Shown here piece by piece: positions 1-64,000 of a DNA stretch of 64,000 nucleotides. Every line of letters starts with the position of its first letter. Positions within the stretch are counted from its first letter, which is position 1. Origin of the DNA: Leeuwenhoekiella polynyae (GTDB lineage Bacteria; Bacteroidota; Bacteroidia; Flavobacteriales; Flavobacteriaceae); NCBI RefSeq assembly GCF_004104075.1, contig NZ_QOVK01000019.1, positions 1 to 64,000 on the forward strand, read 5' to 3'. Below the pieces are notes generated by a model. The model was not told the DNA's origin, searched no databases, and worked only from the letters and a program-made list of their open reading frames with translations. Both the position numbers and the translations under genes were made by a program.

Positions 1-458
1 CGAGTAACATTAATTTTATATATAATTGCAGTATCTTTTAAAGTGGCACTGTTTGACCGAAACAGCTGGCACCATTACTCCGAAATAGCCACGTCAGTAC
101 CGGCCTATCATGAGGTTCTCGTAAAATTTGCAGGGAGCGGAACGTAGCAGGCGGTTCTGTTTGAGGGTGGTGTGCCGCCCGAGTTAAGCGCATGCAGTGC
201 AGTGAGCAATAAATTTAGAGAAGCTCATGTAAGCCTAGATTTTTTTGGTTCGTTTTTTCATCGATGGAAAAAATGAACAGAACATTAATTGAAAATAAAA
301 TCATGCTATTCTAAAGAGAAAAATCTTTAAGCTTAAGATTCAACCCACACCCAATACAATTCCCAATATGCATTGGCACCGGCAGCGCGAGGACGGTGGT
401 TAAAAACCTCTTTCTTCTATTATCTCTTGTCTTACTTCTAAGATCTACTGTCTTCAGA
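1..458. other. Gene-free stretch with a strong hairpin
   Basis: No credible reading frame is present. A 12-bp stem (248-259 with 267-278, one G-T pair, 7-base loop) dominates the region. The sequence around 130-280 resembles non-coding blocks that I believe recur in other flavobacterial genomes, but only one copy lies in this window, so that is an impression and not an observation. Confidence 0.4.
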
Positions 459-1622
459 TCACTTCACCCCATAAACCAACTCTAAAAACGCCTCAATTTG
501 ACCGGGCTCTAACCAGCGTAAAACAAGTACCAAGTCGTTCTCTTGATCAATAACAATAAAATTTCCGCCAAAGCCTGCAGCATAATACAAATGTTCCGGT
601 AGGTTCTCCCAATGTCGGGGTCCGGGTTGATTCAGCCACCACATATATCCGTAATTGGGATTTGGTGCAGACGGTTGTTGCACCGCGTTGACCCAATTTT
701 CGGATAGCAAGCGTTTGCCGTTCCAAATACCGTTATTGAGAAACAGCAATCCAAAACGCGCCATGTCTTCTGCACTGATAAACATCCCGCCGCCGGAGTG
801 ACCACCACCTGTTACGGACTGCATGTGTAGTCCGTCTATAGTCGTCCAAGCTTGGTCATAACCAAACCACCGCCATGTGGTAGAAGCGCCTATGGGGTCC
901 ATAATCTGTTCTTTTAAAACCTGAGGAAGCGGTTTGCGCCAGGTTTGTGTAAGTGCATAGGCAAGAACGTTGACCCGCACATCGTTGTATTCAAAGAAAG
1001 TTCCGGGCTCTTGCAGTTCGCGGTTTTTCCAGGCGTCAATATTACCTTCGCGTGGCGGGCGATCTGCCCAGTCCTTACCGCCCCAGAGTTGGCCACTCCA
1101 GTCAGAATTCTGTTCCAGTAGGTGTTTCCAGGTTATTTTGCTGTTGTGGTCTCCTTCAAAAGTTCCGTCCCAGATGGTACGACTAACGGGATCATTCACA
1201 TCAGGGATGATGCCTGCAGCTACCGCAAGACCTGCGGTCGTAGAGAGGAAGCTTTTGGTAACACTAAAGGTTATATCCACCCGTTGGGTATCTCCCCAGC
1301 TGGTCACGAGATAGCCGTTTTTAAGAATCATTCCGGCAGGACCGCCACGTTTTTTTGTCGGTCCCAGAATTTCGTGATAAGGTTCGCGTTCAAAGCCTTT
1401 TAGAATGGCCTGTCTCAAATCACGGGATCCTGAATATTCATGCGCTAATGCAAAATCAACAGCTTTTTGTAAAGACTCTTCAGAAAAGGCGTTGTCAGTT
1501 TTGGTAGGCGTTTCCCACCGGGCTCCAAATGCAGGGAAATAAACTTCCTGAGCAGCCACTTCAAAAGAAAGCCAGCTGCAACACCAAATAACGGAAAGAA
1601 GCAGTAACCGGAAATAGTTCAT
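459..1622 (-). CDS. Secreted serine hydrolase (beta-lactamase class C / esterase fold)
   Basis: This 387-residue protein begins with a hydrophobic signal peptide ending near AAQ (residues 1-25), so it is probably periplasmic or exported. The catalytic Ser-x-x-Lys motif of the class C beta-lactamase/DD-peptidase family is S120-V-T-K123. A tyrosine motif YND follows at 212-214 and a glycine-rich stretch HSGGG near 275. The C-terminal GFGGN block probably replaces the usual KTG strand. Such proteins act as esterases, peptidases or amidases, and the substrate cannot be read from sequence. The gene stands alone, with no partner on the same strand. True antibiotic beta-lactamase activity is unlikely but not excluded. 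Confidence 0.85.
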   Translation of the reverse strand: MNYFRLLLLSVIWCCSWLSFEVAAQEVYFPAFGARWETPTKTDNAFSEESLQKAVDFALAHEYSGSRDLRQAILKGFEREPYHEILGPTKKRGGPAGMILKNGYLVTSWGDTQRVDITFSVTKSFLSTTAGLAVAAGIIPDVNDPVSRTIWDGTFEGDHNSKITWKHLLEQNSDWSGQLWGGKDWADRPPREGNIDAWKNRELQEPGTFFEYNDVRVNVLAYALTQTWRKPLPQVLKEQIMDPIGASTTWRWFGYDQAWTTIDGLHMQSVTGGGHSGGGMFISAEDMARFGLLFLNNGIWNGKRLLSENWVNAVQQPSAPNPNYGYMWWLNQPGPRHWENLPEHLYYAAGFGGNFIVIDQENDLVLVLRWLEPGQIEAFLELVYGVK

Positions 1623-1881
1623 ACAATAGGTTTAGTAGTAAAAATAAAAAGCTAATAGTTTCTGTTGATGTATAAATCTAATCTTTTAATCATTTTCTAA
1701 CAAAATCAGAAGAATCTATAGCTAACTTTGATAGGTAGGGAAGCAATCATTCTATGATCGATACTAAATTAGCAGTTGGTGATTGTATCCAAGAGCTTAA
1801 AGAACTAGTAGGACTATTAGTGCTTAAGTAACGTAACTGGATAAGCTTCGAGAAGACTTAATCGATGAAAATTAATCACGG

Positions 1882-1909
1882 CGTGGTGAAATATTGTGAA
1901 TTTACCACG
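1882..1909 (+). other. Small hairpin upstream of the ankyrin gene
   Basis: A 9-bp inverted repeat (1882-1890 with 1901-1909) is followed by a run of seven T (1912-1918). It looks like a weak terminator, but no gene precedes it on this strand. It may instead be a leader structure for the gene starting at 1944. The rest of 1623-1943 shows nothing I can name. Confidence 0.3.
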
Positions 1910-1943
1910 TATTTTTTTGAAAAAAATATATTATTTTAACAAT

Positions 1944-2423
1944 ATGAAACAGGATTCTTTATTTAATGCGATACGTTCTGAAGATACAACCACGATTAAA
2001 GAATTATTGTCTGAAAACCCTCAACTCATCAATACTAAAGATCAACGCGGGTCAACCCCTTTGCTTTTATCGAGCTATTATGGGTTTATTGACGTAAGTG
2101 AACTTATTATAGACAGTGGTGCCGATATAAATGCTAAGGATGCATCCGGAAACACCGCATTGATGGGAGTTTGCTTTAAGGGATATGTTGAGGTGGCCAG
2201 ACTTTTGATCAATAAAGGAGCAGATGTGAATGTGCAAAATTTTAATGGTGCGACTGCGCTTATTTATGCAGCTACCTTTAATCAAAAAGAACTGGTAGAA
2301 TTGTTGCTTGAAAAAGGAGCAGATCCTTTGCTTAAAGATTCCAGAGATCTTATTGCAGAAGATCACGCCCGGATGCAGGGGCTCTCTCAAATAGAAAATA
2401 TTTTAAAGCATGCTACACCCTGA
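1944..2423 (+). CDS. Ankyrin-repeat protein
   Basis: This 159-residue protein is almost entirely ankyrin repeats. About four units are visible, with the recurring signature G-x-T-A/P-L-x-x-A/S and the G-A-D-x-N turns (for example GADINAKD and GADVNVQN). There is no signal peptide, so it is probably a cytoplasmic protein-binding scaffold. I chose the ATG at 1944 (MKQDSLFNA), because a longer reading from 1896 adds a tail that is not ankyrin-like. The end overlaps the next gene by 14 bases, so the two are probably translationally coupled. The binding partner is unknown; the overlapping product at 2410-2994 is a natural candidate by inference only. Confidence 0.85.
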   Translation: MKQDSLFNAIRSEDTTTIKELLSENPQLINTKDQRGSTPLLLSSYYGFIDVSELIIDSGADINAKDASGNTALMGVCFKGYVEVARLLINKGADVNVQNFNGATALIYAATFNQKELVELLLEKGADPLLKDSRDLIAEDHARMQGLSQIENILKHATP

Positions 2424-2994
2424 AGTAGTAGAAGAATTGTATTCGGTAAGATTTAGAAACAGTGGTTTTAAGCGAACTCCTGTGCTGTATGCTGCTGCTG
2501 AGAAAAGTTTCAAACGATTTCTTATCAATACAATTGGTCAGAATGTATTTGTGATGACTACGGCATTGGGTCTTGATGTCTATTACAAAAGCACCCGCAA
2601 TCATACCGATTTTATCAAAAACAACCTGTGGCTTTTTAAAGATAATCTTTCGTCAGAGCACGCTGAACTTCAGGTTGAAGAGCAAGAAGGCGAGGCGGTG
2701 TTGCATTATCTCAATACGGTTATTGATACCTTGATCCATCATCCGCAGTTATTCTTATCTTGCTGTAAAAAGTTTTTACAGCATTATAAAGATTCAAACA
2801 CGAAAACCCGAATGATAGAGCTTTTGTATGCTACTTTTGAATCCCACTTACAAAAGCTGATCACAGACGAGAAAACTCCCTATGCAGCCAAGATTAAAAA
2901 ATTATTGCTTGAGTCTCAGCTTTATCAGTATACATTGATCGATAATTTTACAAGTCTTTCTAAACAATCTACTAGCGCGATTCGTTTCAATTAA
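2410..2994 (+). CDS. Uncharacterised protein coupled to ankyrin gene
   Basis: I do not recognise a family for this 194-residue protein. It has no signal peptide or membrane segment. It is rich in predicted helix, with a charged middle part around residues 75-100 and a pair of cysteines near 117-118. The start ATG lies inside the last codons of the ankyrin gene (14-base overlap), which supports a shared transcript. The 3' end overlaps the convergent exonuclease gene by 8 bases. The length and continuous coding character support a real gene; the function is open. Confidence 0.7.
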   Translation: MLHPEVVEELYSVRFRNSGFKRTPVLYAAAEKSFKRFLINTIGQNVFVMTTALGLDVYYKSTRNHTDFIKNNLWLFKDNLSSEHAELQVEEQEGEAVLHYLNTVIDTLIHHPQLFLSCCKKFLQHYKDSNTKTRMIELLYATFESHLQKLITDEKTPYAAKIKKLLLESQLYQYTLIDNFTSLSKQSTSAIRFN

Positions 2995-3652
2995 GAAGGA
3001 TATTCTTCAATTTTAATTTCTTGTTTCCCTTCAGTCGGGATAGAATTTTTAAAAATGCTAAAGCAGTAATGTAGGCATCTCCCATTGCTTTATGCCGGTC
3101 AGTACGCGAAATATTGAGTTCTTCACACAAATCGTCCAGCGTGTATACTTTATCTGGATTTGTGATGTTTACCAGATGAACCGTGCGTTTGTAAAGGACG
3201 CCGGTATCTGTAAATTTATTCTTTAGTTTAGGTGCTCCTAGCCGCTTGAGGGCATAATTGATAATGCCTACATCAAAACCCACGTGATGGCCTACTAAAA
3301 TATCGGTACCTATAAATTTTAAAAACGCTTTTACAGCTTCTTCTTCAGTTACCTTCTTGTATTTTCTGTTTTCTCTTAAGATTCCGTGTATAGCAGCGGC
3401 TTCTTCGCTAAACATATCTTGTTTCACATAGAGTTCAAAACTACTGGCAAGATTGATCTGGTTGCCGGTCAACGCTAATGCACCAATGCTCAACATCCGG
3501 TCTTCCCGGGCATTGGTCCCTGTGGTTTCGGTATCAAAGATTATAAACCGCGCGGTATCAAAGTCTGCGGTATTTGTCTTCGAAAATTGTGCAGCATATG
3601 CTTTATAGAATTCTGGCGGATCTTGCTTTTTGCTGAAAAAGGGGATGTACAT
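2987..3652 (-). CDS. DnaQ-like DEDDh 3'-5' exonuclease
   Basis: This 221-residue protein has the RNase T / DNA polymerase III epsilon exonuclease fold. The ExoI motif is FDTETTG with D40 and E42, ExoII is in GHHVGFD with D127, and ExoIII has H187 and D192 in RHKAMGD. All four metal ligands and the general-base histidine are therefore present. It hydrolyses DNA or RNA 3' ends with Mg2+. It sits 2 bases downstream of the DUF294 gene, and this pairing is common in bacteria, so it is likely a dedicated partner and not the replicative proofreading subunit. The last gene of a three-gene minus-strand operon. Confidence 0.9.
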   Translation of the reverse strand: MYIPFFSKKQDPPEFYKAYAAQFSKTNTADFDTARFIIFDTETTGTNAREDRMLSIGALALTGNQINLASSFELYVKQDMFSEEAAAIHGILRENRKYKKVTEEEAVKAFLKFIGTDILVGHHVGFDVGIINYALKRLGAPKLKNKFTDTGVLYKRTVHLVNITNPDKVYTLDDLCEELNISRTDRHKAMGDAYITALAFLKILSRLKGNKKLKLKNILLN

Positions 3653-3654
3653 AA

Positions 3655-5559
3655 TTACTTGAGATTATAGCGAAGCGTGAGCAACTCCTGGATATCATGA
3701 ATGGATTTGAAACAGCGCTTCAATTTGAGTTTTTCGGCTTTGCTTAAGGTTGCGAGTTCTATAAACCTCCCGGAATCATCATGCAGAATCCCTTGTTTGG
3801 TTCTGAATTTCAGTAAGGCTTTAAAGGCATAGGAGCAGTTCTCGTAGATCTCTTTATTATTAGCTTCGAGTTCGGCAAGGCGCTCAAACCGACCTGCGGT
3901 ATTGTTGATGTTGCGTAACTTGTGGTTGAGGCTCAAGACACGGGCGGCATCAATTAACGGCATCAACGCACGGGCTTTTACATCAAAAAAGTCTTTGTGA
4001 TCCCCGCTTTCCTCAACTAAGAACTGCCTAAAAAACCCAAGCGGAGACGGACTGCGGATGGCATCTTTTGCCATTACCCGGTAAAACATGGGGTTTTTAT
4101 CTAAGGTAAGTAGAATGTTGTCTGACAGGTTGGTTACCAGTTGGGTATCACCAAATACATAACTGTAATCAAAGAAAATAGCAGATAGCAATTGGGTTTC
4201 CGGGGAAGGATCTGTAATCCAGATATCGTATTGTTTTTTCCATTCGGAGAGCGACTGGCACCATCTGGGATTGCTCGCCATCATATCTGCCGGGCAATAG
4301 GCATAGCCCACTTTATGCATCGCACGCGTGGCGATACGGGCTAACTTGATGAAATAGGCTTGGGTGGCTTCGTATTCTTCTTCCGGTACGTTATCAAAAA
4401 CGATTGCATTATCTTGATCGGTAAACAATAACTGTTCTTTTCGCCCCTGACTTCCCAACGCCAACCAGGCGAATTTACACGGAGGCGGGGTTTCCATCTT
4501 CTTGAGAGAAAGCTCTAAAGCGCGTACTGCAATCGCATAATTGATCTCGTTAAGAATATTGAGAATTTGCGATAACGGAAGGTTTTGATCTAAATACTTT
4601 TTTAGTAATCGGGATACCTTCAAGCGTACATCACGCAATCTTTTAGTACGTTTTGCGAGCTTTACTTCTTTTAACAGTACGACCGGGTTATTTGCAAAAG
4701 AAACCATGATGTCGTGTTCGGTGATCAAACCGAGTAGTTTAGAATCTGGCGTTCCATCTTCGGTGATACACAGGTGATTGACTTCATTTTTAAGCATGAT
4801 CAATTGTGCCTGCGCAACGGTAGGATCTTTCTGAAAACAGCGTACCGGAGTACTCATAATTTTGGTTACAGGATCTGTAATGCTGTGTGCTCCTGTAGCG
4901 ATACGGTCCCGGAAGTCTCGGTTTGTAATGATACCTACGGGCTTTTCAGCGTCAATTACTACGATCGAACCCACATTGCGGTGGCTCATCTTTTTTGCAG
5001 CAACTTGTATTGTCGTATCTGGACTACACGTGAGAATGTTTTTAGAATAGCGTGCTTTTTGAAGATCAAAAATCTCACTATTACGCTCCACCGAATATTC
5101 CGTAAACAATTTACCGCTTTCTTCCAGCGAGTAGGGGTCGCTCACATTAGAAGCAAAGGTGGCGATGAGAAAATTACTCACCTCTTTATGCTCTAATGCG
5201 ATGGGTAAAAACAGGTCTATGGGAATTCCATAGAGAATGGACTCTTCATTTGCAGAAGCAGAAAGTTCGTAGTCTTCTTTTGTGATCAACGGGCGCAGTC
5301 CAAAAAGGTCTCCTTCATCACAGATATCTGCAATCTTAGGTTCGTTATCTACGGTTCTAAACAAGCGAACTGCACCATCTTTTACCACATAGAACATGGT
5401 ATGATTGGTGTCTTTTTCTTTAAAAATGGGTTTGTCTTTCTCAAAATAAAGCACCTGAACCTGTCCGGCTATCTGTAACAAGCTATCCGGTTCTAAAAAC
5501 TGAAAAGGAGGGTACCGTTTTAAAAAATCGGCAACACGTTCTGCGATGGTGTTTTTCAT
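3655..5559 (-). CDS. cNMP-binding / CBS-pair / DUF294 nucleotidyltransferase-like protein
   Basis: This 634-residue multidomain cytoplasmic protein has a cyclic-nucleotide-binding-like domain at about 15-125. A tandem CBS pair follows at about 170-290, containing GIITNRDFRDR and LITEHDIM. Next come the DUF294 nucleotidyltransferase-like domain at about 320-450, with GSQGRKEQLLFTDQDNA resembling a GlnD/GlnE-type metal site (D-x-D), and a DUF294 C-terminal helical domain at about 480-620. The family is thought to be a signal-sensing nucleotidyltransferase, often beside acetate or solute symporter genes in other bacteria; no such neighbour is seen here. It lies between tadA (9 bases upstream) and the exonuclease (2 bases downstream), so the three are one operon. 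Confidence 0.9.
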   Translation of the reverse strand: MKNTIAERVADFLKRYPPFQFLEPDSLLQIAGQVQVLYFEKDKPIFKEKDTNHTMFYVVKDGAVRLFRTVDNEPKIADICDEGDLFGLRPLITKEDYELSASANEESILYGIPIDLFLPIALEHKEVSNFLIATFASNVSDPYSLEESGKLFTEYSVERNSEIFDLQKARYSKNILTCSPDTTIQVAAKKMSHRNVGSIVVIDAEKPVGIITNRDFRDRIATGAHSITDPVTKIMSTPVRCFQKDPTVAQAQLIMLKNEVNHLCITEDGTPDSKLLGLITEHDIMVSFANNPVVLLKEVKLAKRTKRLRDVRLKVSRLLKKYLDQNLPLSQILNILNEINYAIAVRALELSLKKMETPPPCKFAWLALGSQGRKEQLLFTDQDNAIVFDNVPEEEYEATQAYFIKLARIATRAMHKVGYAYCPADMMASNPRWCQSLSEWKKQYDIWITDPSPETQLLSAIFFDYSYVFGDTQLVTNLSDNILLTLDKNPMFYRVMAKDAIRSPSPLGFFRQFLVEESGDHKDFFDVKARALMPLIDAARVLSLNHKLRNINNTAGRFERLAELEANNKEIYENCSYAFKALLKFRTKQGILHDDSGRFIELATLSKAEKLKLKRCFKSIHDIQELLTLRYNLK

Positions 5560-5568
5560 ACGAAGGTT

Positions 5569-6024
5569 TTAATTCAGGTTACGGCGTTGTATAAAAAAGC
5601 GTTTCAGTAAAGCACTGGCATCCGCTTCCAGAATACCGCTTGTGACCTGGGTTTTAGGGTGCAGTTGGGTTCCCAGATTTTTGTACCCTCTATTGGGGTC
5701 AGCTGCTGCATATACCATGCGTGAAAGCTGACTCCAATACAAAGCCCCTCCACACATTTGACAAGGTTCTAGCGTGACATACAAGGTGCAATCTTTTAGG
5801 TATTTCCCGCCTAAATAATTAGCCGCCGCCGTGATGGCTTGCATTTCTGCGTGCGCCGTTACATCATTAAGGCGTTCCGTAAGGTTGTGCGCACGGGCTA
5901 TTATGGTATTGTTGACGGTGATAACAGCTCCCACGGGGATTTCTCCCAGATCAAAAGCGGTCTCCGCTTCCAGCAGTGCTTTTTTCATAAAATACGCATC
6001 ATCAAAGGGTTCTATCAGAGCCAT
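5569..6024 (-). CDS. tadA: tRNA-specific adenosine deaminase TadA
   Basis: The 151-residue protein carries the zinc-dependent deaminase motifs: H58-A-E60 (ligand and proton shuttle) and P87-C88-x-x-C91 (zinc cysteines). Length and the motif spacing match TadA, which converts adenosine 34 of tRNA-Arg(ACG) to inosine. A paralogous guanine or cytidine deaminase is possible but less likely. It is the first gene of the tadA-DUF294-exonuclease operon and is divergent from dxs, with 96 bases between the two start codons. Confidence 0.88.
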   Translation of the reverse strand: MALIEPFDDAYFMKKALLEAETAFDLGEIPVGAVITVNNTIIARAHNLTERLNDVTAHAEMQAITAAANYLGGKYLKDCTLYVTLEPCQMCGGALYWSQLSRMVYAAADPNRGYKNLGTQLHPKTQVTSGILEADASALLKRFFIQRRNLN

Positions 6025-6108
6025 AGTCTTGCTTTTAAGTGATGAAGATAAAAAGTTTTTTGCAGTATCATTTTTAAAAGACCAACTTATTATTTCTGTA
6101 AGTTCGGC

Positions 6109-6116
6109 TACCTTTG
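6109..6116 (+). promoter_or_regulatory. -7 promoter element of dxs (TAnnTTTG)
   Basis: TACCTTTG matches the Bacteroidota sigma-A -7 consensus. It ends only 4 bases before the dxs ATG, so transcription would start at or within a few bases of the start codon. Confidence 0.6.
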
Positions 6117-6120
6117 TTTT

Positions 6121-7887
6121 ATGAGTTATCCGCTTTTAGAAACGATAGATGATCCGGCTGATTTACGTGAACTTTCTGTTGAACAGTTGAGCGTAATCGC
6201 TGTAGAATTGCGTCGTTTTATCATTGATATTGTGGCAACTAAAGAAGGACATCTGGGTGCCAGTCTGGGAGTTGTTGAGCTTACGCTGGCTTTGCATTAT
6301 GCTTTTAGTACTCCCGATGATAAATTGATCTGGGATGTGGGGCATCAGGCATACGGCCATAAAATCATTACCGGAAGGCGGGATAATTTTGAGACCAACC
6401 GCGAGTTTAACGGTTTGAGTGGTTTCCCCAAAATGCAGGAAAGTGTATACGATGCTTTTGGTACCGGGCACTCGAGTACTTCAATCTCTGCAGCGCTGGG
6501 TATGGCGATTGCTTCAAAAATTCAAGGGAATACAGCACGCCATCACATCGCTGTAATAGGAGACGCTTCTATTGCCAGCGGGATGGCTTTTGAGGCTTTG
6601 AATCACGCGGGGGATAGTGATGCGAATTTGCTGGTGATTCTTAATGATAATGCTATTGGGATCGACCCCAGTGTGGGGGCACTTAAGAATTACCTCACGA
6701 ATGTAAAAACGGGCAGTCAGCGACAAGAGAATATATTTGAGGCTTTGAACTTTAATTATTTTGGTCCTGTAGACGGGCACGATCTGGAGAAGTTGCTTGA
6801 GATCTTCAAGACGCTTAAAAAAATAAAGGGGCCTAAGTTTTTGCATGTAATTACTACAAAAGGAAAAGGGCTTAAGCAAGCCGAAGCTGATCAGGTTGTG
6901 TACCATGCCCCTGGAAAGTTTGATGCCCTAACAGGGGAGTTGAAACCTAAGAATACCCATCCGCAGCCACCCAAGTATCAGGATGTTTTTGGTTTGACGT
7001 TAGTTGAACTGGCAAAAAAGAACAAGCAAATTATTGGGATTACTCCGGCAATGCCAACGGGTAGTTCTTTAAAATATATGATGCAGCAATTTCCAGAGCG
7101 TGCTTTTGATGTGGGGATTGCAGAGCAACACGCAGTGACCTTATCAGCCGGGATAGCCGCCTCAGGAGGTGTTGTGTTTTGCGCAATCTATTCTACGTTT
7201 TTGCAACGCGCTTACGATCAATTGATTCACGATGTGGCTTTGCAAAAGCTTCCGGTTATTTTCTGTGTGGATCGGGCGGGATTAGTAGGTGCCGATGGTG
7301 CAACGCATCATGGCGTCTTTGATCTGGCGTATTTACGCTGTATTCCCAATCTTATAATTTTCGCTCCGCGGAATGAAGCAAGCTTACGGAATATTATGTA
7401 TACGGCGCAATTGGGTCTCGAGTCACCCATTGCAATTCGGTATCCCAGAGGGCGCGGATTGGAATTGGACTGGCAGAATCCTTTTGAGCAACTGGAACTC
7501 GGAAAAGCTGAGCACTTGATTAAAGGCTCTCAACTCGCCATTTTAGCTACCGGTAATTTTACTGAAACAGCCCTGCAACTTGCAGCGGTATTTAAGGGGA
7601 ACGTCTCTGTGTATTATTTTGGTTTTGTAAAGCCGCTAGATTTTGTGATGCTCAAGCGGGTTTTTAAAAAGTATAACACAATCATAACCTTAGAAGACGG
7701 GGTACAATCCGGTGGTTTTGGGAGCGCTATTGCCGAAGAAGCTGCACGTCAAAGCTATACAGGCAAGTTGGAAATCTTCGGAATACCTGATCAGTTTATA
7801 GAACAGGGTACCACGGAAGAATTGCAACAGGCTTTAGGTCTGGATTTTGAAAGTTTAAAAGAAAATATTCAGTCGCTTCTGGATTAG
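6121..7887 (+). CDS. dxs: 1-deoxy-D-xylulose-5-phosphate synthase
   Basis: The 588-residue thiamine-diphosphate enzyme joins pyruvate and glyceraldehyde 3-phosphate in the first step of the MEP isoprenoid pathway. The ThDP site begins with GDASIASG (residues 147-154). The catalytic glutamate is E335 in GIAEQHAVT, and the early histidine region DVGHQAYGHK is intact. It is a little shorter than the roughly 620 residues of E. coli Dxs. The start at 6121 is supported by family-like N-terminal residues and the adjacent promoter. A polyprenyl synthetase, a later user of this pathway, is encoded at 25743. It converges with dgt, with 80 bases between the stop codons. Confidence 0.97.
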   Translation: MSYPLLETIDDPADLRELSVEQLSVIAVELRRFIIDIVATKEGHLGASLGVVELTLALHYAFSTPDDKLIWDVGHQAYGHKIITGRRDNFETNREFNGLSGFPKMQESVYDAFGTGHSSTSISAALGMAIASKIQGNTARHHIAVIGDASIASGMAFEALNHAGDSDANLLVILNDNAIGIDPSVGALKNYLTNVKTGSQRQENIFEALNFNYFGPVDGHDLEKLLEIFKTLKKIKGPKFLHVITTKGKGLKQAEADQVVYHAPGKFDALTGELKPKNTHPQPPKYQDVFGLTLVELAKKNKQIIGITPAMPTGSSLKYMMQQFPERAFDVGIAEQHAVTLSAGIAASGGVVFCAIYSTFLQRAYDQLIHDVALQKLPVIFCVDRAGLVGADGATHHGVFDLAYLRCIPNLIIFAPRNEASLRNIMYTAQLGLESPIAIRYPRGRGLELDWQNPFEQLELGKAEHLIKGSQLAILATGNFTETALQLAAVFKGNVSVYYFGFVKPLDFVMLKRVFKKYNTIITLEDGVQSGGFGSAIAEEAARQSYTGKLEIFGIPDQFIEQGTTEELQQALGLDFESLKENIQSLLD

Positions 7888-7967
7888 TTATTCGATAATC
7901 GAGCTTTACATGCTCAGAGACTTGTCTCGAAGTCAAAAACTGTTTTCTTTAAATGCCCCAAGGTAAT

Positions 7968-9302
7968 TTACTTAATGTCCAATCCTTTTATTTTTTTGTA
8001 ATTGCGTAAGGCTTTACCGTCTGTCATTGTTGATACTTCGGCACAAATCTGAATGAGGTTTTCATACAACGTATTTTCAGATTTATTTACCGGAGCCAGA
8101 AGCTGCTGAATGAGTTGGTTGTAATGCGTGTCTGTATTGTCTAGTGCCTTGCAACGTGCTTCAAGAAGTGTGGATAAGATTTCATATCCGGCGATTTCCT
8201 TTTCGATCACTTCGCGGCTGTTGTAGATGCGGTCGATGCTGAGGTTGATGATATCGGTGATTTGTGCCTGGTAACTGCTTTTGTCTATTAAAGACTGATT
8301 GAAGGTGCCGGCGAGAATCTCTTCTTCATACTTCATAAAGGTCTCCACGCTTTCAGTAATCAGGGTGCCTATCGCAAGTGCGCGTAAGTAGCTCACTCGA
8401 TCTGAAGTTTCCTGCAAGGCATTGTATTTGTTACGGTCTATGGTGTTGCCAACGAGTTTTACCATATACTCCAACGCATACTCTTCAGGGATAAGTCCCA
8501 GGTTTATACCGTCTTCAAAATCAATAATGGTGTAGCAAATATCATCTGCCGCTTCAACGAGATAAGCAAGCGGGTGGCGTGACCAACTTAAATCATCGGT
8601 CTCGCTTCTGTTCAACAAGCCCAGTTCTTGAGCAACATCAGCAAAAAGCTCTTTTTCAGACTGAAAGAAGCCGTATTTTTTATCTGCAATATGATCTGTG
8701 GGTTTGTACGGAAGCGACTCTTTTGGATATTTCATAAAAGCACCCAGAGTTGCATACGAAAGTCTCAAGCCACCCTGAGCTCCCGGTTTGCTTTGGGAGA
8801 GTACTTTAAAGCCATTAGCATTACCTTCAAACTTGATCAGGTCCTGATATTCTTTTTCGGTTAAGCGGTCTTGATAACGTTTACCATAACCCGATTTGAA
8901 AAACTCCCCAATCGCCTTCTCTCCCGAATGCCCAAAAGGTGGGTTACCGATATCGTGAGCCAGCGCCGCAGCGGCAACAATAGCTCCAAAATCATTAAAG
9001 CGATAGCCGTAAACCTGTTCCAGATGCGGGTATTTTTCAAGGAGTTGTTTGCCCACCATTCTACCTAGTGAACGTCCCACAACCGAAACTTCCATACTGT
9101 GTGTTAAGCGTGTATGAACAAAATCTGTTTTAGAAAGTGGGATGACTTGCGTTTTATCCTGGAGGCTTCTAAAGGGCGTAGAAAATATAATCCGGTCATA
9201 ATCTACTTCAAATCCAAGACGGGTGTCGTCCTGTTCTATACGCAGTCTTTTTGCGGTGTCTCCCTGTCTCTTTAGCGAGAGCAAATGTTCCCAGTTCATC
9301 AT
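7968..9302 (-). CDS. dgt: Deoxyguanosinetriphosphate triphosphohydrolase-like protein
   Basis: The protein (444 residues from the ATG at 9302) is an HD-domain dNTPase. The metal-binding set is visible: RLTHSMEV (first H), LAHDIGNPPFGHSGE (HD pair and following H) and a later D in VEAADDICY. The family hydrolyses dGTP or other dNTPs to the nucleoside plus triphosphate and affects dNTP pools or phage resistance. I rejected a TTG at 9311 in favour of ATG 9302; the next codon is also ATG (9299) and either could be used. Monocistronic, convergent with dxs. Confidence 0.92.
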   Translation of the reverse strand: MMNWEHLLSLKRQGDTAKRLRIEQDDTRLGFEVDYDRIIFSTPFRSLQDKTQVIPLSKTDFVHTRLTHSMEVSVVGRSLGRMVGKQLLEKYPHLEQVYGYRFNDFGAIVAAAALAHDIGNPPFGHSGEKAIGEFFKSGYGKRYQDRLTEKEYQDLIKFEGNANGFKVLSQSKPGAQGGLRLSYATLGAFMKYPKESLPYKPTDHIADKKYGFFQSEKELFADVAQELGLLNRSETDDLSWSRHPLAYLVEAADDICYTIIDFEDGINLGLIPEEYALEYMVKLVGNTIDRNKYNALQETSDRVSYLRALAIGTLITESVETFMKYEEEILAGTFNQSLIDKSSYQAQITDIINLSIDRIYNSREVIEKEIAGYEILSTLLEARCKALDNTDTHYNQLIQQLLAPVNKSENTLYENLIQICAEVSTMTDGKALRNYKKIKGLDIK

Positions 9303-9376
9303 AATAGGCAATTTTCGGCAAGATACAGTATTGCCAAATTTTAATCTAATGATTTAGCGTTGGCTCTCAAATCGCT

Positions 9377-9442
9377 TAACATTAAGGTAACCATGATGTA
9401 ACCCTGGCATTACGAATTCATAACATTGGATTAACCACCCAG
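9377..9442 (+). promoter_or_regulatory. Array of six 11-bp direct repeats, PhoB-box-like operator
   Basis: TAACA/TAACC cores begin at 9377, 9388, 9399, 9421 and 9432, with a degenerate TTACG at 9410, so the period is exactly 11 bp throughout. Full heptamers are TAACATT, TAACCAT, TAACCCT, TTACGAA, TAACATT and TAACCAC. Seven conserved bases plus a four-base spacer is the architecture of PhoB boxes and other OmpR-family sites. A near-consensus -7 element (CATCTTTG, 9456-9463) lies just downstream, so the array would replace the -33 element as an activator site. The assignment to a phosphate regulator is inference. Confidence 0.65.
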
Positions 9443-9485
9443 CAGTTCTTTCGCGACATCTTTGCAGCACAAAATAAAACAAGTA

Positions 9486-12272
9486 ATGAGACAATTTTAT
9501 CTGTTATTAATAGGTATTATATTTTCAACATCAGTCTGGGCGCAAGGGACAGGGAGTGTTGTTGGAGTTTTAAGTGATAAAGAGGTTAACAATGAACCAT
9601 TACCTTTTGCTACTGTTCAAATAAAAAATACAACCAAAGGAACCACCACTGATTTTGATGGATTGTATGAAATTGCCAATGTTGAAGCAGGAACTTATAC
9701 CTTGGTTTTTAGTTTTGTAGGATATGAAACGGTTGAAATTCCAAATGTAGTTGTAGAAGCTGGTAAAGTGACCACCGTTAATACAGGCCTTGGTGCTACC
9801 GCTGCAGCTCTTGATGAGGTGGTAATCACCACAACAGTCTCAAGAGAATCTGAAGTTGCACTATTATTAGAGCAAAAGAAAGCAGTAAGCATTCAACAAA
9901 GTATAGGTGCTGATGAACTGGCTCGAAAAGGGGTAAGTGATGCAGCAGCAGCAATTGCAAAGATCTCTGGAGTTTCTAAACAATCTGGGGGTACAGGTAA
10001 TGTATATGTGCGTGGTTTAGGGGACCGTTATTTAAATACGACCTATAACGGGTTAACGCTTCCTTCAAATGATATTGAAAAGAAGAATATGGATCTTGAT
10101 TTATTTCCTTCTGATATCATACAGAACGTTGCGGTAAGTAAAGCATACTCTACAAAATTCTACGGAGATTTTGCTGCAAGTAATATCGACGTTATTTCAA
10201 AAGACTATAAAGGAAAAGGATTTTTAGATATTCAACTAGGGTCAAGTATCAATAGTAGAGCAATAGGTAAAAACTTTGTTAGAAGTGAAGGTACAGGTTA
10301 TTTTGGTTTCTATAACAGATATGATAATAACCCATTCGCAGTAATTCTTTCGCACCCTGTTGATCCGGTTAATGGGGGTGAGCCTATTAATATTAACGGA
10401 TCTATATCTGGTGGAAAATCTTTTGAAATGGGTGAAGGAGGTAGATTGAGCCTTTTTGCTACAGCTTCTTTTGCAAATGATTATGAATACAGAAGAGGTT
10501 CTGCTGCAGATTTTACAACCGTAGAAAAGCAAGTGTATGATGATGTAGAAGAGTTTGAATATTCTACAACAACAACAGCGATGCTTAATGCTATTTACAG
10601 CTTAAGTTCTGGTCATAAAATTACCTTTAACTCTTTATTCTTGAATAGTTCATCTGATGAGGTAGGAAACTTCGGGATTGATGGTAATGGTAGAAATAGA
10701 GATGCTATTTTAAATACAGACAAAGGCTTTTTTACTAAGAATATTCAGTTTAATCAAGATATGATCTTTGTAAATCAATTGTCTGGCCTACATACTTTTG
10801 ATGATAAATTAGAACTAACCTGGGGTGTAGGTTATAATAAGGTGTTTTCTAATCAACCAGACCGTAAACGTTTTGCTTTAGAAAATTACGATCGTGCTTT
10901 AGATAACGATCCTGACACCAATCCTTCTTTCTACAACAACACAAACTTTGATAATCAACGGTATTTTCAGAGTATTGAAGACGAAGAGCTTAATAGTCGT
11001 TTAAATCTTGAATATACTGTTTCAGATAATTTCAAATTAAATTTTGGTTATAACGGTAGATCTAAAGAGCGTTTCTTTAAAAACATCAGGTATGGTTATG
11101 ATTTAATAGAACCAAACACTCCGGTTACTGATATTAATAATTTAGATAGTGTGTTTAATGTACCTAACCTAGGTAGTGTTTATGACACGTTTGTTTTTAG
11201 ATCAATTGCTCCTGAATTAGGAATTGACAACCGTAATTTTCCAGGTCTTGATGAAAACAAGTATACTGGTAATCTAGATATTCACGCAGGTTATGTTAAT
11301 GCTGAAATTACAACAGGAAAATGGCTATTTGTACCTGGCTTTAGAGTAGAGTCATTCAATCAATCAATTTCTTATGACGTTATTAACCTTCCTCCTGATG
11401 CTTCAGGATATGCTGAAAGTTATGAGAATTTCTATTTACCTAGTTTAAACGTACGGTATGCGCTTAATGATGACTCTAACTTAAGATTCTCTTTTTCAAA
11501 AACAGTCTCTTTCCCAGAATTTAAAGAGGTAGCACCATTTGTTTATGAAGATGTTACGAAGCGTGTGGGTGGTAATCCAGATTTATTAAATGACCCGGCA
11601 GTATCTGATGTTTATAATCTAGACCTTAAGTATGAGTGGTTTTTTGGTAAATCAGAATTGTTATCTATAGCTGGTTTTGCAAAAGAAATTAGAAATCCTG
11701 TAAACCTTGTTATTGCCAATGACGCAACAGGAACCAGACGTTATTTTAGAACTGGTGAGAAAGCAAATGTTTATGGTATAGAAGTAGAAGTTCGTAAGAA
11801 CCTTGTGCAGGATGCTAATGATAATGCTGTTGTTTCTGCTGGTGTAAACGGTACGTATATGCACACTAAGCAAGATCTTAGAAGTTCAAACGGTTTGTTT
11901 TCTTCAACACTAGATCGTGATGATGAGCTTCAAGGAGCATCTCCATTTCTTATTAATGCAGACATTAGCTACAGTCCTACGTCATTTGAAAATTACAGAC
12001 CTGTAGCCAATTTAGTGTACTCTTATTTTGCAGATCGTATCGATGCTTTAGGTTCTGGTCAATTAGGAAACATAGTAGAGAAAGGATACGGCACACTTGA
12101 TTTTGTATGGCGTAATGAAATAGGAGAAAACTGGGAAGTAAATGCTAGCGCAAAAAACTTACTTGATCCAGACATTGAATACGTAAGAGAAGGTACTTCT
12201 TTTGGAGATTATACTACATCAATATACCGCAGAGGAATCAACGCAGGTATCAGTGTGAAATACAAATTTTAA
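9486..12272 (+). CDS. TonB-dependent outer-membrane receptor with carboxypeptidase-like N-domain
   Basis: This 928-residue receptor starts at ATG 9486, which gives a clean signal peptide ending SVWAQ; a TTG 24 bases upstream lies in the promoter region. After the signal comes a CarboxypepD_reg-like domain (about 20-105), with the typical TTDFDGLYEI motif and a TonB box around LDEVVITT. The plug domain (about 125-250) contains YVRGLGDRY, and a 22-strand barrel follows, ending in the aromatic-terminated strand YKF. It transports a bulky ligand across the outer membrane using TonB energy. The next gene is a surface-lipoprotein candidate 38 bases downstream, and the upstream 11-bp repeats suggest a PhoB-type regulator. 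Ligand unknown; phosphate or organophosphate is a guess from the operator. Confidence 0.93.
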   Translation: MRQFYLLLIGIIFSTSVWAQGTGSVVGVLSDKEVNNEPLPFATVQIKNTTKGTTTDFDGLYEIANVEAGTYTLVFSFVGYETVEIPNVVVEAGKVTTVNTGLGATAAALDEVVITTTVSRESEVALLLEQKKAVSIQQSIGADELARKGVSDAAAAIAKISGVSKQSGGTGNVYVRGLGDRYLNTTYNGLTLPSNDIEKKNMDLDLFPSDIIQNVAVSKAYSTKFYGDFAASNIDVISKDYKGKGFLDIQLGSSINSRAIGKNFVRSEGTGYFGFYNRYDNNPFAVILSHPVDPVNGGEPININGSISGGKSFEMGEGGRLSLFATASFANDYEYRRGSAADFTTVEKQVYDDVEEFEYSTTTTAMLNAIYSLSSGHKITFNSLFLNSSSDEVGNFGIDGNGRNRDAILNTDKGFFTKNIQFNQDMIFVNQLSGLHTFDDKLELTWGVGYNKVFSNQPDRKRFALENYDRALDNDPDTNPSFYNNTNFDNQRYFQSIEDEELNSRLNLEYTVSDNFKLNFGYNGRSKERFFKNIRYGYDLIEPNTPVTDINNLDSVFNVPNLGSVYDTFVFRSIAPELGIDNRNFPGLDENKYTGNLDIHAGYVNAEITTGKWLFVPGFRVESFNQSISYDVINLPPDASGYAESYENFYLPSLNVRYALNDDSNLRFSFSKTVSFPEFKEVAPFVYEDVTKRVGGNPDLLNDPAVSDVYNLDLKYEWFFGKSELLSIAGFAKEIRNPVNLVIANDATGTRRYFRTGEKANVYGIEVEVRKNLVQDANDNAVVSAGVNGTYMHTKQDLRSSNGLFSSTLDRDDELQGASPFLINADISYSPTSFENYRPVANLVYSYFADRIDALGSGQLGNIVEKGYGTLDFVWRNEIGENWEVNASAKNLLDPDIEYVREGTSFGDYTTSIYRRGINAGISVKYKF

Positions 12273-12310
12273 TAAAAACGATAGACAATTAATTAAATAC
12301 TTTAAATGCA

Positions 12311-13519
12311 ATGAAGACAAATTATTTACTTACTGGCTTAACCGCAGCGGCACTTATTTTTGCCTCTTGTGAAGCTGATGATACTGCAGAGATTGTAATT
12401 AACAATACAGACAATAGTGTTACAAACAATAATGGTGGTTCAACCCCTGAAGAGCCTAGTACCGGTGAAGCGATTGATTTAGAGGGTACCAAGACTAGTG
12501 ATTTAACGCTCGATATCAATAATACATATACCTTAACCGGACCTCTGGTAATGGCTCCTAATACAAAATTGACTATTCCTGCCGGTATGACTATAAAAGC
12601 AGCGAGTGGAGCAAACGTTTATATAGCGATCTCACAGGATGCTGTGATTGACGCGCAAGGTACTGCTACACGTCCTATTGTACTTACTTCTGCTTCTACT
12701 TCTCCTGCGGCTGGTGACTGGGGTGGTCTTATCTTATTAGGACGTGCACCTATAAACTCTACTGCTGGTGGTTCTGCAACTTCAACTTCAGAAATTGGGG
12801 GTCTTCCTTACGGGGGTAGCGATGTATCAGATTTCTCAGGAGTTATTCGTTACGTGCGTGTTGAGTACTCTGGAGGAGCAGCTGATGGTCAATCTGAAAA
12901 CAATGGTTTTTCTTTTTACGGTGTAGGTAATGGTACTACGGTAGACCACATCCAAGCATTTGAAGGTAAAGATGACGGGGTTGAGTTTTTTGGTGGTACT
13001 GTTAACGCAAGCTATGTTTCTGTGGTAAATGCTCAGGATGATTCTGTAGACTGGACTGAAGGGTATTCTGGTACCTTGTCAAATGTTTATATCAAGCATG
13101 GTGTGTCGCACGATAAAGCTATTGAAGCTGATGGATTCAATACAGATATAGGAAATAACTCTAACCCACTTTATTTCTCTGCTCCAACGGTTAACAATCT
13201 TTTAATCATTGGTCAAGGTAATACTACAGATACAGAAGCTGTACGTTTAAGAGCAGGTACTCAAGGTGAATTTAACAATGTTATCATTCAAGGGTATGAG
13301 GAAGCTTTTGATTTAGATGGTGATTCTGGAGATAGTCCAACAGGGCAAGGTGTTGTAGACGGATTATTATTTGTAGACACTGTAAACTTTGAAGACATTT
13401 CTGTGAAAATGAAAAATGATACAGGTTTTACTTTTACTGAAAATGATTTCATTACTAATGAAGGTGATGCTACCGGTACTGATTATGATACTTGGAAAGC
13501 AGGATGGACTGTTGAATAA
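12311..13519 (+). CDS. Beta-helix-like surface lipoprotein paired with TonB receptor
   Basis: This 402-residue protein has a lipoprotein signal with lipobox IFASC (Cys about residue 20). A threonine/asparagine-rich linker (about 25-55) follows, then a body rich in short repeated beta-strand and turn motifs such as TLTGPLVMAPNTKL, GDWGGLILLGRAP and IRYVRVEYSGG, typical of right-handed parallel beta-helices. It lies 38 bases after the TonB receptor and ends at a strong terminator, so the two form a bicistronic unit. By position it may be a cell-surface ligand-binding or hydrolytic partner of that receptor. I see no catalytic motif I can name. Confidence 0.8.
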   Translation: MKTNYLLTGLTAAALIFASCEADDTAEIVINNTDNSVTNNNGGSTPEEPSTGEAIDLEGTKTSDLTLDINNTYTLTGPLVMAPNTKLTIPAGMTIKAASGANVYIAISQDAVIDAQGTATRPIVLTSASTSPAAGDWGGLILLGRAPINSTAGGSATSTSEIGGLPYGGSDVSDFSGVIRYVRVEYSGGAADGQSENNGFSFYGVGNGTTVDHIQAFEGKDDGVEFFGGTVNASYVSVVNAQDDSVDWTEGYSGTLSNVYIKHGVSHDKAIEADGFNTDIGNNSNPLYFSAPTVNNLLIIGQGNTTDTEAVRLRAGTQGEFNNVIIQGYEEAFDLDGDSGDSPTGQGVVDGLLFVDTVNFEDISVKMKNDTGFTFTENDFITNEGDATGTDYDTWKAGWTVE

Positions 13520-13543
13520 ATTTATTTGAATTAGCTATAGACG

Positions 13544-13575
13544 AAAGGTCCGGACATTGTTCGGACCTTTTTTAT
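13544..13575 (+). terminator. Rho-independent terminator
   Basis: A perfect 9-bp stem (13544-13552 with 13562-13570), a 9-base loop and a T-run to 13574 close the TonB receptor/lipoprotein unit. Confidence 0.9.
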
Positions 13576-13743
13576 TTAGCTATTTTTTTGTTCAACATTA
13601 TAACTAAACCGATAAGACTATTCAAGGAACAGGCTATGCGAAGGCTTTATTTAAATGTAAGCGTGATCTTATTGTATTAGTTTAGAGCGTTACTAAAACC
13701 AATCCTATAGGACGTAAAATCGCGCGTATCAGAGAGCTTCGAG

Positions 13744-14127
13744 GTGAAGCAAGAAACCCTGGCGGAAGAATTAGGTATTAGCCAGCAAAGTGTGTCCCAC
13801 ATCGAAAAGAGTGAAACCTTAGAAAATAAAAAATTAGAAGAGGTAGCGAAAGTCCTTGGTGTTACTTCGGAAACTATTAAAAATTTTTCAGAGGAAAATG
13901 GCATCAATTATTTTAATGATAATAGTGCTTCTCAAGGTAATAGCTTCAATCAAGGTATGTATGCAACATTCAATCCTTTAGACAAACTTGTTGAAGCTTA
14001 CGAAGAAAATAAGAAATTATATGAGCGACTTGTTCAAGCGGAGCGAGATAAGCTGTCTTATTTAGAAGGATTGATTAAAAAGAACTGGATTTCTTTAAAG
14101 TTTAAGAGCCTCTTGGACAGATTTTAG
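13744..14127 (+). CDS. XRE-family HTH regulator with frameshifted N-terminus (probable pseudogene)
   Basis: The open frame from GTG 13744 encodes 127 residues: the last part of an XRE helix-turn-helix (QETLAEELGISQQSVSHIE), a linker, and a C-terminal coiled region ending near KSLLDRF. The first HTH helix is missing from this frame. It is found immediately upstream in another frame (13707-13745 reads IGRKIARIRELRG), so a one-base indel near 13743-13746 has split the gene. The upstream part also lacks an ATG; a GTT stands at 13689 after a TAG. The intact family layout would be about 145 residues. Either the gene is dead or a truncated form is made from the GTG. Confidence 0.65.
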   Translation: MKQETLAEELGISQQSVSHIEKSETLENKKLEEVAKVLGVTSETIKNFSEENGINYFNDNSASQGNSFNQGMYATFNPLDKLVEAYEENKKLYERLVQAERDKLSYLEGLIKKNWISLKFKSLLDRF

Positions 14128-14439
14128 CAATTAGCTCTATTGTTAATAAAATCTTAATTTTATACGTTTTTAAAGTGGTTTTCATACACTCTTCATACAC
14201 TATCCTAGGCTTTGCTATGCCTTTGCTTGGGAGTTGCCCTACTTTAGGGTTGAATTTTGATTGCTGCGAATGATTTCACAGCGAATTCAAACAGAGACTA
14301 CACTGGGCACACTTCTCTACGGTTTCTGTGGTACATTGGGTTTTGATAAGGTGTACTAGTGGAGTTGTGATTTAGCCTGAGTTAGAAACTCCATACTTTA
14401 AAAAGAAGGCTAACTTTTTCCAGGTAAAAGCATAATGAT

Positions 14440-14488
14440 ACCACACTGATACCACAGTGCAACCACACTCCAACCACACTTTACCACA
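14440..14488. repeat. Five direct repeats of ACCACA with 11/11/11/10-bp spacing
   Basis: ACCACA begins at 14440, 14451, 14462, 14473 and 14483, in units of the form ACCACACTnnn. The array lies in an 815-base gene-free stretch (14128-14942) between the broken XRE gene and the aspS fragment. It is too short and regular for CRISPR and could be an operator array, an iteron-like site or a minisatellite. Confidence 0.6.
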
Positions 14489-14600
14489 AAATCTGTGGGT
14501 GAATATAGTTGGAATGTGGACTGACTTTTGGGTTACCTATATGTATTCCTGTCTTATCTATAATGTTTGTATGGAATTATAGGGATTGTTGAATAGCTTA

Positions 14601-14627
14601 GGATTAGGAGGATTAGGAGGATTAGAG
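14601..14627. repeat. Tandem 9-bp repeat, three copies
   Basis: GGATTAGGA occurs twice and GGATTAGAG once, head to tail. It is a simple short tandem repeat in the same gene-free stretch, with no function visible. Confidence 0.6.
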
Positions 14628-14714
14628 GAGTGAAAAATGCCACATCTATTCTGTACAGATTAACTCCAATTTTTGCTTAAACACAACAATTATCCCTAAT
14701 AACTTGACGTAGCA

Positions 14715-14757
14715 TAAAAAAATAGGCTGTCTTAAACTTAAGAAAGCCTCTTTTTTA
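14715..14757. terminator. Terminator-like hairpin, A-tract on left and T-tract on right
   Basis: A 12-bp stem with one mismatch (14724-14749, two-base centre) is preceded by seven A and followed by TTTTTT. It can work in both directions, for example for transcripts from the minus strand at 14943-15257, but no intact gene on either side needs it now. Confidence 0.65.
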
Positions 14758-14762
14758 TTGGC

Positions 14763-14880
14763 ACCGCCAAAGGGTTTACTATTCTAAGGCTTGCCTTGAA
14801 GAAATTGAAAATTCGTTTCCAAGCAATGTTTCATGGGCCTGCCTTTGTCGGCAGACCGGCTTGCCCTGAGGTAGTTTACT
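14763..14880. repeat. Interspersed intergenic repeat, copy A
   Basis: This block begins accgccaaagggttta and ends gtagtttact. It shares both ends, plus central pieces aggcttgc and cttgcc, with the block at 60871-60963, although the middles differ. It also holds an inner palindrome around tgcctttgtcggcagac (14840-14856). It is a degenerate non-coding repeat family, about 46 kb apart in this window. Confidence 0.6.
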
Positions 14881-14942
14881 TTAAATAGTTGAGATCTTAT
14901 ATGTATATAATTCTCTAAGCCTTAAAACACTTTGATGTGCAC

Positions 14943-15224
14943 TTACAAGGTGATTTTTAGATTCAATTCTTTCAATTGCTCCTCATCAATTTTTGCCGGA
15001 GCGTCGATCATCACATCGCGCCCTGCATTGTTTTTAGGGAAGGCGATGAAGTCGCGTATCGTTTCTTGTCCGCCGAGAATAGCAACCAACCTGTCTAATC
15101 CAAAGGCCAAACCTCCGTGTGGCGGAGCGCCGTATTGAAAAGCATCCATCAGGAAGCCAAACTGCGCCTGAGCCTCTTCTTTGGTAAAGCCTAAATAGTC
15201 AAACATTTTAGACTGGGTTTCCTT
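14943..15224 (-). pseudogene. Orphan 3' fragment of aspartyl-tRNA synthetase
   Basis: The last 93-94 codons (from [13 protein letters not shown] to the stop) match the C-terminus of the intact aspS at 16924-18675 almost residue for residue, with about seven substitutions near the end and in GFTKEE. At the nucleotide level about one base in five differs, mostly at third positions. The fragment is therefore an aspS that evolved under selection elsewhere before being cut off, not a recent copy. The open frame extends to 15257 with about 11 unrelated codons. It has arginine motif 3 (GLAFGLDRL) but no other synthetase domain, so it cannot be active. Confidence 0.85.
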
Positions 15225-15503
15225 CCAGGTATTGAAATTAAACAACCGATATTCCATTAACTTTTATCTACTTATTAGAAAACATACAATATTGGTGAAA
15301 ATTAGGAACTATTTGTGAAGTTAAGGAGACTTTATTGTTACAACAAATCTTTGGCTCTGATATTGTTTCTTGGAGGTGAGTCAAAGTAATACTCGCCGGT
15401 TTCAATTCGTCTTTGTTAATTTTGTAGAAATGATTTATTGATGCACAATTAATATTAGGATTTTTTTTTAGTCATATTTTAGTTCTCATTTAAAAATAAA
15501 AAT

Positions 15504-16838
15504 ATGAGAATTTTTACGCTTTTCTTTATTATGTTTTTTTCTATCTATACTTATTCTCAGGATTTAAAATATCATAAACTTTTAGATTTAGGTTCTGATC
15601 TAGAAAACGCGACACACTATTATTGTACAGGTTCTGATCTAGGAACTTTGAGGACTAATCTTAATGGAGTAAAATTAGAAGTGGGTAAAGTATACTTGGC
15701 AGATTTGGGGTACGGCCTCACTTATTATAAAGTTATATTAGCTTGGGATGATAATAATGATTCTGGTGATGAAGTTTTTAGTCCAGGAACAATAACACAA
15801 GTTAATTTATCTTGCTCAAGCCTATCTTGGAAGTATCATAAACTAATACGTTTAGGATCAATAACTTCAGCTAAAAGTAAAATATGCTCAGGTAACATTA
15901 CGGGTTTACAATTTAAGGTAAATATATATATTGAAGAGCCTTTGATTAAGAATAAGGTTTACCGATTGGATATTGGGGATGGTGTGGTTCAATATTATTA
16001 TGTGGATTTACGGAGTTATACAAAAGGGGATCCAGATTATGAAGTTTTTAGTTCTAGCTTTAACAATAGCCCTATTTCTATTTCTTGCGACACCGATGGA
16101 GATGGTGTCCCTGACTCGCAAGATAATTGCCCTAACCAAGCTGGACCAAGTAGTAATAATGGTTGTCCTTTGCCCTCAACTTACGATTTAAAATTTGATA
16201 CAAATAAAACTGAGGTATATGTACCCAATAAAGGCTATATTAAATTGGATAATCTTACTTCAAATGATTATTTCGAAATCGGCAACAGTTCAGGTATTTA
16301 TTTAAGAAATATTACAGTTAAAAATGTTGGAGGGCAAATATCTCCTAACACTTCAATCAATCTTTATTTATCAACTGATGATGAACTTAATCGAGAGTTA
16401 GATCCAAGATTACCTGAAAATGCAATCACTTTATATAATATTCAGCCTGGAGCATCAAGAACCGTTTCAAACATTCAAGATATTCAAGCTGTAGATATAC
16501 CTTCCAATGTTCCTTTGAACAACTATTATTTGTTCTTGAGTATTGATCTAGTATATAATGATGAAAACTTTAGCGATAATACAATTTCAATCAATAATGT
16601 TCAGTTCACTTCATATAGATCACCACGGTTAGAAAAGTCCCTTGTACAAGGTGAGGGATTTGCCGATACAGTTGAGTTTAAGGTCGAGACTATACATATA
16701 TTTGATTTTTCAGGTAATTTGATAGAAGAGAAAAAGCTTTATTCTGAATCAGACAGAAAAAGTTTAATCGAAAATCTTCCAAGTGGTATGTATATTTTTA
16801 AACATGAAGACGGATCCTCAGAGAAGATCGCTAAATAA
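15504..16838 (+). CDS. Type IX-secreted protein with internal duplication and thrombospondin type 3-like repeat
   Basis: This 444-residue protein has a signal peptide (residues 1-19, ending TYSQ). Two related segments of about 90-100 residues follow, both opening with KYHKL (about residues 22 and 112). Next is a calcium-binding thrombospondin type 3-like piece, DTDGDGVPDSQDNCP (about 199-213), then a CARDB-like beta region (about 225-370). The C-terminal sorting domain (about 395-444, with IHIFDFSGNLIEEKKL and LPSGMYIF) is that of type IX secretion, so the product is probably exported to the surface or medium. The gene is notably AT-rich and sits alone between the two aspS 3' ends, suggesting acquisition. 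Function unknown; adhesion or ligand binding is plausible. Confidence 0.85.
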   Translation: MRIFTLFFIMFFSIYTYSQDLKYHKLLDLGSDLENATHYYCTGSDLGTLRTNLNGVKLEVGKVYLADLGYGLTYYKVILAWDDNNDSGDEVFSPGTITQVNLSCSSLSWKYHKLIRLGSITSAKSKICSGNITGLQFKVNIYIEEPLIKNKVYRLDIGDGVVQYYYVDLRSYTKGDPDYEVFSSSFNNSPISISCDTDGDGVPDSQDNCPNQAGPSSNNGCPLPSTYDLKFDTNKTEVYVPNKGYIKLDNLTSNDYFEIGNSSGIYLRNITVKNVGGQISPNTSINLYLSTDDELNRELDPRLPENAITLYNIQPGASRTVSNIQDIQAVDIPSNVPLNNYYLFLSIDLVYNDENFSDNTISINNVQFTSYRSPRLEKSLVQGEGFADTVEFKVETIHIFDFSGNLIEEKKLYSESDRKSLIENLPSGMYIFKHEDGSSEKIAK

Positions 16839-16863
16839 AGAATAGTCGTCTTAATATTTCAAT

Positions 16864-16904
16864 AAAATCAAAAGCTGATATGTTCTAGCAGCTTTTGATT
16901 TTTT
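16864..16904. terminator. Bidirectional terminator between secreted protein gene and aspS
   Basis: A perfect 14-bp stem (16864-16877 with 16889-16902) with an 11-base loop has T-rich tails readable from both strands. It serves both convergent genes. Confidence 0.9.
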
Positions 16905-16923
16905 ATTAGTATAAGTGATTTAC

Positions 16924-18675
16924 TTATATTGTTACCTTCAAATTTAATTCTTCTAATTGAGCTGCATCAATTGTTGCAGGGGCATCGATCATTACATCAC
17001 GGCCGGCATTGTTTTTAGGGAATGCAATAAAGTCGCGTATGGTTTCTTGACCACCCAGAATGGCTACCAGTCTGTCTAAACCAAACGCTAAACCACCGTG
17101 AGGTGGTGCACCGTATTGAAAAGCGTCCATCAAGAAGCCAAACTGTGCTTGTGCTTCTTCTTTAGAAAAGCCGAGGTAGTCAAACATTTTAGACTGGGTT
17201 TCTTTATCGTGAATCCGTATAGACCCACCGCCAATTTCGTTTCCATTTAAAACAAGGTCGTAAGCATTTGCTTTTACGTCACCGGGATTGGTGTTCAGCA
17301 ATTCCATTTGGCCGGGCTTGGGAGAGGTGAAGGGATGGTGCATCGCGTGATAGCGTTCAGTCTCTTCGTCCCATTCTAAGAGTGGAAAATCTACCACCCA
17401 AAGCGGAGCAAACTCATCTGATTTACGTAAACCCAATCTGGTAGCCAGTTCCATTCGTAGCGCGCTCAATTGCGTACGGGTTTTATAGGTTTCACCAGCC
17501 ATGATTAAGATGAGGTCTCCCGGTTTAGATTGTGTAGCTTCTGCGAAATGTTTTAAGTATTCTTCGTCAAAAAACTTATTAACCGATGAACTTAAGCTTC
17601 CATCACTATTGTATTTAACCCAGATTAACCCGGTAGCACCTATTTGTGGTCGTTTGACCCAGTTGATGAGTTCGTCAATTTGCTTACGCGAATAATCGGC
17701 ACAACCTTCAACGTTTATGGCATTGACTAATTCGGCATTGTCAAAGACCCCAAAGCCGAAGTCAGTTCCCCCTTTGGGGGTTAGGGGGCAAAACTCCATC
17801 CCAAAACGAATGTCCGGCTTATCGTTACCGTATTTTGCCATCGCCTCATCATAAGTCATTCTCGGGAAGTTTTCGATCTCAAAACCTACGACCTCTTTTA
17901 AAAGATGCTTGGTTAAGCCTTCAAAAATATTCAGGATATCTTCTTGTTCTACAAAGGCCATCTCACAGTCAATCTGTGTGAATTCCGGCTGGCGGTCTGC
18001 CCGTAGGTCTTCGTCTCTAAAGCATTTTACAATCTGAAAATACTTATCCATACCACCTACCATAAGCAATTGTTTAAAGGTTTGTGGTGACTGCGGAAGG
18101 GCGTAGAATTGCCCTTCATTCATACGGCTGGGCACGACAAAATCGCGCGCACCTTCCGGAGTAGATTTGATCAAATAGGGCGTTTCAACCTCTATAAAGC
18201 CTTGTTCAGATAAGTAATTACGCACGGCGATACTCACTTTGTGTCTAAAGATGAGTTTCTCTTTTACCGGATTGCGACGGATGTCGAGATAGCGGTATTT
18301 CATCCGTAAATCTTCTCCGCCATCAGTTGTATCTTCAATCGTAAATGGGGGTGTTTTTGCTTCGTTTAAAACTTCTAATTTTTCAACCAAAAGTTCAACA
18401 TCGCCCGTAGCCATCTTCGCATTTTTAGACTCACGCTCAATCACTTTACCCGTTACCTGAATCACAAACTCACGACCTAAGGTTTTAGCGAGATCCATCA
18501 CGTCTTTAGGGGTACGCTCCTCGTCAAAAATAAGTTGGGTGATGCCGTAGCGATCGCGTAAATCCAGCCAGATCATAAAGCCTTTATCACGGGATTTTTG
18601 TACCCATCCGGCAAGCGTTACCGTTTCATTTATATGTTCGGCGCGTAAAGCTCCGTTATTGTGCGTTCTGTACAT
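16924..18675 (-). CDS. aspS: Aspartyl-tRNA synthetase
   Basis: The 583-residue class II synthetase charges tRNA-Asp. It has the N-terminal OB anticodon-binding domain (about 1-105, containing [14 protein letters not shown]). The catalytic core holds motif 2 ([18 protein letters not shown]) and motif 3 ([15 protein letters not shown]), and the bacterial GAD-type insertion lies between about 285 and 410. The length agrees with bacterial AspRS. An odd feature is residues 296-305 ([10 protein letters not shown]), encoded by a C/G-rich palindrome that looks like an inserted repeat; the frame remains open. A diverged orphan copy of the 3' end lies at 14943-15224. Whether it is discriminating or also charges tRNA-Asn is not decidable, but asnS is present at 59341, so discriminating is likely. 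Confidence 0.97.
17768..17788. repeat. C/G-rich palindromic repeat inside aspS
   Basis: Five C, TTT, five G, TTA and five G follow in succession, giving a hairpin (17768-17772 with 17776-17780) and a second possible pairing with 17784-17788. It encodes PLTPKGG in frame. The sequence resembles a short intergenic repeat I associate with Bacteroidota genomes; there is no second full copy in this window. Confidence 0.55.
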
Positions 18676-18838
18676 GCTTGATTATTTGAGGTGCAAATTT
18701 AAGAAGTTAAAGCAAGTCAAAGCCTATTGTTTTTAGGTTTATTTTTCTTGAACGTTGAGATTTGAATTTTCTACCTAAAATTGTTGATTGATCTTGTATA
18801 AAGTCATTAAATCTATAGCTCTGAATCCTGCTGAAAAC

Positions 18839-18872
18839 AAAAAAGCAGAAGCCATAGAGCTCCTGCTTTTTC
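18839..18872 (-). terminator. Terminator of the RND efflux operon
   Basis: An 8-bp outer stem (18841-18848 with 18863-18870) with a short inner pairing is followed on the minus strand by a T-run. It lies 20-50 bases after the stop of the permease gene. Confidence 0.8.
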
Positions 18873-18893
18873 AAATCTAACTAAAACTTAAAA

Positions 18894-21800
18894 TTAATTT
18901 TCACTCGTATTATTATTAGCCGCTTCAAGCTTTGCTTGTTGCTTTTTCTCTTCACGTGCTTTTTTCTTATCGTTGAATCTAACTTTCGCTCGGTTTGTTA
19001 AGTAGAACATCACCGGTACAATTACTAAAGTCAGGAAGGTTGCGAAAACCAAACCAAAAATAACCGTCCACGCCAGTGGCCCCCAGAAGATCACGTTATC
19101 TCCACCAATATAGATTCCGGGATCATAATCTGTAAATAGACCAAAGAAATCAATGTTAAGACCTACCGCGAGCGGAATCAAACCCAGTACGGTTGTGATT
19201 GCGGTAAGTAATACCGGTCTTAAACGCGATTTACCACCGGCAACCGTAAGTTTAAAGTATTCTTCACGAGTTAATAAATCGTCTTCTTCATAACCCAATT
19301 CTTCTTTTTTACGATCGATGAGAATCTGGGTGTAATCGATCAATACGATGGCGTTATTCACAACAATACCTGCGAGTGAAATAATACCCATCATTGTCAT
19401 CAGGATTACAAAGTCCATATTAAAAATGATCAGACCTAAGAATACCCCTACTAAACTCAATATAACTGCCATCAAGATGATAATCGGTTTTGAAAGGGAG
19501 TTAAACTGAGCTACCAGGATTAATAAAATTGAGCCCATCGCGATACCTAAAGCCATCAATAAGAAGCTCATGTTGTCAGCTTGTTCTTCTTGCTCACCCG
19601 TAAAACTGAATGAAGTACCGGTAGGTAAATCATAACCCGAAAGCTCTTGCTTGAGCTGGTTTACAATTTCAGTAGCATTATACCCTTGTAATACGTTAGA
19701 ATACAACGTGATTACCCGCTTGAGGTCTTTACGTTTTATTGCGCTAAAAGCAGAAGTAGCTTTAGTGTCAACTAATGCAGAGATCGGAACCTGTATGATT
19801 TCACCTTGATTGTTTCTAAAGGTTACCGGCTGATTGAACAACGCATTCTCATCATAACGGTATTCTTTATTAAAACGCACATTGATTTCATAATCATCAT
19901 CCCCTTCCTTATAGGTTGAAGCTTCTTCCCCATAAACAGAACGTCTTAATGTTTGGCCAATAGCTACTGTGGAAATACCTAATTGCCCTGCTTTCTCACG
20001 GTTAACCGTAACGCCTAATTCTGCTTTAGAGCGGTTTATATCAAGCTTCAATTCTTCGATACCGCCAATGCCCAGATCTTCTATATAGGAGCGCATATTT
20101 TCTGCAGCTATAAGCATTTCTTCATAGTCTTCACCGCTGATTTCGATATTTACAGGGTATCCTACCGGAGGTCCTGCAGCATCTTTCTCAACCGTTACGG
20201 ATGCACCCGGGAAGCCTTTAACAGCATCGCGCACTTCAGATAAAACGGTACTACTCTTGACACCACGGCGCAATTTAAAATCACGCATAGAGAGTGTAAC
20301 TTTACCTTTATGTGGCATTTCGTTACTCTGGCCACCATCGGTTTGTGGGTTACCGGCACCTTGACCTACCTGAGAAATAGCAGATTCAACCATATAGTTG
20401 TACCCGTCTTTATCCTCATATTTTTTGATAGCTTCAAAAATGCGTTCTTCAACTTTTTTGGTAAGCTCATTTGTTTTTTCTATAGCTGTTCCTTCAGGAT
20501 ATTCTATATACGTAATGATCTGATTCGGTTCGTTTTCGGGGAAAAACAACACATTAGGTTGAACTAACCCGATAAGAATAAAAGATAGGATCAACATCGC
20601 AAAAGTTCCGAAGAAAAACACGTAAGCTTTCTTTCCGCGAAGCGCATATTTTAAGAAGCGCTCATAAAGATTCTCAAGGTCTCTAAGGGATTTAAACTGA
20701 AAGTAGCGCACAGCACCGGCAAGGAAGTACTTGTATGCCCAAAGCAAAATAGCAGCTAATAGCATCAGATTTCCTATTCCACGGAAACCACCAGAGTCCA
20801 TAACAAAACCGGCAATCAATAAAATAACTCCTACACCTGCTAAAACCAGGCTGTAGCGTACCAGCTTTTTCTTAGTAAGTTCTTCTTCTTCTAATTTCAT
20901 AAAGCGAGAAGTCAACATCGAGTTGATAATCAAGGCTACAAAAAGCGACGAACTCAATACAATAGAAAGAGTGATGGGGAAGTAAATCATAAACTTACCT
21001 ATAGTTCCCGGCCATAACCCTAAGGGGAAAAACGCTGCAAGTGTAGTTGCCGTAGAAGCGATAATAGGCCAGGCAATCTCACCAACACCCTGTTTTGCAG
21101 CTTTGATACGCGACATTCCCTGATCCATCAAGGAGTATACGTTTTCTACCACCACAATACCGTTATCCACCAGCATACCCAGTCCCATAACCAGACCAAA
21201 AAGCACCATGGTATTTAATGTAAAGCCTAATGCCGAAAGGATGGTAAGTGACATAAACATAGAAAGCGGAATCGCAAAACCTACAAACAATGCGTTTCTA
21301 AAACCTAAGAAAAACATCAGAACCACTACCACGAGGATCACACCAAAAATGATGTTGTTTACCAGATCATCAACCTGGTTTTCAGTTTTGATAGACTGAT
21401 CATTTGTAAGACTTATGTGCAAAGACTCCGGGTAATAGGTATCACTTTCTTCTGCTACGATTTTTTTGATAGACTCTACAGCCTCGATCATATTCTTACC
21501 GGCACGCTTTTTAACATCAAGCATAACAACCGGTTGACCGTATTCACGAGCAAAAGTGGTTGCATCTTTTTCTTTAAAGCGAACGGTAGCAATATCTTTT
21601 AAGAAAATGTTTCCGCCATCGCGCTTAACCACAATGTTGTTAAGCTCTCTGGGATTTTTAATTTCTCCCAGAACCCTAATGTTTTTACGCAGTCCGTCTG
21701 AAATTACGTTACCCGCAGAGATAGTATTGTTTTCTGATCTAATTGCATTTAAAATATTATCAAAGCTTACTTTAGAAGCGGTCATTTTATAAATGTCAAC

Positions 21801-22400
21801 AGCTACTTCAACTTCCTGATCTTCTGCGCCACGAATGGTTGCTTCTTTAATCTGCGGAAGCAATTCGATCTTATCCTGAAGATGCTCTGCATAATCCTTT
21901 AATTGCTGCACCTGAAAATCTCCCGTAAGATTGATGTTTAAAATAGGCTGCTCTTCAGAAATATTGAGATCAAATATATTAGGTTCTACCTTGGCGCCGT
22001 TGTCTAAGGTAGGCCAGGTAGTCTCTGCTTTTACAAGGTCAACTTTATCTTTAACCTTGGTTTTGGCAACGTTTACATCAACATCTTCTTCAAATTCGAC
22101 GATGATGATACTGTAATCCTGCAGGGTAGTAGAGGTTATTTCTTTTACACCGGCAATATCATTAAACTCTTCTTCAAGCGGTTCTGTGATGAATTTTTCT
22201 ACATCTTCTGCGGCGTTACCCGGGTTTACAGAACTCACATAAATCTTGGTTTCTATAATCTCAGGGAACGCTTCTCGAGGCATACTGTAATAGGCAGCAA
22301 GACCGCTCAATAAGATGATTGCGGTAATAACATATACCGTCATCTTATTGTCTATTGCCCAGGATGATATACCAAATTCTTTATAGGTGTTTTTTGCCAT
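18894..22400 (-). CDS. RND efflux permease (HAE1/AcrB-like)
   Basis: This 1168-residue inner-membrane pump has the full RND layout: TM1, a first large periplasmic loop, TM2-7, a second loop and TM8-12. The start ISSWAIDNKMTVYV resembles related Bacteroidota pumps. The TM4 proton-relay site reads MLVDNGIVVVENVY, so the second aspartate of the E. coli AcrB pair is an asparagine here. TM10 has NNAIVLIDY. There is an extra hydrophobic stretch around 520-570. A lysine- and asparagine-rich tail ends the protein. It lies 1 base after the membrane-fusion gene and works with it and the TolC-like channel. Drug or lipid substrate is unknown. Confidence 0.93.
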   Translation of the reverse strand: MAKNTYKEFGISSWAIDNKMTVYVITAIILLSGLAAYYSMPREAFPEIIETKIYVSSVNPGNAAEDVEKFITEPLEEEFNDIAGVKEITSTTLQDYSIIIVEFEEDVDVNVAKTKVKDKVDLVKAETTWPTLDNGAKVEPNIFDLNISEEQPILNINLTGDFQVQQLKDYAEHLQDKIELLPQIKEATIRGAEDQEVEVAVDIYKMTASKVSFDNILNAIRSENNTISAGNVISDGLRKNIRVLGEIKNPRELNNIVVKRDGGNIFLKDIATVRFKEKDATTFAREYGQPVVMLDVKKRAGKNMIEAVESIKKIVAEESDTYYPESLHISLTNDQSIKTENQVDDLVNNIIFGVILVVVVLMFFLGFRNALFVGFAIPLSMFMSLTILSALGFTLNTMVLFGLVMGLGMLVDNGIVVVENVYSLMDQGMSRIKAAKQGVGEIAWPIIASTATTLAAFFPLGLWPGTIGKFMIYFPITLSIVLSSSLFVALIINSMLTSRFMKLEEEELTKKKLVRYSLVLAGVGVILLIAGFVMDSGGFRGIGNLMLLAAILLWAYKYFLAGAVRYFQFKSLRDLENLYERFLKYALRGKKAYVFFFGTFAMLILSFILIGLVQPNVLFFPENEPNQIITYIEYPEGTAIEKTNELTKKVEERIFEAIKKYEDKDGYNYMVESAISQVGQGAGNPQTDGGQSNEMPHKGKVTLSMRDFKLRRGVKSSTVLSEVRDAVKGFPGASVTVEKDAAGPPVGYPVNIEISGEDYEEMLIAAENMRSYIEDLGIGGIEELKLDINRSKAELGVTVNREKAGQLGISTVAIGQTLRRSVYGEEASTYKEGDDDYEINVRFNKEYRYDENALFNQPVTFRNNQGEIIQVPISALVDTKATSAFSAIKRKDLKRVITLYSNVLQGYNATEIVNQLKQELSGYDLPTGTSFSFTGEQEEQADNMSFLLMALGIAMGSILLILVAQFNSLSKPIIILMAVILSLVGVFLGLIIFNMDFVILMTMMGIISLAGIVVNNAIVLIDYTQILIDRKKEELGYEEDDLLTREEYFKLTVAGGKSRLRPVLLTAITTVLGLIPLAVGLNIDFFGLFTDYDPGIYIGGDNVIFWGPLAWTVIFGLVFATFLTLVIVPVMFYLTNRAKVRFNDKKKAREEKKQQAKLEAANNNTSEN

Positions 22401-22401
22401 C

Positions 22402-23580
22402 TTACTGGTTGTTTGAAGATTTGTCTTTTAGTTCTACATGCTGGCCATCTCTCAACGAGCGTACACCCTCTATTATAAGTTGGTCACCGGGCTCAAGACC
22501 AGATGTGATTTCTACATATTGATCATCACTGTAGCCTTCTTCTATCTGAACCTGTTTAGCAACAGCAGTACCATCTGCCTGCTCATCAAATACATAAGTG
22601 ATGCTGTTACCCATTGCATTTTGCTGAATTACATTTTCTGGGATGACTATGGCACTTTCTACAGAATAGTCATTAACCATAACCGTCGCAATCAGGTTGG
22701 GCTTTACCGCATTATCAGGATTTGGTATTGAAATTTTCACATCAAATGTTCGGTTATCTGGGCTCACAAAGTTTCCTACCTGTCTGATCTTTCCGTCGTA
22801 GGTTTTGCCTATTGAAGCCAGTCTGATTTTTACTTCGGTACCTTCTTCAACTTTACCTAAAAAAGATTCCGGAATTGAAGCTTCCACATACATATCGCTA
22901 AGATTTACCAGACGTAAAACACCGGTCTGCCCCGCATTTACAACCTGTCCCTGATCTGCTAAGGTGTTGTCAACAACTCCAGCAAACGGAGCAGTAATTA
23001 CTGTTTTAGAAACTCTAGAGCGCAATTGATCTGTTGCGGCTTGCATAGCATCATAATTAGATTTTGCTTCTAAATAGCTGATTTCTGAACCTATTTGTTG
23101 ATCCCAAAGTCTTTTTTGACGTTCGTAGGTCGTTTTTGCTAAAGAAGCTTGTGCCTCTTGGCGTGCCAATTCACTACTCAAGCCACCATCGTCTATACGT
23201 GCTAAACGTTGTCCTTTAGAAACGCGTTGTCCTTCTTTTACATACACTTGTGTGAGTACACCGGTATATTCAGCGTATAAAATGATGTTTTGGTCTGTAT
23301 TCACATTACCCTGAACTTCAAAATAATGTTTGAACAATGTGTCTTTAAGCGTTGTGGTTGTAACCAGCGCAGCTTTCTTTTTAACGTCTTGTTTCTCAAT
23401 AGCTGTATTAAGCGAGTCAATATTAGCTTTCAACTCATTTTGTTGAGCAAGTAATTCGGTCTTTTTTGCGCGCATCGCACTCAAATCTCCTTTTTCAATA
23501 ATTGCATCAACAGATTCTTCTTTGCCTCCACAGGAAACAAGTAACAGTGTTAAAAATGCTAGGGTGAATATATTTTTCAT
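22402..23580 (-). CDS. RND periplasmic adaptor (membrane fusion protein)
   Basis: The 392-residue protein has a lipoprotein signal (LLLVSCGG, Cys about residue 17), a helical hairpin preceded by a coiled coil (about 35-70 and 130-180), and a barrel-sandwich lipoyl-like half (about 90-125, LYAEYTGVLTQVYVKEGQRV). A beta-barrel and a membrane-proximal domain end near GLEPGDQLIIEGVRSL. It bridges the inner-membrane pump and the outer-membrane channel. The third gene of the tetR-tolC-mfp-rnd operon, with 19 bases between it and the upstream channel gene. Confidence 0.93.
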   Translation of the reverse strand: MKNIFTLAFLTLLLVSCGGKEESVDAIIEKGDLSAMRAKKTELLAQQNELKANIDSLNTAIEKQDVKKKAALVTTTTLKDTLFKHYFEVQGNVNTDQNIILYAEYTGVLTQVYVKEGQRVSKGQRLARIDDGGLSSELARQEAQASLAKTTYERQKRLWDQQIGSEISYLEAKSNYDAMQAATDQLRSRVSKTVITAPFAGVVDNTLADQGQVVNAGQTGVLRLVNLSDMYVEASIPESFLGKVEEGTEVKIRLASIGKTYDGKIRQVGNFVSPDNRTFDVKISIPNPDNAVKPNLIATVMVNDYSVESAIVIPENVIQQNAMGNSITYVFDEQADGTAVAKQVQIEEGYSDDQYVEITSGLEPGDQLIIEGVRSLRDGQHVELKDKSSNNQ

Positions 23581-23599
23581 AGATATAAGGTGTCTGAGG

Positions 23600-24979
23600 T
23601 TAGTCTTCTTTTGGTTCGTAAATAGTAGTGTCTAAAACTTTTTCTAATGCTGCTTTATTGGCAATAACATCGTACATAGCTTGTAAATAATCTTGCTGTG
23701 CCTGATAGAGTTGAGATTGTGCTTCGCTTAGTTCAAAGCTACTGGCAATGCCTTCAAAAAATTTAATAGAGTTTTTGTTTTCTATACGTTCTGCAAGTGC
23801 AAGATTTTTTTCTTGGGTAGCATAATTATCCAATGCAAATTGGTAGTCATTACGAGCTGTTGCAATCTGAAGTTTGACTTGATTGCGGGTTTGTTCCAGA
23901 TCTTCGAGACTTTGCTTGTAAGCCAATTCTTTTTGAGCGGTTTTAGCTGCACGCATCCCGCTGCTAAAAATGGGTACGCTAAGTGATACGCCTAGAACAG
24001 ATTGCTCAAAATAACGTTGTTCCTCACTTAGAAACGTAAACTCATTACTCGCTCCTGAAGCTCCATAATTTACATAAGCACTCAAGCGGGGAAGCGCTTT
24101 ACTTTTCTCAAGCTTAACTTCGGTCTCTGCCAAATTGGTTTGATCCTGAGCAATACGAAAATCAATATTTTTTTCAGCTTGTATGTCTTGCGTAAGTAGG
24201 TTAAGGTCATAATACTGCATCGTTACATCTTCTAAATTATCAGTAACTTCAAGTTTACTGTCTATAGGTATTCCTAAAGTAAGTTTGAGCATATCGTATG
24301 CGATTGCCAGTTGACGTACTGTATTATTAAGCTGAGTCTCTAGGCCTAAGGCTGTGATTTGTAATTGCTCTACATCTTCTTCTTCACCAAGACCATTTTC
24401 AAAAATCTTACGGGTATCGTTTAGATTTTTATTTATGGTTTTTAAGTTCTTCTGAAAAATTGAAATGCTTTCTTGAGCAAGTAGAACATTACCATAAGCT
24501 TCAATTACACTTTGTTTAACCTCGAGATCTGTTTTTACTTTAGCATTTTCAGAAATCTGTAAAAGTGTTTTTGCAGACTGAACGCCTACGATATAGGAGC
24601 CGTCAAATATCAATTGGTTCCAGGTAGCTGTTGCAGAGGCACTTTGTTTAGGGCTAAACTGCACCGGAGTAAAAGTGCCGGGTTGAGCGTCTGGATCAAA
24701 AAATTGAGCAGGTATAAAAGAGGTTGGCTGTATCAACTGATTTTGATAGGTGATTTCACCAGAGATTTGAGGCAATCCCTGAGCGATGATTTCCCATTTC
24801 TGTTTTAAAGCAATCTCCACGTCTGTTTGAGCATTTTTTGCAGTATAACTGTTTTCAAGGCCATAAGTAATAGCTTCTTGTAAACTGAGTGCATAAGATT
24901 GTACCTCTGTTGAATCCTGAGCTTTTGCTGGGAAATATAGACCCAGAGCACAAGTAAAAAGGAGGAGTGATTTTCGCAT
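23600..24979 (-). CDS. TolC-family outer-membrane efflux protein
   Basis: This 459-residue protein has a signal peptide ending FPAKAQ (residues 1-20) and two OEP repeats rich in long coiled-coil helices and strands (LSLQEAITYGLENSYTAKNA at the N-terminus). It would form a trimeric channel through the outer membrane and periplasm. The start ATG shares one base with the TetR stop codon (TAATG), so translation is coupled. The second gene of the efflux operon. Confidence 0.93.
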   Translation of the reverse strand: MRKSLLLFTCALGLYFPAKAQDSTEVQSYALSLQEAITYGLENSYTAKNAQTDVEIALKQKWEIIAQGLPQISGEITYQNQLIQPTSFIPAQFFDPDAQPGTFTPVQFSPKQSASATATWNQLIFDGSYIVGVQSAKTLLQISENAKVKTDLEVKQSVIEAYGNVLLAQESISIFQKNLKTINKNLNDTRKIFENGLGEEEDVEQLQITALGLETQLNNTVRQLAIAYDMLKLTLGIPIDSKLEVTDNLEDVTMQYYDLNLLTQDIQAEKNIDFRIAQDQTNLAETEVKLEKSKALPRLSAYVNYGASGASNEFTFLSEEQRYFEQSVLGVSLSVPIFSSGMRAAKTAQKELAYKQSLEDLEQTRNQVKLQIATARNDYQFALDNYATQEKNLALAERIENKNSIKFFEGIASSFELSEAQSQLYQAQQDYLQAMYDVIANKAALEKVLDTTIYEPKED

Positions 24980-25584
24980 TAGTCTTGATTTGAATGAATT
25001 AAATGATTGAGAATTTTTCGTCCTTCCGGGGTTACAATTCCACGTAAATGATATTCCAGATACATTTCATATAAACCCGCATGAGGAAATTTTTCAGTTG
25101 GAAAAATTGTTTGGTCTTTAATATTGGTAATTCCTATTTGATACATGCGGGAAATAAATTCTACATCCAGATTTTCTCTAAATAGACCCTGTTCAATTCC
25201 ACGCGTGATATTACGTTCCATACACCCACGCATAAATTCATATTGTTTGCTGCGTAATTCTTCAAAAATTTTAGGGTAATATTTGATGAGCTGCTGTATA
25301 GAAGAGGTTTTTTCTCCCTGAAGGTGCTGTATGACGTATTTTTTAATCTCATAGAGCTCCTCAATAGGATTCATATGTTCTGTTAATAAATTTTGTACGC
25401 CACATTGAACATTGTTTAGTAATTCATAACCTACGGCATGTACTAACTCTATTTTATGAGCATAATTTGCATAAATCGTCTTTTTAGATATCCCCATATG
25501 TGTGGCGATATCATCCATAGTAACGCTTTTAAATCCTTGATTTAAAAATAATTGCGATGCATTTTTTAAAATTTCAGTCTTCAT
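24979..25584 (-). CDS. TetR/AcrR-family transcriptional regulator
   Basis: This 201-residue protein has an N-terminal HTH (about 1-48, with SVTMDDIATHMGISKKTIYANY) and a helical ligand-binding half. I chose ATG 25584 (MKTEILKN), because the next upstream option is a TTG that falls inside the -7 promoter element. It is the first gene of the efflux operon, so it probably represses its own operon through the inverted repeat at 25606-25633. The ligand is unknown. Family membership is secure; repression is inferred. Confidence 0.93.
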   Translation of the reverse strand: MKTEILKNASQLFLNQGFKSVTMDDIATHMGISKKTIYANYAHKIELVHAVGYELLNNVQCGVQNLLTEHMNPIEELYEIKKYVIQHLQGEKTSSIQQLIKYYPKIFEELRSKQYEFMRGCMERNITRGIEQGLFRENLDVEFISRMYQIGITNIKDQTIFPTEKFPHAGLYEMYLEYHLRGIVTPEGRKILNHLIHSNQD

Positions 25585-25593
25585 AATCGAGCG

Positions 25594-25601
25594 CAAATAT
25601 A
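25594..25601 (-). promoter_or_regulatory. -7 promoter element of the efflux operon
   Basis: TATATTTG on the minus strand is a perfect TAnnTTTG match, ending 9 bases upstream of the TetR ATG. No good -33 element is seen at the usual spacing. Confidence 0.65.
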
Positions 25602-25605
25602 TAAC

Positions 25606-25633
25606 GGAAACTTTAAAAACTTAATAAGTTTCC
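25606..25633. promoter_or_regulatory. Inverted-repeat operator candidate for the TetR regulator
   Basis: GGAAACTT and AAGTTTCC are perfect 8-bp half-sites separated by 12 bases, directly upstream of the -7 element, where a bound repressor would block polymerase. Confidence 0.6.
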
Positions 25634-25742
25634 AAAGTTTTTTATTTATTTAATGATGAGGTAACAATATGGTATTCGTGCAGCTTCATAAGACTTTGAG
25701 AGTTGAGTTCAGATTTAGTGTCTTATTTTAGCTGAAAATTTA

Positions 25743-26723
25743 ATGAGTATGCTGCGCATTGATCAATACACAGAAGTGTTTGTTGAGTACTTAAATAGTA
25801 AAATTACAGAGCGAGAGCCTAAGAATTTGTACGACCCCATCAATTATATTCTACAGTTAGGAGGGAAGCGCTTGCGACCGGTTTTGATCTTAATGGCAAC
25901 TGATATTTTTGAATCTGATCATAAAAAAGCGTTAGATGCTGCACTAGCAGTAGAGGTTTTTCACAATTTTTCGCTGGTTCATGATGATATTATGGATGAT
26001 GCTCCCTTGCGTCGTGGTCAGGATACTGTACATGAAAAATGGGATGTAAATACCGGTATTCTTTCTGGAGATGCTATGCTTATTAATGCGTACCAATTAT
26101 TTGAAAATTATGAAGGGGAAATTTTCAGAGAGTTGGCAAAGCTTTTTAGTAAAACAGCGATAGAGGTTTGTGAGGGACAGCAGTATGATGTAGATTTTGA
26201 AACGCGCGATGATGTTACGCTTCCTGAATATTTAAAAATGATTGAATATAAGACCGCTGTGTTAGTAGGGGCTGCTTTAAAAATGGGAGCAATTGTTGCA
26301 GAAACCACAAAGATCAACTGTGACCGTATTTATGAGTTTGGGCGTGATTTAGGGATTGCATTTCAATTACAGGATGATTATTTAGACGCTTTTGGTGATC
26401 CTAAAACCTTTGGTAAGCAGGTAGGTGGAGATATAATCGAAAATAAAAAGACCTTTCTGTATCTTACTGCATTAGAAAAACTAGATCCTGCGCAAAGCAT
26501 TCAACTGCAACATTTATTTACAATAAACCCACAAGATCCATCAGAAAAGGTTGAAACAGTAAAACAGCTTTTTGTTGAATCGGGAGCTTCTGAAGCAATA
26601 CAGAAAGAGATAGAAAGTTATACCCATCAGGCGCTTAAAGTACTTGATGAGTTAGACGTGAAAGAAGAAAATAAAGAGAACTTACGCGAGTTTGCACAAG
26701 CTTTGATGTATAGATCGGTTTAA
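25743..26723 (+). CDS. Polyprenyl diphosphate synthetase
   Basis: This 326-residue trans-isoprenyl diphosphate synthase has the first aspartate-rich motif in HDDIMDDAPLRRG (about 83-95) and the second in FQLQDDYLDAFGD (about 205-217). KRLRP and the FARM region suit a medium- or long-chain enzyme (octaprenyl/nonaprenyl type, for menaquinone side chains) more than FPP synthase; chain length cannot be set from sequence. It uses products of the MEP pathway begun by dxs. Start ATG 25743. The next small gene follows after 13 bases, so they are probably co-transcribed. Confidence 0.93.
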   Translation: MSMLRIDQYTEVFVEYLNSKITEREPKNLYDPINYILQLGGKRLRPVLILMATDIFESDHKKALDAALAVEVFHNFSLVHDDIMDDAPLRRGQDTVHEKWDVNTGILSGDAMLINAYQLFENYEGEIFRELAKLFSKTAIEVCEGQQYDVDFETRDDVTLPEYLKMIEYKTAVLVGAALKMGAIVAETTKINCDRIYEFGRDLGIAFQLQDDYLDAFGDPKTFGKQVGGDIIENKKTFLYLTALEKLDPAQSIQLQHLFTINPQDPSEKVETVKQLFVESGASEAIQKEIESYTHQALKVLDELDVKEENKENLREFAQALMYRSV

Positions 26724-26736
26724 CAATTTGCAAAAG

Positions 26737-27078
26737 ATGGAAGCAGGAATTCAGATTTTACAGAAAGCAGAAGCTGCTAAATTGTATAAAGATCTGATCA
26801 TTCAGCTTAATAAAGACTTTTTGCGTGCCGGAATAGCTGACCAGTTTGGTGAAAAATTGACCCCTGAAGCTTTGGTGCGTAACTTAACGGCAACTTTGTA
26901 CACTACTATCGTTTCAGATTTTGAGGCTTATCTCAATTTGCTTTACGTCATTGATGTTTCAGAATCAAAAATTAAAAAGTTACCGCAGCAAGAAGTTCAC
27001 GAATTTGCCCTTGCTGTTTCAGCATTGATCTTAGAACGAGAGTTTGTGAAGGTTTCTTTTAAAAATAGAAACGAATAA
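26737..27078 (+). CDS. Small conserved-type hypothetical protein
   Basis: From ATG 26737 this is a 113-residue, mostly helical cytoplasmic protein (MEAGIQILQKAEAAKLYKDL) that I cannot assign to a named family. A TTG at 26728 would add three residues and is less likely. It follows the polyprenyl synthetase by 13 bases. Its 3' end overlaps the convergent outer-membrane gene by 20 bases. No catalytic motif is visible. Confidence 0.75.
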   Translation: MEAGIQILQKAEAAKLYKDLIIQLNKDFLRAGIADQFGEKLTPEALVRNLTATLYTTIVSDFEAYLNLLYVIDVSESKIKKLPQQEVHEFALAVSALILEREFVKVSFKNRNE

Positions 27079-27574
27079 ACGGTTGTATGGCGCTGGTGTA
27101 GATGAGGTTATCATCTTTAAATAAAACATTGTAACGAGCGCCTATTGTAACAGGTCCAGAACGATAACCAGCCCCCAGGAAAAGAGCGGAATTCCAAAAA
27201 TCTCTGTTTCGGTTTCCTCCATCCAATTCTTGTATTTGTGTAACATAAAGCTCTTCAAACTCTGCAGAAAGCTGAATTATAGGCAGCGGGTTTGCTAATG
27301 CGATAATGCTACCTCCCACAATTGACGATTTGTACCTGCCATTTTTTATATACGAATAGCTCAAGCCTGGCCCTGCAGCAAAATACGGATTGAAATTATA
27401 AACGGCGCTTGGCGAAATATTTGCAGCAAAATAATCCTGACCAAAATTTAAACCAAGACCCCCTCCAATAGCTACCCGATCCCAAAAATCAGATCGCGCA
27501 AACTGAGCTGTTGATTCAATTGAAAATAGCGTTACAAAAAGTATCGTAATTATTAACGTAGCAATCGATTTCAT
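27059..27574 (-). CDS. Small outer-membrane beta-barrel protein
   Basis: This 171-residue protein has a signal peptide (residues 1-23, ending ESTAQ) and then alternating amphipathic strands with glycine/aromatic motifs (IGGGLGLNF, GPGLSYSYI, ALFLGAGYRS), ending in phenylalanine (IRFYF), as outer-membrane barrels do. An eight-stranded barrel would fit the length. It is divergent from sucA (165 bases) and convergent with the small gene at 26737. Databases may name this family after its sucA neighbour, but nothing in the sequence supports an enzymatic role. Confidence 0.85.
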   Translation of the reverse strand: MKSIATLIITILFVTLFSIESTAQFARSDFWDRVAIGGGLGLNFGQDYFAANISPSAVYNFNPYFAAGPGLSYSYIKNGRYKSSIVGGSIIALANPLPIIQLSAEFEELYVTQIQELDGGNRNRDFWNSALFLGAGYRSGPVTIGARYNVLFKDDNLIYTSAIQPFIRFYF

Positions 27575-27671
27575 AAAGTAGTCTTTATAGAATTTGCAGA
27601 TCTGTTATATAGATGTTAAATCCTGATTTTAAAATGTTAATGATAGGCATAAAAATAGATAAGGACACGTC

Positions 27672-27698
27672 TTGTGGAGCGTAAATATTGTATTTTTG
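27672..27698 (+). promoter_or_regulatory. sucA promoter (TTG / TAnnTTTG)
   Basis: A TTG at 27672-27674 and a TATTTTTG at 27691-27698 are spaced 16 bases apart. The site supports starting sucA at ATG 27740 and not in the open frame that runs back through this promoter. Confidence 0.65.
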
Positions 27699-27739
27699 AC
27701 AAATTATTGCTTAAAAAATCGACAGATTTAACTTATAAA

Positions 27740-30499
27740 ATGGATAGATTTTCATTTCTAAATGCAGCAAATACTGCATACTTCGCAGAATTATACGATA
27801 AATATTTACAGCATCCTGATAGTGTAGAACCCAGTTGGAGAGCTTTTTTTCAAGGATTTGACTTCGGAATGGAAGAGCGTGGTTTAGCGCCAGATGTTGC
27901 TCCTCAACCTACCAGTTCGGGTGTTCCTGAAAACCTTCAGAAAGAATTTCAGGTTGTAAAACTAATTGATGGTTATCGAACTCGTGGGCATTTGTTTACT
28001 AAAACAAATCCCGTGCGTGATCGTAGACAATATACTCCTTCATTAGAGTTGGGGAATTTTGGATTGAGTCAGAATGACTTAGATACCACTTTTACGGCTG
28101 GTGAAATTCTGGGTATTGGGACTACTACGCTTCGGGAAATTATTATACATCTTGAGAAGATTTATTGTGAATCTATTGGTGTAGAATATATGTTTATCAG
28201 AAAACCTGAAGAGATTCAGTGGATTCAGGATAAACTCAATATCAATGATAATCATCCTGATTTTTCTGCTGAGACTAAGAAGAAGATTCTAAAAAAATTA
28301 AATGAAGCTGTTTCTTTTGAAACCTTTTTGCATACGAAATATGTAGGTCAAAAGCGTTTCTCTTTAGAAGGAGGGGAAAGTTTTATTCCGGCTGTAGATG
28401 CGATTATTGAAGCTGCTGCAGATCTTGGTGTAAAAGAGTTTGTGATGGGTATGGCTCACCGGGGGCGTTTAAATACCTTAACAAATATCTTCGGTAAAAA
28501 TGCTAAAGACATCTTTAGTGAGTTTGATGGTAAAGATTACGATCAGGAAGTTTTTGACGGAGATGTGAAATATCACTTAGGTTGGACTTCAAGTCGCCTT
28601 ACTGATAGTGGAAAAGAAATCAACATCAATATTGCGCCAAACCCGTCTCACTTAGAGACCGTGGGTGCGGTGGTTGAGGGTATTTCTAGGGCAAAGCAAG
28701 ACCGTCATCACTTTGACAATCCGCAAGAGGTTCTACCTATTGTTGTGCACGGTGATGCTGCAATTGCAGGCCAGGGAATTGTTTATGAAGTAATACAAAT
28801 GGCACAATTAGATGGGTATACTACAAAAGGTACTATTCATATTGTGATCAATAACCAGATAGGTTTTACCACAAATTATCTGGATGCACGTTCTTCAACC
28901 TATTGTACAGATGTTGCTAAAACGACCTTGTCACCAGTACTTCATGTGAATGCAGATGATGCAGAAGCGGTAGTGCACGCAGCGCTTTTTGCGCTCGATT
29001 TTAGAATGACATTTGGCCGTGATGTATTTATTGATCTTTTGGGATATCGTAAATACGGACATAACGAAGGTGATGAGCCGCGTTTTACACAGCCTAAATT
29101 ATACAAAGCGATTGCTAAACATGGTAATGCTCGGGATATATATGCAGATCGTTTAAAGTCTGAAGGCGTAATTGATGAAAGTTATGTTAAACAGTTAGAA
29201 GAAGAATATAAAGATAAGCTTGAAGAGAAGTTAGAAAAATCTCGAGAGGAAGATACTACACGTATAACGGCTATTATGCAGGATGAGTGGGAAGGTTTTG
29301 AGCCTGCTACTGAAGATGAGATGATGAAGCCGGTAGATACCACTTTTGATCTTGAGGGTCTTACAGAAGTTGCAAAGTCAATCACAAAGCTTCCAGAAGA
29401 TAAAAAGTTCTTACGTAAAATAAATAAGATTATTGAAGGGCGTCGCGCGATGTACTTTGATGATAATAAAATAGATTGGGGTCTTGCGGAATTGCTGGCT
29501 TATGGGGTGTTGCTCAAAGAGGGTTTTGATGTGCGGATGACCGGGCAGGATGTAGAGCGTGGTACGTTCTCACACCGTCACGCAGTAACTAAAGTAGAAG
29601 ATAGCGAAGAAGAAATTGTATTGCTTAATAATCTTGAAGGAGAGCAAGGGCATATGTATATTTTCAACTCGCTACTTTCTGAGTATGGCGTTGTAGGTTT
29701 TGATTACGGGTATGCCATGGCGAGTCCAAAAACACTCCCTATCTGGGAAGCACAGTTTGGTGATTTTAGCAACGGAGCACAGATTATGTTAGATCAATAC
29801 ATTTCTGCTGCAGAAGATAAATGGAAACTTCAAAACGGTCTGGTCATGTTATTACCGCATGGCTATGAAGGTCAGGGGGCAGAACACTCTTCGGCACGTA
29901 TGGAGCGTTACTTACAGCTGTGTGCAGTAGATAATATGTATGTTGCAGATTGTACTACACCCGCAAACTTCTACCACTTACTACGTCGTCAATTAAAGAC
30001 TAACTTTAGAAAGCCGCTTATTGTTTTTACTCCAAAAAGTTTGTTGAGACATCCTAAAGTGATCTCTACAAAAGAAGAGTTGGCTAACGGAAGTTTTCAA
30101 ATGACTATAGATGATTCGGAAGTAAAAGCAGATCAAGTAAAAACACTCGTATTTGTAACCGGTAAATTCTATTATGATCTGCTGGCACAACGCGAAGAGT
30201 TGGGGCGTGATGATGTTGCTTTAGTTAGAGTAGAACAGTTGTTTCCACTTCCTAAAAATGAAATTAGAGCGGCTATAGAAAAATATAAAAATGCAGACGA
30301 TGTTGTGTGGGCTCAAGAAGAGCCACGTAATATGGGAGCTTATGGTCACTTATTGATGCATTTACCTGAAGCGCAAAAATTCAGAATTTGCAGCCGTAAG
30401 TTTTATGGTGCACCAGCAGCGGGTAGTTCTGTACGTTTTAAGAGAAGACATCAGCGCGTAATTGATGACGTGTTTGATAAAAATTCAAATAACCAATAA
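27740..30499 (+). CDS. sucA: 2-oxoglutarate dehydrogenase E1 component
   Basis: This 919-residue thiamine-diphosphate enzyme decarboxylates 2-oxoglutarate in the TCA cycle and passes the succinyl group to SucB. The N-terminal motif with YLQHPDSVEPSWRAFFQGF is the E2-binding region typical of SucA. ThDP/Mg binding is at GDAAIAGQG (about residue 340) with FTTNYLD after it, and the transketolase-like half begins near residue 570 with RGTFSHRHA. The ATG at 27740 gives the family-like N-terminus MDRFSFLNAAN. It is followed 48 bases later by sucB in the same orientation. Confidence 0.97.
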   Translation: MDRFSFLNAANTAYFAELYDKYLQHPDSVEPSWRAFFQGFDFGMEERGLAPDVAPQPTSSGVPENLQKEFQVVKLIDGYRTRGHLFTKTNPVRDRRQYTPSLELGNFGLSQNDLDTTFTAGEILGIGTTTLREIIIHLEKIYCESIGVEYMFIRKPEEIQWIQDKLNINDNHPDFSAETKKKILKKLNEAVSFETFLHTKYVGQKRFSLEGGESFIPAVDAIIEAAADLGVKEFVMGMAHRGRLNTLTNIFGKNAKDIFSEFDGKDYDQEVFDGDVKYHLGWTSSRLTDSGKEININIAPNPSHLETVGAVVEGISRAKQDRHHFDNPQEVLPIVVHGDAAIAGQGIVYEVIQMAQLDGYTTKGTIHIVINNQIGFTTNYLDARSSTYCTDVAKTTLSPVLHVNADDAEAVVHAALFALDFRMTFGRDVFIDLLGYRKYGHNEGDEPRFTQPKLYKAIAKHGNARDIYADRLKSEGVIDESYVKQLEEEYKDKLEEKLEKSREEDTTRITAIMQDEWEGFEPATEDEMMKPVDTTFDLEGLTEVAKSITKLPEDKKFLRKINKIIEGRRAMYFDDNKIDWGLAELLAYGVLLKEGFDVRMTGQDVERGTFSHRHAVTKVEDSEEEIVLLNNLEGEQGHMYIFNSLLSEYGVVGFDYGYAMASPKTLPIWEAQFGDFSNGAQIMLDQYISAAEDKWKLQNGLVMLLPHGYEGQGAEHSSARMERYLQLCAVDNMYVADCTTPANFYHLLRRQLKTNFRKPLIVFTPKSLLRHPKVISTKEELANGSFQMTIDDSEVKADQVKTLVFVTGKFYYDLLAQREELGRDDVALVRVEQLFPLPKNEIRAAIEKYKNADDVVWAQEEPRNMGAYGHLLMHLPEAQKFRICSRKFYGAPAAGSSVRFKRRHQRVIDDVFDKNSNNQ

Positions 30500-30506
30500 A
30501 AGAAAA

Positions 30507-30520
30507 TTTCGCGAAAGCGA
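30507..30520. repeat. Short GCGAAAGCG-type intergenic palindrome between sucA and sucB
   Basis: The string tttcgcgaaagcga includes tttcgcgaaa, a perfect 10-base palindrome, in the sucA-sucB gap. A related hairpin follows sucB. Confidence 0.45.
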
Positions 30521-30547
30521 TAGAATAAAAGTTAATACAAGAGAATT

Positions 30548-31840
30548 ATGGCTTTAGAAATGAAAGTCCCTTCACCGGGAGAATCGATCACCGAAGTTGA
30601 AATCGCACAATGGCTTGTTGAAGATGGAGATTATGTAGAAAAAGATCAGGCAATTGCTGAAGTTGATAGCGATAAAGCAACCTTAGAATTACCTGCTGAA
30701 GCGAGTGGGATAATCACATTAAAAGCCGAAGAAGGTGATGCTGTTGCCGTAGGTGAGGTGGTTTGCCTTATAGATACAGATGCTCCAAAACCTGATGGAG
30801 ACGATAAAAAAGCGTCAGGAGATGAAGGTAGTGGGGGTGATGCTGCGAAAGATCTTGATAAAAAGGACGAGAAAACACCAGATACTAATGAGAAAGGTGA
30901 TGCTAAAAAAGAAGAACCTTCTAAATCAAGTACACCTAGCCAGTCTCAGGATAAGAAATCGTATGCTTCAGGAACACCTTCTCCTGCAGCTAAAAAGACT
31001 TTAGATGAAAAAGGTGTTGATGCAAAAGATGTAAAAGGTTCAGGTCGTGACGGTCGTATTACAAAAGACGATGCGGTAAACGCACAACCTTCTATGGGTA
31101 CTCCGGGAACCGGAAGCCGTGGAGAAAGCCGTTCTAAAATGTCTATGTTGCGTCGTAAAGTTGCAGAGCGTTTAGTTTCAGTTAAAAACGAAACTGCGAT
31201 GCTTACTACTTTCAACGAGGTAGATATGAGTGCTATTTTTGAGTTACGTAGCAAATACAAAGAAGATTTTAAATCCAAGCACGGTGTAGGTCTTGGTTTT
31301 ATGTCATTCTTTACATTAGCTTGTGTGCGTGCATTAGAAATGTACCCTTCTGTAAATTCTATGATAGACGGTAAGGAAATGTTGACCTATGACTATAAAG
31401 ATATTTCTATTGCAGTTTCTGGTCCAAAAGGATTGATGGTACCGGTAATTAGAAATGCTGAAAATCTAAGTTTCCGCGGTGTGGAGTCTGAAGTAAAACG
31501 TCTGGCTCTTAGAGCACGTGATGGTCAAATCACAGTAGATGAAATGACCGGCGGAACGTTTACTATAACAAATGGTGGTGTTTTTGGCAGTATGCTTTCA
31601 ACGCCTATTATCAACCCTCCACAATCTGCGATTTTAGGAATGCACAATATTGTTGAGCGTCCTATCGCACGTGATGGAGCGATTGCAATTGCGCCAATTA
31701 TGTATGTGGCACTTTCTTACGATCACCGTATTATTGACGGAAAAGAATCTGTAGGATTTTTAGTGGCTATAAAAGAAGCTATAGAAAATCCAGAAGAGTT
31801 ATTGATGGATAATAATGTTCTTAAAGCTTTAGAAATGTAG
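30548..31840 (+). CDS. sucB: Dihydrolipoyllysine succinyltransferase (2-oxoglutarate dehydrogenase E2)
   Basis: The 430-residue E2 core has an N-terminal lipoyl domain with the lipoylated lysine K43 in [11 protein letters not shown] long lysine/aspartate/glutamate-rich flexible linker (about 78-135) follows. Then come a peripheral-subunit-binding domain (about 140-175) and the acyltransferase domain, with catalytic H393 and D397 in SYDHRIIDG. It moves the succinyl group from SucA to CoA. The E3 subunit is not in this window. It forms an operon with sucA and ends at a strong terminator. Confidence 0.97.
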
Positions 31841-31842
31841 AA

Positions 31843-31860
31843 ATTTCGCAACTGCGAAAT
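31843..31860. repeat. Short hairpin directly after sucB
   Basis: ATTTCGCA and TGCGAAAT form a perfect 8-bp stem with a two-base centre, starting 3 bases after the stop codon. It resembles the tttcgcgaaa element upstream of sucB. Confidence 0.5.
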
Positions 31861-31873
31861 ACTCTTAAATAAC

Positions 31874-31908
31874 AAAGCTCACAGGTTTTAAAATCTGTGA
31901 GCTTTTTT
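31874..31908 (+). terminator. Terminator of the sucAB operon
   Basis: A perfect 11-bp stem (31874-31884 with 31895-31905) has extra A-T pairs inside and is followed by a run of seven T. Confidence 0.9.
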
Positions 31909-32160
31909 TATTTTTTCTCAATTAAAACTTCTTCTACAAGCTGCTTGAGTTCTGCATCTAAAGAAATATTGGGAAACGTTCTGCCCGCCTGGCGATACCA
32001 GTATTTGGCATTCCAGTCGTCGCCTTCAGCGCGGTGCAGGTGGGCGTGAATGGGCTGCCCATCGGGCTGTTGATGTCCTGAGCATTACCGTGCGATTTAT
32101 CCCAGTCTCCTTTTGTTTGATCCTAGACTGATTTGGGCTTTTTACTCCAATTTTCTGGAG
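31908..32160 (-). pseudogene. Decayed C-terminal remnant of a conserved protein gene
   Basis: Reading the minus strand gives GDDWNAKYWYRQAGRTFPN and a further helix to a stop at 31908-31910. Upstream in a different frame it gives GDWDKSHGNAQDINSPMGS, preceded by an in-frame TAG at 32123-32125. The two parts plainly belong to one protein (a Bacteroidota family ending in W-N-A-x-Y-W-Y-x-x-A-G, unnamed here). The gene therefore carries a stop, a frameshift near 32050-32070, and no 5' portion. It is more GC-rich than the genes that follow. Confidence 0.7.
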
Positions 32161-32401
32161 GTATTATTACATCAAGAATTTTCTTGAAGTCTGTCTAAGA
32201 TTGTAGAGATGACATTATCTAGTATGTTGTTGACAGTTTAAAATACTTTTAGTTTGTGTGAATGATAATATAAACTATTAAAAAATAGGATATTGAAAAT
32301 ATAATGATCTTGTTTTTTAATTTTAGTAAAATTGCTTGTTATATATTATTTTGTTGTTAATAATTGTTAAGTAATGAAGCATAAACTAGTAATTTTAAAA
32401 T

Positions 32402-32992
32402 ATGAATACAATTACTATAATAGATTCTTTGAGAAGGAAAGAGGATTCTGCGTACGGTGACTTGTATGCGAACTACAATCAGGATCTAGTTTCTTTTGCT
32501 AATACTTATTTGTATGATAGGGATTTGGCGAAAGATATTGTTCAAGAAGCATTTGTTTATTTATGGGAGAACTCAGAAAATATATCTATTAATCATTCAT
32601 TGAAGAATTACTTGTATGCAACGGTGAGAAATAGGTGCTTAAATGAGCTTAAGCGGTTAAAAATTGTAGATAGTAGTGGTTTGTTAGATTTCATGTCTAA
32701 AGTGAATTCAGATTTTTATGAAGAGGTGGATGCTGAGCAGAACACTTATAAAGTTCATGTGATTAAAAGAGCTGTAAAAGAGCTTCCGAAGAAAATGAGG
32801 GAAATAGTCACTATGAAATATTTTAAAGAGTATTCTTATAAAGAAATTGCAGATGAGCTTAATATATCAGTTAATACAGTTAAAACTCAGCTGAAACGAG
32901 CTAAGTTAAAAATGTCTGAGAAGCTTGTTTCTGATACAGGCTTAAGGATAGTAGGCTTTTTAGCTCTTTGTACTACTACTATTTTAAGTTAA
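32402..32992 (+). CDS. ECF-type RNA polymerase sigma factor
   Basis: This 196-residue protein has sigma region 2 (about 20-90, with DLAKDIVQEAFVYLWEN) and region 4 (about 125-180, with FKEYSYKEIADELNISVNTV). It lacks region 3, as extracytoplasmic-function sigma factors do. A short hydrophobic end (about 180-196) is seen. It stands 72 bases before a FecR-type anti-sigma gene, then an STN-containing SusC. This is the standard order of a transmembrane signalling cascade in which a bound ligand releases the sigma factor to activate the uptake genes. Confidence 0.93.
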   Translation: MNTITIIDSLRRKEDSAYGDLYANYNQDLVSFANTYLYDRDLAKDIVQEAFVYLWENSENISINHSLKNYLYATVRNRCLNELKRLKIVDSSGLLDFMSKVNSDFYEEVDAEQNTYKVHVIKRAVKELPKKMREIVTMKYFKEYSYKEIADELNISVNTVKTQLKRAKLKMSEKLVSDTGLRIVGFLALCTTTILS

Positions 32993-33064
32993 TTTTAAAA
33001 TTTTCTCTTTTTTTGTCACCCTTTTATTAGAATAAATTGTCTTCTCTATATAATTGTATATATA

Positions 33065-34168
33065 GTGATTGATTTTAAGTTAATTTACAAGAAGATAAAT
33101 AAAAACCTTTCAGAGTCTGAGGAACAGGCTTTTCAAGCATGGTTTAATGAAAGCTCTTCTCATAGAGAATACTACTATAAAGTTAAGAATCAGTTAGAGG
33201 AAGAGAAATCTTTAACTCCTAAGAAAATTATGAAGACATATTTTTCTTTAAAATGGAGTGCAGCTGTATTTATAGTTTTTCTTAGTGTTTCAACGTATGT
33301 CTTTTTTAGTTCCACTAGTATTTCTGAACCAGTATTAGTAGATGAAGTACAATTTGAGAATCCTATAACTCCATCTAAGACCAAAGCAACTTTGATTTTG
33401 GCTAATGGGAGAAGTATCAAAATTGACACTAAGAGCAAATTTAAACACAAAGATGTTGAGGTTGTTGAAGATAAAATCTTGTATACTAAAGATACTTCAC
33501 CTGTAGTTTCTGAACTTAGATTCAATACCCTATTTGTTCCTAAAGGTGGTTTTTTTGAATTGATTTTGAGTGATAATACTAAGGTTTGGGTAAACTCTGA
33601 TTCACAACTACGATATCCCGTCAAATTTATTGATAGCCAACCAAGAACAGTTGAATTGATTACTGGTGAGGCTTACTTTGAAGTGAGTCCTAGCTCAGAG
33701 AATAATGGAAATCGCTTTGTTGTGGAGGTTAATAAGCAACAAATAGAGGTTTTGGGAACCCATTTTAATGTTAAGGCTTATGCTAATGACGATAAGCATG
33801 TTACAAGTCTTTTAGAAGGAAGTGTGAAGTTGACTTATTTAGGTGCAGAACATTTTCTTAAGCCCAATCAACGGGCAGTTATATTTAAAAATTCAGGCAT
33901 CGTAAATGTAGAGAATGCGACAGTTGATGATGATGTCTTGTGGAAGTCTGGGGTATTTGCATTTAGTGATTATACATTAGAGGATATTGGAAATGTGCTA
34001 ATGCGTTGGTATGATGTTGAAATTAATATTACTCGGAATGATTTAAAGCAGAAGAAGTTTAATGGCGTTCTTAGGAAAAATCAAAATTTAGGTCAGATAC
34101 TCAATATTCTTTCAAAATCTATCTCTCTAAAATATTCACGTAGTGGAAATCACATTGAAATTTACTAA
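33065..34168 (+). CDS. FecR-family anti-sigma factor
   Basis: This 367-residue protein starts at a GTG. It has a cytoplasmic N-terminal part (1-60) that would hold the sigma factor, one membrane segment (about 63-82), a periplasmic FecR domain (about 150-250, FVPKGGFFELILSDNT to TSLLEGSVKL), and a C-terminal DUF4974-type domain (about 295-365). It receives the signal from the STN domain of the SusC protein encoded 42 bases downstream. Confidence 0.93.
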   Translation: MIDFKLIYKKINKNLSESEEQAFQAWFNESSSHREYYYKVKNQLEEEKSLTPKKIMKTYFSLKWSAAVFIVFLSVSTYVFFSSTSISEPVLVDEVQFENPITPSKTKATLILANGRSIKIDTKSKFKHKDVEVVEDKILYTKDTSPVVSELRFNTLFVPKGGFFELILSDNTKVWVNSDSQLRYPVKFIDSQPRTVELITGEAYFEVSPSSENNGNRFVVEVNKQQIEVLGTHFNVKAYANDDKHVTSLLEGSVKLTYLGAEHFLKPNQRAVIFKNSGIVNVENATVDDDVLWKSGVFAFSDYTLEDIGNVLMRWYDVEINITRNDLKQKKFNGVLRKNQNLGQILNILSKSISLKYSRSGNHIEIY

Positions 34169-34210
34169 TTCTCAAACCTTTTCAATTTAAATAATTCTAA
34201 CCCAGTTTTT

Positions 34211-37200
34211 ATGAAAGAAAACATTACTAACAAATTTTATACCCCTCCTCGGGTTATATTCCAAACTACTATGAAGATCTTTATTCTCCTATTCTGTACA
34301 TCAGTGCTGGCTTTAACACCGGGTAAATCTGTATCACAAAAATCTAGAGTATCTTTTGAAAAGGATATGACTATCAGTGTTGATGATGTGTTGAAGATTG
34401 TAAAAAATCAAACAGATTATAATTTTGTTTACCCAGCAGATATGTTTGCAGGTATGCAAAATATTGAATTATCTAAAGGTGATTTTTTGCTCGAAAATTT
34501 ATTAAAGAAGGTTTTAGAAACTTCAGCTATTGATTTTGAAGTTGAAGGAGAAAAAACTATTGTTTTTTCAAAAAATCAAAATCTAGGTCTTATACAAAGG
34601 CAGATCCAGGGAATCGTTAAAGATGAGTCAGGAATGCCTTTGCCTGGGGTGACTGTCTTGGTTGAAGGAGCTTCAAAGGGAACAAGCACAGATTTTGACG
34701 GTAAATATACAATTTCTGCGCAGATGGGTGAGGTTCTTGTCTATTCGTATATAGGCTTTGAGAAGAAGAGAATTACAGTTGCAGATGATTCTGTTATCAA
34801 TGTCTCATTGCAAGCCTCTGTAGAATCACTAGATGATGTTATTATTACTGGATTTCAGAATATTAAAGAGCAAGTTTTTACGGGTGCTGCCCAGACATTG
34901 AAGGCAGAAGATATTGAAATAGCAGGGGTGCCTCAGGTTTCTCGTCTTCTTGAAGGTAGAGCAGCAGGGGTTACGGTACAGAATGTGTCTGGTACCTTTG
35001 GGGCAACACCTAAGATTACCATAAGAGGGTCTTCCTCTATATTGGGTGACACCAAGCCTTTATGGATTATCGATGGGGCGATACAAGAAAATATCGTCAA
35101 TGTCAATGTTAACGACTTAGCTTCGGGAGATGCAAATACTTTATTAGGTTCTGCGGTTGCAGGTATCAGTGCTGCTGATATTGAAAGTATTGAAATATTA
35201 AAAGATGCTTCAGCATCTGCACTGTATGGGGCAAGGGCGTTAAATGGTGTGATAGTTATAACAACTAAAAGCGGTAAGCGTAATCAAAAAACACGTGTAA
35301 ATTATTCTGTTGAAAACGCGGTGCGTGTTGTTCCTAATTACGGGCAGTTTGATCTTTTAAACTCTCAGAGAACTATAGGTGTCTATGAAGAATTGTCTGA
35401 TAAGGGGAGACTTAACTACCCCTTAAGTTTGCAAGGTAGATATGGTGGGGTATATCATATATTAGCAAGGAATATAAATACTTATAATGAAACTTCTGGG
35501 GCTTTTGGAGTAAGTAATACTCCGGAAGCGCGTAATCGTTTTTTACAACAATATGAGTTGGCTAATACAGATTGGTTTAAAACTCTTTTTAGACCAAGTC
35601 TTACACAGACGCATTCCTTAAGTTTTACCGGAGGAGGTGAAAACAGTACATCTTACTCTTCAATAAGTTATTATACAGATCCGGGCTGGACAGTTGCTGA
35701 TCGCGTACGTAGACTAACTGGCAATATGAGAAATAGATTCTTCTTAGCTGATGATAAGCTGATTGTAGGGACTAATATTCAAGCATCCTATAGAGATCAA
35801 AATGCTCCTGGAACATTCAATAGGCAAAATGACCCTGTAAATGGCACATTTACAAGAGATTTTGATATAAACCCCTTTAGTTATGCATTAAATACGAGTA
35901 GAGCTATTAGACCCTATGATAATAATGGGGATTTAGAATATGTGCGATTTAATTGGGCTCCATTTAATATTATCAACGAACTTGAAAAGAATACATTAAA
36001 AATTAATGTGTATGATATTCGTTTGCAGGCAGATTTAGAATATAAGCTTTCTAAAGACTTAAAATATAATTTTTTAGGAACTGTTAGATATGCTAATTCT
36101 ACCAGAAATCATAAAGTACGTGAAGGTTCAAATGGAGCAGAAGCATATAGATCTGCTGAAACTTCTATTGTTAGAAATCAAAATATTTTTCTGTATTCGG
36201 ATCCAAGTAGGCCAAATGAAGATCCTAGAGTAGTAATGCCTTACGGAGGTATTTTAGAGCGAACAGACAACTCTATAACGACTTATACAGTTAGAAACTC
36301 CTTGAATTTTGATAAAACTATAAACGATCTTCATACAGTAGGCTTATATGCTGCTCAAGAATATAGATATAATGATAGGTATGAGCATCGTAATAGAAAT
36401 TATGGAGTTCAGTTTGGTAAAGGAAATGTACCCTTTTTAGATCCTGATTTATTTGATAAGCTCATTGGTGAAGGTGTTGATTATTATTCGGTTTTTGAAA
36501 CGCGTCAGCGAGAGGTGACTTTTTTGGCAAAGCTTTCTTATGATTATGACAGTAAATATATATTCAATATTTCAGGAAATTATGAAGGTTCTAACAGAGC
36601 TGGTAGATCTAACTCTTCACGTTGGTTACCAACTTATAATGCTAGTGCAAGATGGAATGCAGGTCAAGAGGATTTTATAAAGAAATCAGGATGGATTTCT
36701 AAGTTGTCTTTTAGAGCTGGATACGGCTTAATAGCCTTGCTTGCTGATAATGTTAGTAACAACCTTCCTGTTTTTAGAAATGCATTAACTAATAGATTAT
36801 TTTCTGATGATAGAGAGAATTACATTACGATAGAAGATTTACAGAATAGTGATCTTACTTGGGAACAAACTAGAGAGCTTAATATTGGTATGAATGCAGG
36901 TTTTCTCAATAATAGAATCTCTTTAGATTTAGATTTATATACTCGTAAAGGAGCAGATTTAATAGACTTTGTAAGAACATCTGGTATTGGTGGAGAATTC
37001 TTAAAGTTAGGTAACAATTCAGAATTGCTGACTAAAGGTATTGAAGCTCAATTGACAACTCATAATATTAAGACGGATGATTTTTCTTGGGATACAACGT
37101 TAAATGCTTCTTACTTTGATCAAGAGATATCTAAGATTGCTCAACGCCCTAATGTTTTAGATCTTGTAGATGATACTGGAGGCAATGTTGTAGGTAAGCC

Positions 37201-37876
37201 AGTAAATGGCTTATGGTCATTTGATTTCGCTGGGCTTAGTGATCAAGGTTTCCCTACTTTTAACCTGGGGGATGGTGAAGATCCACTAAGAGATATCGAT
37301 TTTCAGGATATCGAAGATATCACAGATTATTTAGTTTATGAAGGCCCTACGCAGGCTAACTTCACAGGAGGACTATCTAATAGTTTTAAGTATAAGAATG
37401 TTGATTTCAGTTTCTTTGTAACATTTGCTCAAGGTAATAAAATTAGACTGGCACCTACATTTAGTGCCGTTTATAATGACTTATCTGTATTTAGCAGAGA
37501 TTTTAATGACAGGTGGTTAATTTCAGGGGATGAAAATGTTACTTCTGTTCCTACTATCCCATCAGGAGCTCAGTTATCTGCTTACGGACAGAATACCTTA
37601 ACAAGAGCTTATAATGCTTATAATTATTCAACACAACGTGTTGCAGATGGTAGTTTTATACGGATGCGTAATATAAGTTTAGGATATAGTTTTACTTCAA
37701 ACGTTTTGAGTAGACTAAACTTAAGTCAGCTACGCGTGTCTGCACAAGCTACAAACCCATTTTTAATCTATTCAGATAGTAAATTAAATGGTCAGGATCC
37801 AGAATTTATAAGATCTGGAGGAGTCGCTCAACCTGTACCAAAACAGTATACAGTTTCACTAAATCTTGCATTTTAA
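34211..37876 (+). CDS. SusC/RagA-family TonB-dependent receptor with STN signalling domain
   Basis: This 1221-residue receptor has an N-terminal extension and signal peptide (about 1-42), an STN domain (about 50-115, SVDDVLKIVKNQTDYNFVYP), and a carboxypeptidase-like domain (about 134-215, with GTSTDFDGKYTI). A TonB box near LDDVIITGF, a SusC plug (about 230-350, with GTFGATPKITIRGSS) and the barrel follow. The STN domain links it to FecR for regulation of its own locus. It forms a lidded importer with the SusD protein encoded next. Ligand unknown. The gene is AT-rich compared with sucAB and polA. Confidence 0.95.
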   Translation: MKENITNKFYTPPRVIFQTTMKIFILLFCTSVLALTPGKSVSQKSRVSFEKDMTISVDDVLKIVKNQTDYNFVYPADMFAGMQNIELSKGDFLLENLLKKVLETSAIDFEVEGEKTIVFSKNQNLGLIQRQIQGIVKDESGMPLPGVTVLVEGASKGTSTDFDGKYTISAQMGEVLVYSYIGFEKKRITVADDSVINVSLQASVESLDDVIITGFQNIKEQVFTGAAQTLKAEDIEIAGVPQVSRLLEGRAAGVTVQNVSGTFGATPKITIRGSSSILGDTKPLWIIDGAIQENIVNVNVNDLASGDANTLLGSAVAGISAADIESIEILKDASASALYGARALNGVIVITTKSGKRNQKTRVNYSVENAVRVVPNYGQFDLLNSQRTIGVYEELSDKGRLNYPLSLQGRYGGVYHILARNINTYNETSGAFGVSNTPEARNRFLQQYELANTDWFKTLFRPSLTQTHSLSFTGGGENSTSYSSISYYTDPGWTVADRVRRLTGNMRNRFFLADDKLIVGTNIQASYRDQNAPGTFNRQNDPVNGTFTRDFDINPFSYALNTSRAIRPYDNNGDLEYVRFNWAPFNIINELEKNTLKINVYDIRLQADLEYKLSKDLKYNFLGTVRYANSTRNHKVREGSNGAEAYRSAETSIVRNQNIFLYSDPSRPNEDPRVVMPYGGILERTDNSITTYTVRNSLNFDKTINDLHTVGLYAAQEYRYNDRYEHRNRNYGVQFGKGNVPFLDPDLFDKLIGEGVDYYSVFETRQREVTFLAKLSYDYDSKYIFNISGNYEGSNRAGRSNSSRWLPTYNASARWNAGQEDFIKKSGWISKLSFRAGYGLIALLADNVSNNLPVFRNALTNRLFSDDRENYITIEDLQNSDLTWEQTRELNIGMNAGFLNNRISLDLDLYTRKGADLIDFVRTSGIGGEFLKLGNNSELLTKGIEAQLTTHNIKTDDFSWDTTLNASYFDQEISKIAQRPNVLDLVDDTGGNVVGKPVNGLWSFDFAGLSDQGFPTFNLGDGEDPLRDIDFQDIEDITDYLVYEGPTQANFTGGLSNSFKYKNVDFSFFVTFAQGNKIRLAPTFSAVYNDLSVFSRDFNDRWLISGDENVTSVPTIPSGAQLSAYGQNTLTRAYNAYNYSTQRVADGSFIRMRNISLGYSFTSNVLSRLNLSQLRVSAQATNPFLIYSDSKLNGQDPEFIRSGGVAQPVPKQYTVSLNLAF

Positions 37877-37886
37877 AAACAACACT

Positions 37887-39383
37887 ATGACTATTAATAC
37901 AAATAAAATTTTAAAGAGTGTGTTCTTCAGTAGTGTATTTCTATGTGTCTCCTGTAATGATGTACTTGATGAAGTTCCAGATAATAGAACAGAAATAGAT
38001 TCAGCTGAAAAAATTGGTGAATTGCTAACTGGAGCTTATCCAGAAGGAGCATATATTCCTTTTTTAGAGCCAAGAACAGATAACGCTGAAGATAAAGGTC
38101 GAGCAGGAGGAGATGAGCGTATAAACAGAGAATCATTTTTTTGGAATGATGTTTTTGATCCAGATAACGATTATCCTTTGAATTATTGGAACTCTGCTTA
38201 TTCTGCGATTGCTCAAGCTAATCAAGCCTTAGTTTCTATTGAAGAATTAAGGAGTTCTGGAATGGAAGATAATCTTGATAAATACGAAGGAGAGGCCTTG
38301 TTAGCACGTTCTTATGCGCATTTTATGTTGTTAAATATTTGGGCTAAGCCTTATGACAGTGCGACAGCAGAAAGTGATTTAGGAATACCTTATGTTGAAG
38401 AGCCAGAAACAGTACTTATTAAAGAGTATGAGAGAGCTTCTGTGGCAGAGGTTTATAGAAATATTGTAGCTGATTTAGAGCGTGGTTTTTTACTAATTGA
38501 AGATGATTATGAGAAAGAAAGTTTTCATTTTACAAAAGAAGCAGCAGCTGCTTTCGCTTCTAGAGTTTATTTACATTTAGGTCAGTGGGATAAAGTAGAA
38601 CAATTTTCAAATTTCGTACTGTCAAGTGATAATATATCTAATCAACTTAGAGATTGGGTGTATTATCGTAGTTTGACCTATAGTCAAATTTCAGCTTTAT
38701 ACAGCTCATCTGATGAGCCTGCTAATTTGTTGGTGGTTTCTGCAGGTTCATTATATGCTAGAAATTTCTTTAGTGCTCGTTATCAATTAGCTCCAGGTCT
38801 TAGTAATGAGCTTTTTTCTAATGGTAACCCTACAGGAGGGGCGTGGGCTTATCCATTATACGGAACTGATCTTGCTTATAATATTCCTAAGTTTTCAGAA
38901 TATTTTAGAGTAACAAATGCAAGTGCGAATATTGGTAATGCATATGTGCAATATGTGTTATTATCTACTGATGAAGTTCTACTGAATTTAGCAGAGGCTA
39001 AAGTGATGCTAGGAAAAGAGTTTGAAGCTTTGGATTATATTAATTTATACTTAAGTAAAAAAACAAGGAATTATAATGCTGGTTTTATTTTATCTCCACA
39101 AAATTTTTCAGACTATTATAGCAATACAAATTTTGAATATAAGCCTTTTTATAATCTTAATCCTGAGCAAATTCCATTTATACATGGTTTGCAGGAGTTA
39201 CGTAGAAGAGAATTTTATGAAGAAGGTCTTAGATGGTTTGATATTAGAAGATTCCATTTGGCTATCAATCATTTAGATACAGAAAACAGAGAGACATTTA
39301 CTTTGGAGAGTGGTGATTTGAGGTATTCTTTACAAATTCCTAACGAAGCGGTTTCATTTGGATTAGAGCCTAATCCAAGATAG
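37887..39383 (+). CDS. SusD/RagB-family surface lipoprotein
   Basis: From ATG 37887 the protein has 498 residues and a lipoprotein signal with FLCVSC (Cys about residue 22). The SusD-like N-terminal region with DVLDEVPDNRTEI follows, then TPR-like helices and the C-terminal SusD family end, RREFYEEGLRWFDIRRFHL. It is the lid and ligand-binding partner of the SusC above, only 10 bases downstream. I rejected a start at 37866, which overlaps the SusC end and adds a non-signal tail. Confidence 0.94.
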   Translation: MTINTNKILKSVFFSSVFLCVSCNDVLDEVPDNRTEIDSAEKIGELLTGAYPEGAYIPFLEPRTDNAEDKGRAGGDERINRESFFWNDVFDPDNDYPLNYWNSAYSAIAQANQALVSIEELRSSGMEDNLDKYEGEALLARSYAHFMLLNIWAKPYDSATAESDLGIPYVEEPETVLIKEYERASVAEVYRNIVADLERGFLLIEDDYEKESFHFTKEAAAAFASRVYLHLGQWDKVEQFSNFVLSSDNISNQLRDWVYYRSLTYSQISALYSSSDEPANLLVVSAGSLYARNFFSARYQLAPGLSNELFSNGNPTGGAWAYPLYGTDLAYNIPKFSEYFRVTNASANIGNAYVQYVLLSTDEVLLNLAEAKVMLGKEFEALDYINLYLSKKTRNYNAGFILSPQNFSDYYSNTNFEYKPFYNLNPEQIPFIHGLQELRRREFYEEGLRWFDIRRFHLAINHLDTENRETFTLESGDLRYSLQIPNEAVSFGLEPNPR

Positions 39384-39409
39384 TAGATTTTAAAAATAAA
39401 CATCTTATT

Positions 39410-40255
39410 ATGAAAAAAATTAGTACACTTTTATTACTGACTCTGCTTCTTATCACTTCGTGTGGAGAGGATGCAGACCCCTTATTGCCTAGTCAACTTG
39501 ATACTTCTACTCCTGATCTTAGTGAGTTGGATAAATACATCAGAGAAGAATTTGTAAAGCCTTATAATATAAGGGTTCAATATGTTTTTGATGAGAATGA
39601 GGTTGCTCAAGAACGTTTTCTAAACCCACCTCGATTAGAAAGTGTAAAGCCTGCCTTGAATATTTTATTAACGGCTTGGATCGCTCCTTACAGTGAAGTT
39701 GCAGGTGCAGATTTTATAAAAAAAATAGCTCCAAGAGAATTTACTTTAATAGGCAGTTATAATACAAATCCTTCAGGAACAATTACTTTAGGGCTTGCTG
39801 AAGCAGGAGCAAAGATTACACTTTTTAATATTGATTATCTCGATTTTACTGATTTGAACAGTATCAATCAGCCGTTGAGAACTGTTCAACATGAATATGG
39901 TCATATTTTAAATCAGACAAGACCTATTGATCCATCTTATAAAGAAATTAATCCTGGAAATTATACTGCCCAATGGTTTAATCGTTCAGATGCTGAAGCT
40001 CGTGAATTAGGATATATAACAGCGTATGCATCCAGTAATTCAGATGAAGATTTTGTGGAAATGATAGCTGAGATGTTAACGCGTACACGAGATGAGTTTG
40101 ATGCTTTAGTGGAGGGTATTATTAACCCTCAGGCAAGAGCTATTATTAGATTGAAGGAAACGTATATAGCTGACTATTATCAGAAAAGTTTTGGTATAGA
40201 TATTTATGAATTACAAGAGGTAGCTCATGAAAAGTCTCAGTCTTTAGTTAATTAA
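39410..40255 (+). CDS. Import-associated zinc metallohydrolase-like lipoprotein
   Basis: The 281-residue protein has a lipoprotein signal (LLITSC, C18) and a gluzincin-type zinc motif H161-E-x-x-H165 in VQHEYGHIL. A possible third ligand is in the DEDFVEMIAEML stretch (about 226-237). This kind of HExxH lipoprotein is known beside SusC/SusD pairs (substrate import-associated zinc metallohydrolases). It may trim a peptide or protein ligand at the cell surface. Gap to susD is 26 bases; gap to the DUF4302 gene is 12 bases. Confidence 0.88.
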   Translation: MKKISTLLLLTLLLITSCGEDADPLLPSQLDTSTPDLSELDKYIREEFVKPYNIRVQYVFDENEVAQERFLNPPRLESVKPALNILLTAWIAPYSEVAGADFIKKIAPREFTLIGSYNTNPSGTITLGLAEAGAKITLFNIDYLDFTDLNSINQPLRTVQHEYGHILNQTRPIDPSYKEINPGNYTAQWFNRSDAEARELGYITAYASSNSDEDFVEMIAEMLTRTRDEFDALVEGIINPQARAIIRLKETYIADYYQKSFGIDIYELQEVAHEKSQSLVN

Positions 40256-40267
40256 ATTAGAAATCAC

Positions 40268-41668
40268 ATGAAACTAAAAAATACATTATATAAAATAATT
40301 TTCATTTTTGTGATGCTCGTTGTTGTAGCATCTTGTGAAAATGATGATGATACTGTCTTTGATCAAACCCCTACTGAAAGAAAGAATGCAAGTAGAGCAG
40401 AATTAGAAAATTTATTACAGGCATCTGATGGATTTAAGGTTATTTACTTTCCTAAAGATTCTGAATATGGAGGGTTCCTATTTTATATGGCTTTTGATGA
40501 AAGTGGTAATGTAGAGATGATTTCGAATATAGATGATGAGGATTCATTTGGAACAAGCCAATATGAAGTACGTTCGGTATCTGCTACTGAGTTGGTTTTT
40601 ACAACACCTAATTCTATTCATAAACTAAGTGATAATCGTACTTCTGGTTTAATAGGAACTGGTTATGAAGGTCATTCACATTTTCAATTCAATACCGTAG
40701 GAGAAGGTGATTCTTTGGTATTTAGTGATTTGCGTAGTGAAGGCAGTTTGGTTTTTGAGCCTGTTGGGCAAGATGTAATTGATAATGCAATAGATTTAAT
40801 AGCAGCTTCTAGGGAGAATAGATCAAAATTAGCAAGTAGTGAGAAAAGCTCAGTTTTTCAAACATTAAAATTTGAAGTGGACGGTGATGAAGCAGAGTAC
40901 GATCTTAATTTTGACATTTTGAAGCAATTTGCTGAGCCATTTGGTGTTACTGAGGAAAGTCCATTTGGAGGTAGTTACGACGAGTTTGGTATTGCATTTA
41001 CAGAAGAGGGGTTGATCGTGAGTCCAGCCGTTAGTTATGGCGGGATTGAATTTAAGGAGTTTACGTATGATGAAGAAGAAGATAATTTTAAATCTGAAGT
41101 GAATGGCAATACCGCAATTATAGGTAAAGCTGATAGGCCTGGGTTTATTACAGATGATTATAAAGATATCCTGGATAAGGATGGTGGTTTTCCGATATTT
41201 GGATATCGTCCTTATAGCTGGGGTGATAACGCACTTACCTCTTCAGGATTTAATGCGCTTTGGAATCAAGTTGATGCTAACTTGGCTAATTTGGGAGGTG
41301 GCTTTATGTTGGAGGATTTTCAGTTTAATATGAGTAATGTTGAAGATGGGGGTTGTGAATCTTATTTGCTATTATTCTTTAGAAGATTGTCTGATGGGGG
41401 AGTATTCAGAGCTGATTTTTGTTTTTCGGAGGCAACCGTTGTTGATAAAGTTATATTCATGGAATACGAAGGAGCAGCATCGGGGAATGCAGCTTATATT
41501 GAAGCTGACGTAATGCCTTTGTTGAACTTTTTTGCCAGTGAAAAAGGTCTTGTGTCAACTCTAGAAGGGTCTTTTTCAAGTAATTTAGTTAATTATACCA
41601 ATGAGTCAGGGACTTTTACAAGCTTAGACAATCCGTCTCAGCGTGTTTATGTCTTGTATTTTAATTGA
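40268..41668 (+). CDS. DUF4302-type lipoprotein
   Basis: This 466-residue lipoprotein (VVVASC, Cys about residue 23) opens with D-x-T-P-x-E-R. Two related parts follow, the first around the GGFLFYMAFDESGNVEMIS stretch. It fits the DUF4302 family, which co-occurs with HExxH lipoproteins and SusC/SusD. No enzymatic motif is seen; a binding role at the cell surface is inferred. It is the last gene of the sigma-FecR-SusCD locus, and a strong terminator follows. Confidence 0.85.
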   Translation: MKLKNTLYKIIFIFVMLVVVASCENDDDTVFDQTPTERKNASRAELENLLQASDGFKVIYFPKDSEYGGFLFYMAFDESGNVEMISNIDDEDSFGTSQYEVRSVSATELVFTTPNSIHKLSDNRTSGLIGTGYEGHSHFQFNTVGEGDSLVFSDLRSEGSLVFEPVGQDVIDNAIDLIAASRENRSKLASSEKSSVFQTLKFEVDGDEAEYDLNFDILKQFAEPFGVTEESPFGGSYDEFGIAFTEEGLIVSPAVSYGGIEFKEFTYDEEEDNFKSEVNGNTAIIGKADRPGFITDDYKDILDKDGGFPIFGYRPYSWGDNALTSSGFNALWNQVDANLANLGGGFMLEDFQFNMSNVEDGGCESYLLLFFRRLSDGGVFRADFCFSEATVVDKVIFMEYEGAASGNAAYIEADVMPLLNFFASEKGLVSTLEGSFSSNLVNYTNESGTFTSLDNPSQRVYVLYFN

Positions 41669-41691
41669 TTAAACATCTTAAAACTTTATGT

Positions 41692-41731
41692 AAAGCAGCC
41701 TTATTCAACCTGAATAAGGCTGCTTTTTTTG
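41692..41731 (+). terminator. Terminator of the ECF-FecR-SusCD locus
   Basis: A perfect 16-bp stem (41692-41707 with 41711-41726) with a three-base loop is followed by a run of T. It is one of the strongest hairpins in the window. Confidence 0.95.
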
Positions 41732-41790
41732 TTCTTGGTGTAAAGCAAAAATGTCTGAGATTTAAAAACGCATATCAAAAGACTAATTCC

Positions 41791-41798
41791 TATTTTTG
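41791..41798 (+). promoter_or_regulatory. -7 promoter element of polA
   Basis: TATTTTTG matches TAnnTTTG. It lies 33 bases before the ATG at 41832 and rules out starts further upstream. Confidence 0.55.
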
Positions 41799-41831
41799 GA
41801 ATTCAATTCCAGAATCAAACACATTCCCGAT

Positions 41832-44678
41832 ATGTCGACTCAAAAACGCTTATTTCTTTTAGACGCTTATGCTTTAATTTTTCGAGGCTATTATGCCCTA
41901 ATTAAAAATCCGAGAGTAAATTCAAAAGGGCAGGACACCTCTGCGGTAATGGGCTTTGTGAATTCACTTTTTGATGTGATCAAACGGGAGAAACCCGATC
42001 ATCTTGCCGTGGCTTTTGATAAGGGCGGAAGCTCAGAACGCGTGGAACTATACGAGGAGTATAAAGCCAATCGTGATGAAACCCCAGAGGCTATCCGTAT
42101 AGCCGTGCCTATTATTCAGCAAATCTTGAAGGCAATGCATGTGCCCTGTATAGAGATTGAAGGAGTAGAAGCTGATGATTTGATTGGTACATTGGCAAAA
42201 CAAGCTGAAAAAGAAGGTTATCAGGTTTTTATGGTAACGCCAGATAAAGATTATGCGCAGTTGGTTTCTGAAAATATTTTTATGTACAAACCGGCCCGAA
42301 TGGGTAACGGCATTGAGATCTGGGGAATTCCTGAAGTGCAAAAACGTTTTGAGGTGGAACGCCCGGAACAGGTGATTGACTACCTGGGGATGATGGGTGA
42401 TGCTTCAGATAATATTCCGGGGCTTCCGGGAGTGGGGGATAAAACGGCTAAAAAATTCATCAAGCAATATGGTGGTTTAGAAGGTTTACTGGCGCATACC
42501 GATGAGCTGAAAGGCAAGATGAAGGAGAAGGTGATTGAGAATGCTGAGCTAGGAAGACTTTCCCGAAAGCTGGCAACGATTATGACCGACTGTGATGTAG
42601 AATTTCACGCAGAGTCTTATGAGCTTTCTCAGCCTGACGCAGATAAAGTACAGGAGATCTTTGATGAGTTGGAGTTTAGAAGATTGAAAGATCAATTTAT
42701 CAAAATATTTTCTGGTGAAGCTGATAGCGACACTGGCGCTGCGGTAAGCGGAACAGAAACGGCTAAAAAGTTAGTAAGTTCATCTGAAAAAGCGGCAAAT
42801 GCAGGAGCAGGGCAATACAATCTTTTTGGAGGAGACGACACCGAGATTGAAGAACGTAACACGCGAAAAACCATTAAAGATACCGAGCATTTTTACCAAA
42901 GTGTTGCTCCCGGAATGGCGATGAAGCTTTTTATCAAAAACCTGATGAAGCAAACTTCGGTTTGTTTTGATACGGAAACAACTGATCTGGATCCTTTGAA
43001 AGCAAACTTGGTAGGAATTGCATTTAGTTGGGAAAAGACTAAAGGCTTTTACATTCCGTTTCCGTCGGAACAAGAAGAAGCACAAAAATTGATTGAAGAG
43101 CTGCGTCCCTTTTTTGAGGATGAAAATATTGAGAAAATAGGGCAAAACTTAAAGTACGACATCAAAGTTTTGGCTAAGTACGGTGTTGCCGTGAAAGGCA
43201 AACTCTTTGATACGATGATTGCGCATTACCTGATCAACCCCGATATGCGTCACAATATGGATGTGCTAGCCGAAACCTATCTGAATTACACGCCGGTTTC
43301 CATTGAAGAGCTTATTGGTAAAAAAGGCAAGAACCAAAAATCAATGGCCGATGTGCCGGTTGAAGAGCAAACCGAATATGCCGTAGAAGATGCCGATGTG
43401 ACCCTTCAGCTTAAGAAGCATTTTGAAAAAGAAATGGGAGATGCTAATACGCAAAAATTGTTTGATGAGATTGAAATTCCGTTGGTGCAGGTTCTGGCCG
43501 ATATGGAGCTTGAAGGCATTAATCTGGATCAGGAATTTTTAGGGAGTCTCGCAGAAGCCCTTAATAGTGATATTCTTTCGCTGGAAGAAAAAATTTATAA
43601 AGAAGCAGGAGAAGAATTTAATATCGGTTCGCCGAAACAGTTGGGAGAAATCCTGTTTGACAAATTAAAACTGGTCAATAAACCCAAGAAAACCCGTACC
43701 GGGCAGTATTCAACTGCAGAAGATGTGTTGTCTTATCTGGCTCCCGATCACGAGATCATTCAGCATGTTTTGGATTATCGTGGACTGTCAAAATTAAAAA
43801 GCACTTATGTAGATGCGTTGCCTACTCAGGTTGATCCCAACACGGGTCGCGTGCATACCGATTATATGCAAACAGTCGCGGCTACCGGGCGGTTGAGTTC
43901 AAACAATCCGAATTTGCAGAATATACCCATTCGTACCGAGCGGGGTCGGCAGGTGCGTAAAGCGTTTGTTCCGCGCAATGAAGACTATGTCTTACTCGCT
44001 GCCGATTATTCGCAGATTGAACTGCGTATCATCGCGGCGTTGAGTCAGGAGGAAACGATGATGCAGGCCTTTAAGGATGGTGAGGATATTCACGCGTCAA
44101 CAGCGGCCAAAGTGTTTAATGTGCCGCTTGATGAAGTGACCCGCGAGCAGCGTAGTAATGCCAAGACCGTGAATTTTGGGATTATTTACGGGGTTTCGGC
44201 TTTTGGACTCAGCAATCAAACCGATTTGTCCCGAGGCGAATCAAAAGATCTGATCGATACCTATTATAAAACCTATCCGAAACTGCGTAACTACATGAGT
44301 GAGCAGGTAGATTTTGCCCGTGATAACGGGTATGTTTCTACCGTTTTAGGACGTCGCCGGTATTTAAAAGACATTAATAGTGGCAATGCTGTGGTGCGGG
44401 GTGCCGCAGAGCGGAATGCGGTAAACGCACCTATACAGGGTAGTGCTGCAGATATCATCAAGATCGCGATGATCAACATTCACAAAAAACTGAAGGCTGA
44501 AAAACTGAAGACTAAAATGTTGCTTCAGGTGCATGATGAATTGGTCTTTGATGTCTACAAACCCGAACTGGAAGACGTCAAAAAAATGATCAAATCAGAA
44601 ATGGAAAATGCCTTTAAAATGGATGTTCCGTTAGATGTTGAGTTAGGAGTAGGGGAAAACTGGCTAGAGGCGCATTAA
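41832..44678 (+). CDS. polA: DNA polymerase I
   Basis: This 948-residue protein has all three PolA parts. The 5'-3' exonuclease is at about 1-300 (LFLLDAYALIFRGYYALI; DNIPGLPGVGDKTAKKF). The 3'-5' proofreading domain has intact ExoI residues D380 and E382 in FDTETTDLD. The polymerase has motif A DYSQIELR (D725) and motif C VHDELVFD (D902). Proofreading therefore looks active, unlike in many bacterial PolAs where it is lost. ATG 41832 is used because an earlier in-frame TTG lies in the promoter. It replaces RNA primers and fills repair gaps. A bidirectional terminator follows. Confidence 0.97.
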   Translation: MSTQKRLFLLDAYALIFRGYYALIKNPRVNSKGQDTSAVMGFVNSLFDVIKREKPDHLAVAFDKGGSSERVELYEEYKANRDETPEAIRIAVPIIQQILKAMHVPCIEIEGVEADDLIGTLAKQAEKEGYQVFMVTPDKDYAQLVSENIFMYKPARMGNGIEIWGIPEVQKRFEVERPEQVIDYLGMMGDASDNIPGLPGVGDKTAKKFIKQYGGLEGLLAHTDELKGKMKEKVIENAELGRLSRKLATIMTDCDVEFHAESYELSQPDADKVQEIFDELEFRRLKDQFIKIFSGEADSDTGAAVSGTETAKKLVSSSEKAANAGAGQYNLFGGDDTEIEERNTRKTIKDTEHFYQSVAPGMAMKLFIKNLMKQTSVCFDTETTDLDPLKANLVGIAFSWEKTKGFYIPFPSEQEEAQKLIEELRPFFEDENIEKIGQNLKYDIKVLAKYGVAVKGKLFDTMIAHYLINPDMRHNMDVLAETYLNYTPVSIEELIGKKGKNQKSMADVPVEEQTEYAVEDADVTLQLKKHFEKEMGDANTQKLFDEIEIPLVQVLADMELEGINLDQEFLGSLAEALNSDILSLEEKIYKEAGEEFNIGSPKQLGEILFDKLKLVNKPKKTRTGQYSTAEDVLSYLAPDHEIIQHVLDYRGLSKLKSTYVDALPTQVDPNTGRVHTDYMQTVAATGRLSSNNPNLQNIPIRTERGRQVRKAFVPRNEDYVLLAADYSQIELRIIAALSQEETMMQAFKDGEDIHASTAAKVFNVPLDEVTREQRSNAKTVNFGIIYGVSAFGLSNQTDLSRGESKDLIDTYYKTYPKLRNYMSEQVDFARDNGYVSTVLGRRRYLKDINSGNAVVRGAAERNAVNAPIQGSAADIIKIAMINIHKKLKAEKLKTKMLLQVHDELVFDVYKPELEDVKKMIKSEMENAFKMDVPLDVELGVGENWLEAH

Positions 44679-44696
44679 TTAAAAACTTCACTAAAG

Positions 44697-44734
44697 TAAA
44701 AACCCGTTTAGCATTTGCTAAACGGGTTTTTTTG
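44697..44734. terminator. Bidirectional terminator between polA and SusD gene
   Basis: A perfect 13-bp stem (44701-44713 with 44716-44728) has a tiny loop, an A-run to the left and a T-run to the right. It serves polA and the minus-strand SusC/SusD operon. Confidence 0.93.
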
Positions 44735-44772
44735 GCTAGTTTAAAAAATCTATAAAATCAAAATCGGAATTT

Positions 44773-46371
44773 TTACCATCCAGGATTCTGTTGAGCAGCA
44801 AGGGTAGGGTTGTTATTTGTTTCTTGTTGAGGGATAGGCCACAAAAATCTAAAATCGTTGTAAGGCACTGCGTCAACTCCTAAAGGACCGTCATATGCAG
44901 TTCCTAGAGTGTAAAGCGCTTCTGCAGGAGTTCCGTTTGCAACTTTTGCAGGAATACCACTTACAGGAGCTAAGTTGTCGTTTTGTAAACGGTGAATGTC
45001 TGGCCAGCGTCTTCCTTCCATTACAAATTCGATTCTACGTTCTGTTATAATAGCGTTAACCAAAGAGGCAGGTGTGGTGAAATCTGCGGCGACATATGCC
45101 TGAGTTTCAGGATTTGCAAGTGAACGATTTCTAACAGCATTAAGTGAACTGAGAGCTGCACTTGTATTTGCAGGACTCAATCTTGTATAAGCCTCAGCCA
45201 TATTCAAAAGAACTTCAGCATAACGTATAACGGGAGCAGGATCAGTATAATTTGTAGCATCTTTATACTTGTTTGTGTAAATCACTCCTGAAGTTGTGCT
45301 TATTAAACCGCCTTCGGTTCTGCGCTCATCATCTGTAAGCCAAGCTGGGTTTCTCCAGATAATAGGGCTAACTACTACCAGACCTCTTCTGTTGTATTGA
45401 GAAGCTAAAGCAGCATTCACACCTGGATTGTTGTTTTCAGAATGTTCCATCGAGAATACAGATTCTGTGTTGTCATAACCGGAAGAGAACGTAGTATTGG
45501 GATCGGCAGGTAGCGTATAAACTGTATTCAGTTTCATTCCTTCTGTAATTACCATCTGCCAGTTTCTCATATGTAAATAAGCTCTTGTTTTAAAGGCTAT
45601 TGCGGCTTCTTTTGTAGCACGAACAATACCTCCTCGTATAGAGCCCTCTTCACTTGCCCGGTCTGCTTTGCTTAGTAAATCATCTTCGGCATCATCAAAA
45701 TCCTGAATTATTCTTTGATAACACTCAGCAACTGTATTTCGACCTTGTGCTTGTGCTAAATCCAAAGATTCTGCGGTTTGAATAGCAAAATCTCTATAAG
45801 GCACTCCAAGGTGGCTTGCATCAGGAGTATCATTATAGGGTCTTGCAAAATGGAATAATAGTTCTAAATGCGCTGCGGCTCTAAAGAATTTAGCTTGAGC
45901 TATATAATCTGTAGCAACTTCACTGGTTATAATACCATTATCTAAAGCTGCCTGTACGCCTTCAATAACAATGTTAGCGCGATTAATGAGACGATATGTG
46001 TCGCTCCAGTAGTATACGTTATTGGCAGTTGTAGGGTCGTATGTTGCTGTATACGTAAGTTGGTAAAAAGTAGCAACGTTTACTACGTCTTCACCACGAT
46101 TATCGCCTTGTTGTACAAATGCTGCTCCAAATGGATATCCTCTCCCAGCACCTGTGTATACGCCAATCTCTGCTGCATTATAAAGACCAGTTACAGATAG
46201 CTTTACTAGATCTGCTGTAGAAAATGCTGCATTTTCTGAAATAGAGTTATAAGGTTCTAGATCCAACACATTGCCCTCATTACAAGAGTTTAATGTGAAA
46301 CTGAAGCTCGATACTGATAGTAAAACAAATGCTGCTTTACTTCTAAAATTTGTTTTGATATTTAATTTCAT
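44773..46371 (-). CDS. SusD/RagB-family surface lipoprotein (second pair)
   Basis: The 532-residue protein has a lipoprotein signal with FTLNSC (Cys about residue 30) and the SusD start LDLEPYNSISENAAF. TPR-like helices follow (AQAKFFRAAAHLELLFHF), and the C-terminal family signature is ERRIEFVMEGRRWPDIHRL. It is the binding lid for the SusC encoded 10 bases upstream in the operon. No glycosidase, protease or regulator gene follows it, so the ligand cannot be guessed. Confidence 0.95.
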   Translation of the reverse strand: MKLNIKTNFRSKAAFVLLSVSSFSFTLNSCNEGNVLDLEPYNSISENAAFSTADLVKLSVTGLYNAAEIGVYTGAGRGYPFGAAFVQQGDNRGEDVVNVATFYQLTYTATYDPTTANNVYYWSDTYRLINRANIVIEGVQAALDNGIITSEVATDYIAQAKFFRAAAHLELLFHFARPYNDTPDASHLGVPYRDFAIQTAESLDLAQAQGRNTVAECYQRIIQDFDDAEDDLLSKADRASEEGSIRGGIVRATKEAAIAFKTRAYLHMRNWQMVITEGMKLNTVYTLPADPNTTFSSGYDNTESVFSMEHSENNNPGVNAALASQYNRRGLVVVSPIIWRNPAWLTDDERRTEGGLISTTSGVIYTNKYKDATNYTDPAPVIRYAEVLLNMAEAYTRLSPANTSAALSSLNAVRNRSLANPETQAYVAADFTTPASLVNAIITERRIEFVMEGRRWPDIHRLQNDNLAPVSGIPAKVANGTPAEALYTLGTAYDGPLGVDAVPYNDFRFLWPIPQQETNNNPTLAAQQNPGW

Positions 46372-46381
46372 TTGTTTCTAA

Positions 46382-49300
46382 TTAAAATCCTACGTTAATA
46401 CCGAATGAGAACACACTAGATCTGGGCGTTAAATTTAAATCTACCCCTGCGGTTTCCATCTCAGGATCTACTCCGCTATAATCTGTGATCGTCCAAAGAT
46501 TTTGACCTTGTAAGAAAATGCGTAGCTTAGTTAAACCAAGTTTTTCTGCTTCAGACATAGGTAGGGAGTATCCTAAAGTAATATTGTCAAGCTTAATGAA
46601 ATCTGCGTCTTCCACAAAACGAGTTGTAGGCGTTGACGTTAAGTTAGTGGTTGTGTTTGTAGAAGCATATAATCTTGGGGTCCATCCATCGCCTGGATTC
46701 TCCACACTTTGCCATCTTCCTAAAATCTCTGTGCTATTGTTTGTAAAGTTTTGATTTAATAAATCTCTGCGGGTTGCATTGAAAATCTGATTTCCGCCGC
46801 TAAAACGGAATAGGAAACCTAAATCAAAATTCTTGAACGTCATATTAGAATTAAATCCTCCAAAATACTTAGGCTGTGATCTTCCTATAATGGAGCGGTC
46901 GTCAGTGGCGCTTAATGCTGCTGCAGTTGATACATCTGCCGGATTTGCCGGGTCAAAAACTGAATAACTGGCTCCGGGCAGATTCCCCTGTACAAGACTT
47001 CCGTCTGCTTTATAGTAAACAGGATTCCCGTTTGAAGGGTTGACACCATAATAACGGTATCCGTAAATTGAATTTATGGACTCACCTTCGCGGTTTATCG
47101 TGTTATTAGTACTGGAGATACGATCTGCGCCATTAACAAGACTTATGATCTCATTCTCAATAAATGAGATGTTAGCGCCTACATTCCATGTGAAATCTGA
47201 ATCAATAATACGCGCATCTACGGTAAACTCTAAACCACTGTTTTCAATCTGACCAATGTTAGCTCTATAGCTGTTGTTAGGAACACCAAAAGATTGAGGT
47301 GTTTCCACGTCAAGTATTAGGCCATCAATATCGTTAAGAAAGTAATCAAAACTAAAGTTTATTTTGTTTCTCAACAGTGATAGGTCAAAACCGGCATCAT
47401 ATTTAGCGCTAGTTTCCCATTGTAAGGTGTTGTTTCCAAACTGTGAATAACCAATTCCATTATTTGCTGCATAGGGCGCTGGAGCGTAAAGACCTAGATA
47501 AGGATAATTTCCAATATCTGTGTTGCCTACTTTTCCATAAGAACCTCTTAATTTTAATTCAGAGACCACATGTTTAATACCTTCCATAAAAGGTTCTTCG
47601 CTTATTCTCCAGCCAACCGAAGCTCCCGGGAAATTACCATAGCGGGTATCTGAGCTTAGTCTTGAGAGGCCGTCACGACGTATAGTCCCTTGAAGATAGT
47701 AGCGTTCCTTAAAATTATAAGAAAGACGAGCAGCATAGGAGATAAGACCATTTTCGGTAATACCCCCGCCAGAACCTTGAACACCGTAAGAGTCTGTAAT
47801 AAGGTTGGTGCCGAAGAATTCGTTACTTAAATCGGTTCCGGTACCAAAGAAGCTTTGACTTCTGGTTTTTTGATATTCGTTTACAAGAGTAACGCTTATA
47901 TTATGAGCATCCGCATAGGTTTCATTATAGCTTAAAACGTTTTGCCAGTTCCAAGTAGTTTCGTCCAAACTGTTATTTTGAACCCGCCCGTTTGAACCTC
48001 GACCATCTCCGTGTATCGGGCTCCAGAAAAGATAGCCATTTGATAATGCCTTGTCTACACTGATTTGTGTTCTGAAGTTTAAGGTAGAAACTGGCTTAAT
48101 GTCAAGATAGGTATTGCCGATCAATCTGTTTATTTTTGTGGCATATTTGTTATTTTCTATTACAAAAATAATGTTAGGAATGTTGTCTCCTACGGTCTCC
48201 AAGTTGGTGCCGCGTCCCATGCGATCCGGAAAAGTATCATCCAAATTGTAACCAGTAGGGTCATTGGCGTCATAAGGCGATACGTTAGGATGTTGACGGG
48301 TAGCGTTAAAAACGTTTCCGGAAAGAGAGTTGGTCCCCACGTTCAATCCAAAATATTCAGATTGTGTAATACCAGCATTAGCGCCTATAGATACCCAGTC
48401 TTTGATTTTCTGCTCGGCATTTGCACGGTATGTGAATCGTGTAAATTCATTGGGCTTAGCAACGCTTTCTTGTTCTGTGAATCCTAAAGACAGGTAATAT
48501 TTTAAATTTTCAGTCCCACCAGAAAAGGAAAGGTTGTGATCTTGTTGAAATGCATTATCATTAAGAACTAAATCCTGCCAGTTTGTATTTACTTCAGTAC
48601 CGGCTGCCCAATCTGATTGGTTTCGGTTTGATCTTTTTTCATTACTGATGGTTACAAAGTCGGCTGCGCCTAGTAGGTCAAATTGACTTACTGGTCTCGC
48701 GAAACCAACAGTTACATTATAATTGGTGCTGATCTTACCAACTTTTCCTTTTTTGGTAGTAATTAATACAACGCCATTAGCAGCACGCGATCCATAAATT
48801 GCAGTAGCAGAACCGTCTTTTAAAATATCAATCGATTCGATATCTGCAGGGTTTATGTCACCCAGAGCATTTGAAGAGGCATAACCTCCTTGGCCTCCTG
48901 TTGCAATGGGGATACCATCCACAACAACTAATGGGTATGTGCCAGAATCAATAGAAGCAATACCTCGTATTCTAAAACGAGGAGTGTCACCTATGATACC
49001 TGTTTGAGTTGTTATTTGTACACCTGCGGCACGTCCTGCAAGTTGCGATTCAAAACTTGGAGTAACAAGGTCTGCAATGGCCTCTCCTTTTACCTGAGAC
49101 ACAGATGCCGTTAAATCTGATTTTCGCTGAACGCCATACCCTACGACCACCACTTCGTCAAGAGATTCGGTGCTTGGGTTTAAAGTAATGTTTATTACAG
49201 AGCTTTGTCCTACCACACGTTCAGTCGATTCAAAACCTAAGAATGAGAACACTAAAGTTTCTTCCGGGAACGCTGCAATTGAGAATTTCCCGTCAAAATC

Positions 49301-49462
49301 AGTTTGAGCTCCACGGTTAGCGGCATTTTTCACTACCACATTCACGCCTGGTAAAGGCATGCCGTTAGGGTCTGCTACGGTACCAGTCACTGTTTTCTGC
49401 TGAGCATGAGTGGATAACCCTAATAGCCCCAGCATAATCATAAAGAATAATTTTCTTATCAT
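46382..49462 (-). CDS. SusC/RagA-family TonB-dependent receptor (second pair)
   Basis: This 1026-residue receptor has a signal peptide ending LSTHAQ, a carboxypeptidase-like domain (about 22-105, with GAQTDFDGKFSI), a TonB box region LDEVVVVGYG, and a plug with RIRGIASIDSG. The long barrel ends in FSFGINVGF. Unlike the receptor at 34211 it has no STN domain, so it does not signal through FecR. It heads a two-gene operon with SusD on the minus strand. The following 500 bases, toward rplM, show no regulator gene. Confidence 0.95.
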   Translation of the reverse strand: MIRKLFFMIMLGLLGLSTHAQQKTVTGTVADPNGMPLPGVNVVVKNAANRGAQTDFDGKFSIAAFPEETLVFSFLGFESTERVVGQSSVINITLNPSTESLDEVVVVGYGVQRKSDLTASVSQVKGEAIADLVTPSFESQLAGRAAGVQITTQTGIIGDTPRFRIRGIASIDSGTYPLVVVDGIPIATGGQGGYASSNALGDINPADIESIDILKDGSATAIYGSRAANGVVLITTKKGKVGKISTNYNVTVGFARPVSQFDLLGAADFVTISNEKRSNRNQSDWAAGTEVNTNWQDLVLNDNAFQQDHNLSFSGGTENLKYYLSLGFTEQESVAKPNEFTRFTYRANAEQKIKDWVSIGANAGITQSEYFGLNVGTNSLSGNVFNATRQHPNVSPYDANDPTGYNLDDTFPDRMGRGTNLETVGDNIPNIIFVIENNKYATKINRLIGNTYLDIKPVSTLNFRTQISVDKALSNGYLFWSPIHGDGRGSNGRVQNNSLDETTWNWQNVLSYNETYADAHNISVTLVNEYQKTRSQSFFGTGTDLSNEFFGTNLITDSYGVQGSGGGITENGLISYAARLSYNFKERYYLQGTIRRDGLSRLSSDTRYGNFPGASVGWRISEEPFMEGIKHVVSELKLRGSYGKVGNTDIGNYPYLGLYAPAPYAANNGIGYSQFGNNTLQWETSAKYDAGFDLSLLRNKINFSFDYFLNDIDGLILDVETPQSFGVPNNSYRANIGQIENSGLEFTVDARIIDSDFTWNVGANISFIENEIISLVNGADRISSTNNTINREGESINSIYGYRYYGVNPSNGNPVYYKADGSLVQGNLPGASYSVFDPANPADVSTAAALSATDDRSIIGRSQPKYFGGFNSNMTFKNFDLGFLFRFSGGNQIFNATRRDLLNQNFTNNSTEILGRWQSVENPGDGWTPRLYASTNTTTNLTSTPTTRFVEDADFIKLDNITLGYSLPMSEAEKLGLTKLRIFLQGQNLWTITDYSGVDPEMETAGVDLNLTPRSSVFSFGINVGF

Positions 49463-49927
49463 TTAACATATATTTTAGTTATATGATGAAATTTAGGTTA
49501 AATGAATATTGAAAATACAAGACACACTGTTTTTGTTGATTCATCATAAAAAACGTATGCGTTATTCTGTTTTATTGCTGATAACTCACGTAAAATGTGT
49601 TTTAGGTGAATAAAAATTAATAAATAGTTAATGTGTACGGAATACAGGTATTTTATAGAAAGCTTATTTTTTTTATAAAACAGCTTAAATAGGATCAAAA
49701 CATTATCATTTTGTTAAGATTTTCTGTTCTAATTATGGGATTTTTCAATAGGTTTATTGATTTTTAAATTTTTCTAGACAACAGCTGTTTTTTTACAGAT
49801 CATTTACGGTAACGAGAACCGGGTTTTTCTTTTGGGGTATTTAATTAACGAAGCGTGTTTTTCACGGGGAAGGTTAGAAGTTTGAAAATCAGATTTTCAG
49901 AACTCTAAATATTAATCAAAAGCTCGT
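49463..49927. other. Gene-free stretch between SusC gene and rplM promoter
   Basis: About 465 bases separate the divergent SusC gene and the rplM promoter. I see no convincing gene, only a small palindrome (AACAGCTGTT, 49780-49789) followed by T. Promoter elements of the SusC operon are not recognisable here. Confidence 0.5.
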
Positions 49928-49957
49928 TTGTCAAATCAATATATAATTGTACATTTG
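49928..49957 (+). promoter_or_regulatory. Promoter of the rplM-rpsI cluster (TTG-N19-TAnnTTTG)
   Basis: TTG at 49928-49930 and TACATTTG at 49950-49957 with 19 bases between match the Bacteroidota primary sigma consensus well. The leader to the start codon at 50024 is about 60 bases. Confidence 0.8.
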
Positions 49958-50023
49958 CAGCCCTGTTTTCGCGCGTGAGTGTGGAAGCGGGAAATGGAAT
50001 GTTTAATAATTAAAATTAACAGT

Positions 50024-50479
50024 GTGGACACATTAAGTTACAAAACAGTATCTGCCAACAAGAACACCGTAAATAAGGAGTGGGTTGTTATTGATGCTGA
50101 AGGACAAACGTTGGGTCGCATGTCTACTATCGTTGCAAAATTCTTGCGCGGAAAGTACAAGCCTAACTACACACCACACGTTGATTGCGGAGACAATGTG
50201 ATTGTTATCAATGCCTCTAAAATCAACTTAACAGGAAAGAAGTGGGATTCTAAATCTTACATCCGTCATACGGGCTATCCTGGTGGTCAAAGAAGCCTAA
50301 CTGCAAAAGAATTGTACGGTAAAGACCCTGCGCGTCTCGTAGAAAATGCAGTAAAAGGAATGTTACCTAAAAACAAATTAGGTAGTGCGATTTATCGCAA
50401 TTTAAAGGTTTATGCCGGTGCAGATCACGGGCAGGAAGCGCAAAAACCTAAAGCAATTAATATTAACGAACTTAAGTAA
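50024..50479 (+). CDS. rplM: 50S ribosomal protein L13
   Basis: The 151-residue protein uses a GTG start at 50024 (MDTLSYKTVSANK), which gives the length typical of Bacteroidota L13. An open frame running back to 49979 adds a non-family tail. The L13 signature is seen in VIDAEGQTLGRMSTIVAKFL and GMLPKNKLG. It is an early assembly protein of the large subunit. The stop codon is immediately followed by the rpsI ATG with no gap, so the two are co-translated. Confidence 0.97.
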   Translation: MDTLSYKTVSANKNTVNKEWVVIDAEGQTLGRMSTIVAKFLRGKYKPNYTPHVDCGDNVIVINASKINLTGKKWDSKSYIRHTGYPGGQRSLTAKELYGKDPARLVENAVKGMLPKNKLGSAIYRNLKVYAGADHGQEAQKPKAININELK

Positions 50480-50866
50480 ATGGAAGTAATTCACAAAATT
50501 GGCCGTAGAAAAACGGCTGTTGCTCGTGTTTATTTAGCTCCTGGTTCTGGTAACATCACGATCAACAAACGTGAGCTTAACAACTACTTTACTACAGGTA
50601 CTTTACAGTACAAAGTTAATCAGCCATTAGTAATGACTGAAAATGATAAAAACTTTGACATTAAAGTAAATGTATACGGTGGAGGTATCACAGGTCAGGC
50701 AGAGGCTGTACGTCTTGCTCTTTCTAGAGCAATGTGCGAGCTAGATGCAGAAAACAGACTTATTCTTAAGCCTGAAGGTTTGTTGACGAGAGATCCAAGA
50801 ATGGTAGAGCGTAAGAAATTCGGTCAGAAGAAAGCGCGTAAGAAATTCCAATTCTCAAAACGTTAA
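50480..50866 (+). CDS. rpsI: 30S ribosomal protein S9
   Basis: The 128-residue protein has the S9 start HKIGRRKTAVARVYLAPGSG and the basic C-terminus KKARKKFQFSKR that reaches the P-site tRNA. It directly abuts rplM, which is the usual pairing in bacteria. Confidence 0.97.
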   Translation: MEVIHKIGRRKTAVARVYLAPGSGNITINKRELNNYFTTGTLQYKVNQPLVMTENDKNFDIKVNVYGGGITGQAEAVRLALSRAMCELDAENRLILKPEGLLTRDPRMVERKKFGQKKARKKFQFSKR

Positions 50867-50953
50867 CAGCAATCGTGTTTCAATTCTTTTGCAATTTATA
50901 TTGCATCAGATTTTTGAAAGCGAAAAGAAATTAATTTTAAAATAATGTCCTTG

Positions 50954-51059
50954 TCCCAATACGTTGGGAAATTAGTTTAGCATCTAAATGTGCTTGGCGA
51001 TTCATTAGAAGACCACTTGCATATTGCTACTAGAACGGGAACGTAAACTAAATTTAAAA
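50954..51059 (+). ncRNA. Structured leader before rpsB (candidate autoregulatory RNA)
   Basis: Three pairings can be read. TCCCAA/TTGGGA closes a UACG loop (50954-50969). TTTAG/CTAAA forms a three-base-loop hairpin from 50976. A long-range stem TTAGTTTA/TAAACTAA joins 50972-50979 to 51044-51051, just before the start at 51060. The latter two share bases and are alternatives, as in a switch. Autoregulation by S2 is inference from other bacteria. Confidence 0.45.
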
Positions 51060-51851
51060 ATGGCAAAAACAGAAAATGTAAAGGATTTACTGGATGCAGG
51101 TGTACACTTTGGTCACCTTACCAGAAGATGGGATCCAAACATGGCACCATATATCTATATGGAGCGTAATGGTATTCACATCATCAATCTATACAAAACT
51201 GCTGCTAAATTAGGCGAAGCTTCAGAAGCTCTGGCTAAAATTGCAGCTTCGGGTAGAAAAATACTTTTTGTAGCTACCAAAAAACAAGCTAAAGAAATAG
51301 TTGCAGATCACGCAGGTCGTGCAAAAATGCCTTACATCACAGAAAGATGGCCTGGAGGTATGTTGACTAACTTCGTAACTATACGTAAGGCGGTTAAGAA
51401 AATGCAAACTGTAGATCGTATGAAACAAGACGGTCGTTTTGATAGCTTGTCTAAAAAAGAACAATTGCAAATGAACCGTATGCGTGACAAATTAGAGAAG
51501 AACTTAGGTTCTATCGAAGATATGACACGTCTACCAGGAGCTTTGTTTGTAGTTGATATTAAGCGTGAACACATTGCGATTAAAGAAGCTCAAAAATTAA
51601 ACATTCCAATCTTTGCGATGGTTGATACCAACTCTGATCCACGTCAGGTTGATTATGCTATCCCATCTAATGATGATGCTTCTAAATCTATTGAGAAAAT
51701 CATTTCTAACGTTGCTGATGCTATAGTAGGAGGTCTTTCTGAGCGTAAAGCTGGGAAAGAAAAGTCTGGAGACGCTAAAAAAGCTGACAAAGCTGCTAAG
51801 CCTGCAAAGGCAAAAGCTAAAAAAGCTGTAGCTAACGACGAAGAAGAATAG
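51060..51851 (+). CDS. rpsB: 30S ribosomal protein S2
   Basis: The 263-residue protein begins [20 protein letters not shown] and has the S2 signatures [20 protein letters not shown] and [13 protein letters not shown] lysine/alanine-rich tail (about 235-263) extends the C-terminus. The ATG 51060 is preferred over earlier in-frame codons inside the leader. It is followed by tsf after a hairpin, as in most bacteria. Confidence 0.97.
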
Positions 51852-51874
51852 TATTTAACAATTTGATAATTATT

Positions 51875-51929
51875 AAAGTCGTTTAGTATACTGCAATTTT
51901 GCACTAAACTAAACGACTTTTCTTTTAAC
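51875..51929 (+). terminator. Hairpin terminator or attenuator between rpsB and tsf
   Basis: A 13-bp stem (51875-51887 with 51908-51920) with a 20-base loop is followed by TTTTCTTTT, 19 bases before the tsf start. It may reduce tsf transcription relative to rpsB, or fully separate the two. Confidence 0.75.
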
Positions 51930-51947
51930 TCATAAAACGTATTTAAA

Positions 51948-52913
51948 ATGGCAAAAATAACAGCCGCAGAAGTAAATAAACTTAGGAAGGCTACCGGTGC
52001 TGGTATGATGGATTGTAAAAATGCACTTGTAGAAGCTGATGGTGATTTTGATGAAGCAATCGCTGTTCTTCGTAAAAAAGGACAAAAAGTTGCTGAAAAA
52101 AGAGCAGACCGCGATTCAAGCGAAGGAGTTGTAGTTGCAAAAATCAATGATGCTAACACCAGAGGTGTTGTGTTTTCATTGAACTGTGAGACCGATTTCG
52201 TTGCTAAAAACGATTCTTACGTAGAGTTAGCAAATGAACTTGGTGATATCGCGATCAACTTTGATGCTAAAGAAGCCTTCTTAGCAGCAGACTTTAAAGG
52301 GATGACTGTAGAAGAAAAATTGATCGAGCAAACTGGTGTTATTGGTGAGAAGTTAGAAATAGGTGGTTTTGAAGTATTAGAAGCTGCATTTGTAGGCGCT
52401 TATGTTCATGGTAACAAAATTGGTGCATTAACTGGTTTATCTAAAGCAGAAGATGCTTCAGAAGAAGTTGCTAAAGCTGTTTCTATGCAGGTTGCTTCAA
52501 TGGGTGCGACTACATTGTCTTACAAAGATTTTGATCCTGAGTTCGTAGCTTCGGAAACTGAAGCACGTATTGCAGCTATAGAAAAAGAGAATATTGAGTT
52601 AGGTCGTTTAGGTAAAACTCAAAAGAATGTGCCTCAATTTATCTCTATGTCTCAGTTAACTCCAGAAGTTATGACTCAGGCAGAAGCAGCTATCAAAGAA
52701 GAGTTGAAAGCTGAAGGCAAGCCTGAAAAAATATGGGATCGTATTGTTCCTGGTAAACTAGAGCGTTTTGTTGCAGATAATACTACTCTTGATAATGAGA
52801 AAGCATTATTAGATCAAGTATTTATTATGGACGAAAGCACCAACGTTGCAAAATATGTTGCTAGTAAAGGTGATTTTGAAGTTGTAGGATTTAAAAGAGT
52901 AAGCCTAGCTTAA
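51948..52913 (+). CDS. tsf: Elongation factor Ts
   Basis: The 321-residue protein exchanges GDP for GTP on EF-Tu. It starts with the UBA-like motif EVNKLRKATGAGMMDCKNAL and has the core signature VVVAKINDANTRGVVFSLNC and CETDFVAKN. It is longer than the 283-residue E. coli protein, with extra residues in the C-terminal half, as is usual in this group. A strong terminator follows. Confidence 0.96.
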   Translation: MAKITAAEVNKLRKATGAGMMDCKNALVEADGDFDEAIAVLRKKGQKVAEKRADRDSSEGVVVAKINDANTRGVVFSLNCETDFVAKNDSYVELANELGDIAINFDAKEAFLAADFKGMTVEEKLIEQTGVIGEKLEIGGFEVLEAAFVGAYVHGNKIGALTGLSKAEDASEEVAKAVSMQVASMGATTLSYKDFDPEFVASETEARIAAIEKENIELGRLGKTQKNVPQFISMSQLTPEVMTQAEAAIKEELKAEGKPEKIWDRIVPGKLERFVADNTTLDNEKALLDQVFIMDESTNVAKYVASKGDFEVVGFKRVSLA

Positions 52914-52937
52914 TCTTATAATTCTATTTTAGAATAG

Positions 52938-52968
52938 AAAAAGGCTGCCAATTGGCAGCCTTTTTTAT
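52938..52968 (+). terminator. Terminator after tsf
   Basis: A perfect stem of up to 14 bp (52938-52951 with 52952-52965, essentially no loop when fully paired) is followed by T-rich sequence. Confidence 0.93.
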
Positions 52969-53007
52969 TGTTGTATTTCTTTCTTTTTCTCAAATGCCAT
53001 TTAAGCT

Positions 53008-53015
53008 TATATTTG
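53008..53015 (+). promoter_or_regulatory. -7 promoter element of pyrH
   Basis: TATATTTG is a perfect TAnnTTTG match, 19 bases before the ATG. No -33 TTG is seen at standard spacing. Confidence 0.6.
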
Positions 53016-53034
53016 TCAAAAATTTTTCTACACC

Positions 53035-53742
53035 ATGCAATACAAACGTATTCTACTTAAATTATCAGGAGAGGCATTAATGGGTAAACGCCAGTATGGT
53101 ATTGATCCCGATAGGCTCGCAGAATATGCAGAGGAAATAAAAGAAGTACTTGATAAAGGCGTAGAAGTTGCCATAGTAATTGGTGGTGGTAACATTTTTA
53201 GAGGCGTTGCAGGAGCTAGTCGTGGTATGGATCGCGTTCAGGGTGATCATATGGGGATGTTGGCAACGGTTATTAACGGTCTGGCATTACAAAGCGCATT
53301 AGAGGAGGCGGGAATTCAAACCAGATTGCAGAGCGCTGTCAAGATCAATGAAGTTGCAGAGCCCTTTATCCGTAGAAGAGCAATCAGGCACCTTGAAAAA
53401 GGACGTGTAGTAATTTTCGGTGGTGGCACTGGTAATCCCTATTTTACTACAGATTCTGCTGCTGTCTTGCGTGCTATAGAAATTCACGCAGATGTTATAC
53501 TAAAAGGAACTCGTGTAGATGGTATTTATACCAGTGATCCGGAAAAAGACAGTAAAGCGGTGAAGTTTGATTTCATCAGTTTTGAAGATGTGCTTCAGAA
53601 AGGTTTGAAAGTAATGGATACAACTGCTTTCACACTAAGCCAGGAGAATGAATTGCCTATTATTGTTTTTGATATGAACAAGCAGGGGAATTTACTTAAG
53701 GTTGTTGCGGGTGAAAATATAGGTACTACGGTAAATTTATAA
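53035..53742 (+). CDS. pyrH: Uridylate kinase
   Basis: The 235-residue amino-acid-kinase-fold enzyme phosphorylates UMP to UDP. It has [14 protein letters not shown] at the start, the glycine-rich [10 protein letters not shown], the ATP/UMP loop [18 protein letters not shown] and IYTSDPEKD. It lies between tsf and frr, the standard order, and has its own promoter. Confidence 0.97.
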
Positions 53743-53814
53743 ATCACCGATTAGTGGACTTAATGGCTCAGAGGCTTTTTTAAGAAATTAAAAATCGCTT
53801 CATTTTAATTTCTG

Positions 53815-53847
53815 TTGAGCTTTCCCAAAGAGAATTTACTATTTTTG
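53815..53847 (+). promoter_or_regulatory. frr promoter (TTG-N22-TAnnTTTG)
   Basis: TTG at 53815-53817 and TATTTTTG at 53840-53847, with 22 bases between, fit the consensus at the upper end of the spacing range. The start codon at 53883 is 35 bases downstream. Confidence 0.65.
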
Positions 53848-53882
53848 ACTGGTTTCCAGAAATCTTAGAATTTAATAAAGCT

Positions 53883-54446
53883 ATGAACGAAGACATTCAA
53901 TTTATATTAGACGGGACAGAAGAGGCAATGCAAAATGCACTTACCCATCTTAAAAAACAATTTGCAAACATACGTGCCGGTAAAGCGAGTCCTGCAATGC
54001 TAGGCAGTGTTATGGTTGATTATTACGGAAGTTTAACTCCTTTAGCTCAGGTAGCGAATGTAAATACTCCAGATGGTAGAACCATTTCTATTCAGCCCTG
54101 GGAAAAAGCGATGATTCATGAGATTGAGAAGGCTATTATGAATGCTAATCTTGGTTTTAATCCTATGAATAATGGAGAGAGCGTTATCATTAACGTTCCG
54201 CCACTTACAGAAGAGCGTCGTAAAGACTTGGTTAAGCAAGCAAAAGCAGAAGCAGAAGATGCAAAAGTAGGTGTACGTAACGATCGTAAGAACGCCAACA
54301 ACGAAATTAAGAAGTTAGAAAAAGATGGTCTTGCGGAAGATTTATGTCGTAATGCAGAAGTAGACGTTCAAGATTTAACTGACGCACACATCAAGAAAAT
54401 AGATGATATTCTTACAGTTAAAGAAAAAGAAATACTTACCGTTTAA
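53883..54446 (+). CDS. frr: Ribosome recycling factor
   Basis: This 187-residue protein has the RRF layout: long helices with HLKKQFANIRAGKASPAML at the start, VPPLTEERRKDLVKQAKAEA in the middle, and a C-terminal helix ending EILTV. Together with EF-G it splits the post-termination ribosome. It ends at a strong terminator. Confidence 0.97.
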   Translation: MNEDIQFILDGTEEAMQNALTHLKKQFANIRAGKASPAMLGSVMVDYYGSLTPLAQVANVNTPDGRTISIQPWEKAMIHEIEKAIMNANLGFNPMNNGESVIINVPPLTEERRKDLVKQAKAEAEDAKVGVRNDRKNANNEIKKLEKDGLAEDLCRNAEVDVQDLTDAHIKKIDDILTVKEKEILTV

Positions 54447-54465
54447 TTCACGTTAAACTCATGCT

Positions 54466-54492
54466 AAGAGCGACCCATGGGTCGCTTTTTTT
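54466..54492 (+). terminator. Terminator after frr
   Basis: An 8-bp stem (54469-54476 with 54479-54486) with a two-base loop is followed by seven T. It overlaps the start of an upstream open-frame extension of the next gene, which argues against using that extension. Confidence 0.92.
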
Positions 54493-54527
54493 ATAGTATT
54501 TTTAGACACTTAAGTCCTTCTGTAATA

Positions 54528-56675
54528 ATGACTAAACCATTTGTTTTCTGTTTGTTTTTACTTTTTTTGATGCAAAATGCTGCAATAGCACAGCAAAAAA
54601 GCATAGATGTAGACTCCTTGATGCAACTCGCCATCAATCGTGCAGATCAGAATAACCCGCAAAAGGTGCTAGATCATTTTAGCTATACTACATACGAGAA
54701 AACAATCATCACCGATTCGCTGGAGCGGGAAAACAACGCGCATTCTTTTTTTACAGAAAAAGTCTCGAAGAATAATTTCAATACGTATCACGGATTTAAA
54801 GAAGAAGTGTTAGCTTTTAATATGGCCGGTTTTAAAGAGCCGCGTTATGAAGTTTTAGGCATCACTTTACAATCGCGGTCTTTTTACGATGAAGATTTTG
54901 TGATTTTTAATTATCGTTATGCCGGGCCGCTTTCTTCCCGGGGTTTGAAAAATTATGATTACAAATTTATTGGAGATACAACGGTGTTGGATCGGAAAGG
55001 TTATGCTGTTGCTTTTTCCCCTAAGCGTCCTAAAACCATACCCGGTTTAGAAGGTATACTTTATTTAGATGCTCAGAGCTTAGCGATTCAAAAAGTGCAT
55101 ATTGCTATAAATGATGAGCTCGTTGCACGTATTGAGCAACACTATGAATTTCTGCCGGACGTTGGAGTTTATATGCCTAGAACCAGTAAGCTTTATATTG
55201 AAAAAGGGGAGACTTCAAAACGCCTTTCGCTCTTTAGAGGAAAAGTTTCGGTGGGAACAATACAAAATAATCCGGTTAAAGAAGCTATTGAGGGGCGCTA
55301 TTTGTTGTTGACCTCCTATAATGCAAACTTTAATCTTTCCGAGGGAGAAAAACTGGAGCATCCCAATCTTGCGATTGAAGTTATGGAAGGCGCCGATCAA
55401 AAATCTGAAGATTTCTGGACGCGGTATCGTAATCAAGCACTTACGGAACGTGATCTGAACAGTTTTGATTATCTGAATAATATTGTAAAAACCGAAAATA
55501 TTGAACGTCGATTAGCGGTGATCAATAATTTTGGAATAGGTTATTATACCGTGGACTTCTTCGATTTTGATTTGACGTATCCCTTAAAATATAATAATTA
55601 TGAAGGTTTACGTCTTGGTCTTGGTGGTGTTACCAATGCTGATTTTTCAAAAGATTTTAGGATTGAAGGTTATACCGCATATGGTTTTAAAGACAAGGTT
55701 TTAAAATATGGTTTTGGTGGTGGTGTTTTGTTGAATGAGTCTCATGGAGCCTGGCTAAGCCTGAGTTATAGTGATGACTTGCAAGAAACCGGAAGTTTTA
55801 ATTATTTGACAGACCGCCGCGTGTACTCGCTTTTTGAACCGCGTTTGGTAAATATCACCCAGTTTTTTGATTACAAAACCTTTAGACTGAATCAAGAATA
55901 CCAGATCACACCTAAAATTCTTTCAGAATTTCAATTTGCAAAAACGAATGTCTTACAAACGGAAGCTTACCGGTTTGTGCTAGGTGATGAGTCGTACAGT
56001 GAATATGATATCACCGAAGCGACTTTTGGAGTTCGATGGAGTCCGTCAAGTAAATTTATGCGTTCAGAAAAAGGAACGGTTGAGATTTATGATGGGTATC
56101 CAAAAGTTACCGCGCAGATTTCAAAGGGAATATCAGGATTGTTTAACGGGGATTTTGATTTTACCCGTGTAGGCGCTAAATTCTATTATCAGGTAGAGCG
56201 TCTCAATAAATCTACTACCGAGTTCCTGATCGAAGGTAAAATGGCTTTTGGAGATGTGCCACTTACACATTTGTTTCACGCGTATCCTAATGCGCCTACT
56301 AAACAAACCATTATGCAGCGGTTTTCGGTGGCAGGTGTAAATAGTTTTGAAACTATGTATTTTGGTGAATTCTTTTCAGATAAGCTTGCTACACTTCAAG
56401 TTAAACATCGCTTAAGGCCGTTTAATTTGGGCGAAAAATTTAAACCTGAAATGGTGTTTATTTCGCGTTATGCCATTGGTGATATTTCAAATATTGACAG
56501 ACATCAGGATGTGACTTTTGGAAAATTGAACAAAGGTTTTATGGAAAGTGGTTTTGAGATCAATAAAATTTTATTTGGTTTTGGTACGAGTCTCACCTAT
56601 CGCTACGGAGCGTATCATTTGCCTAGTTTCGCAGATAATATTGCGTTTAAATTCACTTTTAATCTGCAACTGTAG
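54528..56675 (+). CDS. DUF5686-type outer-membrane protein
   Basis: The 715-residue protein (from ATG 54528) has a signal peptide ending AAIAQQ (residues 1-22). An N-terminal part resembles the DUF5686 family of Bacteroidota (YTTYEKTII, NNFNTYHGFKEEVLAF), and a C-terminal half of beta-strands ends in the aromatic-rich strand FKFTFNLQL, so it is probably an outer-membrane barrel. It lacks the carboxypeptidase-like N-domain that many members carry. Function is unknown. I rejected a start at 54477, which lies inside the frr terminator. Confidence 0.85.
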   Translation: MTKPFVFCLFLLFLMQNAAIAQQKSIDVDSLMQLAINRADQNNPQKVLDHFSYTTYEKTIITDSLERENNAHSFFTEKVSKNNFNTYHGFKEEVLAFNMAGFKEPRYEVLGITLQSRSFYDEDFVIFNYRYAGPLSSRGLKNYDYKFIGDTTVLDRKGYAVAFSPKRPKTIPGLEGILYLDAQSLAIQKVHIAINDELVARIEQHYEFLPDVGVYMPRTSKLYIEKGETSKRLSLFRGKVSVGTIQNNPVKEAIEGRYLLLTSYNANFNLSEGEKLEHPNLAIEVMEGADQKSEDFWTRYRNQALTERDLNSFDYLNNIVKTENIERRLAVINNFGIGYYTVDFFDFDLTYPLKYNNYEGLRLGLGGVTNADFSKDFRIEGYTAYGFKDKVLKYGFGGGVLLNESHGAWLSLSYSDDLQETGSFNYLTDRRVYSLFEPRLVNITQFFDYKTFRLNQEYQITPKILSEFQFAKTNVLQTEAYRFVLGDESYSEYDITEATFGVRWSPSSKFMRSEKGTVEIYDGYPKVTAQISKGISGLFNGDFDFTRVGAKFYYQVERLNKSTTEFLIEGKMAFGDVPLTHLFHAYPNAPTKQTIMQRFSVAGVNSFETMYFGEFFSDKLATLQVKHRLRPFNLGEKFKPEMVFISRYAIGDISNIDRHQDVTFGKLNKGFMESGFEINKILFGFGTSLTYRYGAYHLPSFADNIAFKFTFNLQL

Positions 56676-56782
56676 GGTTTCAGTTAAGGTTATTTTTTCC
56701 GAATAAAATTTCTAAAGTGAGCAAAGCCGAAGTGTTAATTTTGTTTTTGATATAAGGCAAAGACTTTTCGCATACAAATGAG

Positions 56783-56790
56783 TACCTTTG
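56783..56790 (+). promoter_or_regulatory. -7 promoter element of the MMPL exporter gene
   Basis: TACCTTTG matches TAnnTTTG and lies 19 bases before the ATG at 56810. Confidence 0.55.
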
Positions 56791-56809
56791 CGCCTCTTAA
56801 ATTAGGACG

Positions 56810-59218
56810 ATGACCAAGCTATTGGGTTACGGATTTTGGAACGGTGTAGCACGCCTCATTTTACGCAACAGACTCTTTATACTTTTTCTGGTTGCCGGTT
56901 TTACGGTATTTCTGGGTACGCAGTGGAAATACATGCGTTTTACCTATACAGAAGCCAATTTACTACCTGACGATCACGAGGTAAATCTGGAATATAACAA
57001 GTTTTTAGACCAGTTTGGCGAAGAAGGAAATCTGGTGGTTTTTGGTATTAAAGATTCTACACTTTTTACTCCGGAAATTCTTAACAAATGGAATGCGCTT
57101 TCGGATAGCATCAATAGTTTTGATGCTGTTGCGCTTTCAGTTTCTTTAAAAGATCTCAAACTCTTAGAAAAGGAAGAAGATCCAAAACGTTTTGACCTCA
57201 AACCTTTTATTTTCGGAAATGTAAATACAAAGATTCAGGCAGATTCACTGAAGAAAAAGTTGTTTACAGATTTGCCGTTTTATGAAGGTCTTATTTATAA
57301 CAAGGAAACCGGAACCGTTCGCAGTGCTGTCTACCTTAAAAAAGACATTGTTAATACTGCAGCTAGAAAAGATTTTATAGTAGATGACTTAATACCACTA
57401 ATTGAAAGTTTTGAGGCAGAAACCGGTGTAAAGGTTCATACCAGTGGCATGCCGTATATACGTACTTTAAACAGTGCGACTATAATCAGTGAAATAGGCT
57501 GGTTTGTTGGTGGTGCGCTTGTCGTAACTTCATTAATTTTCTTTTTCTTTTTCCGTTCTTACAGAGCTACGTTTATCTCTATGATCACGGTGGTGATTGG
57601 GGTTATGTGGGCATTTGGCTTTTTAGGATTGTTGGGTTACGAGATTACTGTGTTAACTGCATTAATTCCGCCATTAATTATTGTGATCGGGATTCCTAAC
57701 TGTATCTTTTTGATTAATAAATACCAACAAGAATATAAAAATCACGGTAATAAAATTAAGGCTTTGCAACGGGTAATTACCAAAGTTGGTAACGCAACCT
57801 TGATGACAAATATTACCACTGCATCCGGGTTTGCAACGTTTATTTTGACGCAAAGTTCACTGCTGAAAGAATTTGGTATTGTCGCTTCTATAAACATACT
57901 GGCGATTTTTTTATTGAGCTTATTGATCATCCCGATCATTTACAGTTACATGTCGCCGCCAAAAGAGCGTCACCTGAAGCATTTAGGTAAAACCTGGATT
58001 GAAGGTTTTGTAAAATGGATTGAGCGTATGGTGCGCGATCGCCGTATCACGATTTACATCAGTACAGTAGTATTGCTTATCGTAAGTATGATAGGTATTT
58101 ATAAGATCAAGGTTTCTGGTAGTTTAATTGAAGATATGCCTAAGAATACCGGTTTCTACCGGGATATAAAATTCTTTGAAACCGAATTTGACGGTATTAT
58201 GCCCCTGGAAGTTTTAATAGATACTAAGCGACCAAAAGGTGTCATGAAATTACCAACGCTTAAACGCATGGATGAGTTGGCTACTACTATTTCTGAAACT
58301 CCAGAGTTATCAAAACCACTTTCTATTGTGAATTTGGTAAAGTATGGGAAGCAGGCTTTTTATAATGGAGATCCGCAGTATTATCAATTACCTACTTCTA
58401 ATGAACGTAACTTCATTTTGCCTTATGCGCAAAGTTTTTCTAACGAATCCGGCTTGCTGGATAGTTATGTAGATTCTACCGGGCAATACGCTCGTATGAC
58501 TACCTTTATGCAAGACATCGGTACAGATCGTATGGAAATCGTAGAGGATAATTTATACAATAAAATAAATATTCTTTTCCCAAAAGAGAAATTTGATGTG
58601 ACGCTTACTGGTAAAGCTCTAGTCTTTCAGAAAGGAACAAACTATCTTATTAATAACCTGATTATCAGTCTGTCTCTGGCAATTTTATTGATCGCGGTTT
58701 TTATGGCTTTTATGTTCCGTTCGGTAAAAATGATCTTGGTCTCTCTGATCCCTAATTTATTACCGTTATTAATCACAGCAGGGTTGATGGGCTTTTTAGG
58801 TGTGCCTATTAAACCTTCAACCATTTTGGTGTTTAGTATAGCTTTTGGTATTTCAGTTGATGATACGATTCACTTCTTAGCAAAATACCGTCAAGAATTA
58901 CGCAGTAGTGGCTGGAAGATCAAGCGTTCGGTTTATGCTTCCGTAAAAGAAGCTGGTGTGAGTATGTTTTACACTTCGATCGTGTTGTTCTTCGGGTTTT
59001 CGGTATTTATGATCAGTAGCTTCGGTGGTACCGTTGCGCTTGGAGGCTTGGTTTCGGTAACTCTTATTTTTGCGATGCTTTCTAACTTATTGTTGTTGCC
59101 ATCATTGTTGCTTTCGCTAGAAAAAAATATCGCTAACAAAGAAGATTTTAAAAAGCCTGCCATTCAGATCCTGGATGAAGCCGATGACGATGATGAGCTT
59201 GATAAATTAGACAATTAA
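56810..59218 (+). CDS. MMPL-type RND exporter
   Basis: This 802-residue membrane protein has the two-fold RND design: TM1 (about 20-40), a periplasmic loop, a bundle of membrane segments (about 220-380), TM7 (about 415-435), a second loop and a second bundle (about 610-775). The transport motif ISVDDTIHFLAKYR in the second half and GIPNCIFLINKYQ in the first are visible. These proteins commonly export lipids or hydrophobic compounds; they need no adaptor in the same operon. An aspartate-rich end (DEADDDDELDKLDN) is seen. asnS follows after 122 bases with its own promoter. Confidence 0.88.
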   Translation: MTKLLGYGFWNGVARLILRNRLFILFLVAGFTVFLGTQWKYMRFTYTEANLLPDDHEVNLEYNKFLDQFGEEGNLVVFGIKDSTLFTPEILNKWNALSDSINSFDAVALSVSLKDLKLLEKEEDPKRFDLKPFIFGNVNTKIQADSLKKKLFTDLPFYEGLIYNKETGTVRSAVYLKKDIVNTAARKDFIVDDLIPLIESFEAETGVKVHTSGMPYIRTLNSATIISEIGWFVGGALVVTSLIFFFFFRSYRATFISMITVVIGVMWAFGFLGLLGYEITVLTALIPPLIIVIGIPNCIFLINKYQQEYKNHGNKIKALQRVITKVGNATLMTNITTASGFATFILTQSSLLKEFGIVASINILAIFLLSLLIIPIIYSYMSPPKERHLKHLGKTWIEGFVKWIERMVRDRRITIYISTVVLLIVSMIGIYKIKVSGSLIEDMPKNTGFYRDIKFFETEFDGIMPLEVLIDTKRPKGVMKLPTLKRMDELATTISETPELSKPLSIVNLVKYGKQAFYNGDPQYYQLPTSNERNFILPYAQSFSNESGLLDSYVDSTGQYARMTTFMQDIGTDRMEIVEDNLYNKINILFPKEKFDVTLTGKALVFQKGTNYLINNLIISLSLAILLIAVFMAFMFRSVKMILVSLIPNLLPLLITAGLMGFLGVPIKPSTILVFSIAFGISVDDTIHFLAKYRQELRSSGWKIKRSVYASVKEAGVSMFYTSIVLFFGFSVFMISSFGGTVALGGLVSVTLIFAMLSNLLLLPSLLLSLEKNIANKEDFKKPAIQILDEADDDDELDKLDN

Positions 59219-59243
59219 TTAAGTGTTATTCCGGCTTTAAGCT

Positions 59244-59275
59244 TTGTGAAGAACACTGCTAAAAATTTATCTTTG
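59244..59275 (+). promoter_or_regulatory. asnS promoter (TTG-N21-TAnnTTTG)
   Basis: TTG at 59244-59246 and TATCTTTG at 59268-59275 fit the consensus with 21-base spacing; the start codon is 65 bases downstream. Confidence 0.7.
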
Positions 59276-59340
59276 TCCTTTGTCAGAGAGTAGAAACTAA
59301 AATTTCAATACACGCTTTAAGCGTTTTGATTATATAGATT

Positions 59341-60780
59341 ATGAGAAAAACAATTGTACACATTTTAAAAGAGGAGCCCAAAGGGCACGAACTTACCGTT
59401 AAAGGTTGGGTGAGATCGTTTAGAGCCAATCGCTTTATTGCATTAAATGACGGTTCTACGATAAATAATTTACAATGTGTAGTTGATTTTGAAAATACAG
59501 ATCCAGAGCTTTTAAAGCGTATTACAGTTGGTGCTGCAATTGCAGTAACCGGTAATCTTGTAGAAAGTCAGGGTGGTGGTCAGGCTGTTGAAGTAGAAGT
59601 TAAAGCGGTTAAAGTTCTGGGTGATGCTGATCCTGAAGAAGTAAAGAAAACCATTTTACAGCCTAAGCGTCATACTTTAGAAAAATTACGCGAGCAAGCA
59701 CATTTACGCGTGCGCACAAACACGTTTGGAGCAGTAATGCGTTTGCGCTCTCAGTTGAGTTTTGCAGTGCATCAGTATTTTCAGAAAGAAGGTTTTTACT
59801 ATGTGAATACGCCTATTGTTACGGGTAGTGATGCAGAAGGAGCAGGAGAGATGTTTAAAGTAACCGCTTTAGACATGAAAAATCCGCCAAAGGATGAAGA
59901 CGGAAATATAGATTATAAAAAAGATTTCTTCGGAAAGGAAACCAATTTGACGGTTTCTGGTCAGTTAGAAGGAGAGACTTATGCTATGGGACTTGGCCAG
60001 ATTTATACTTTTGGACCAACCTTTAGAGCTGAAAATTCAAATACCAGCCGTCATCTTGCAGAGTTCTGGATGATCGAACCGGAAGTTGCTTTCTGTGATC
60101 TGGATATGAATATGGATCTGGCTGAAGATTTCATCAAATACGTAATACAGTTTGTGATGGATAACGGTCAGGATGATCTGGAGTTTTTAGAAAACAGACT
60201 CATTCAAGAAGATAAAAGTAAGCCTGAAGCAGAACGTGCAGCTATGCCGTTACGTGAGAAACTGAAGTTTGTTTTAGAGAACAACTTTAAGCGGGTGAGT
60301 TATACGGAGGCTATAGAAATTCTTAAGAATTCTAAACCGAATAAAAAGAAGAAATTTAAATATCCTATAGAAGAATGGGGTGCAGATTTGCAAAGCGAAC
60401 ATGAGCGTTTCTTGGTAGAAAAACACTTTAAGTGCCCTGTGATTTTATTTGACTATCCTGCAAATATTAAAGCGTTCTATATGCGCTTAAATGAAGATGG
60501 TAAAACCGTACGCGCTATGGATATTCTCTTCCCGGGAATTGGAGAGATTGTAGGTGGCTCACAACGGGAGGAGCGTCTGGAAGTATTGCAAGAAAAAATG
60601 GCTGCGCTAGATATCCCCGAAGAAGAATTGTGGTGGTATTTAGATACCCGCCGTTTTGGAAGCTGTGTACATAGTGGTTTTGGTCTTGGTTTTGAACGTT
60701 TGGTTTTGTTTGCTACCGGTATGACAAACATTAGAGACGTGATACCTTACCCACGTTTTCCTCAAAATGCAGAATTTTAA
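59341..60780 (+). CDS. asnS: Asparaginyl-tRNA synthetase
   Basis: The 479-residue class II enzyme charges tRNA-Asn. It has the OB anticodon domain (about 15-110, [19 protein letters not shown]), motif 2 ([20 protein letters not shown]) and motif 3 ([13 protein letters not shown]). [15 protein letters not shown] is typical of AsnRS as opposed to AspRS. It means that this organism charges tRNA-Asn directly. It ends at a terminator before the signalling genes. Confidence 0.97.
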
Positions 60781-60800
60781 AAATATATTTTAAAGTACTT

Positions 60801-60838
60801 AAAGGCTGTTTAGATTGCGATTCTAAGCAGCCTTTTTT
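60801..60838 (+). terminator. Terminator after asnS
   Basis: A 14-bp stem with one G-T pair (60801-60814 with 60822-60835) and a 7-base loop is followed by T-rich sequence. Confidence 0.92.
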
Positions 60839-60870
60839 AGTGAAAAGCTTTAGCTGAAATTTTAATTGGA

Positions 60871-60963
60871 ACCGCCAAAGGGTTTAATTCCCGGAGGCTT
60901 GCTTCGAAATTTAAATTTTTTTTCAACGAATGCTTTGTGGACTTGCCGCGATGTAGTTTACTT
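60871..60963. repeat. Interspersed intergenic repeat, copy B
   Basis: The block begins accgccaaagggttta and ends gtagtttactt, sharing both ends and aggcttgc with the copy at 14763-14880. The centre is different and AT-rich. Confidence 0.6.
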
Positions 60964-60964
60964 A

Positions 60965-60984
60965 GGGGGAAAATCCCCTTTTTT
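60965..60984 (+). terminator. Second small hairpin with T-run
   Basis: GGGGA and TCCCC (60966-60970 and 60974-60978) form a short stem followed by six T. It may be a backup terminator or part of the repeat block. Confidence 0.5.
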
Positions 60985-61049
60985 AAAGGTTGTTTTCTCT
61001 GCTAGAGAAAAGATGTTTATTTTACACCCAACTAACAAATTTCTAAATC

Positions 61050-61691
61050 ATGAAAAAAACTATGCTTTTAGCAGTTTCCCTAACTGCTACTTTTTTATTC
61101 TCTTCTTGTGAAAATCAAAATTGCGACTGTGAAGAAGCTGAAACTCCGGTTTTAAGTGCTCCCGGAAATATTATACCGGTTGCCGCAGCAGATACCTTAT
61201 ATAAAAATTATGGCAACAGCCGGGTATCGCTCATAGAGCTTGCTGAAAATATCACTGATGAGGGGGACACAATCGTAGAAGGCGATGCTCGATATAAGAA
61301 GGCTACGCGTTATGTGAGTTTTTCGTTTTCAAAAATGCAAAAGTATATGGCATATATTGAGCAGCAGGCAGATTCTGCAGATGTAGATGTATTAGAATTG
61401 CGGGTGTATTTTGGTAAGTATGGCGATAACGTAAAAAAGAAAGATGAAAAGAACAAAGGAACTGTATTTTTTAATCCTGCAGCTGCACTAGAACAAGCAG
61501 ATGGTACGATGGATACTGTAAGTTTTGCAATTGTGAATACTGCTGGAGGTAAAAAGGCTGTTCCTGTTGGTTCCATTTTAAATAATACACTTATAGAGGG
61601 TGAGGTAATCAACGCTGAGGATATAGAGTCTATGTCAGGGAATATTGGGCATTCTGCACCTCCACCACCTGTAAGTAGCGGTGATTTTTAA
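61050..61691 (+). CDS. Uncharacterised lipoprotein
   Basis: The 213-residue protein has a lipoprotein signal with FLFSSC (Cys about residue 20) and three further cysteine-rich residues in CENQNCDCEE. A mixed alpha/beta body follows, with a short lysine-rich loop at about 132-138 and a proline-rich end (APPPPVSSGD). I recognise no family. It lies 91 bases before a 7-TM gene and a two-component pair, so a role near a sensor system is possible but only by position. Confidence 0.75.
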   Translation: MKKTMLLAVSLTATFLFSSCENQNCDCEEAETPVLSAPGNIIPVAAADTLYKNYGNSRVSLIELAENITDEGDTIVEGDARYKKATRYVSFSFSKMQKYMAYIEQQADSADVDVLELRVYFGKYGDNVKKKDEKNKGTVFFNPAAALEQADGTMDTVSFAIVNTAGGKKAVPVGSILNNTLIEGEVINAEDIESMSGNIGHSAPPPPVSSGDF

Positions 61692-61782
61692 TTAACAGAA
61701 ATAATGTAAGAATTTGCTATTGACTGTTGAAATTAATCTTGAAAAATTAGATAATATTTTAAGCAACTCCTCTCTAGTTATA

Positions 61783-62439
61783 ATGGATTTGTTAGAATTA
61801 TTACCATTTATTATAGGCTTGATCTATTGGAAAAAATTTACAGGAACACCTATTTTATGGTTCATACTATTTTTAGGATATAATTTTTTAAATGAAATAG
61901 TAGCTGCATTTGTTTATGTCGTTGAATTGGTTGATCGAAATTACGTTTTTTATAATATTAGATTTCTTTTTTACTTTTCAATGTACTTCTGGTTGTTTCA
62001 TAGGTTTTTAAAAAGATCAGCTTTTAAAAAAGCTACAATCATATTTTACTTCTGTTGGCTTTTGACCTATGTTTATTTCATTGTTTTCAAATATTTCTTA
62101 TATGAAATGGCCGTTTCATCATTTATAATTGGGGGCTTTTTAGTTTTCATTGTTATTCTCTTTTTTCTTATTGAAACCATAAATGATTCAGATTTGAGTA
62201 AGATTCAGGATTCAATTTTATTTTATATAAGTGTAGGTCTTTTGTTAAACTTGGTTATTCAACTTCCGGTTTATATTATTACTCAGTTAGGATGGACTCA
62301 GGTAACCGACTCATCTGATACTAGAAATACATTTTTCAGTATTATTAGAAATACCAGTTTTGGAATTTCTTGCATTATGTATCTCATTTTTGCCTATGGT
62401 TTGTATAGAGCAAAAAGACCAAAGATAACAGCAACTTAA
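61783..62439 (+). CDS. Seven-transmembrane protein beside a two-component system
   Basis: From ATG 61783 (MDLLELLPFIIGL) the protein has 218 residues, and about seven hydrophobic segments fill almost its whole length. There is no signal peptide with a cleavage site. It precedes the histidine kinase gene by only 3 bases, so the two are co-transcribed and it is likely the sensor or a membrane partner of that kinase, which has a single TM segment. I cannot name a family. Confidence 0.78.
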   Translation: MDLLELLPFIIGLIYWKKFTGTPILWFILFLGYNFLNEIVAAFVYVVELVDRNYVFYNIRFLFYFSMYFWLFHRFLKRSAFKKATIIFYFCWLLTYVYFIVFKYFLYEMAVSSFIIGGFLVFIVILFFLIETINDSDLSKIQDSILFYISVGLLLNLVIQLPVYIITQLGWTQVTDSSDTRNTFFSIIRNTSFGISCIMYLIFAYGLYRAKRPKITAT

Positions 62440-62442
62440 TTT

Positions 62443-63201
62443 ATGGACCAGAGCACGCAATTGTTACTCATATTAGTAGTTCTGCTAGTACTGTTTTTAC
62501 TAGCAGTAATTGTATTTGTATTGTTTTCGGTATTTATGAAGCGTAAAAACAGTTTACTACGCGAGCAGATTGAAACTGAGAAGCGATACGAGCGTGCTAT
62601 TGCAGAAACTCAGATAGAAATCAGGGAAGAAACCCTGCGTAACATCAGTTGGGAATTACACGATAATATTGGTCAGTTACTCACCTTAGCCAAAATAAAG
62701 GCACAAAATGTAGAAGGTGGGGAAGAAATGCTAGAAGTTGCAGAAACAATAGGAACGGGCTTAAATGAGCTGCGTGCACTTTCAAAATCTATAAATCCTG
62801 AGGCTATAAATGAACAATCCCTTATTTACTCTCTGGAGCAGGAGATAAGCCGTTTTAATCGCTTAAAGTTTCTTTCTGCAGATTATGAGTTGCTGGGAGA
62901 TGCTGTTACAATCGATTCAAAAGTAGAGATTGTATTGTTTCGGATTGTTCAGGAATTTATGGCCAATACAATGAAACATTCTAAAGCTTCTAAGTTAGAA
63001 GTCAAAGTTCAGTTTAAAGCAGATGCCTTAGAGATCACGGCTCTGGATGACGGAGTAGGTTTTGACTCAGAAAAACTATTGGAGAAAGGTATTGGGCTGA
63101 GTAATATTGATAAACGGGCTGAGTTAATAGGTGCTGATGCTAAAATCAGTTCAATTCCCGGTATTGGTACTCAATTGAAATTAATTTACCCATTAGAATA
63201 A
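62443..63201 (+). CDS. Sensor histidine kinase (HisKA_3/NarL-type)
   Basis: The 252-residue kinase has one N-terminal TM segment (about 7-32), a coiled linker, and a dimerisation/phosphoacceptor helix with H73 in ELHDNIGQ. The ATPase domain has an N box EFMANTMKHS (about 167-176) and G box DDGVGFD (about 202-208). It has no own input domain beyond the TM segment, so the co-transcribed 7-TM protein is a candidate sensor. It would phosphorylate the response regulator encoded 4 bases downstream. Confidence 0.93.
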   Translation: MDQSTQLLLILVVLLVLFLLAVIVFVLFSVFMKRKNSLLREQIETEKRYERAIAETQIEIREETLRNISWELHDNIGQLLTLAKIKAQNVEGGEEMLEVAETIGTGLNELRALSKSINPEAINEQSLIYSLEQEISRFNRLKFLSADYELLGDAVTIDSKVEIVLFRIVQEFMANTMKHSKASKLEVKVQFKADALEITALDDGVGFDSEKLLEKGIGLSNIDKRAELIGADAKISSIPGIGTQLKLIYPLE

Positions 63202-63205
63202 AACT

Positions 63206-63841
63206 ATGTATAAAGTTGCTCTTGTAGACGATCATATTCTTTTATCAGAAGCCATAGGTGGTCTGGTGCGTGAATTTATAAATTTTGAAGTAGTCAATAT
63301 TTCGGTAAACGGAAAAGAGTTTATTCGCTATCTCGAAACGGCGAACAGTGATAAGCCAGATGTGGTTTTGATGGATGTGAAAATGCCCGTTATGGGTGGT
63401 GTCGAAACGACAAAGTACCTTTCTAAACACTATCCTGATATTAAAGTTTTGGCGCTTTCTGTTGAAGAAGATGAGAGTGTTGTGATGCAGATGATTCGCT
63501 CGGGAGCTAAAGGGTACTTGTTGAAAGATACCCGTAAGTCTATTTTAGAACAAGCTCTTCTTGAGGTTATTAATTATGGTTTTTATTATACCAATACGGT
63601 AGAGCGTATTGTCAAGCAAACCGAGAACTTGCATGAAGACGAAGTAGTTTTAAAAGACCGGGAAATTGAGTTTATAAAGCACGCCTGTACTGAAATGACC
63701 TATAAGCAGATCGCCGAAAAAATGTTCTTAAGTCCAAAAACTATAGAAGGCTATCGGGAGTCTGTTTTTCAAAAGCTCGGTTTAAAAAACAGGACTGGTC
63801 TTGTTATATATGCCATTAAAAACAATATCTTCACCCCATAG
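63206..63841 (+). CDS. NarL/LuxR-family response regulator
   Basis: The 211-residue regulator has a receiver domain (about 1-120), with acidic residues D8-D9, phosphorylation site D57 in VVLMDVKMP, and lysine in KGYLLKD. A C-terminal LuxR-type HTH (about 145-205) contains EMTYKQIAEKMFLSPKTIEGY. It forms a two-component pair with the histidine kinase just upstream. Target genes are unknown; the upstream lipoprotein and 7-TM gene are candidates. Confidence 0.95.
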   Translation: MYKVALVDDHILLSEAIGGLVREFINFEVVNISVNGKEFIRYLETANSDKPDVVLMDVKMPVMGGVETTKYLSKHYPDIKVLALSVEEDESVVMQMIRSGAKGYLLKDTRKSILEQALLEVINYGFYYTNTVERIVKQTENLHEDEVVLKDREIEFIKHACTEMTYKQIAEKMFLSPKTIEGYRESVFQKLGLKNRTGLVIYAIKNNIFTP

Positions 63842-63922
63842 TGCATGGTTAATCTGTTTTTTGCACTAACTTAGAGATGCTTCTTAACAAAACATTCTGA
63901 TGCGTCGCTAGGTGCATTTTTC

Positions 63923-63930
63923 TATTTTTG
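63923..63930 (+). promoter_or_regulatory. -7 promoter element of rpoN
   Basis: TATTTTTG matches TAnnTTTG, 23 bases before the rpoN ATG. Confidence 0.5.
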
Positions 63931-63953
63931 TAAGAACAGATTCAATAATCTCT

Positions 63954-64000
63954 ATGCTCAAACAACAACTTAATTTTAAACTTTCTCAAAAGCTTTCACC
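63954..64000 (+). CDS. rpoN: RNA polymerase sigma-54 factor, first codons only
   Basis: The window ends after 15 complete codons, MLKQQLNFKLSQKLS, which match the start of flavobacterial RpoN (region I, enhancer-interaction part). The gene continues outside the window. In this family asnS and rpoN are often neighbours, which supports the call; here the signalling genes lie between them. Confidence 0.7.
   Translation, partial: MLKQQLNFKLSQKLS

Follow-up and report, generated by a model that had tools for sequence, protein, structure and literature searches.

Pho boxes are described as at least two head-to-tail 11-nt units, each with seven better conserved and four less conserved bases, that adjoin a promoter; the consensus differs between species, and some Pho genes carry no boxes (PMC4415409). 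In Flavobacterium johnsoniae, paired genes for a TonB-dependent outer-membrane receptor (TBDT) and a lipoprotein are reported to rise on Pi depletion, among them Fjoh_0545 and Fjoh_0546, whose transcripts went up by 8.0 and 9.9 (FC column, Table 1); the receptors concerned are described as induced when Pi, but not when Fe or N, is depleted (PMC8115612). The same source gives 31–36% identity of FI–FIII with a Caulobacter lipoprotein. Its main text names no operator for the PUSIV/FII cluster (Fjoh_0541–0546), the words 'promoter' and 'motif' occurring there 0 times. ElpS (cc0170) of Caulobacter crescentus is produced on Pi starvation, and its gene adjoins the TBDT gene cc0171 (PMC2996285). For the PhoP protein of Riemerella anatipestifer, DAP-seq gave 583 peaks and a motif described as ArcA-like, in which TTTAACA is most conserved; an EMSA shift was obtained with a TonB-receptor promoter, and many targets have no phosphate link (PMC9603813). 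In the Riemerella phoPR mutant, pstS was 8-fold higher (PMC5399024). PhoB of Bacteroides fragilis binds the pstC promoter, and the word 'consensus' is absent from that paper's text (PMC3547664). Within the part of the literature covered, no Flavobacteriales Pho-box consensus beyond the Riemerella motif was found.

A comparable gene pair, preceded by a six-unit array, lies in the window, which is the whole 64,000-nucleotide stretch of Leeuwenhoekiella polynyae DNA analysed here. Like the PUSIV/FII cluster, whose lipoprotein is assigned to IPR011050, the pair consists of a TBDT gene and a lipoprotein gene. The PUSIV/FII cluster lies beside phoBR and a glycosyltransferase gene and is strongly Pi-induced (PMC8115612), whereas the operon of the window lies beside a dgt-like gene. 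ElpS/cc0171 likewise places a lipoprotein gene beside a TBDT gene; the T2SS-dependent release of ElpS is a C. crescentus feature that differs from the system of the window (PMC2996285). The array shares with the Escherichia coli Pho box the head-to-tail 11-nt units by a promoter and, within the cores, T..CAT (CTGTCAT against TTAACAT), but differs in its six units and its Bacteroidota-type -7 element. The E. coli core CTGTCAT is not matched by the array, whose core is TAACMTT. The likeness of the Riemerella PhoP site to the array is one of motif description (TTTAACA), of order (Flavobacteriales) and of a TonB-receptor promoter as target; its ArcA-like description and its many targets outside phosphate set it apart.

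Array, promoter and operon

The features of the locus were as follows, in window coordinates.

7968–9302, minus strand: divergent neighbour outside the operon, which we take to be dgt-like
9377–9442, plus strand: operator, predicted PhoB-binding array; TAAC/TTAC core, about three preferred bases and four spacer bases per unit
9377, plus strand: unit 1, TAACATTAAGG
9388, plus strand: unit 2, TAACCATGATG
9399, plus strand: unit 3, TAACCCTGGCA
9410, plus strand: unit 4, TTACGAATTCA; TTAC core, one change from TAAC
9421, plus strand: unit 5, TAACATTGGAT
9432 (9432–9438), plus strand: unit 6, TAACCACCCAG
9457–9464, plus strand: -7-type promoter element CATCTTTG, first base differing from the consensus
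9486–12272, plus strand: TBDT, 928 aa; carboxypeptidase-regulatory-like domain, plug and beta-barrel
12311–13519, plus strand: lipoprotein, 402 aa; probable beta-helix, judged from a modelled, aligned family member (36% identical)
13543–13571, plus strand: hairpin of 13 pairs with a T tail

Direct reading of 9377–9442 on the plus strand revealed six 11-bp direct-repeat units with five TAAC cores and one TTAC core. The 11-bp steps claimed by the original prediction are exact, but its six exact repeats could not be upheld: only the 4-base core recurs, with one change in the unit at 9410, which the prediction itself had put in brackets, and the remaining bases vary between units, so that the stretch is a binding-site array and not an exact repeat. 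The array was absent from the output of Tandem Repeats Finder (score of at least 30). A layout of seven conserved and four spacer bases had also been claimed and was confirmed, as at least two head-to-tail 11-nt units with seven conserved and four variable bases. The six-unit core score of the array was 23 of 24; the next best score in the window on either strand was 16, and 200 dinucleotide-shuffled versions of the window reached 19 at most. With the period set to any other value between 7 and 16, the window maximum was 17 or 18. When the 4.79-Mb genome was searched for four cores with at most one mismatch, the only matches were three overlapping frames of this array. A separate period-11 tandem repeat of TGATACCACAC could be observed at 14436–14488 (4.9 copies), with a sequence unrelated to the operator.

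The consensus of the -7 element is TANNTTTG. The near-consensus -7 site and the -33 placement of the earlier reading were a fair description, since CATCTTTG is one base off and unit six lies approximately at the -33 position; unit six (9432) and the NTTTG of the element start 28 bp apart. The TBDT resembles TIGR01782, yet scores below the cut-off of that model. Its start is most likely the ATG at 9486; the mechanical ORF list starts it at the TTG at 9462. The hairpin at 13543–13571 is likely the terminator of a two-gene operon, although a simple hairpin scan of these 1.8 kb is expected to pick up about one chance site. Further downstream, 13744–16838 includes a 104-aa ORF (14943–15257) that nearly duplicates the C-terminus of aspartyl-tRNA synthetase (16924–18675), and a secreted-protein gene, preceded by an HTH gene, lies between this ORF and the synthetase gene. 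As aspS directly adjoins the lipoprotein gene in one relative (G011, L171), 13744–16838 looks like an insertion that duplicates the aspS 3' end.

Conservation of the array and the motif at phosphate genes

A homolog of the lipoprotein was present in 47/60 related genomes (E <= 1e-5), and the pair of TBDT and lipoprotein genes was kept in all 20 ortholog loci, which represent 20 of the 47 genomes. The array was significant in the window and in 15/20 of these loci (0/300 shuffles each). The remaining five were rescored from the ORF starts with a matrix trained on 16 arrays from one gene family (TBDT). L086 and L087 then gave 0/200 shuffles; L088 gave 0/200 with two units and 9 with four, L091 was marginal (4–6/200), and L090 was negative. 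The aligned units read T-A/T-A-C-A/C-T-T followed by four loose bases, the third unit often being weak. Between genera and between families the spacers change, while the cores, the period and the phase relative to TTTG are kept.

Loci from named genomes were collected by profile search, as the best 80 of 570 confirmed candidates, and do not include F. johnsoniae itself. In this best 80 of 570, the TBDT and lipoprotein genes were adjacent in 73/80 loci. The full upstream region was available for 70 of them, and here the array was reached by at most 2/200 shuffles in 62/70 loci and by none in 48/70; the test failed in eight (L230, L244, L251, L255, L261, L263, L269 and L290), which include Chryseobacterium and Bacteroidales loci. 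The median four-unit score was 18.3 in these 70 of the best 80, against 1.5 for 338 other genes of the same loci. The mean four-unit score in the best 80 of 570 was 17.7 at period 11 and 4.7–7.1 at periods 7–10 and 12–16. Independent evidence comes from the permease and porin sets, since the TBDT training set and the named TBDT set are homologous to each other. Flavobacterium species such as F. gelidilacus, F. limi, F. hibernum and F. pectinovorum had the gene order glycosyltransferase, phoR, phoB, TBDT and lipoprotein, which matches Fjoh_0541 and Fjoh_0543–0546, except that Fjoh_0542 (OprP) was not seen in those loci.

The TBDT-trained matrix revealed a TAACMTT-N4-TAACMTT-like pair before the PHO4-family phosphate permease in 29/30 loci (at most 2/200 shuffles each). 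The exception is L123; its genome, G033, has a second permease copy, and that copy has a strict site. In the L. polynyae genome, the sole zero-mismatch TAACMTT-N4-TAACMTT is the promoter site of the 747-aa PHO4-family permease, and the second-best array among the window and 17 further stretches of this genome, 7 of which had been picked by a loose pattern, precedes this same permease. In the named loci (best 80 of 570), the two-unit score had a median of 4.9 over 338 other genes but reached 15.7 in permeases (n=22) and 12.4 in porins (n=12); the Porin_O_P genes of the module also carry boxes in the 12 named copies. Among 129 L. polynyae genes not selected by motif, the receptor, a member of the training set, ranked first and the phoBR-linked glycosyltransferase second (15.6), followed by a gene at 12.5. 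The 15 named copies of this glycosyltransferase gene had no box (median 3.7; best 80 of 570). Four phoX matches were obtained in 3/13 Flavobacterium genomes; their best pair, at 11.3, is weak, and one of the genes is possibly not first in its operon. Inspection by eye showed no array 5' of the organism's own phoB. The expectation that the motif would lie before other phosphate genes held for the PHO4 permease (29/30) and Porin_O_P; pst and phoX fit it less well.

The phase to the promoter was counted from the last scored unit to the nearest NTTTG on its 3' side (N being any base but G), with genes scoring below 8 removed beforehand and genes having no such TTTG within 60 bp excluded (8 receptors, 0 permeases, 1 named permease, 0 porins and 27 lipoprotein genes). 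On this count, NTTTG lay at 6 mod 11 in 51/60 receptors, 27/29 permeases, 17/19 named-genome permeases, 8/11 porins and 14/16 lipoprotein genes. In permeases, the distance from the last unit to NTTTG was mostly 28 bp, the same as separates unit six of the window from CTTTG. From this distance and phase, the promoter-proximal unit therefore covers the -33 position, and the array has the constant position and phase relative to the promoter that are expected of a Pho box.

Across 60 genomes, the strict pattern (pair, 21–23 bp, TTTG) matched 23 times and its reversed form 6 times. Module genes followed 17/23 (15 permeases, one porin and one short receptor-like gene), and the 6/23 that precede no module gene equal the count of the reversed control. 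Looser motifs showed no genome-wide excess over their reversed patterns (98 vs 95, 222 vs 282 and 278 vs 324); loose pattern counts were for this reason dropped as regulon evidence, and only the top matches are therefore informative. Pair sites with at most one mismatch numbered 12 in the L. polynyae genome: 3 at the permease, 1 in the array of the window and 8 elsewhere. Among these 8, one before a SusC-like gene looks plausible, and one (C1:618582) is part of a good array with no clear target; the remaining ones, such as a site preceding a glutamate-synthase-like gene and one within a coding region, were taken as chance.

Several further sites were observed during the scans, those labelled G000 lying in the L. 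polynyae genome. The region that separates the permease from a divergent MORN-like gene holds a second, distal array (L104, about 6140–6200, G000:C25), which abuts TATATTTG in the sense of the MORN-like gene and might regulate that gene. A TBDT/SusC-like gene after a phosphoglucose-isomerase-like gene (L170:2584, G000:C5) has a TAACATT-N4-TAATATT pair at -71, and a strict site, one of the 6 outside the module, precedes a TBDT-like gene, again after a phosphoglucose-isomerase-like gene, in L312 (G013:C16; names by eye); both genes are candidates for a further Pho-regulon receptor. At L169:8026 and L105 (G000:C24), the genes after a SusC/SusD-type pair resemble, as judged by eye, those of phosphatases, aminotransferases and phosphonatases; with a pair score of 12.9 at -198, this is a possible phosphonate or organic-P locus. 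A four-unit array of score 25.2 at about 6561 of L102 (G000:C1) is intergenic, with no evident phosphate gene.

Gene neighbourhood and lipoprotein family

The L. polynyae genome has its own phoB-phoR pair on another contig (L093), encoding an OmpR-family regulator with an adjacent kinase. This PhoB is 56–84% identical to five operon-flanking PhoB proteins of relatives, the next regulator of the genome being 36% identical, and 10 Trans_reg_C matches were found in the genome in all. The opposite-side neighbour of the operon in the 20 ortholog loci was dgt in 12, phoB-phoR in 5 and another gene in 3 (hand count). PhoB (at least 50% identity) was found within the analysed stretch of 39/80 named loci (best 80 of 570).

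Elsewhere the operon adjoins a PHO4 permease, Porin_O_P or pstC gene. By hand count, the permease lay at most 10 kb from the lipoprotein in 13/36 genomes having both, namely 0/13 in the genus of the window and 13/23 outside it. PstC scored above the cut-off in 6/60 genomes, 4 of which also have the lipoprotein; in 3 of these 4, pstC lies near the lipoprotein gene (within 3 kb in G015 and G019, which gave no permease hit, and about 6 kb away in G037), and in G046 it is located away from it. For L. polynyae itself, no PhoU was detected at E <= 0.001, a family found in 13/14 control genomes. The best PstC match of 67.7 bits was not counted, because it falls below the curated cut-off of 196.45.

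The lipobox cysteine was invariant in 10 lipoprotein sequences. A structure model was built with 10 sequences for the family member L089, which is 36% identical to the protein of the window (pLDDT 86; N-terminal 29 residues uncertain). Judged from its strand pattern and fold matches, the modelled protein is a right-handed beta-helix. Foldseek against the PDB gave no match at E <= 0.001, and a PDB search by sequence gave none up to E 1. Further structural alignment revealed many beta-helix proteins, the best being the alginate epimerase AlgG (Z 24.5, 263 residues, rmsd 2.7); the matches comprise many beta-helix enzymes and tailspikes at 8–17% identity, and on this model they show fold, not function. 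By gene context and the published descriptions, the lipoprotein of the window appears FI/FII/ElpS-like.

Relatives of the lipoprotein occur in 21 plasmid records, of which 8 were examined. A TBDT gene was adjacent in 7/8, the Marinobacter record being the one without, and in 5 of the 6 proteobacterial records examined. The Alteromonas record adds phoR and a phosphate-binding-protein gene, and the Indioceanicola record T2SS genes, a likeness to Caulobacter. In many Flavobacteriaceae (L172 and many of L181–L205), the lipoprotein is of double length, with open frames that span about 640–1020 aa.

Proposed regulation and alternative explanations

The array is very probably a multi-unit Pho box that serves as the predicted PhoB operator of the TBDT and surface-lipoprotein operon. 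The original prediction of a PhoB-type operator before a phosphate-starvation module was supported by the permease pairs (29/30), by the phoBR, Porin_O_P, permease and pstC neighbours and by the Pi induction of Fjoh_0545/0546 (PMC8115612), PhoB binding itself being a prediction. The evidence against this reading includes the absence of an array at the organism's own phoB, the weak phoX boxes, the named glycosyltransferase copies that have no box, the lack of a genome-wide excess of looser motifs, the 6/23 strict matches away from module genes, the 8/70 named loci (best 80 of 570) that fail the shuffle test and the ambiguous Riemerella precedent.

The most serious rival, though an improbable one, is that another OmpR/PhoB-family regulator answers to a different signal through a similar TTAACA-type 11-bp motif, which the phosphate genes share secondarily. 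It draws on the 10 Trans_reg_C matches in the genome, on the ArcA-like TTTAACA motif of Riemerella PhoP with its many non-phosphate targets (PMC9603813) and on the rise of pstS in the Riemerella mutant (PMC5399024), and has to face phoB in 39/80 named operon loci (best 80 of 570), the concentration of strict sites on the phosphate permease (15/23) and F. johnsoniae receptors whose reported induction is confined to Pi depletion and does not extend to that of Fe or N (PMC8115612). That the array instead serves the divergent dgt-like gene is suggested by its position between dgt and the receptor and by the dgt neighbour in 12/20 ortholog loci (hand count). The array stays with the receptor, however, where phoBR (L089, L082 and the named Flavobacterium loci) or other genes (L077, L078) replace dgt, and the median four-unit score in the dgt sense was 6.0 (n=19) against 18.3 (n=70) in the named loci (best 80 of 570), which makes this reading highly improbable. 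Chance, or a functionless decaying tandem repeat, would agree with an exact core in five of the six units and with looser motifs that are not in excess genome-wide; set against a score of 23 versus at most 19 in 200 shuffles, and against cores, period and TTTG phase that are conserved across genera and families around varying spacers, its likelihood is negligible.

If the array is a PhoB operator, low phosphate would lead PhoR to phosphorylate PhoB, as expected from the family. Each PhoB dimer may then occupy two 11-bp units in head-to-tail arrangement, and six units would fit three dimers. With the proximal unit at -33 and, by the geometry observed, sharing its helical phase with the -7 element, PhoB could replace the -33 contact and activate RNA polymerase. 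The receptor and the beta-helix lipoprotein would bind and import a phosphorus-containing ligand, the phosphate of which may enter the cytoplasm via the PHO4-family permease of the same regulon. A wider proposal is speculative and on the whole rather unlikely: TAACMTT-N4 would be a Flavobacteriales-wide Pho box, many members would have a PhoBR regulon without PhoU and without true PstSCAB, the large PHO4-family permease (747 aa) would, besides being a PhoB target, act as the flux sensor to PhoR, and ElpS-like surface uptake modules would respond more steeply or more strongly through long arrays, such as the present six-unit one, than through two-unit sites.

A usable definition of the Flavobacteriales Pho box would allow the prediction of those among the many TonB receptors of the order that serve phosphorus, and not carbon or iron. 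In the lineage of the window, the array would tie the abundant, uncharacterised FI/FII/ElpS-like lipoproteins to phosphate.
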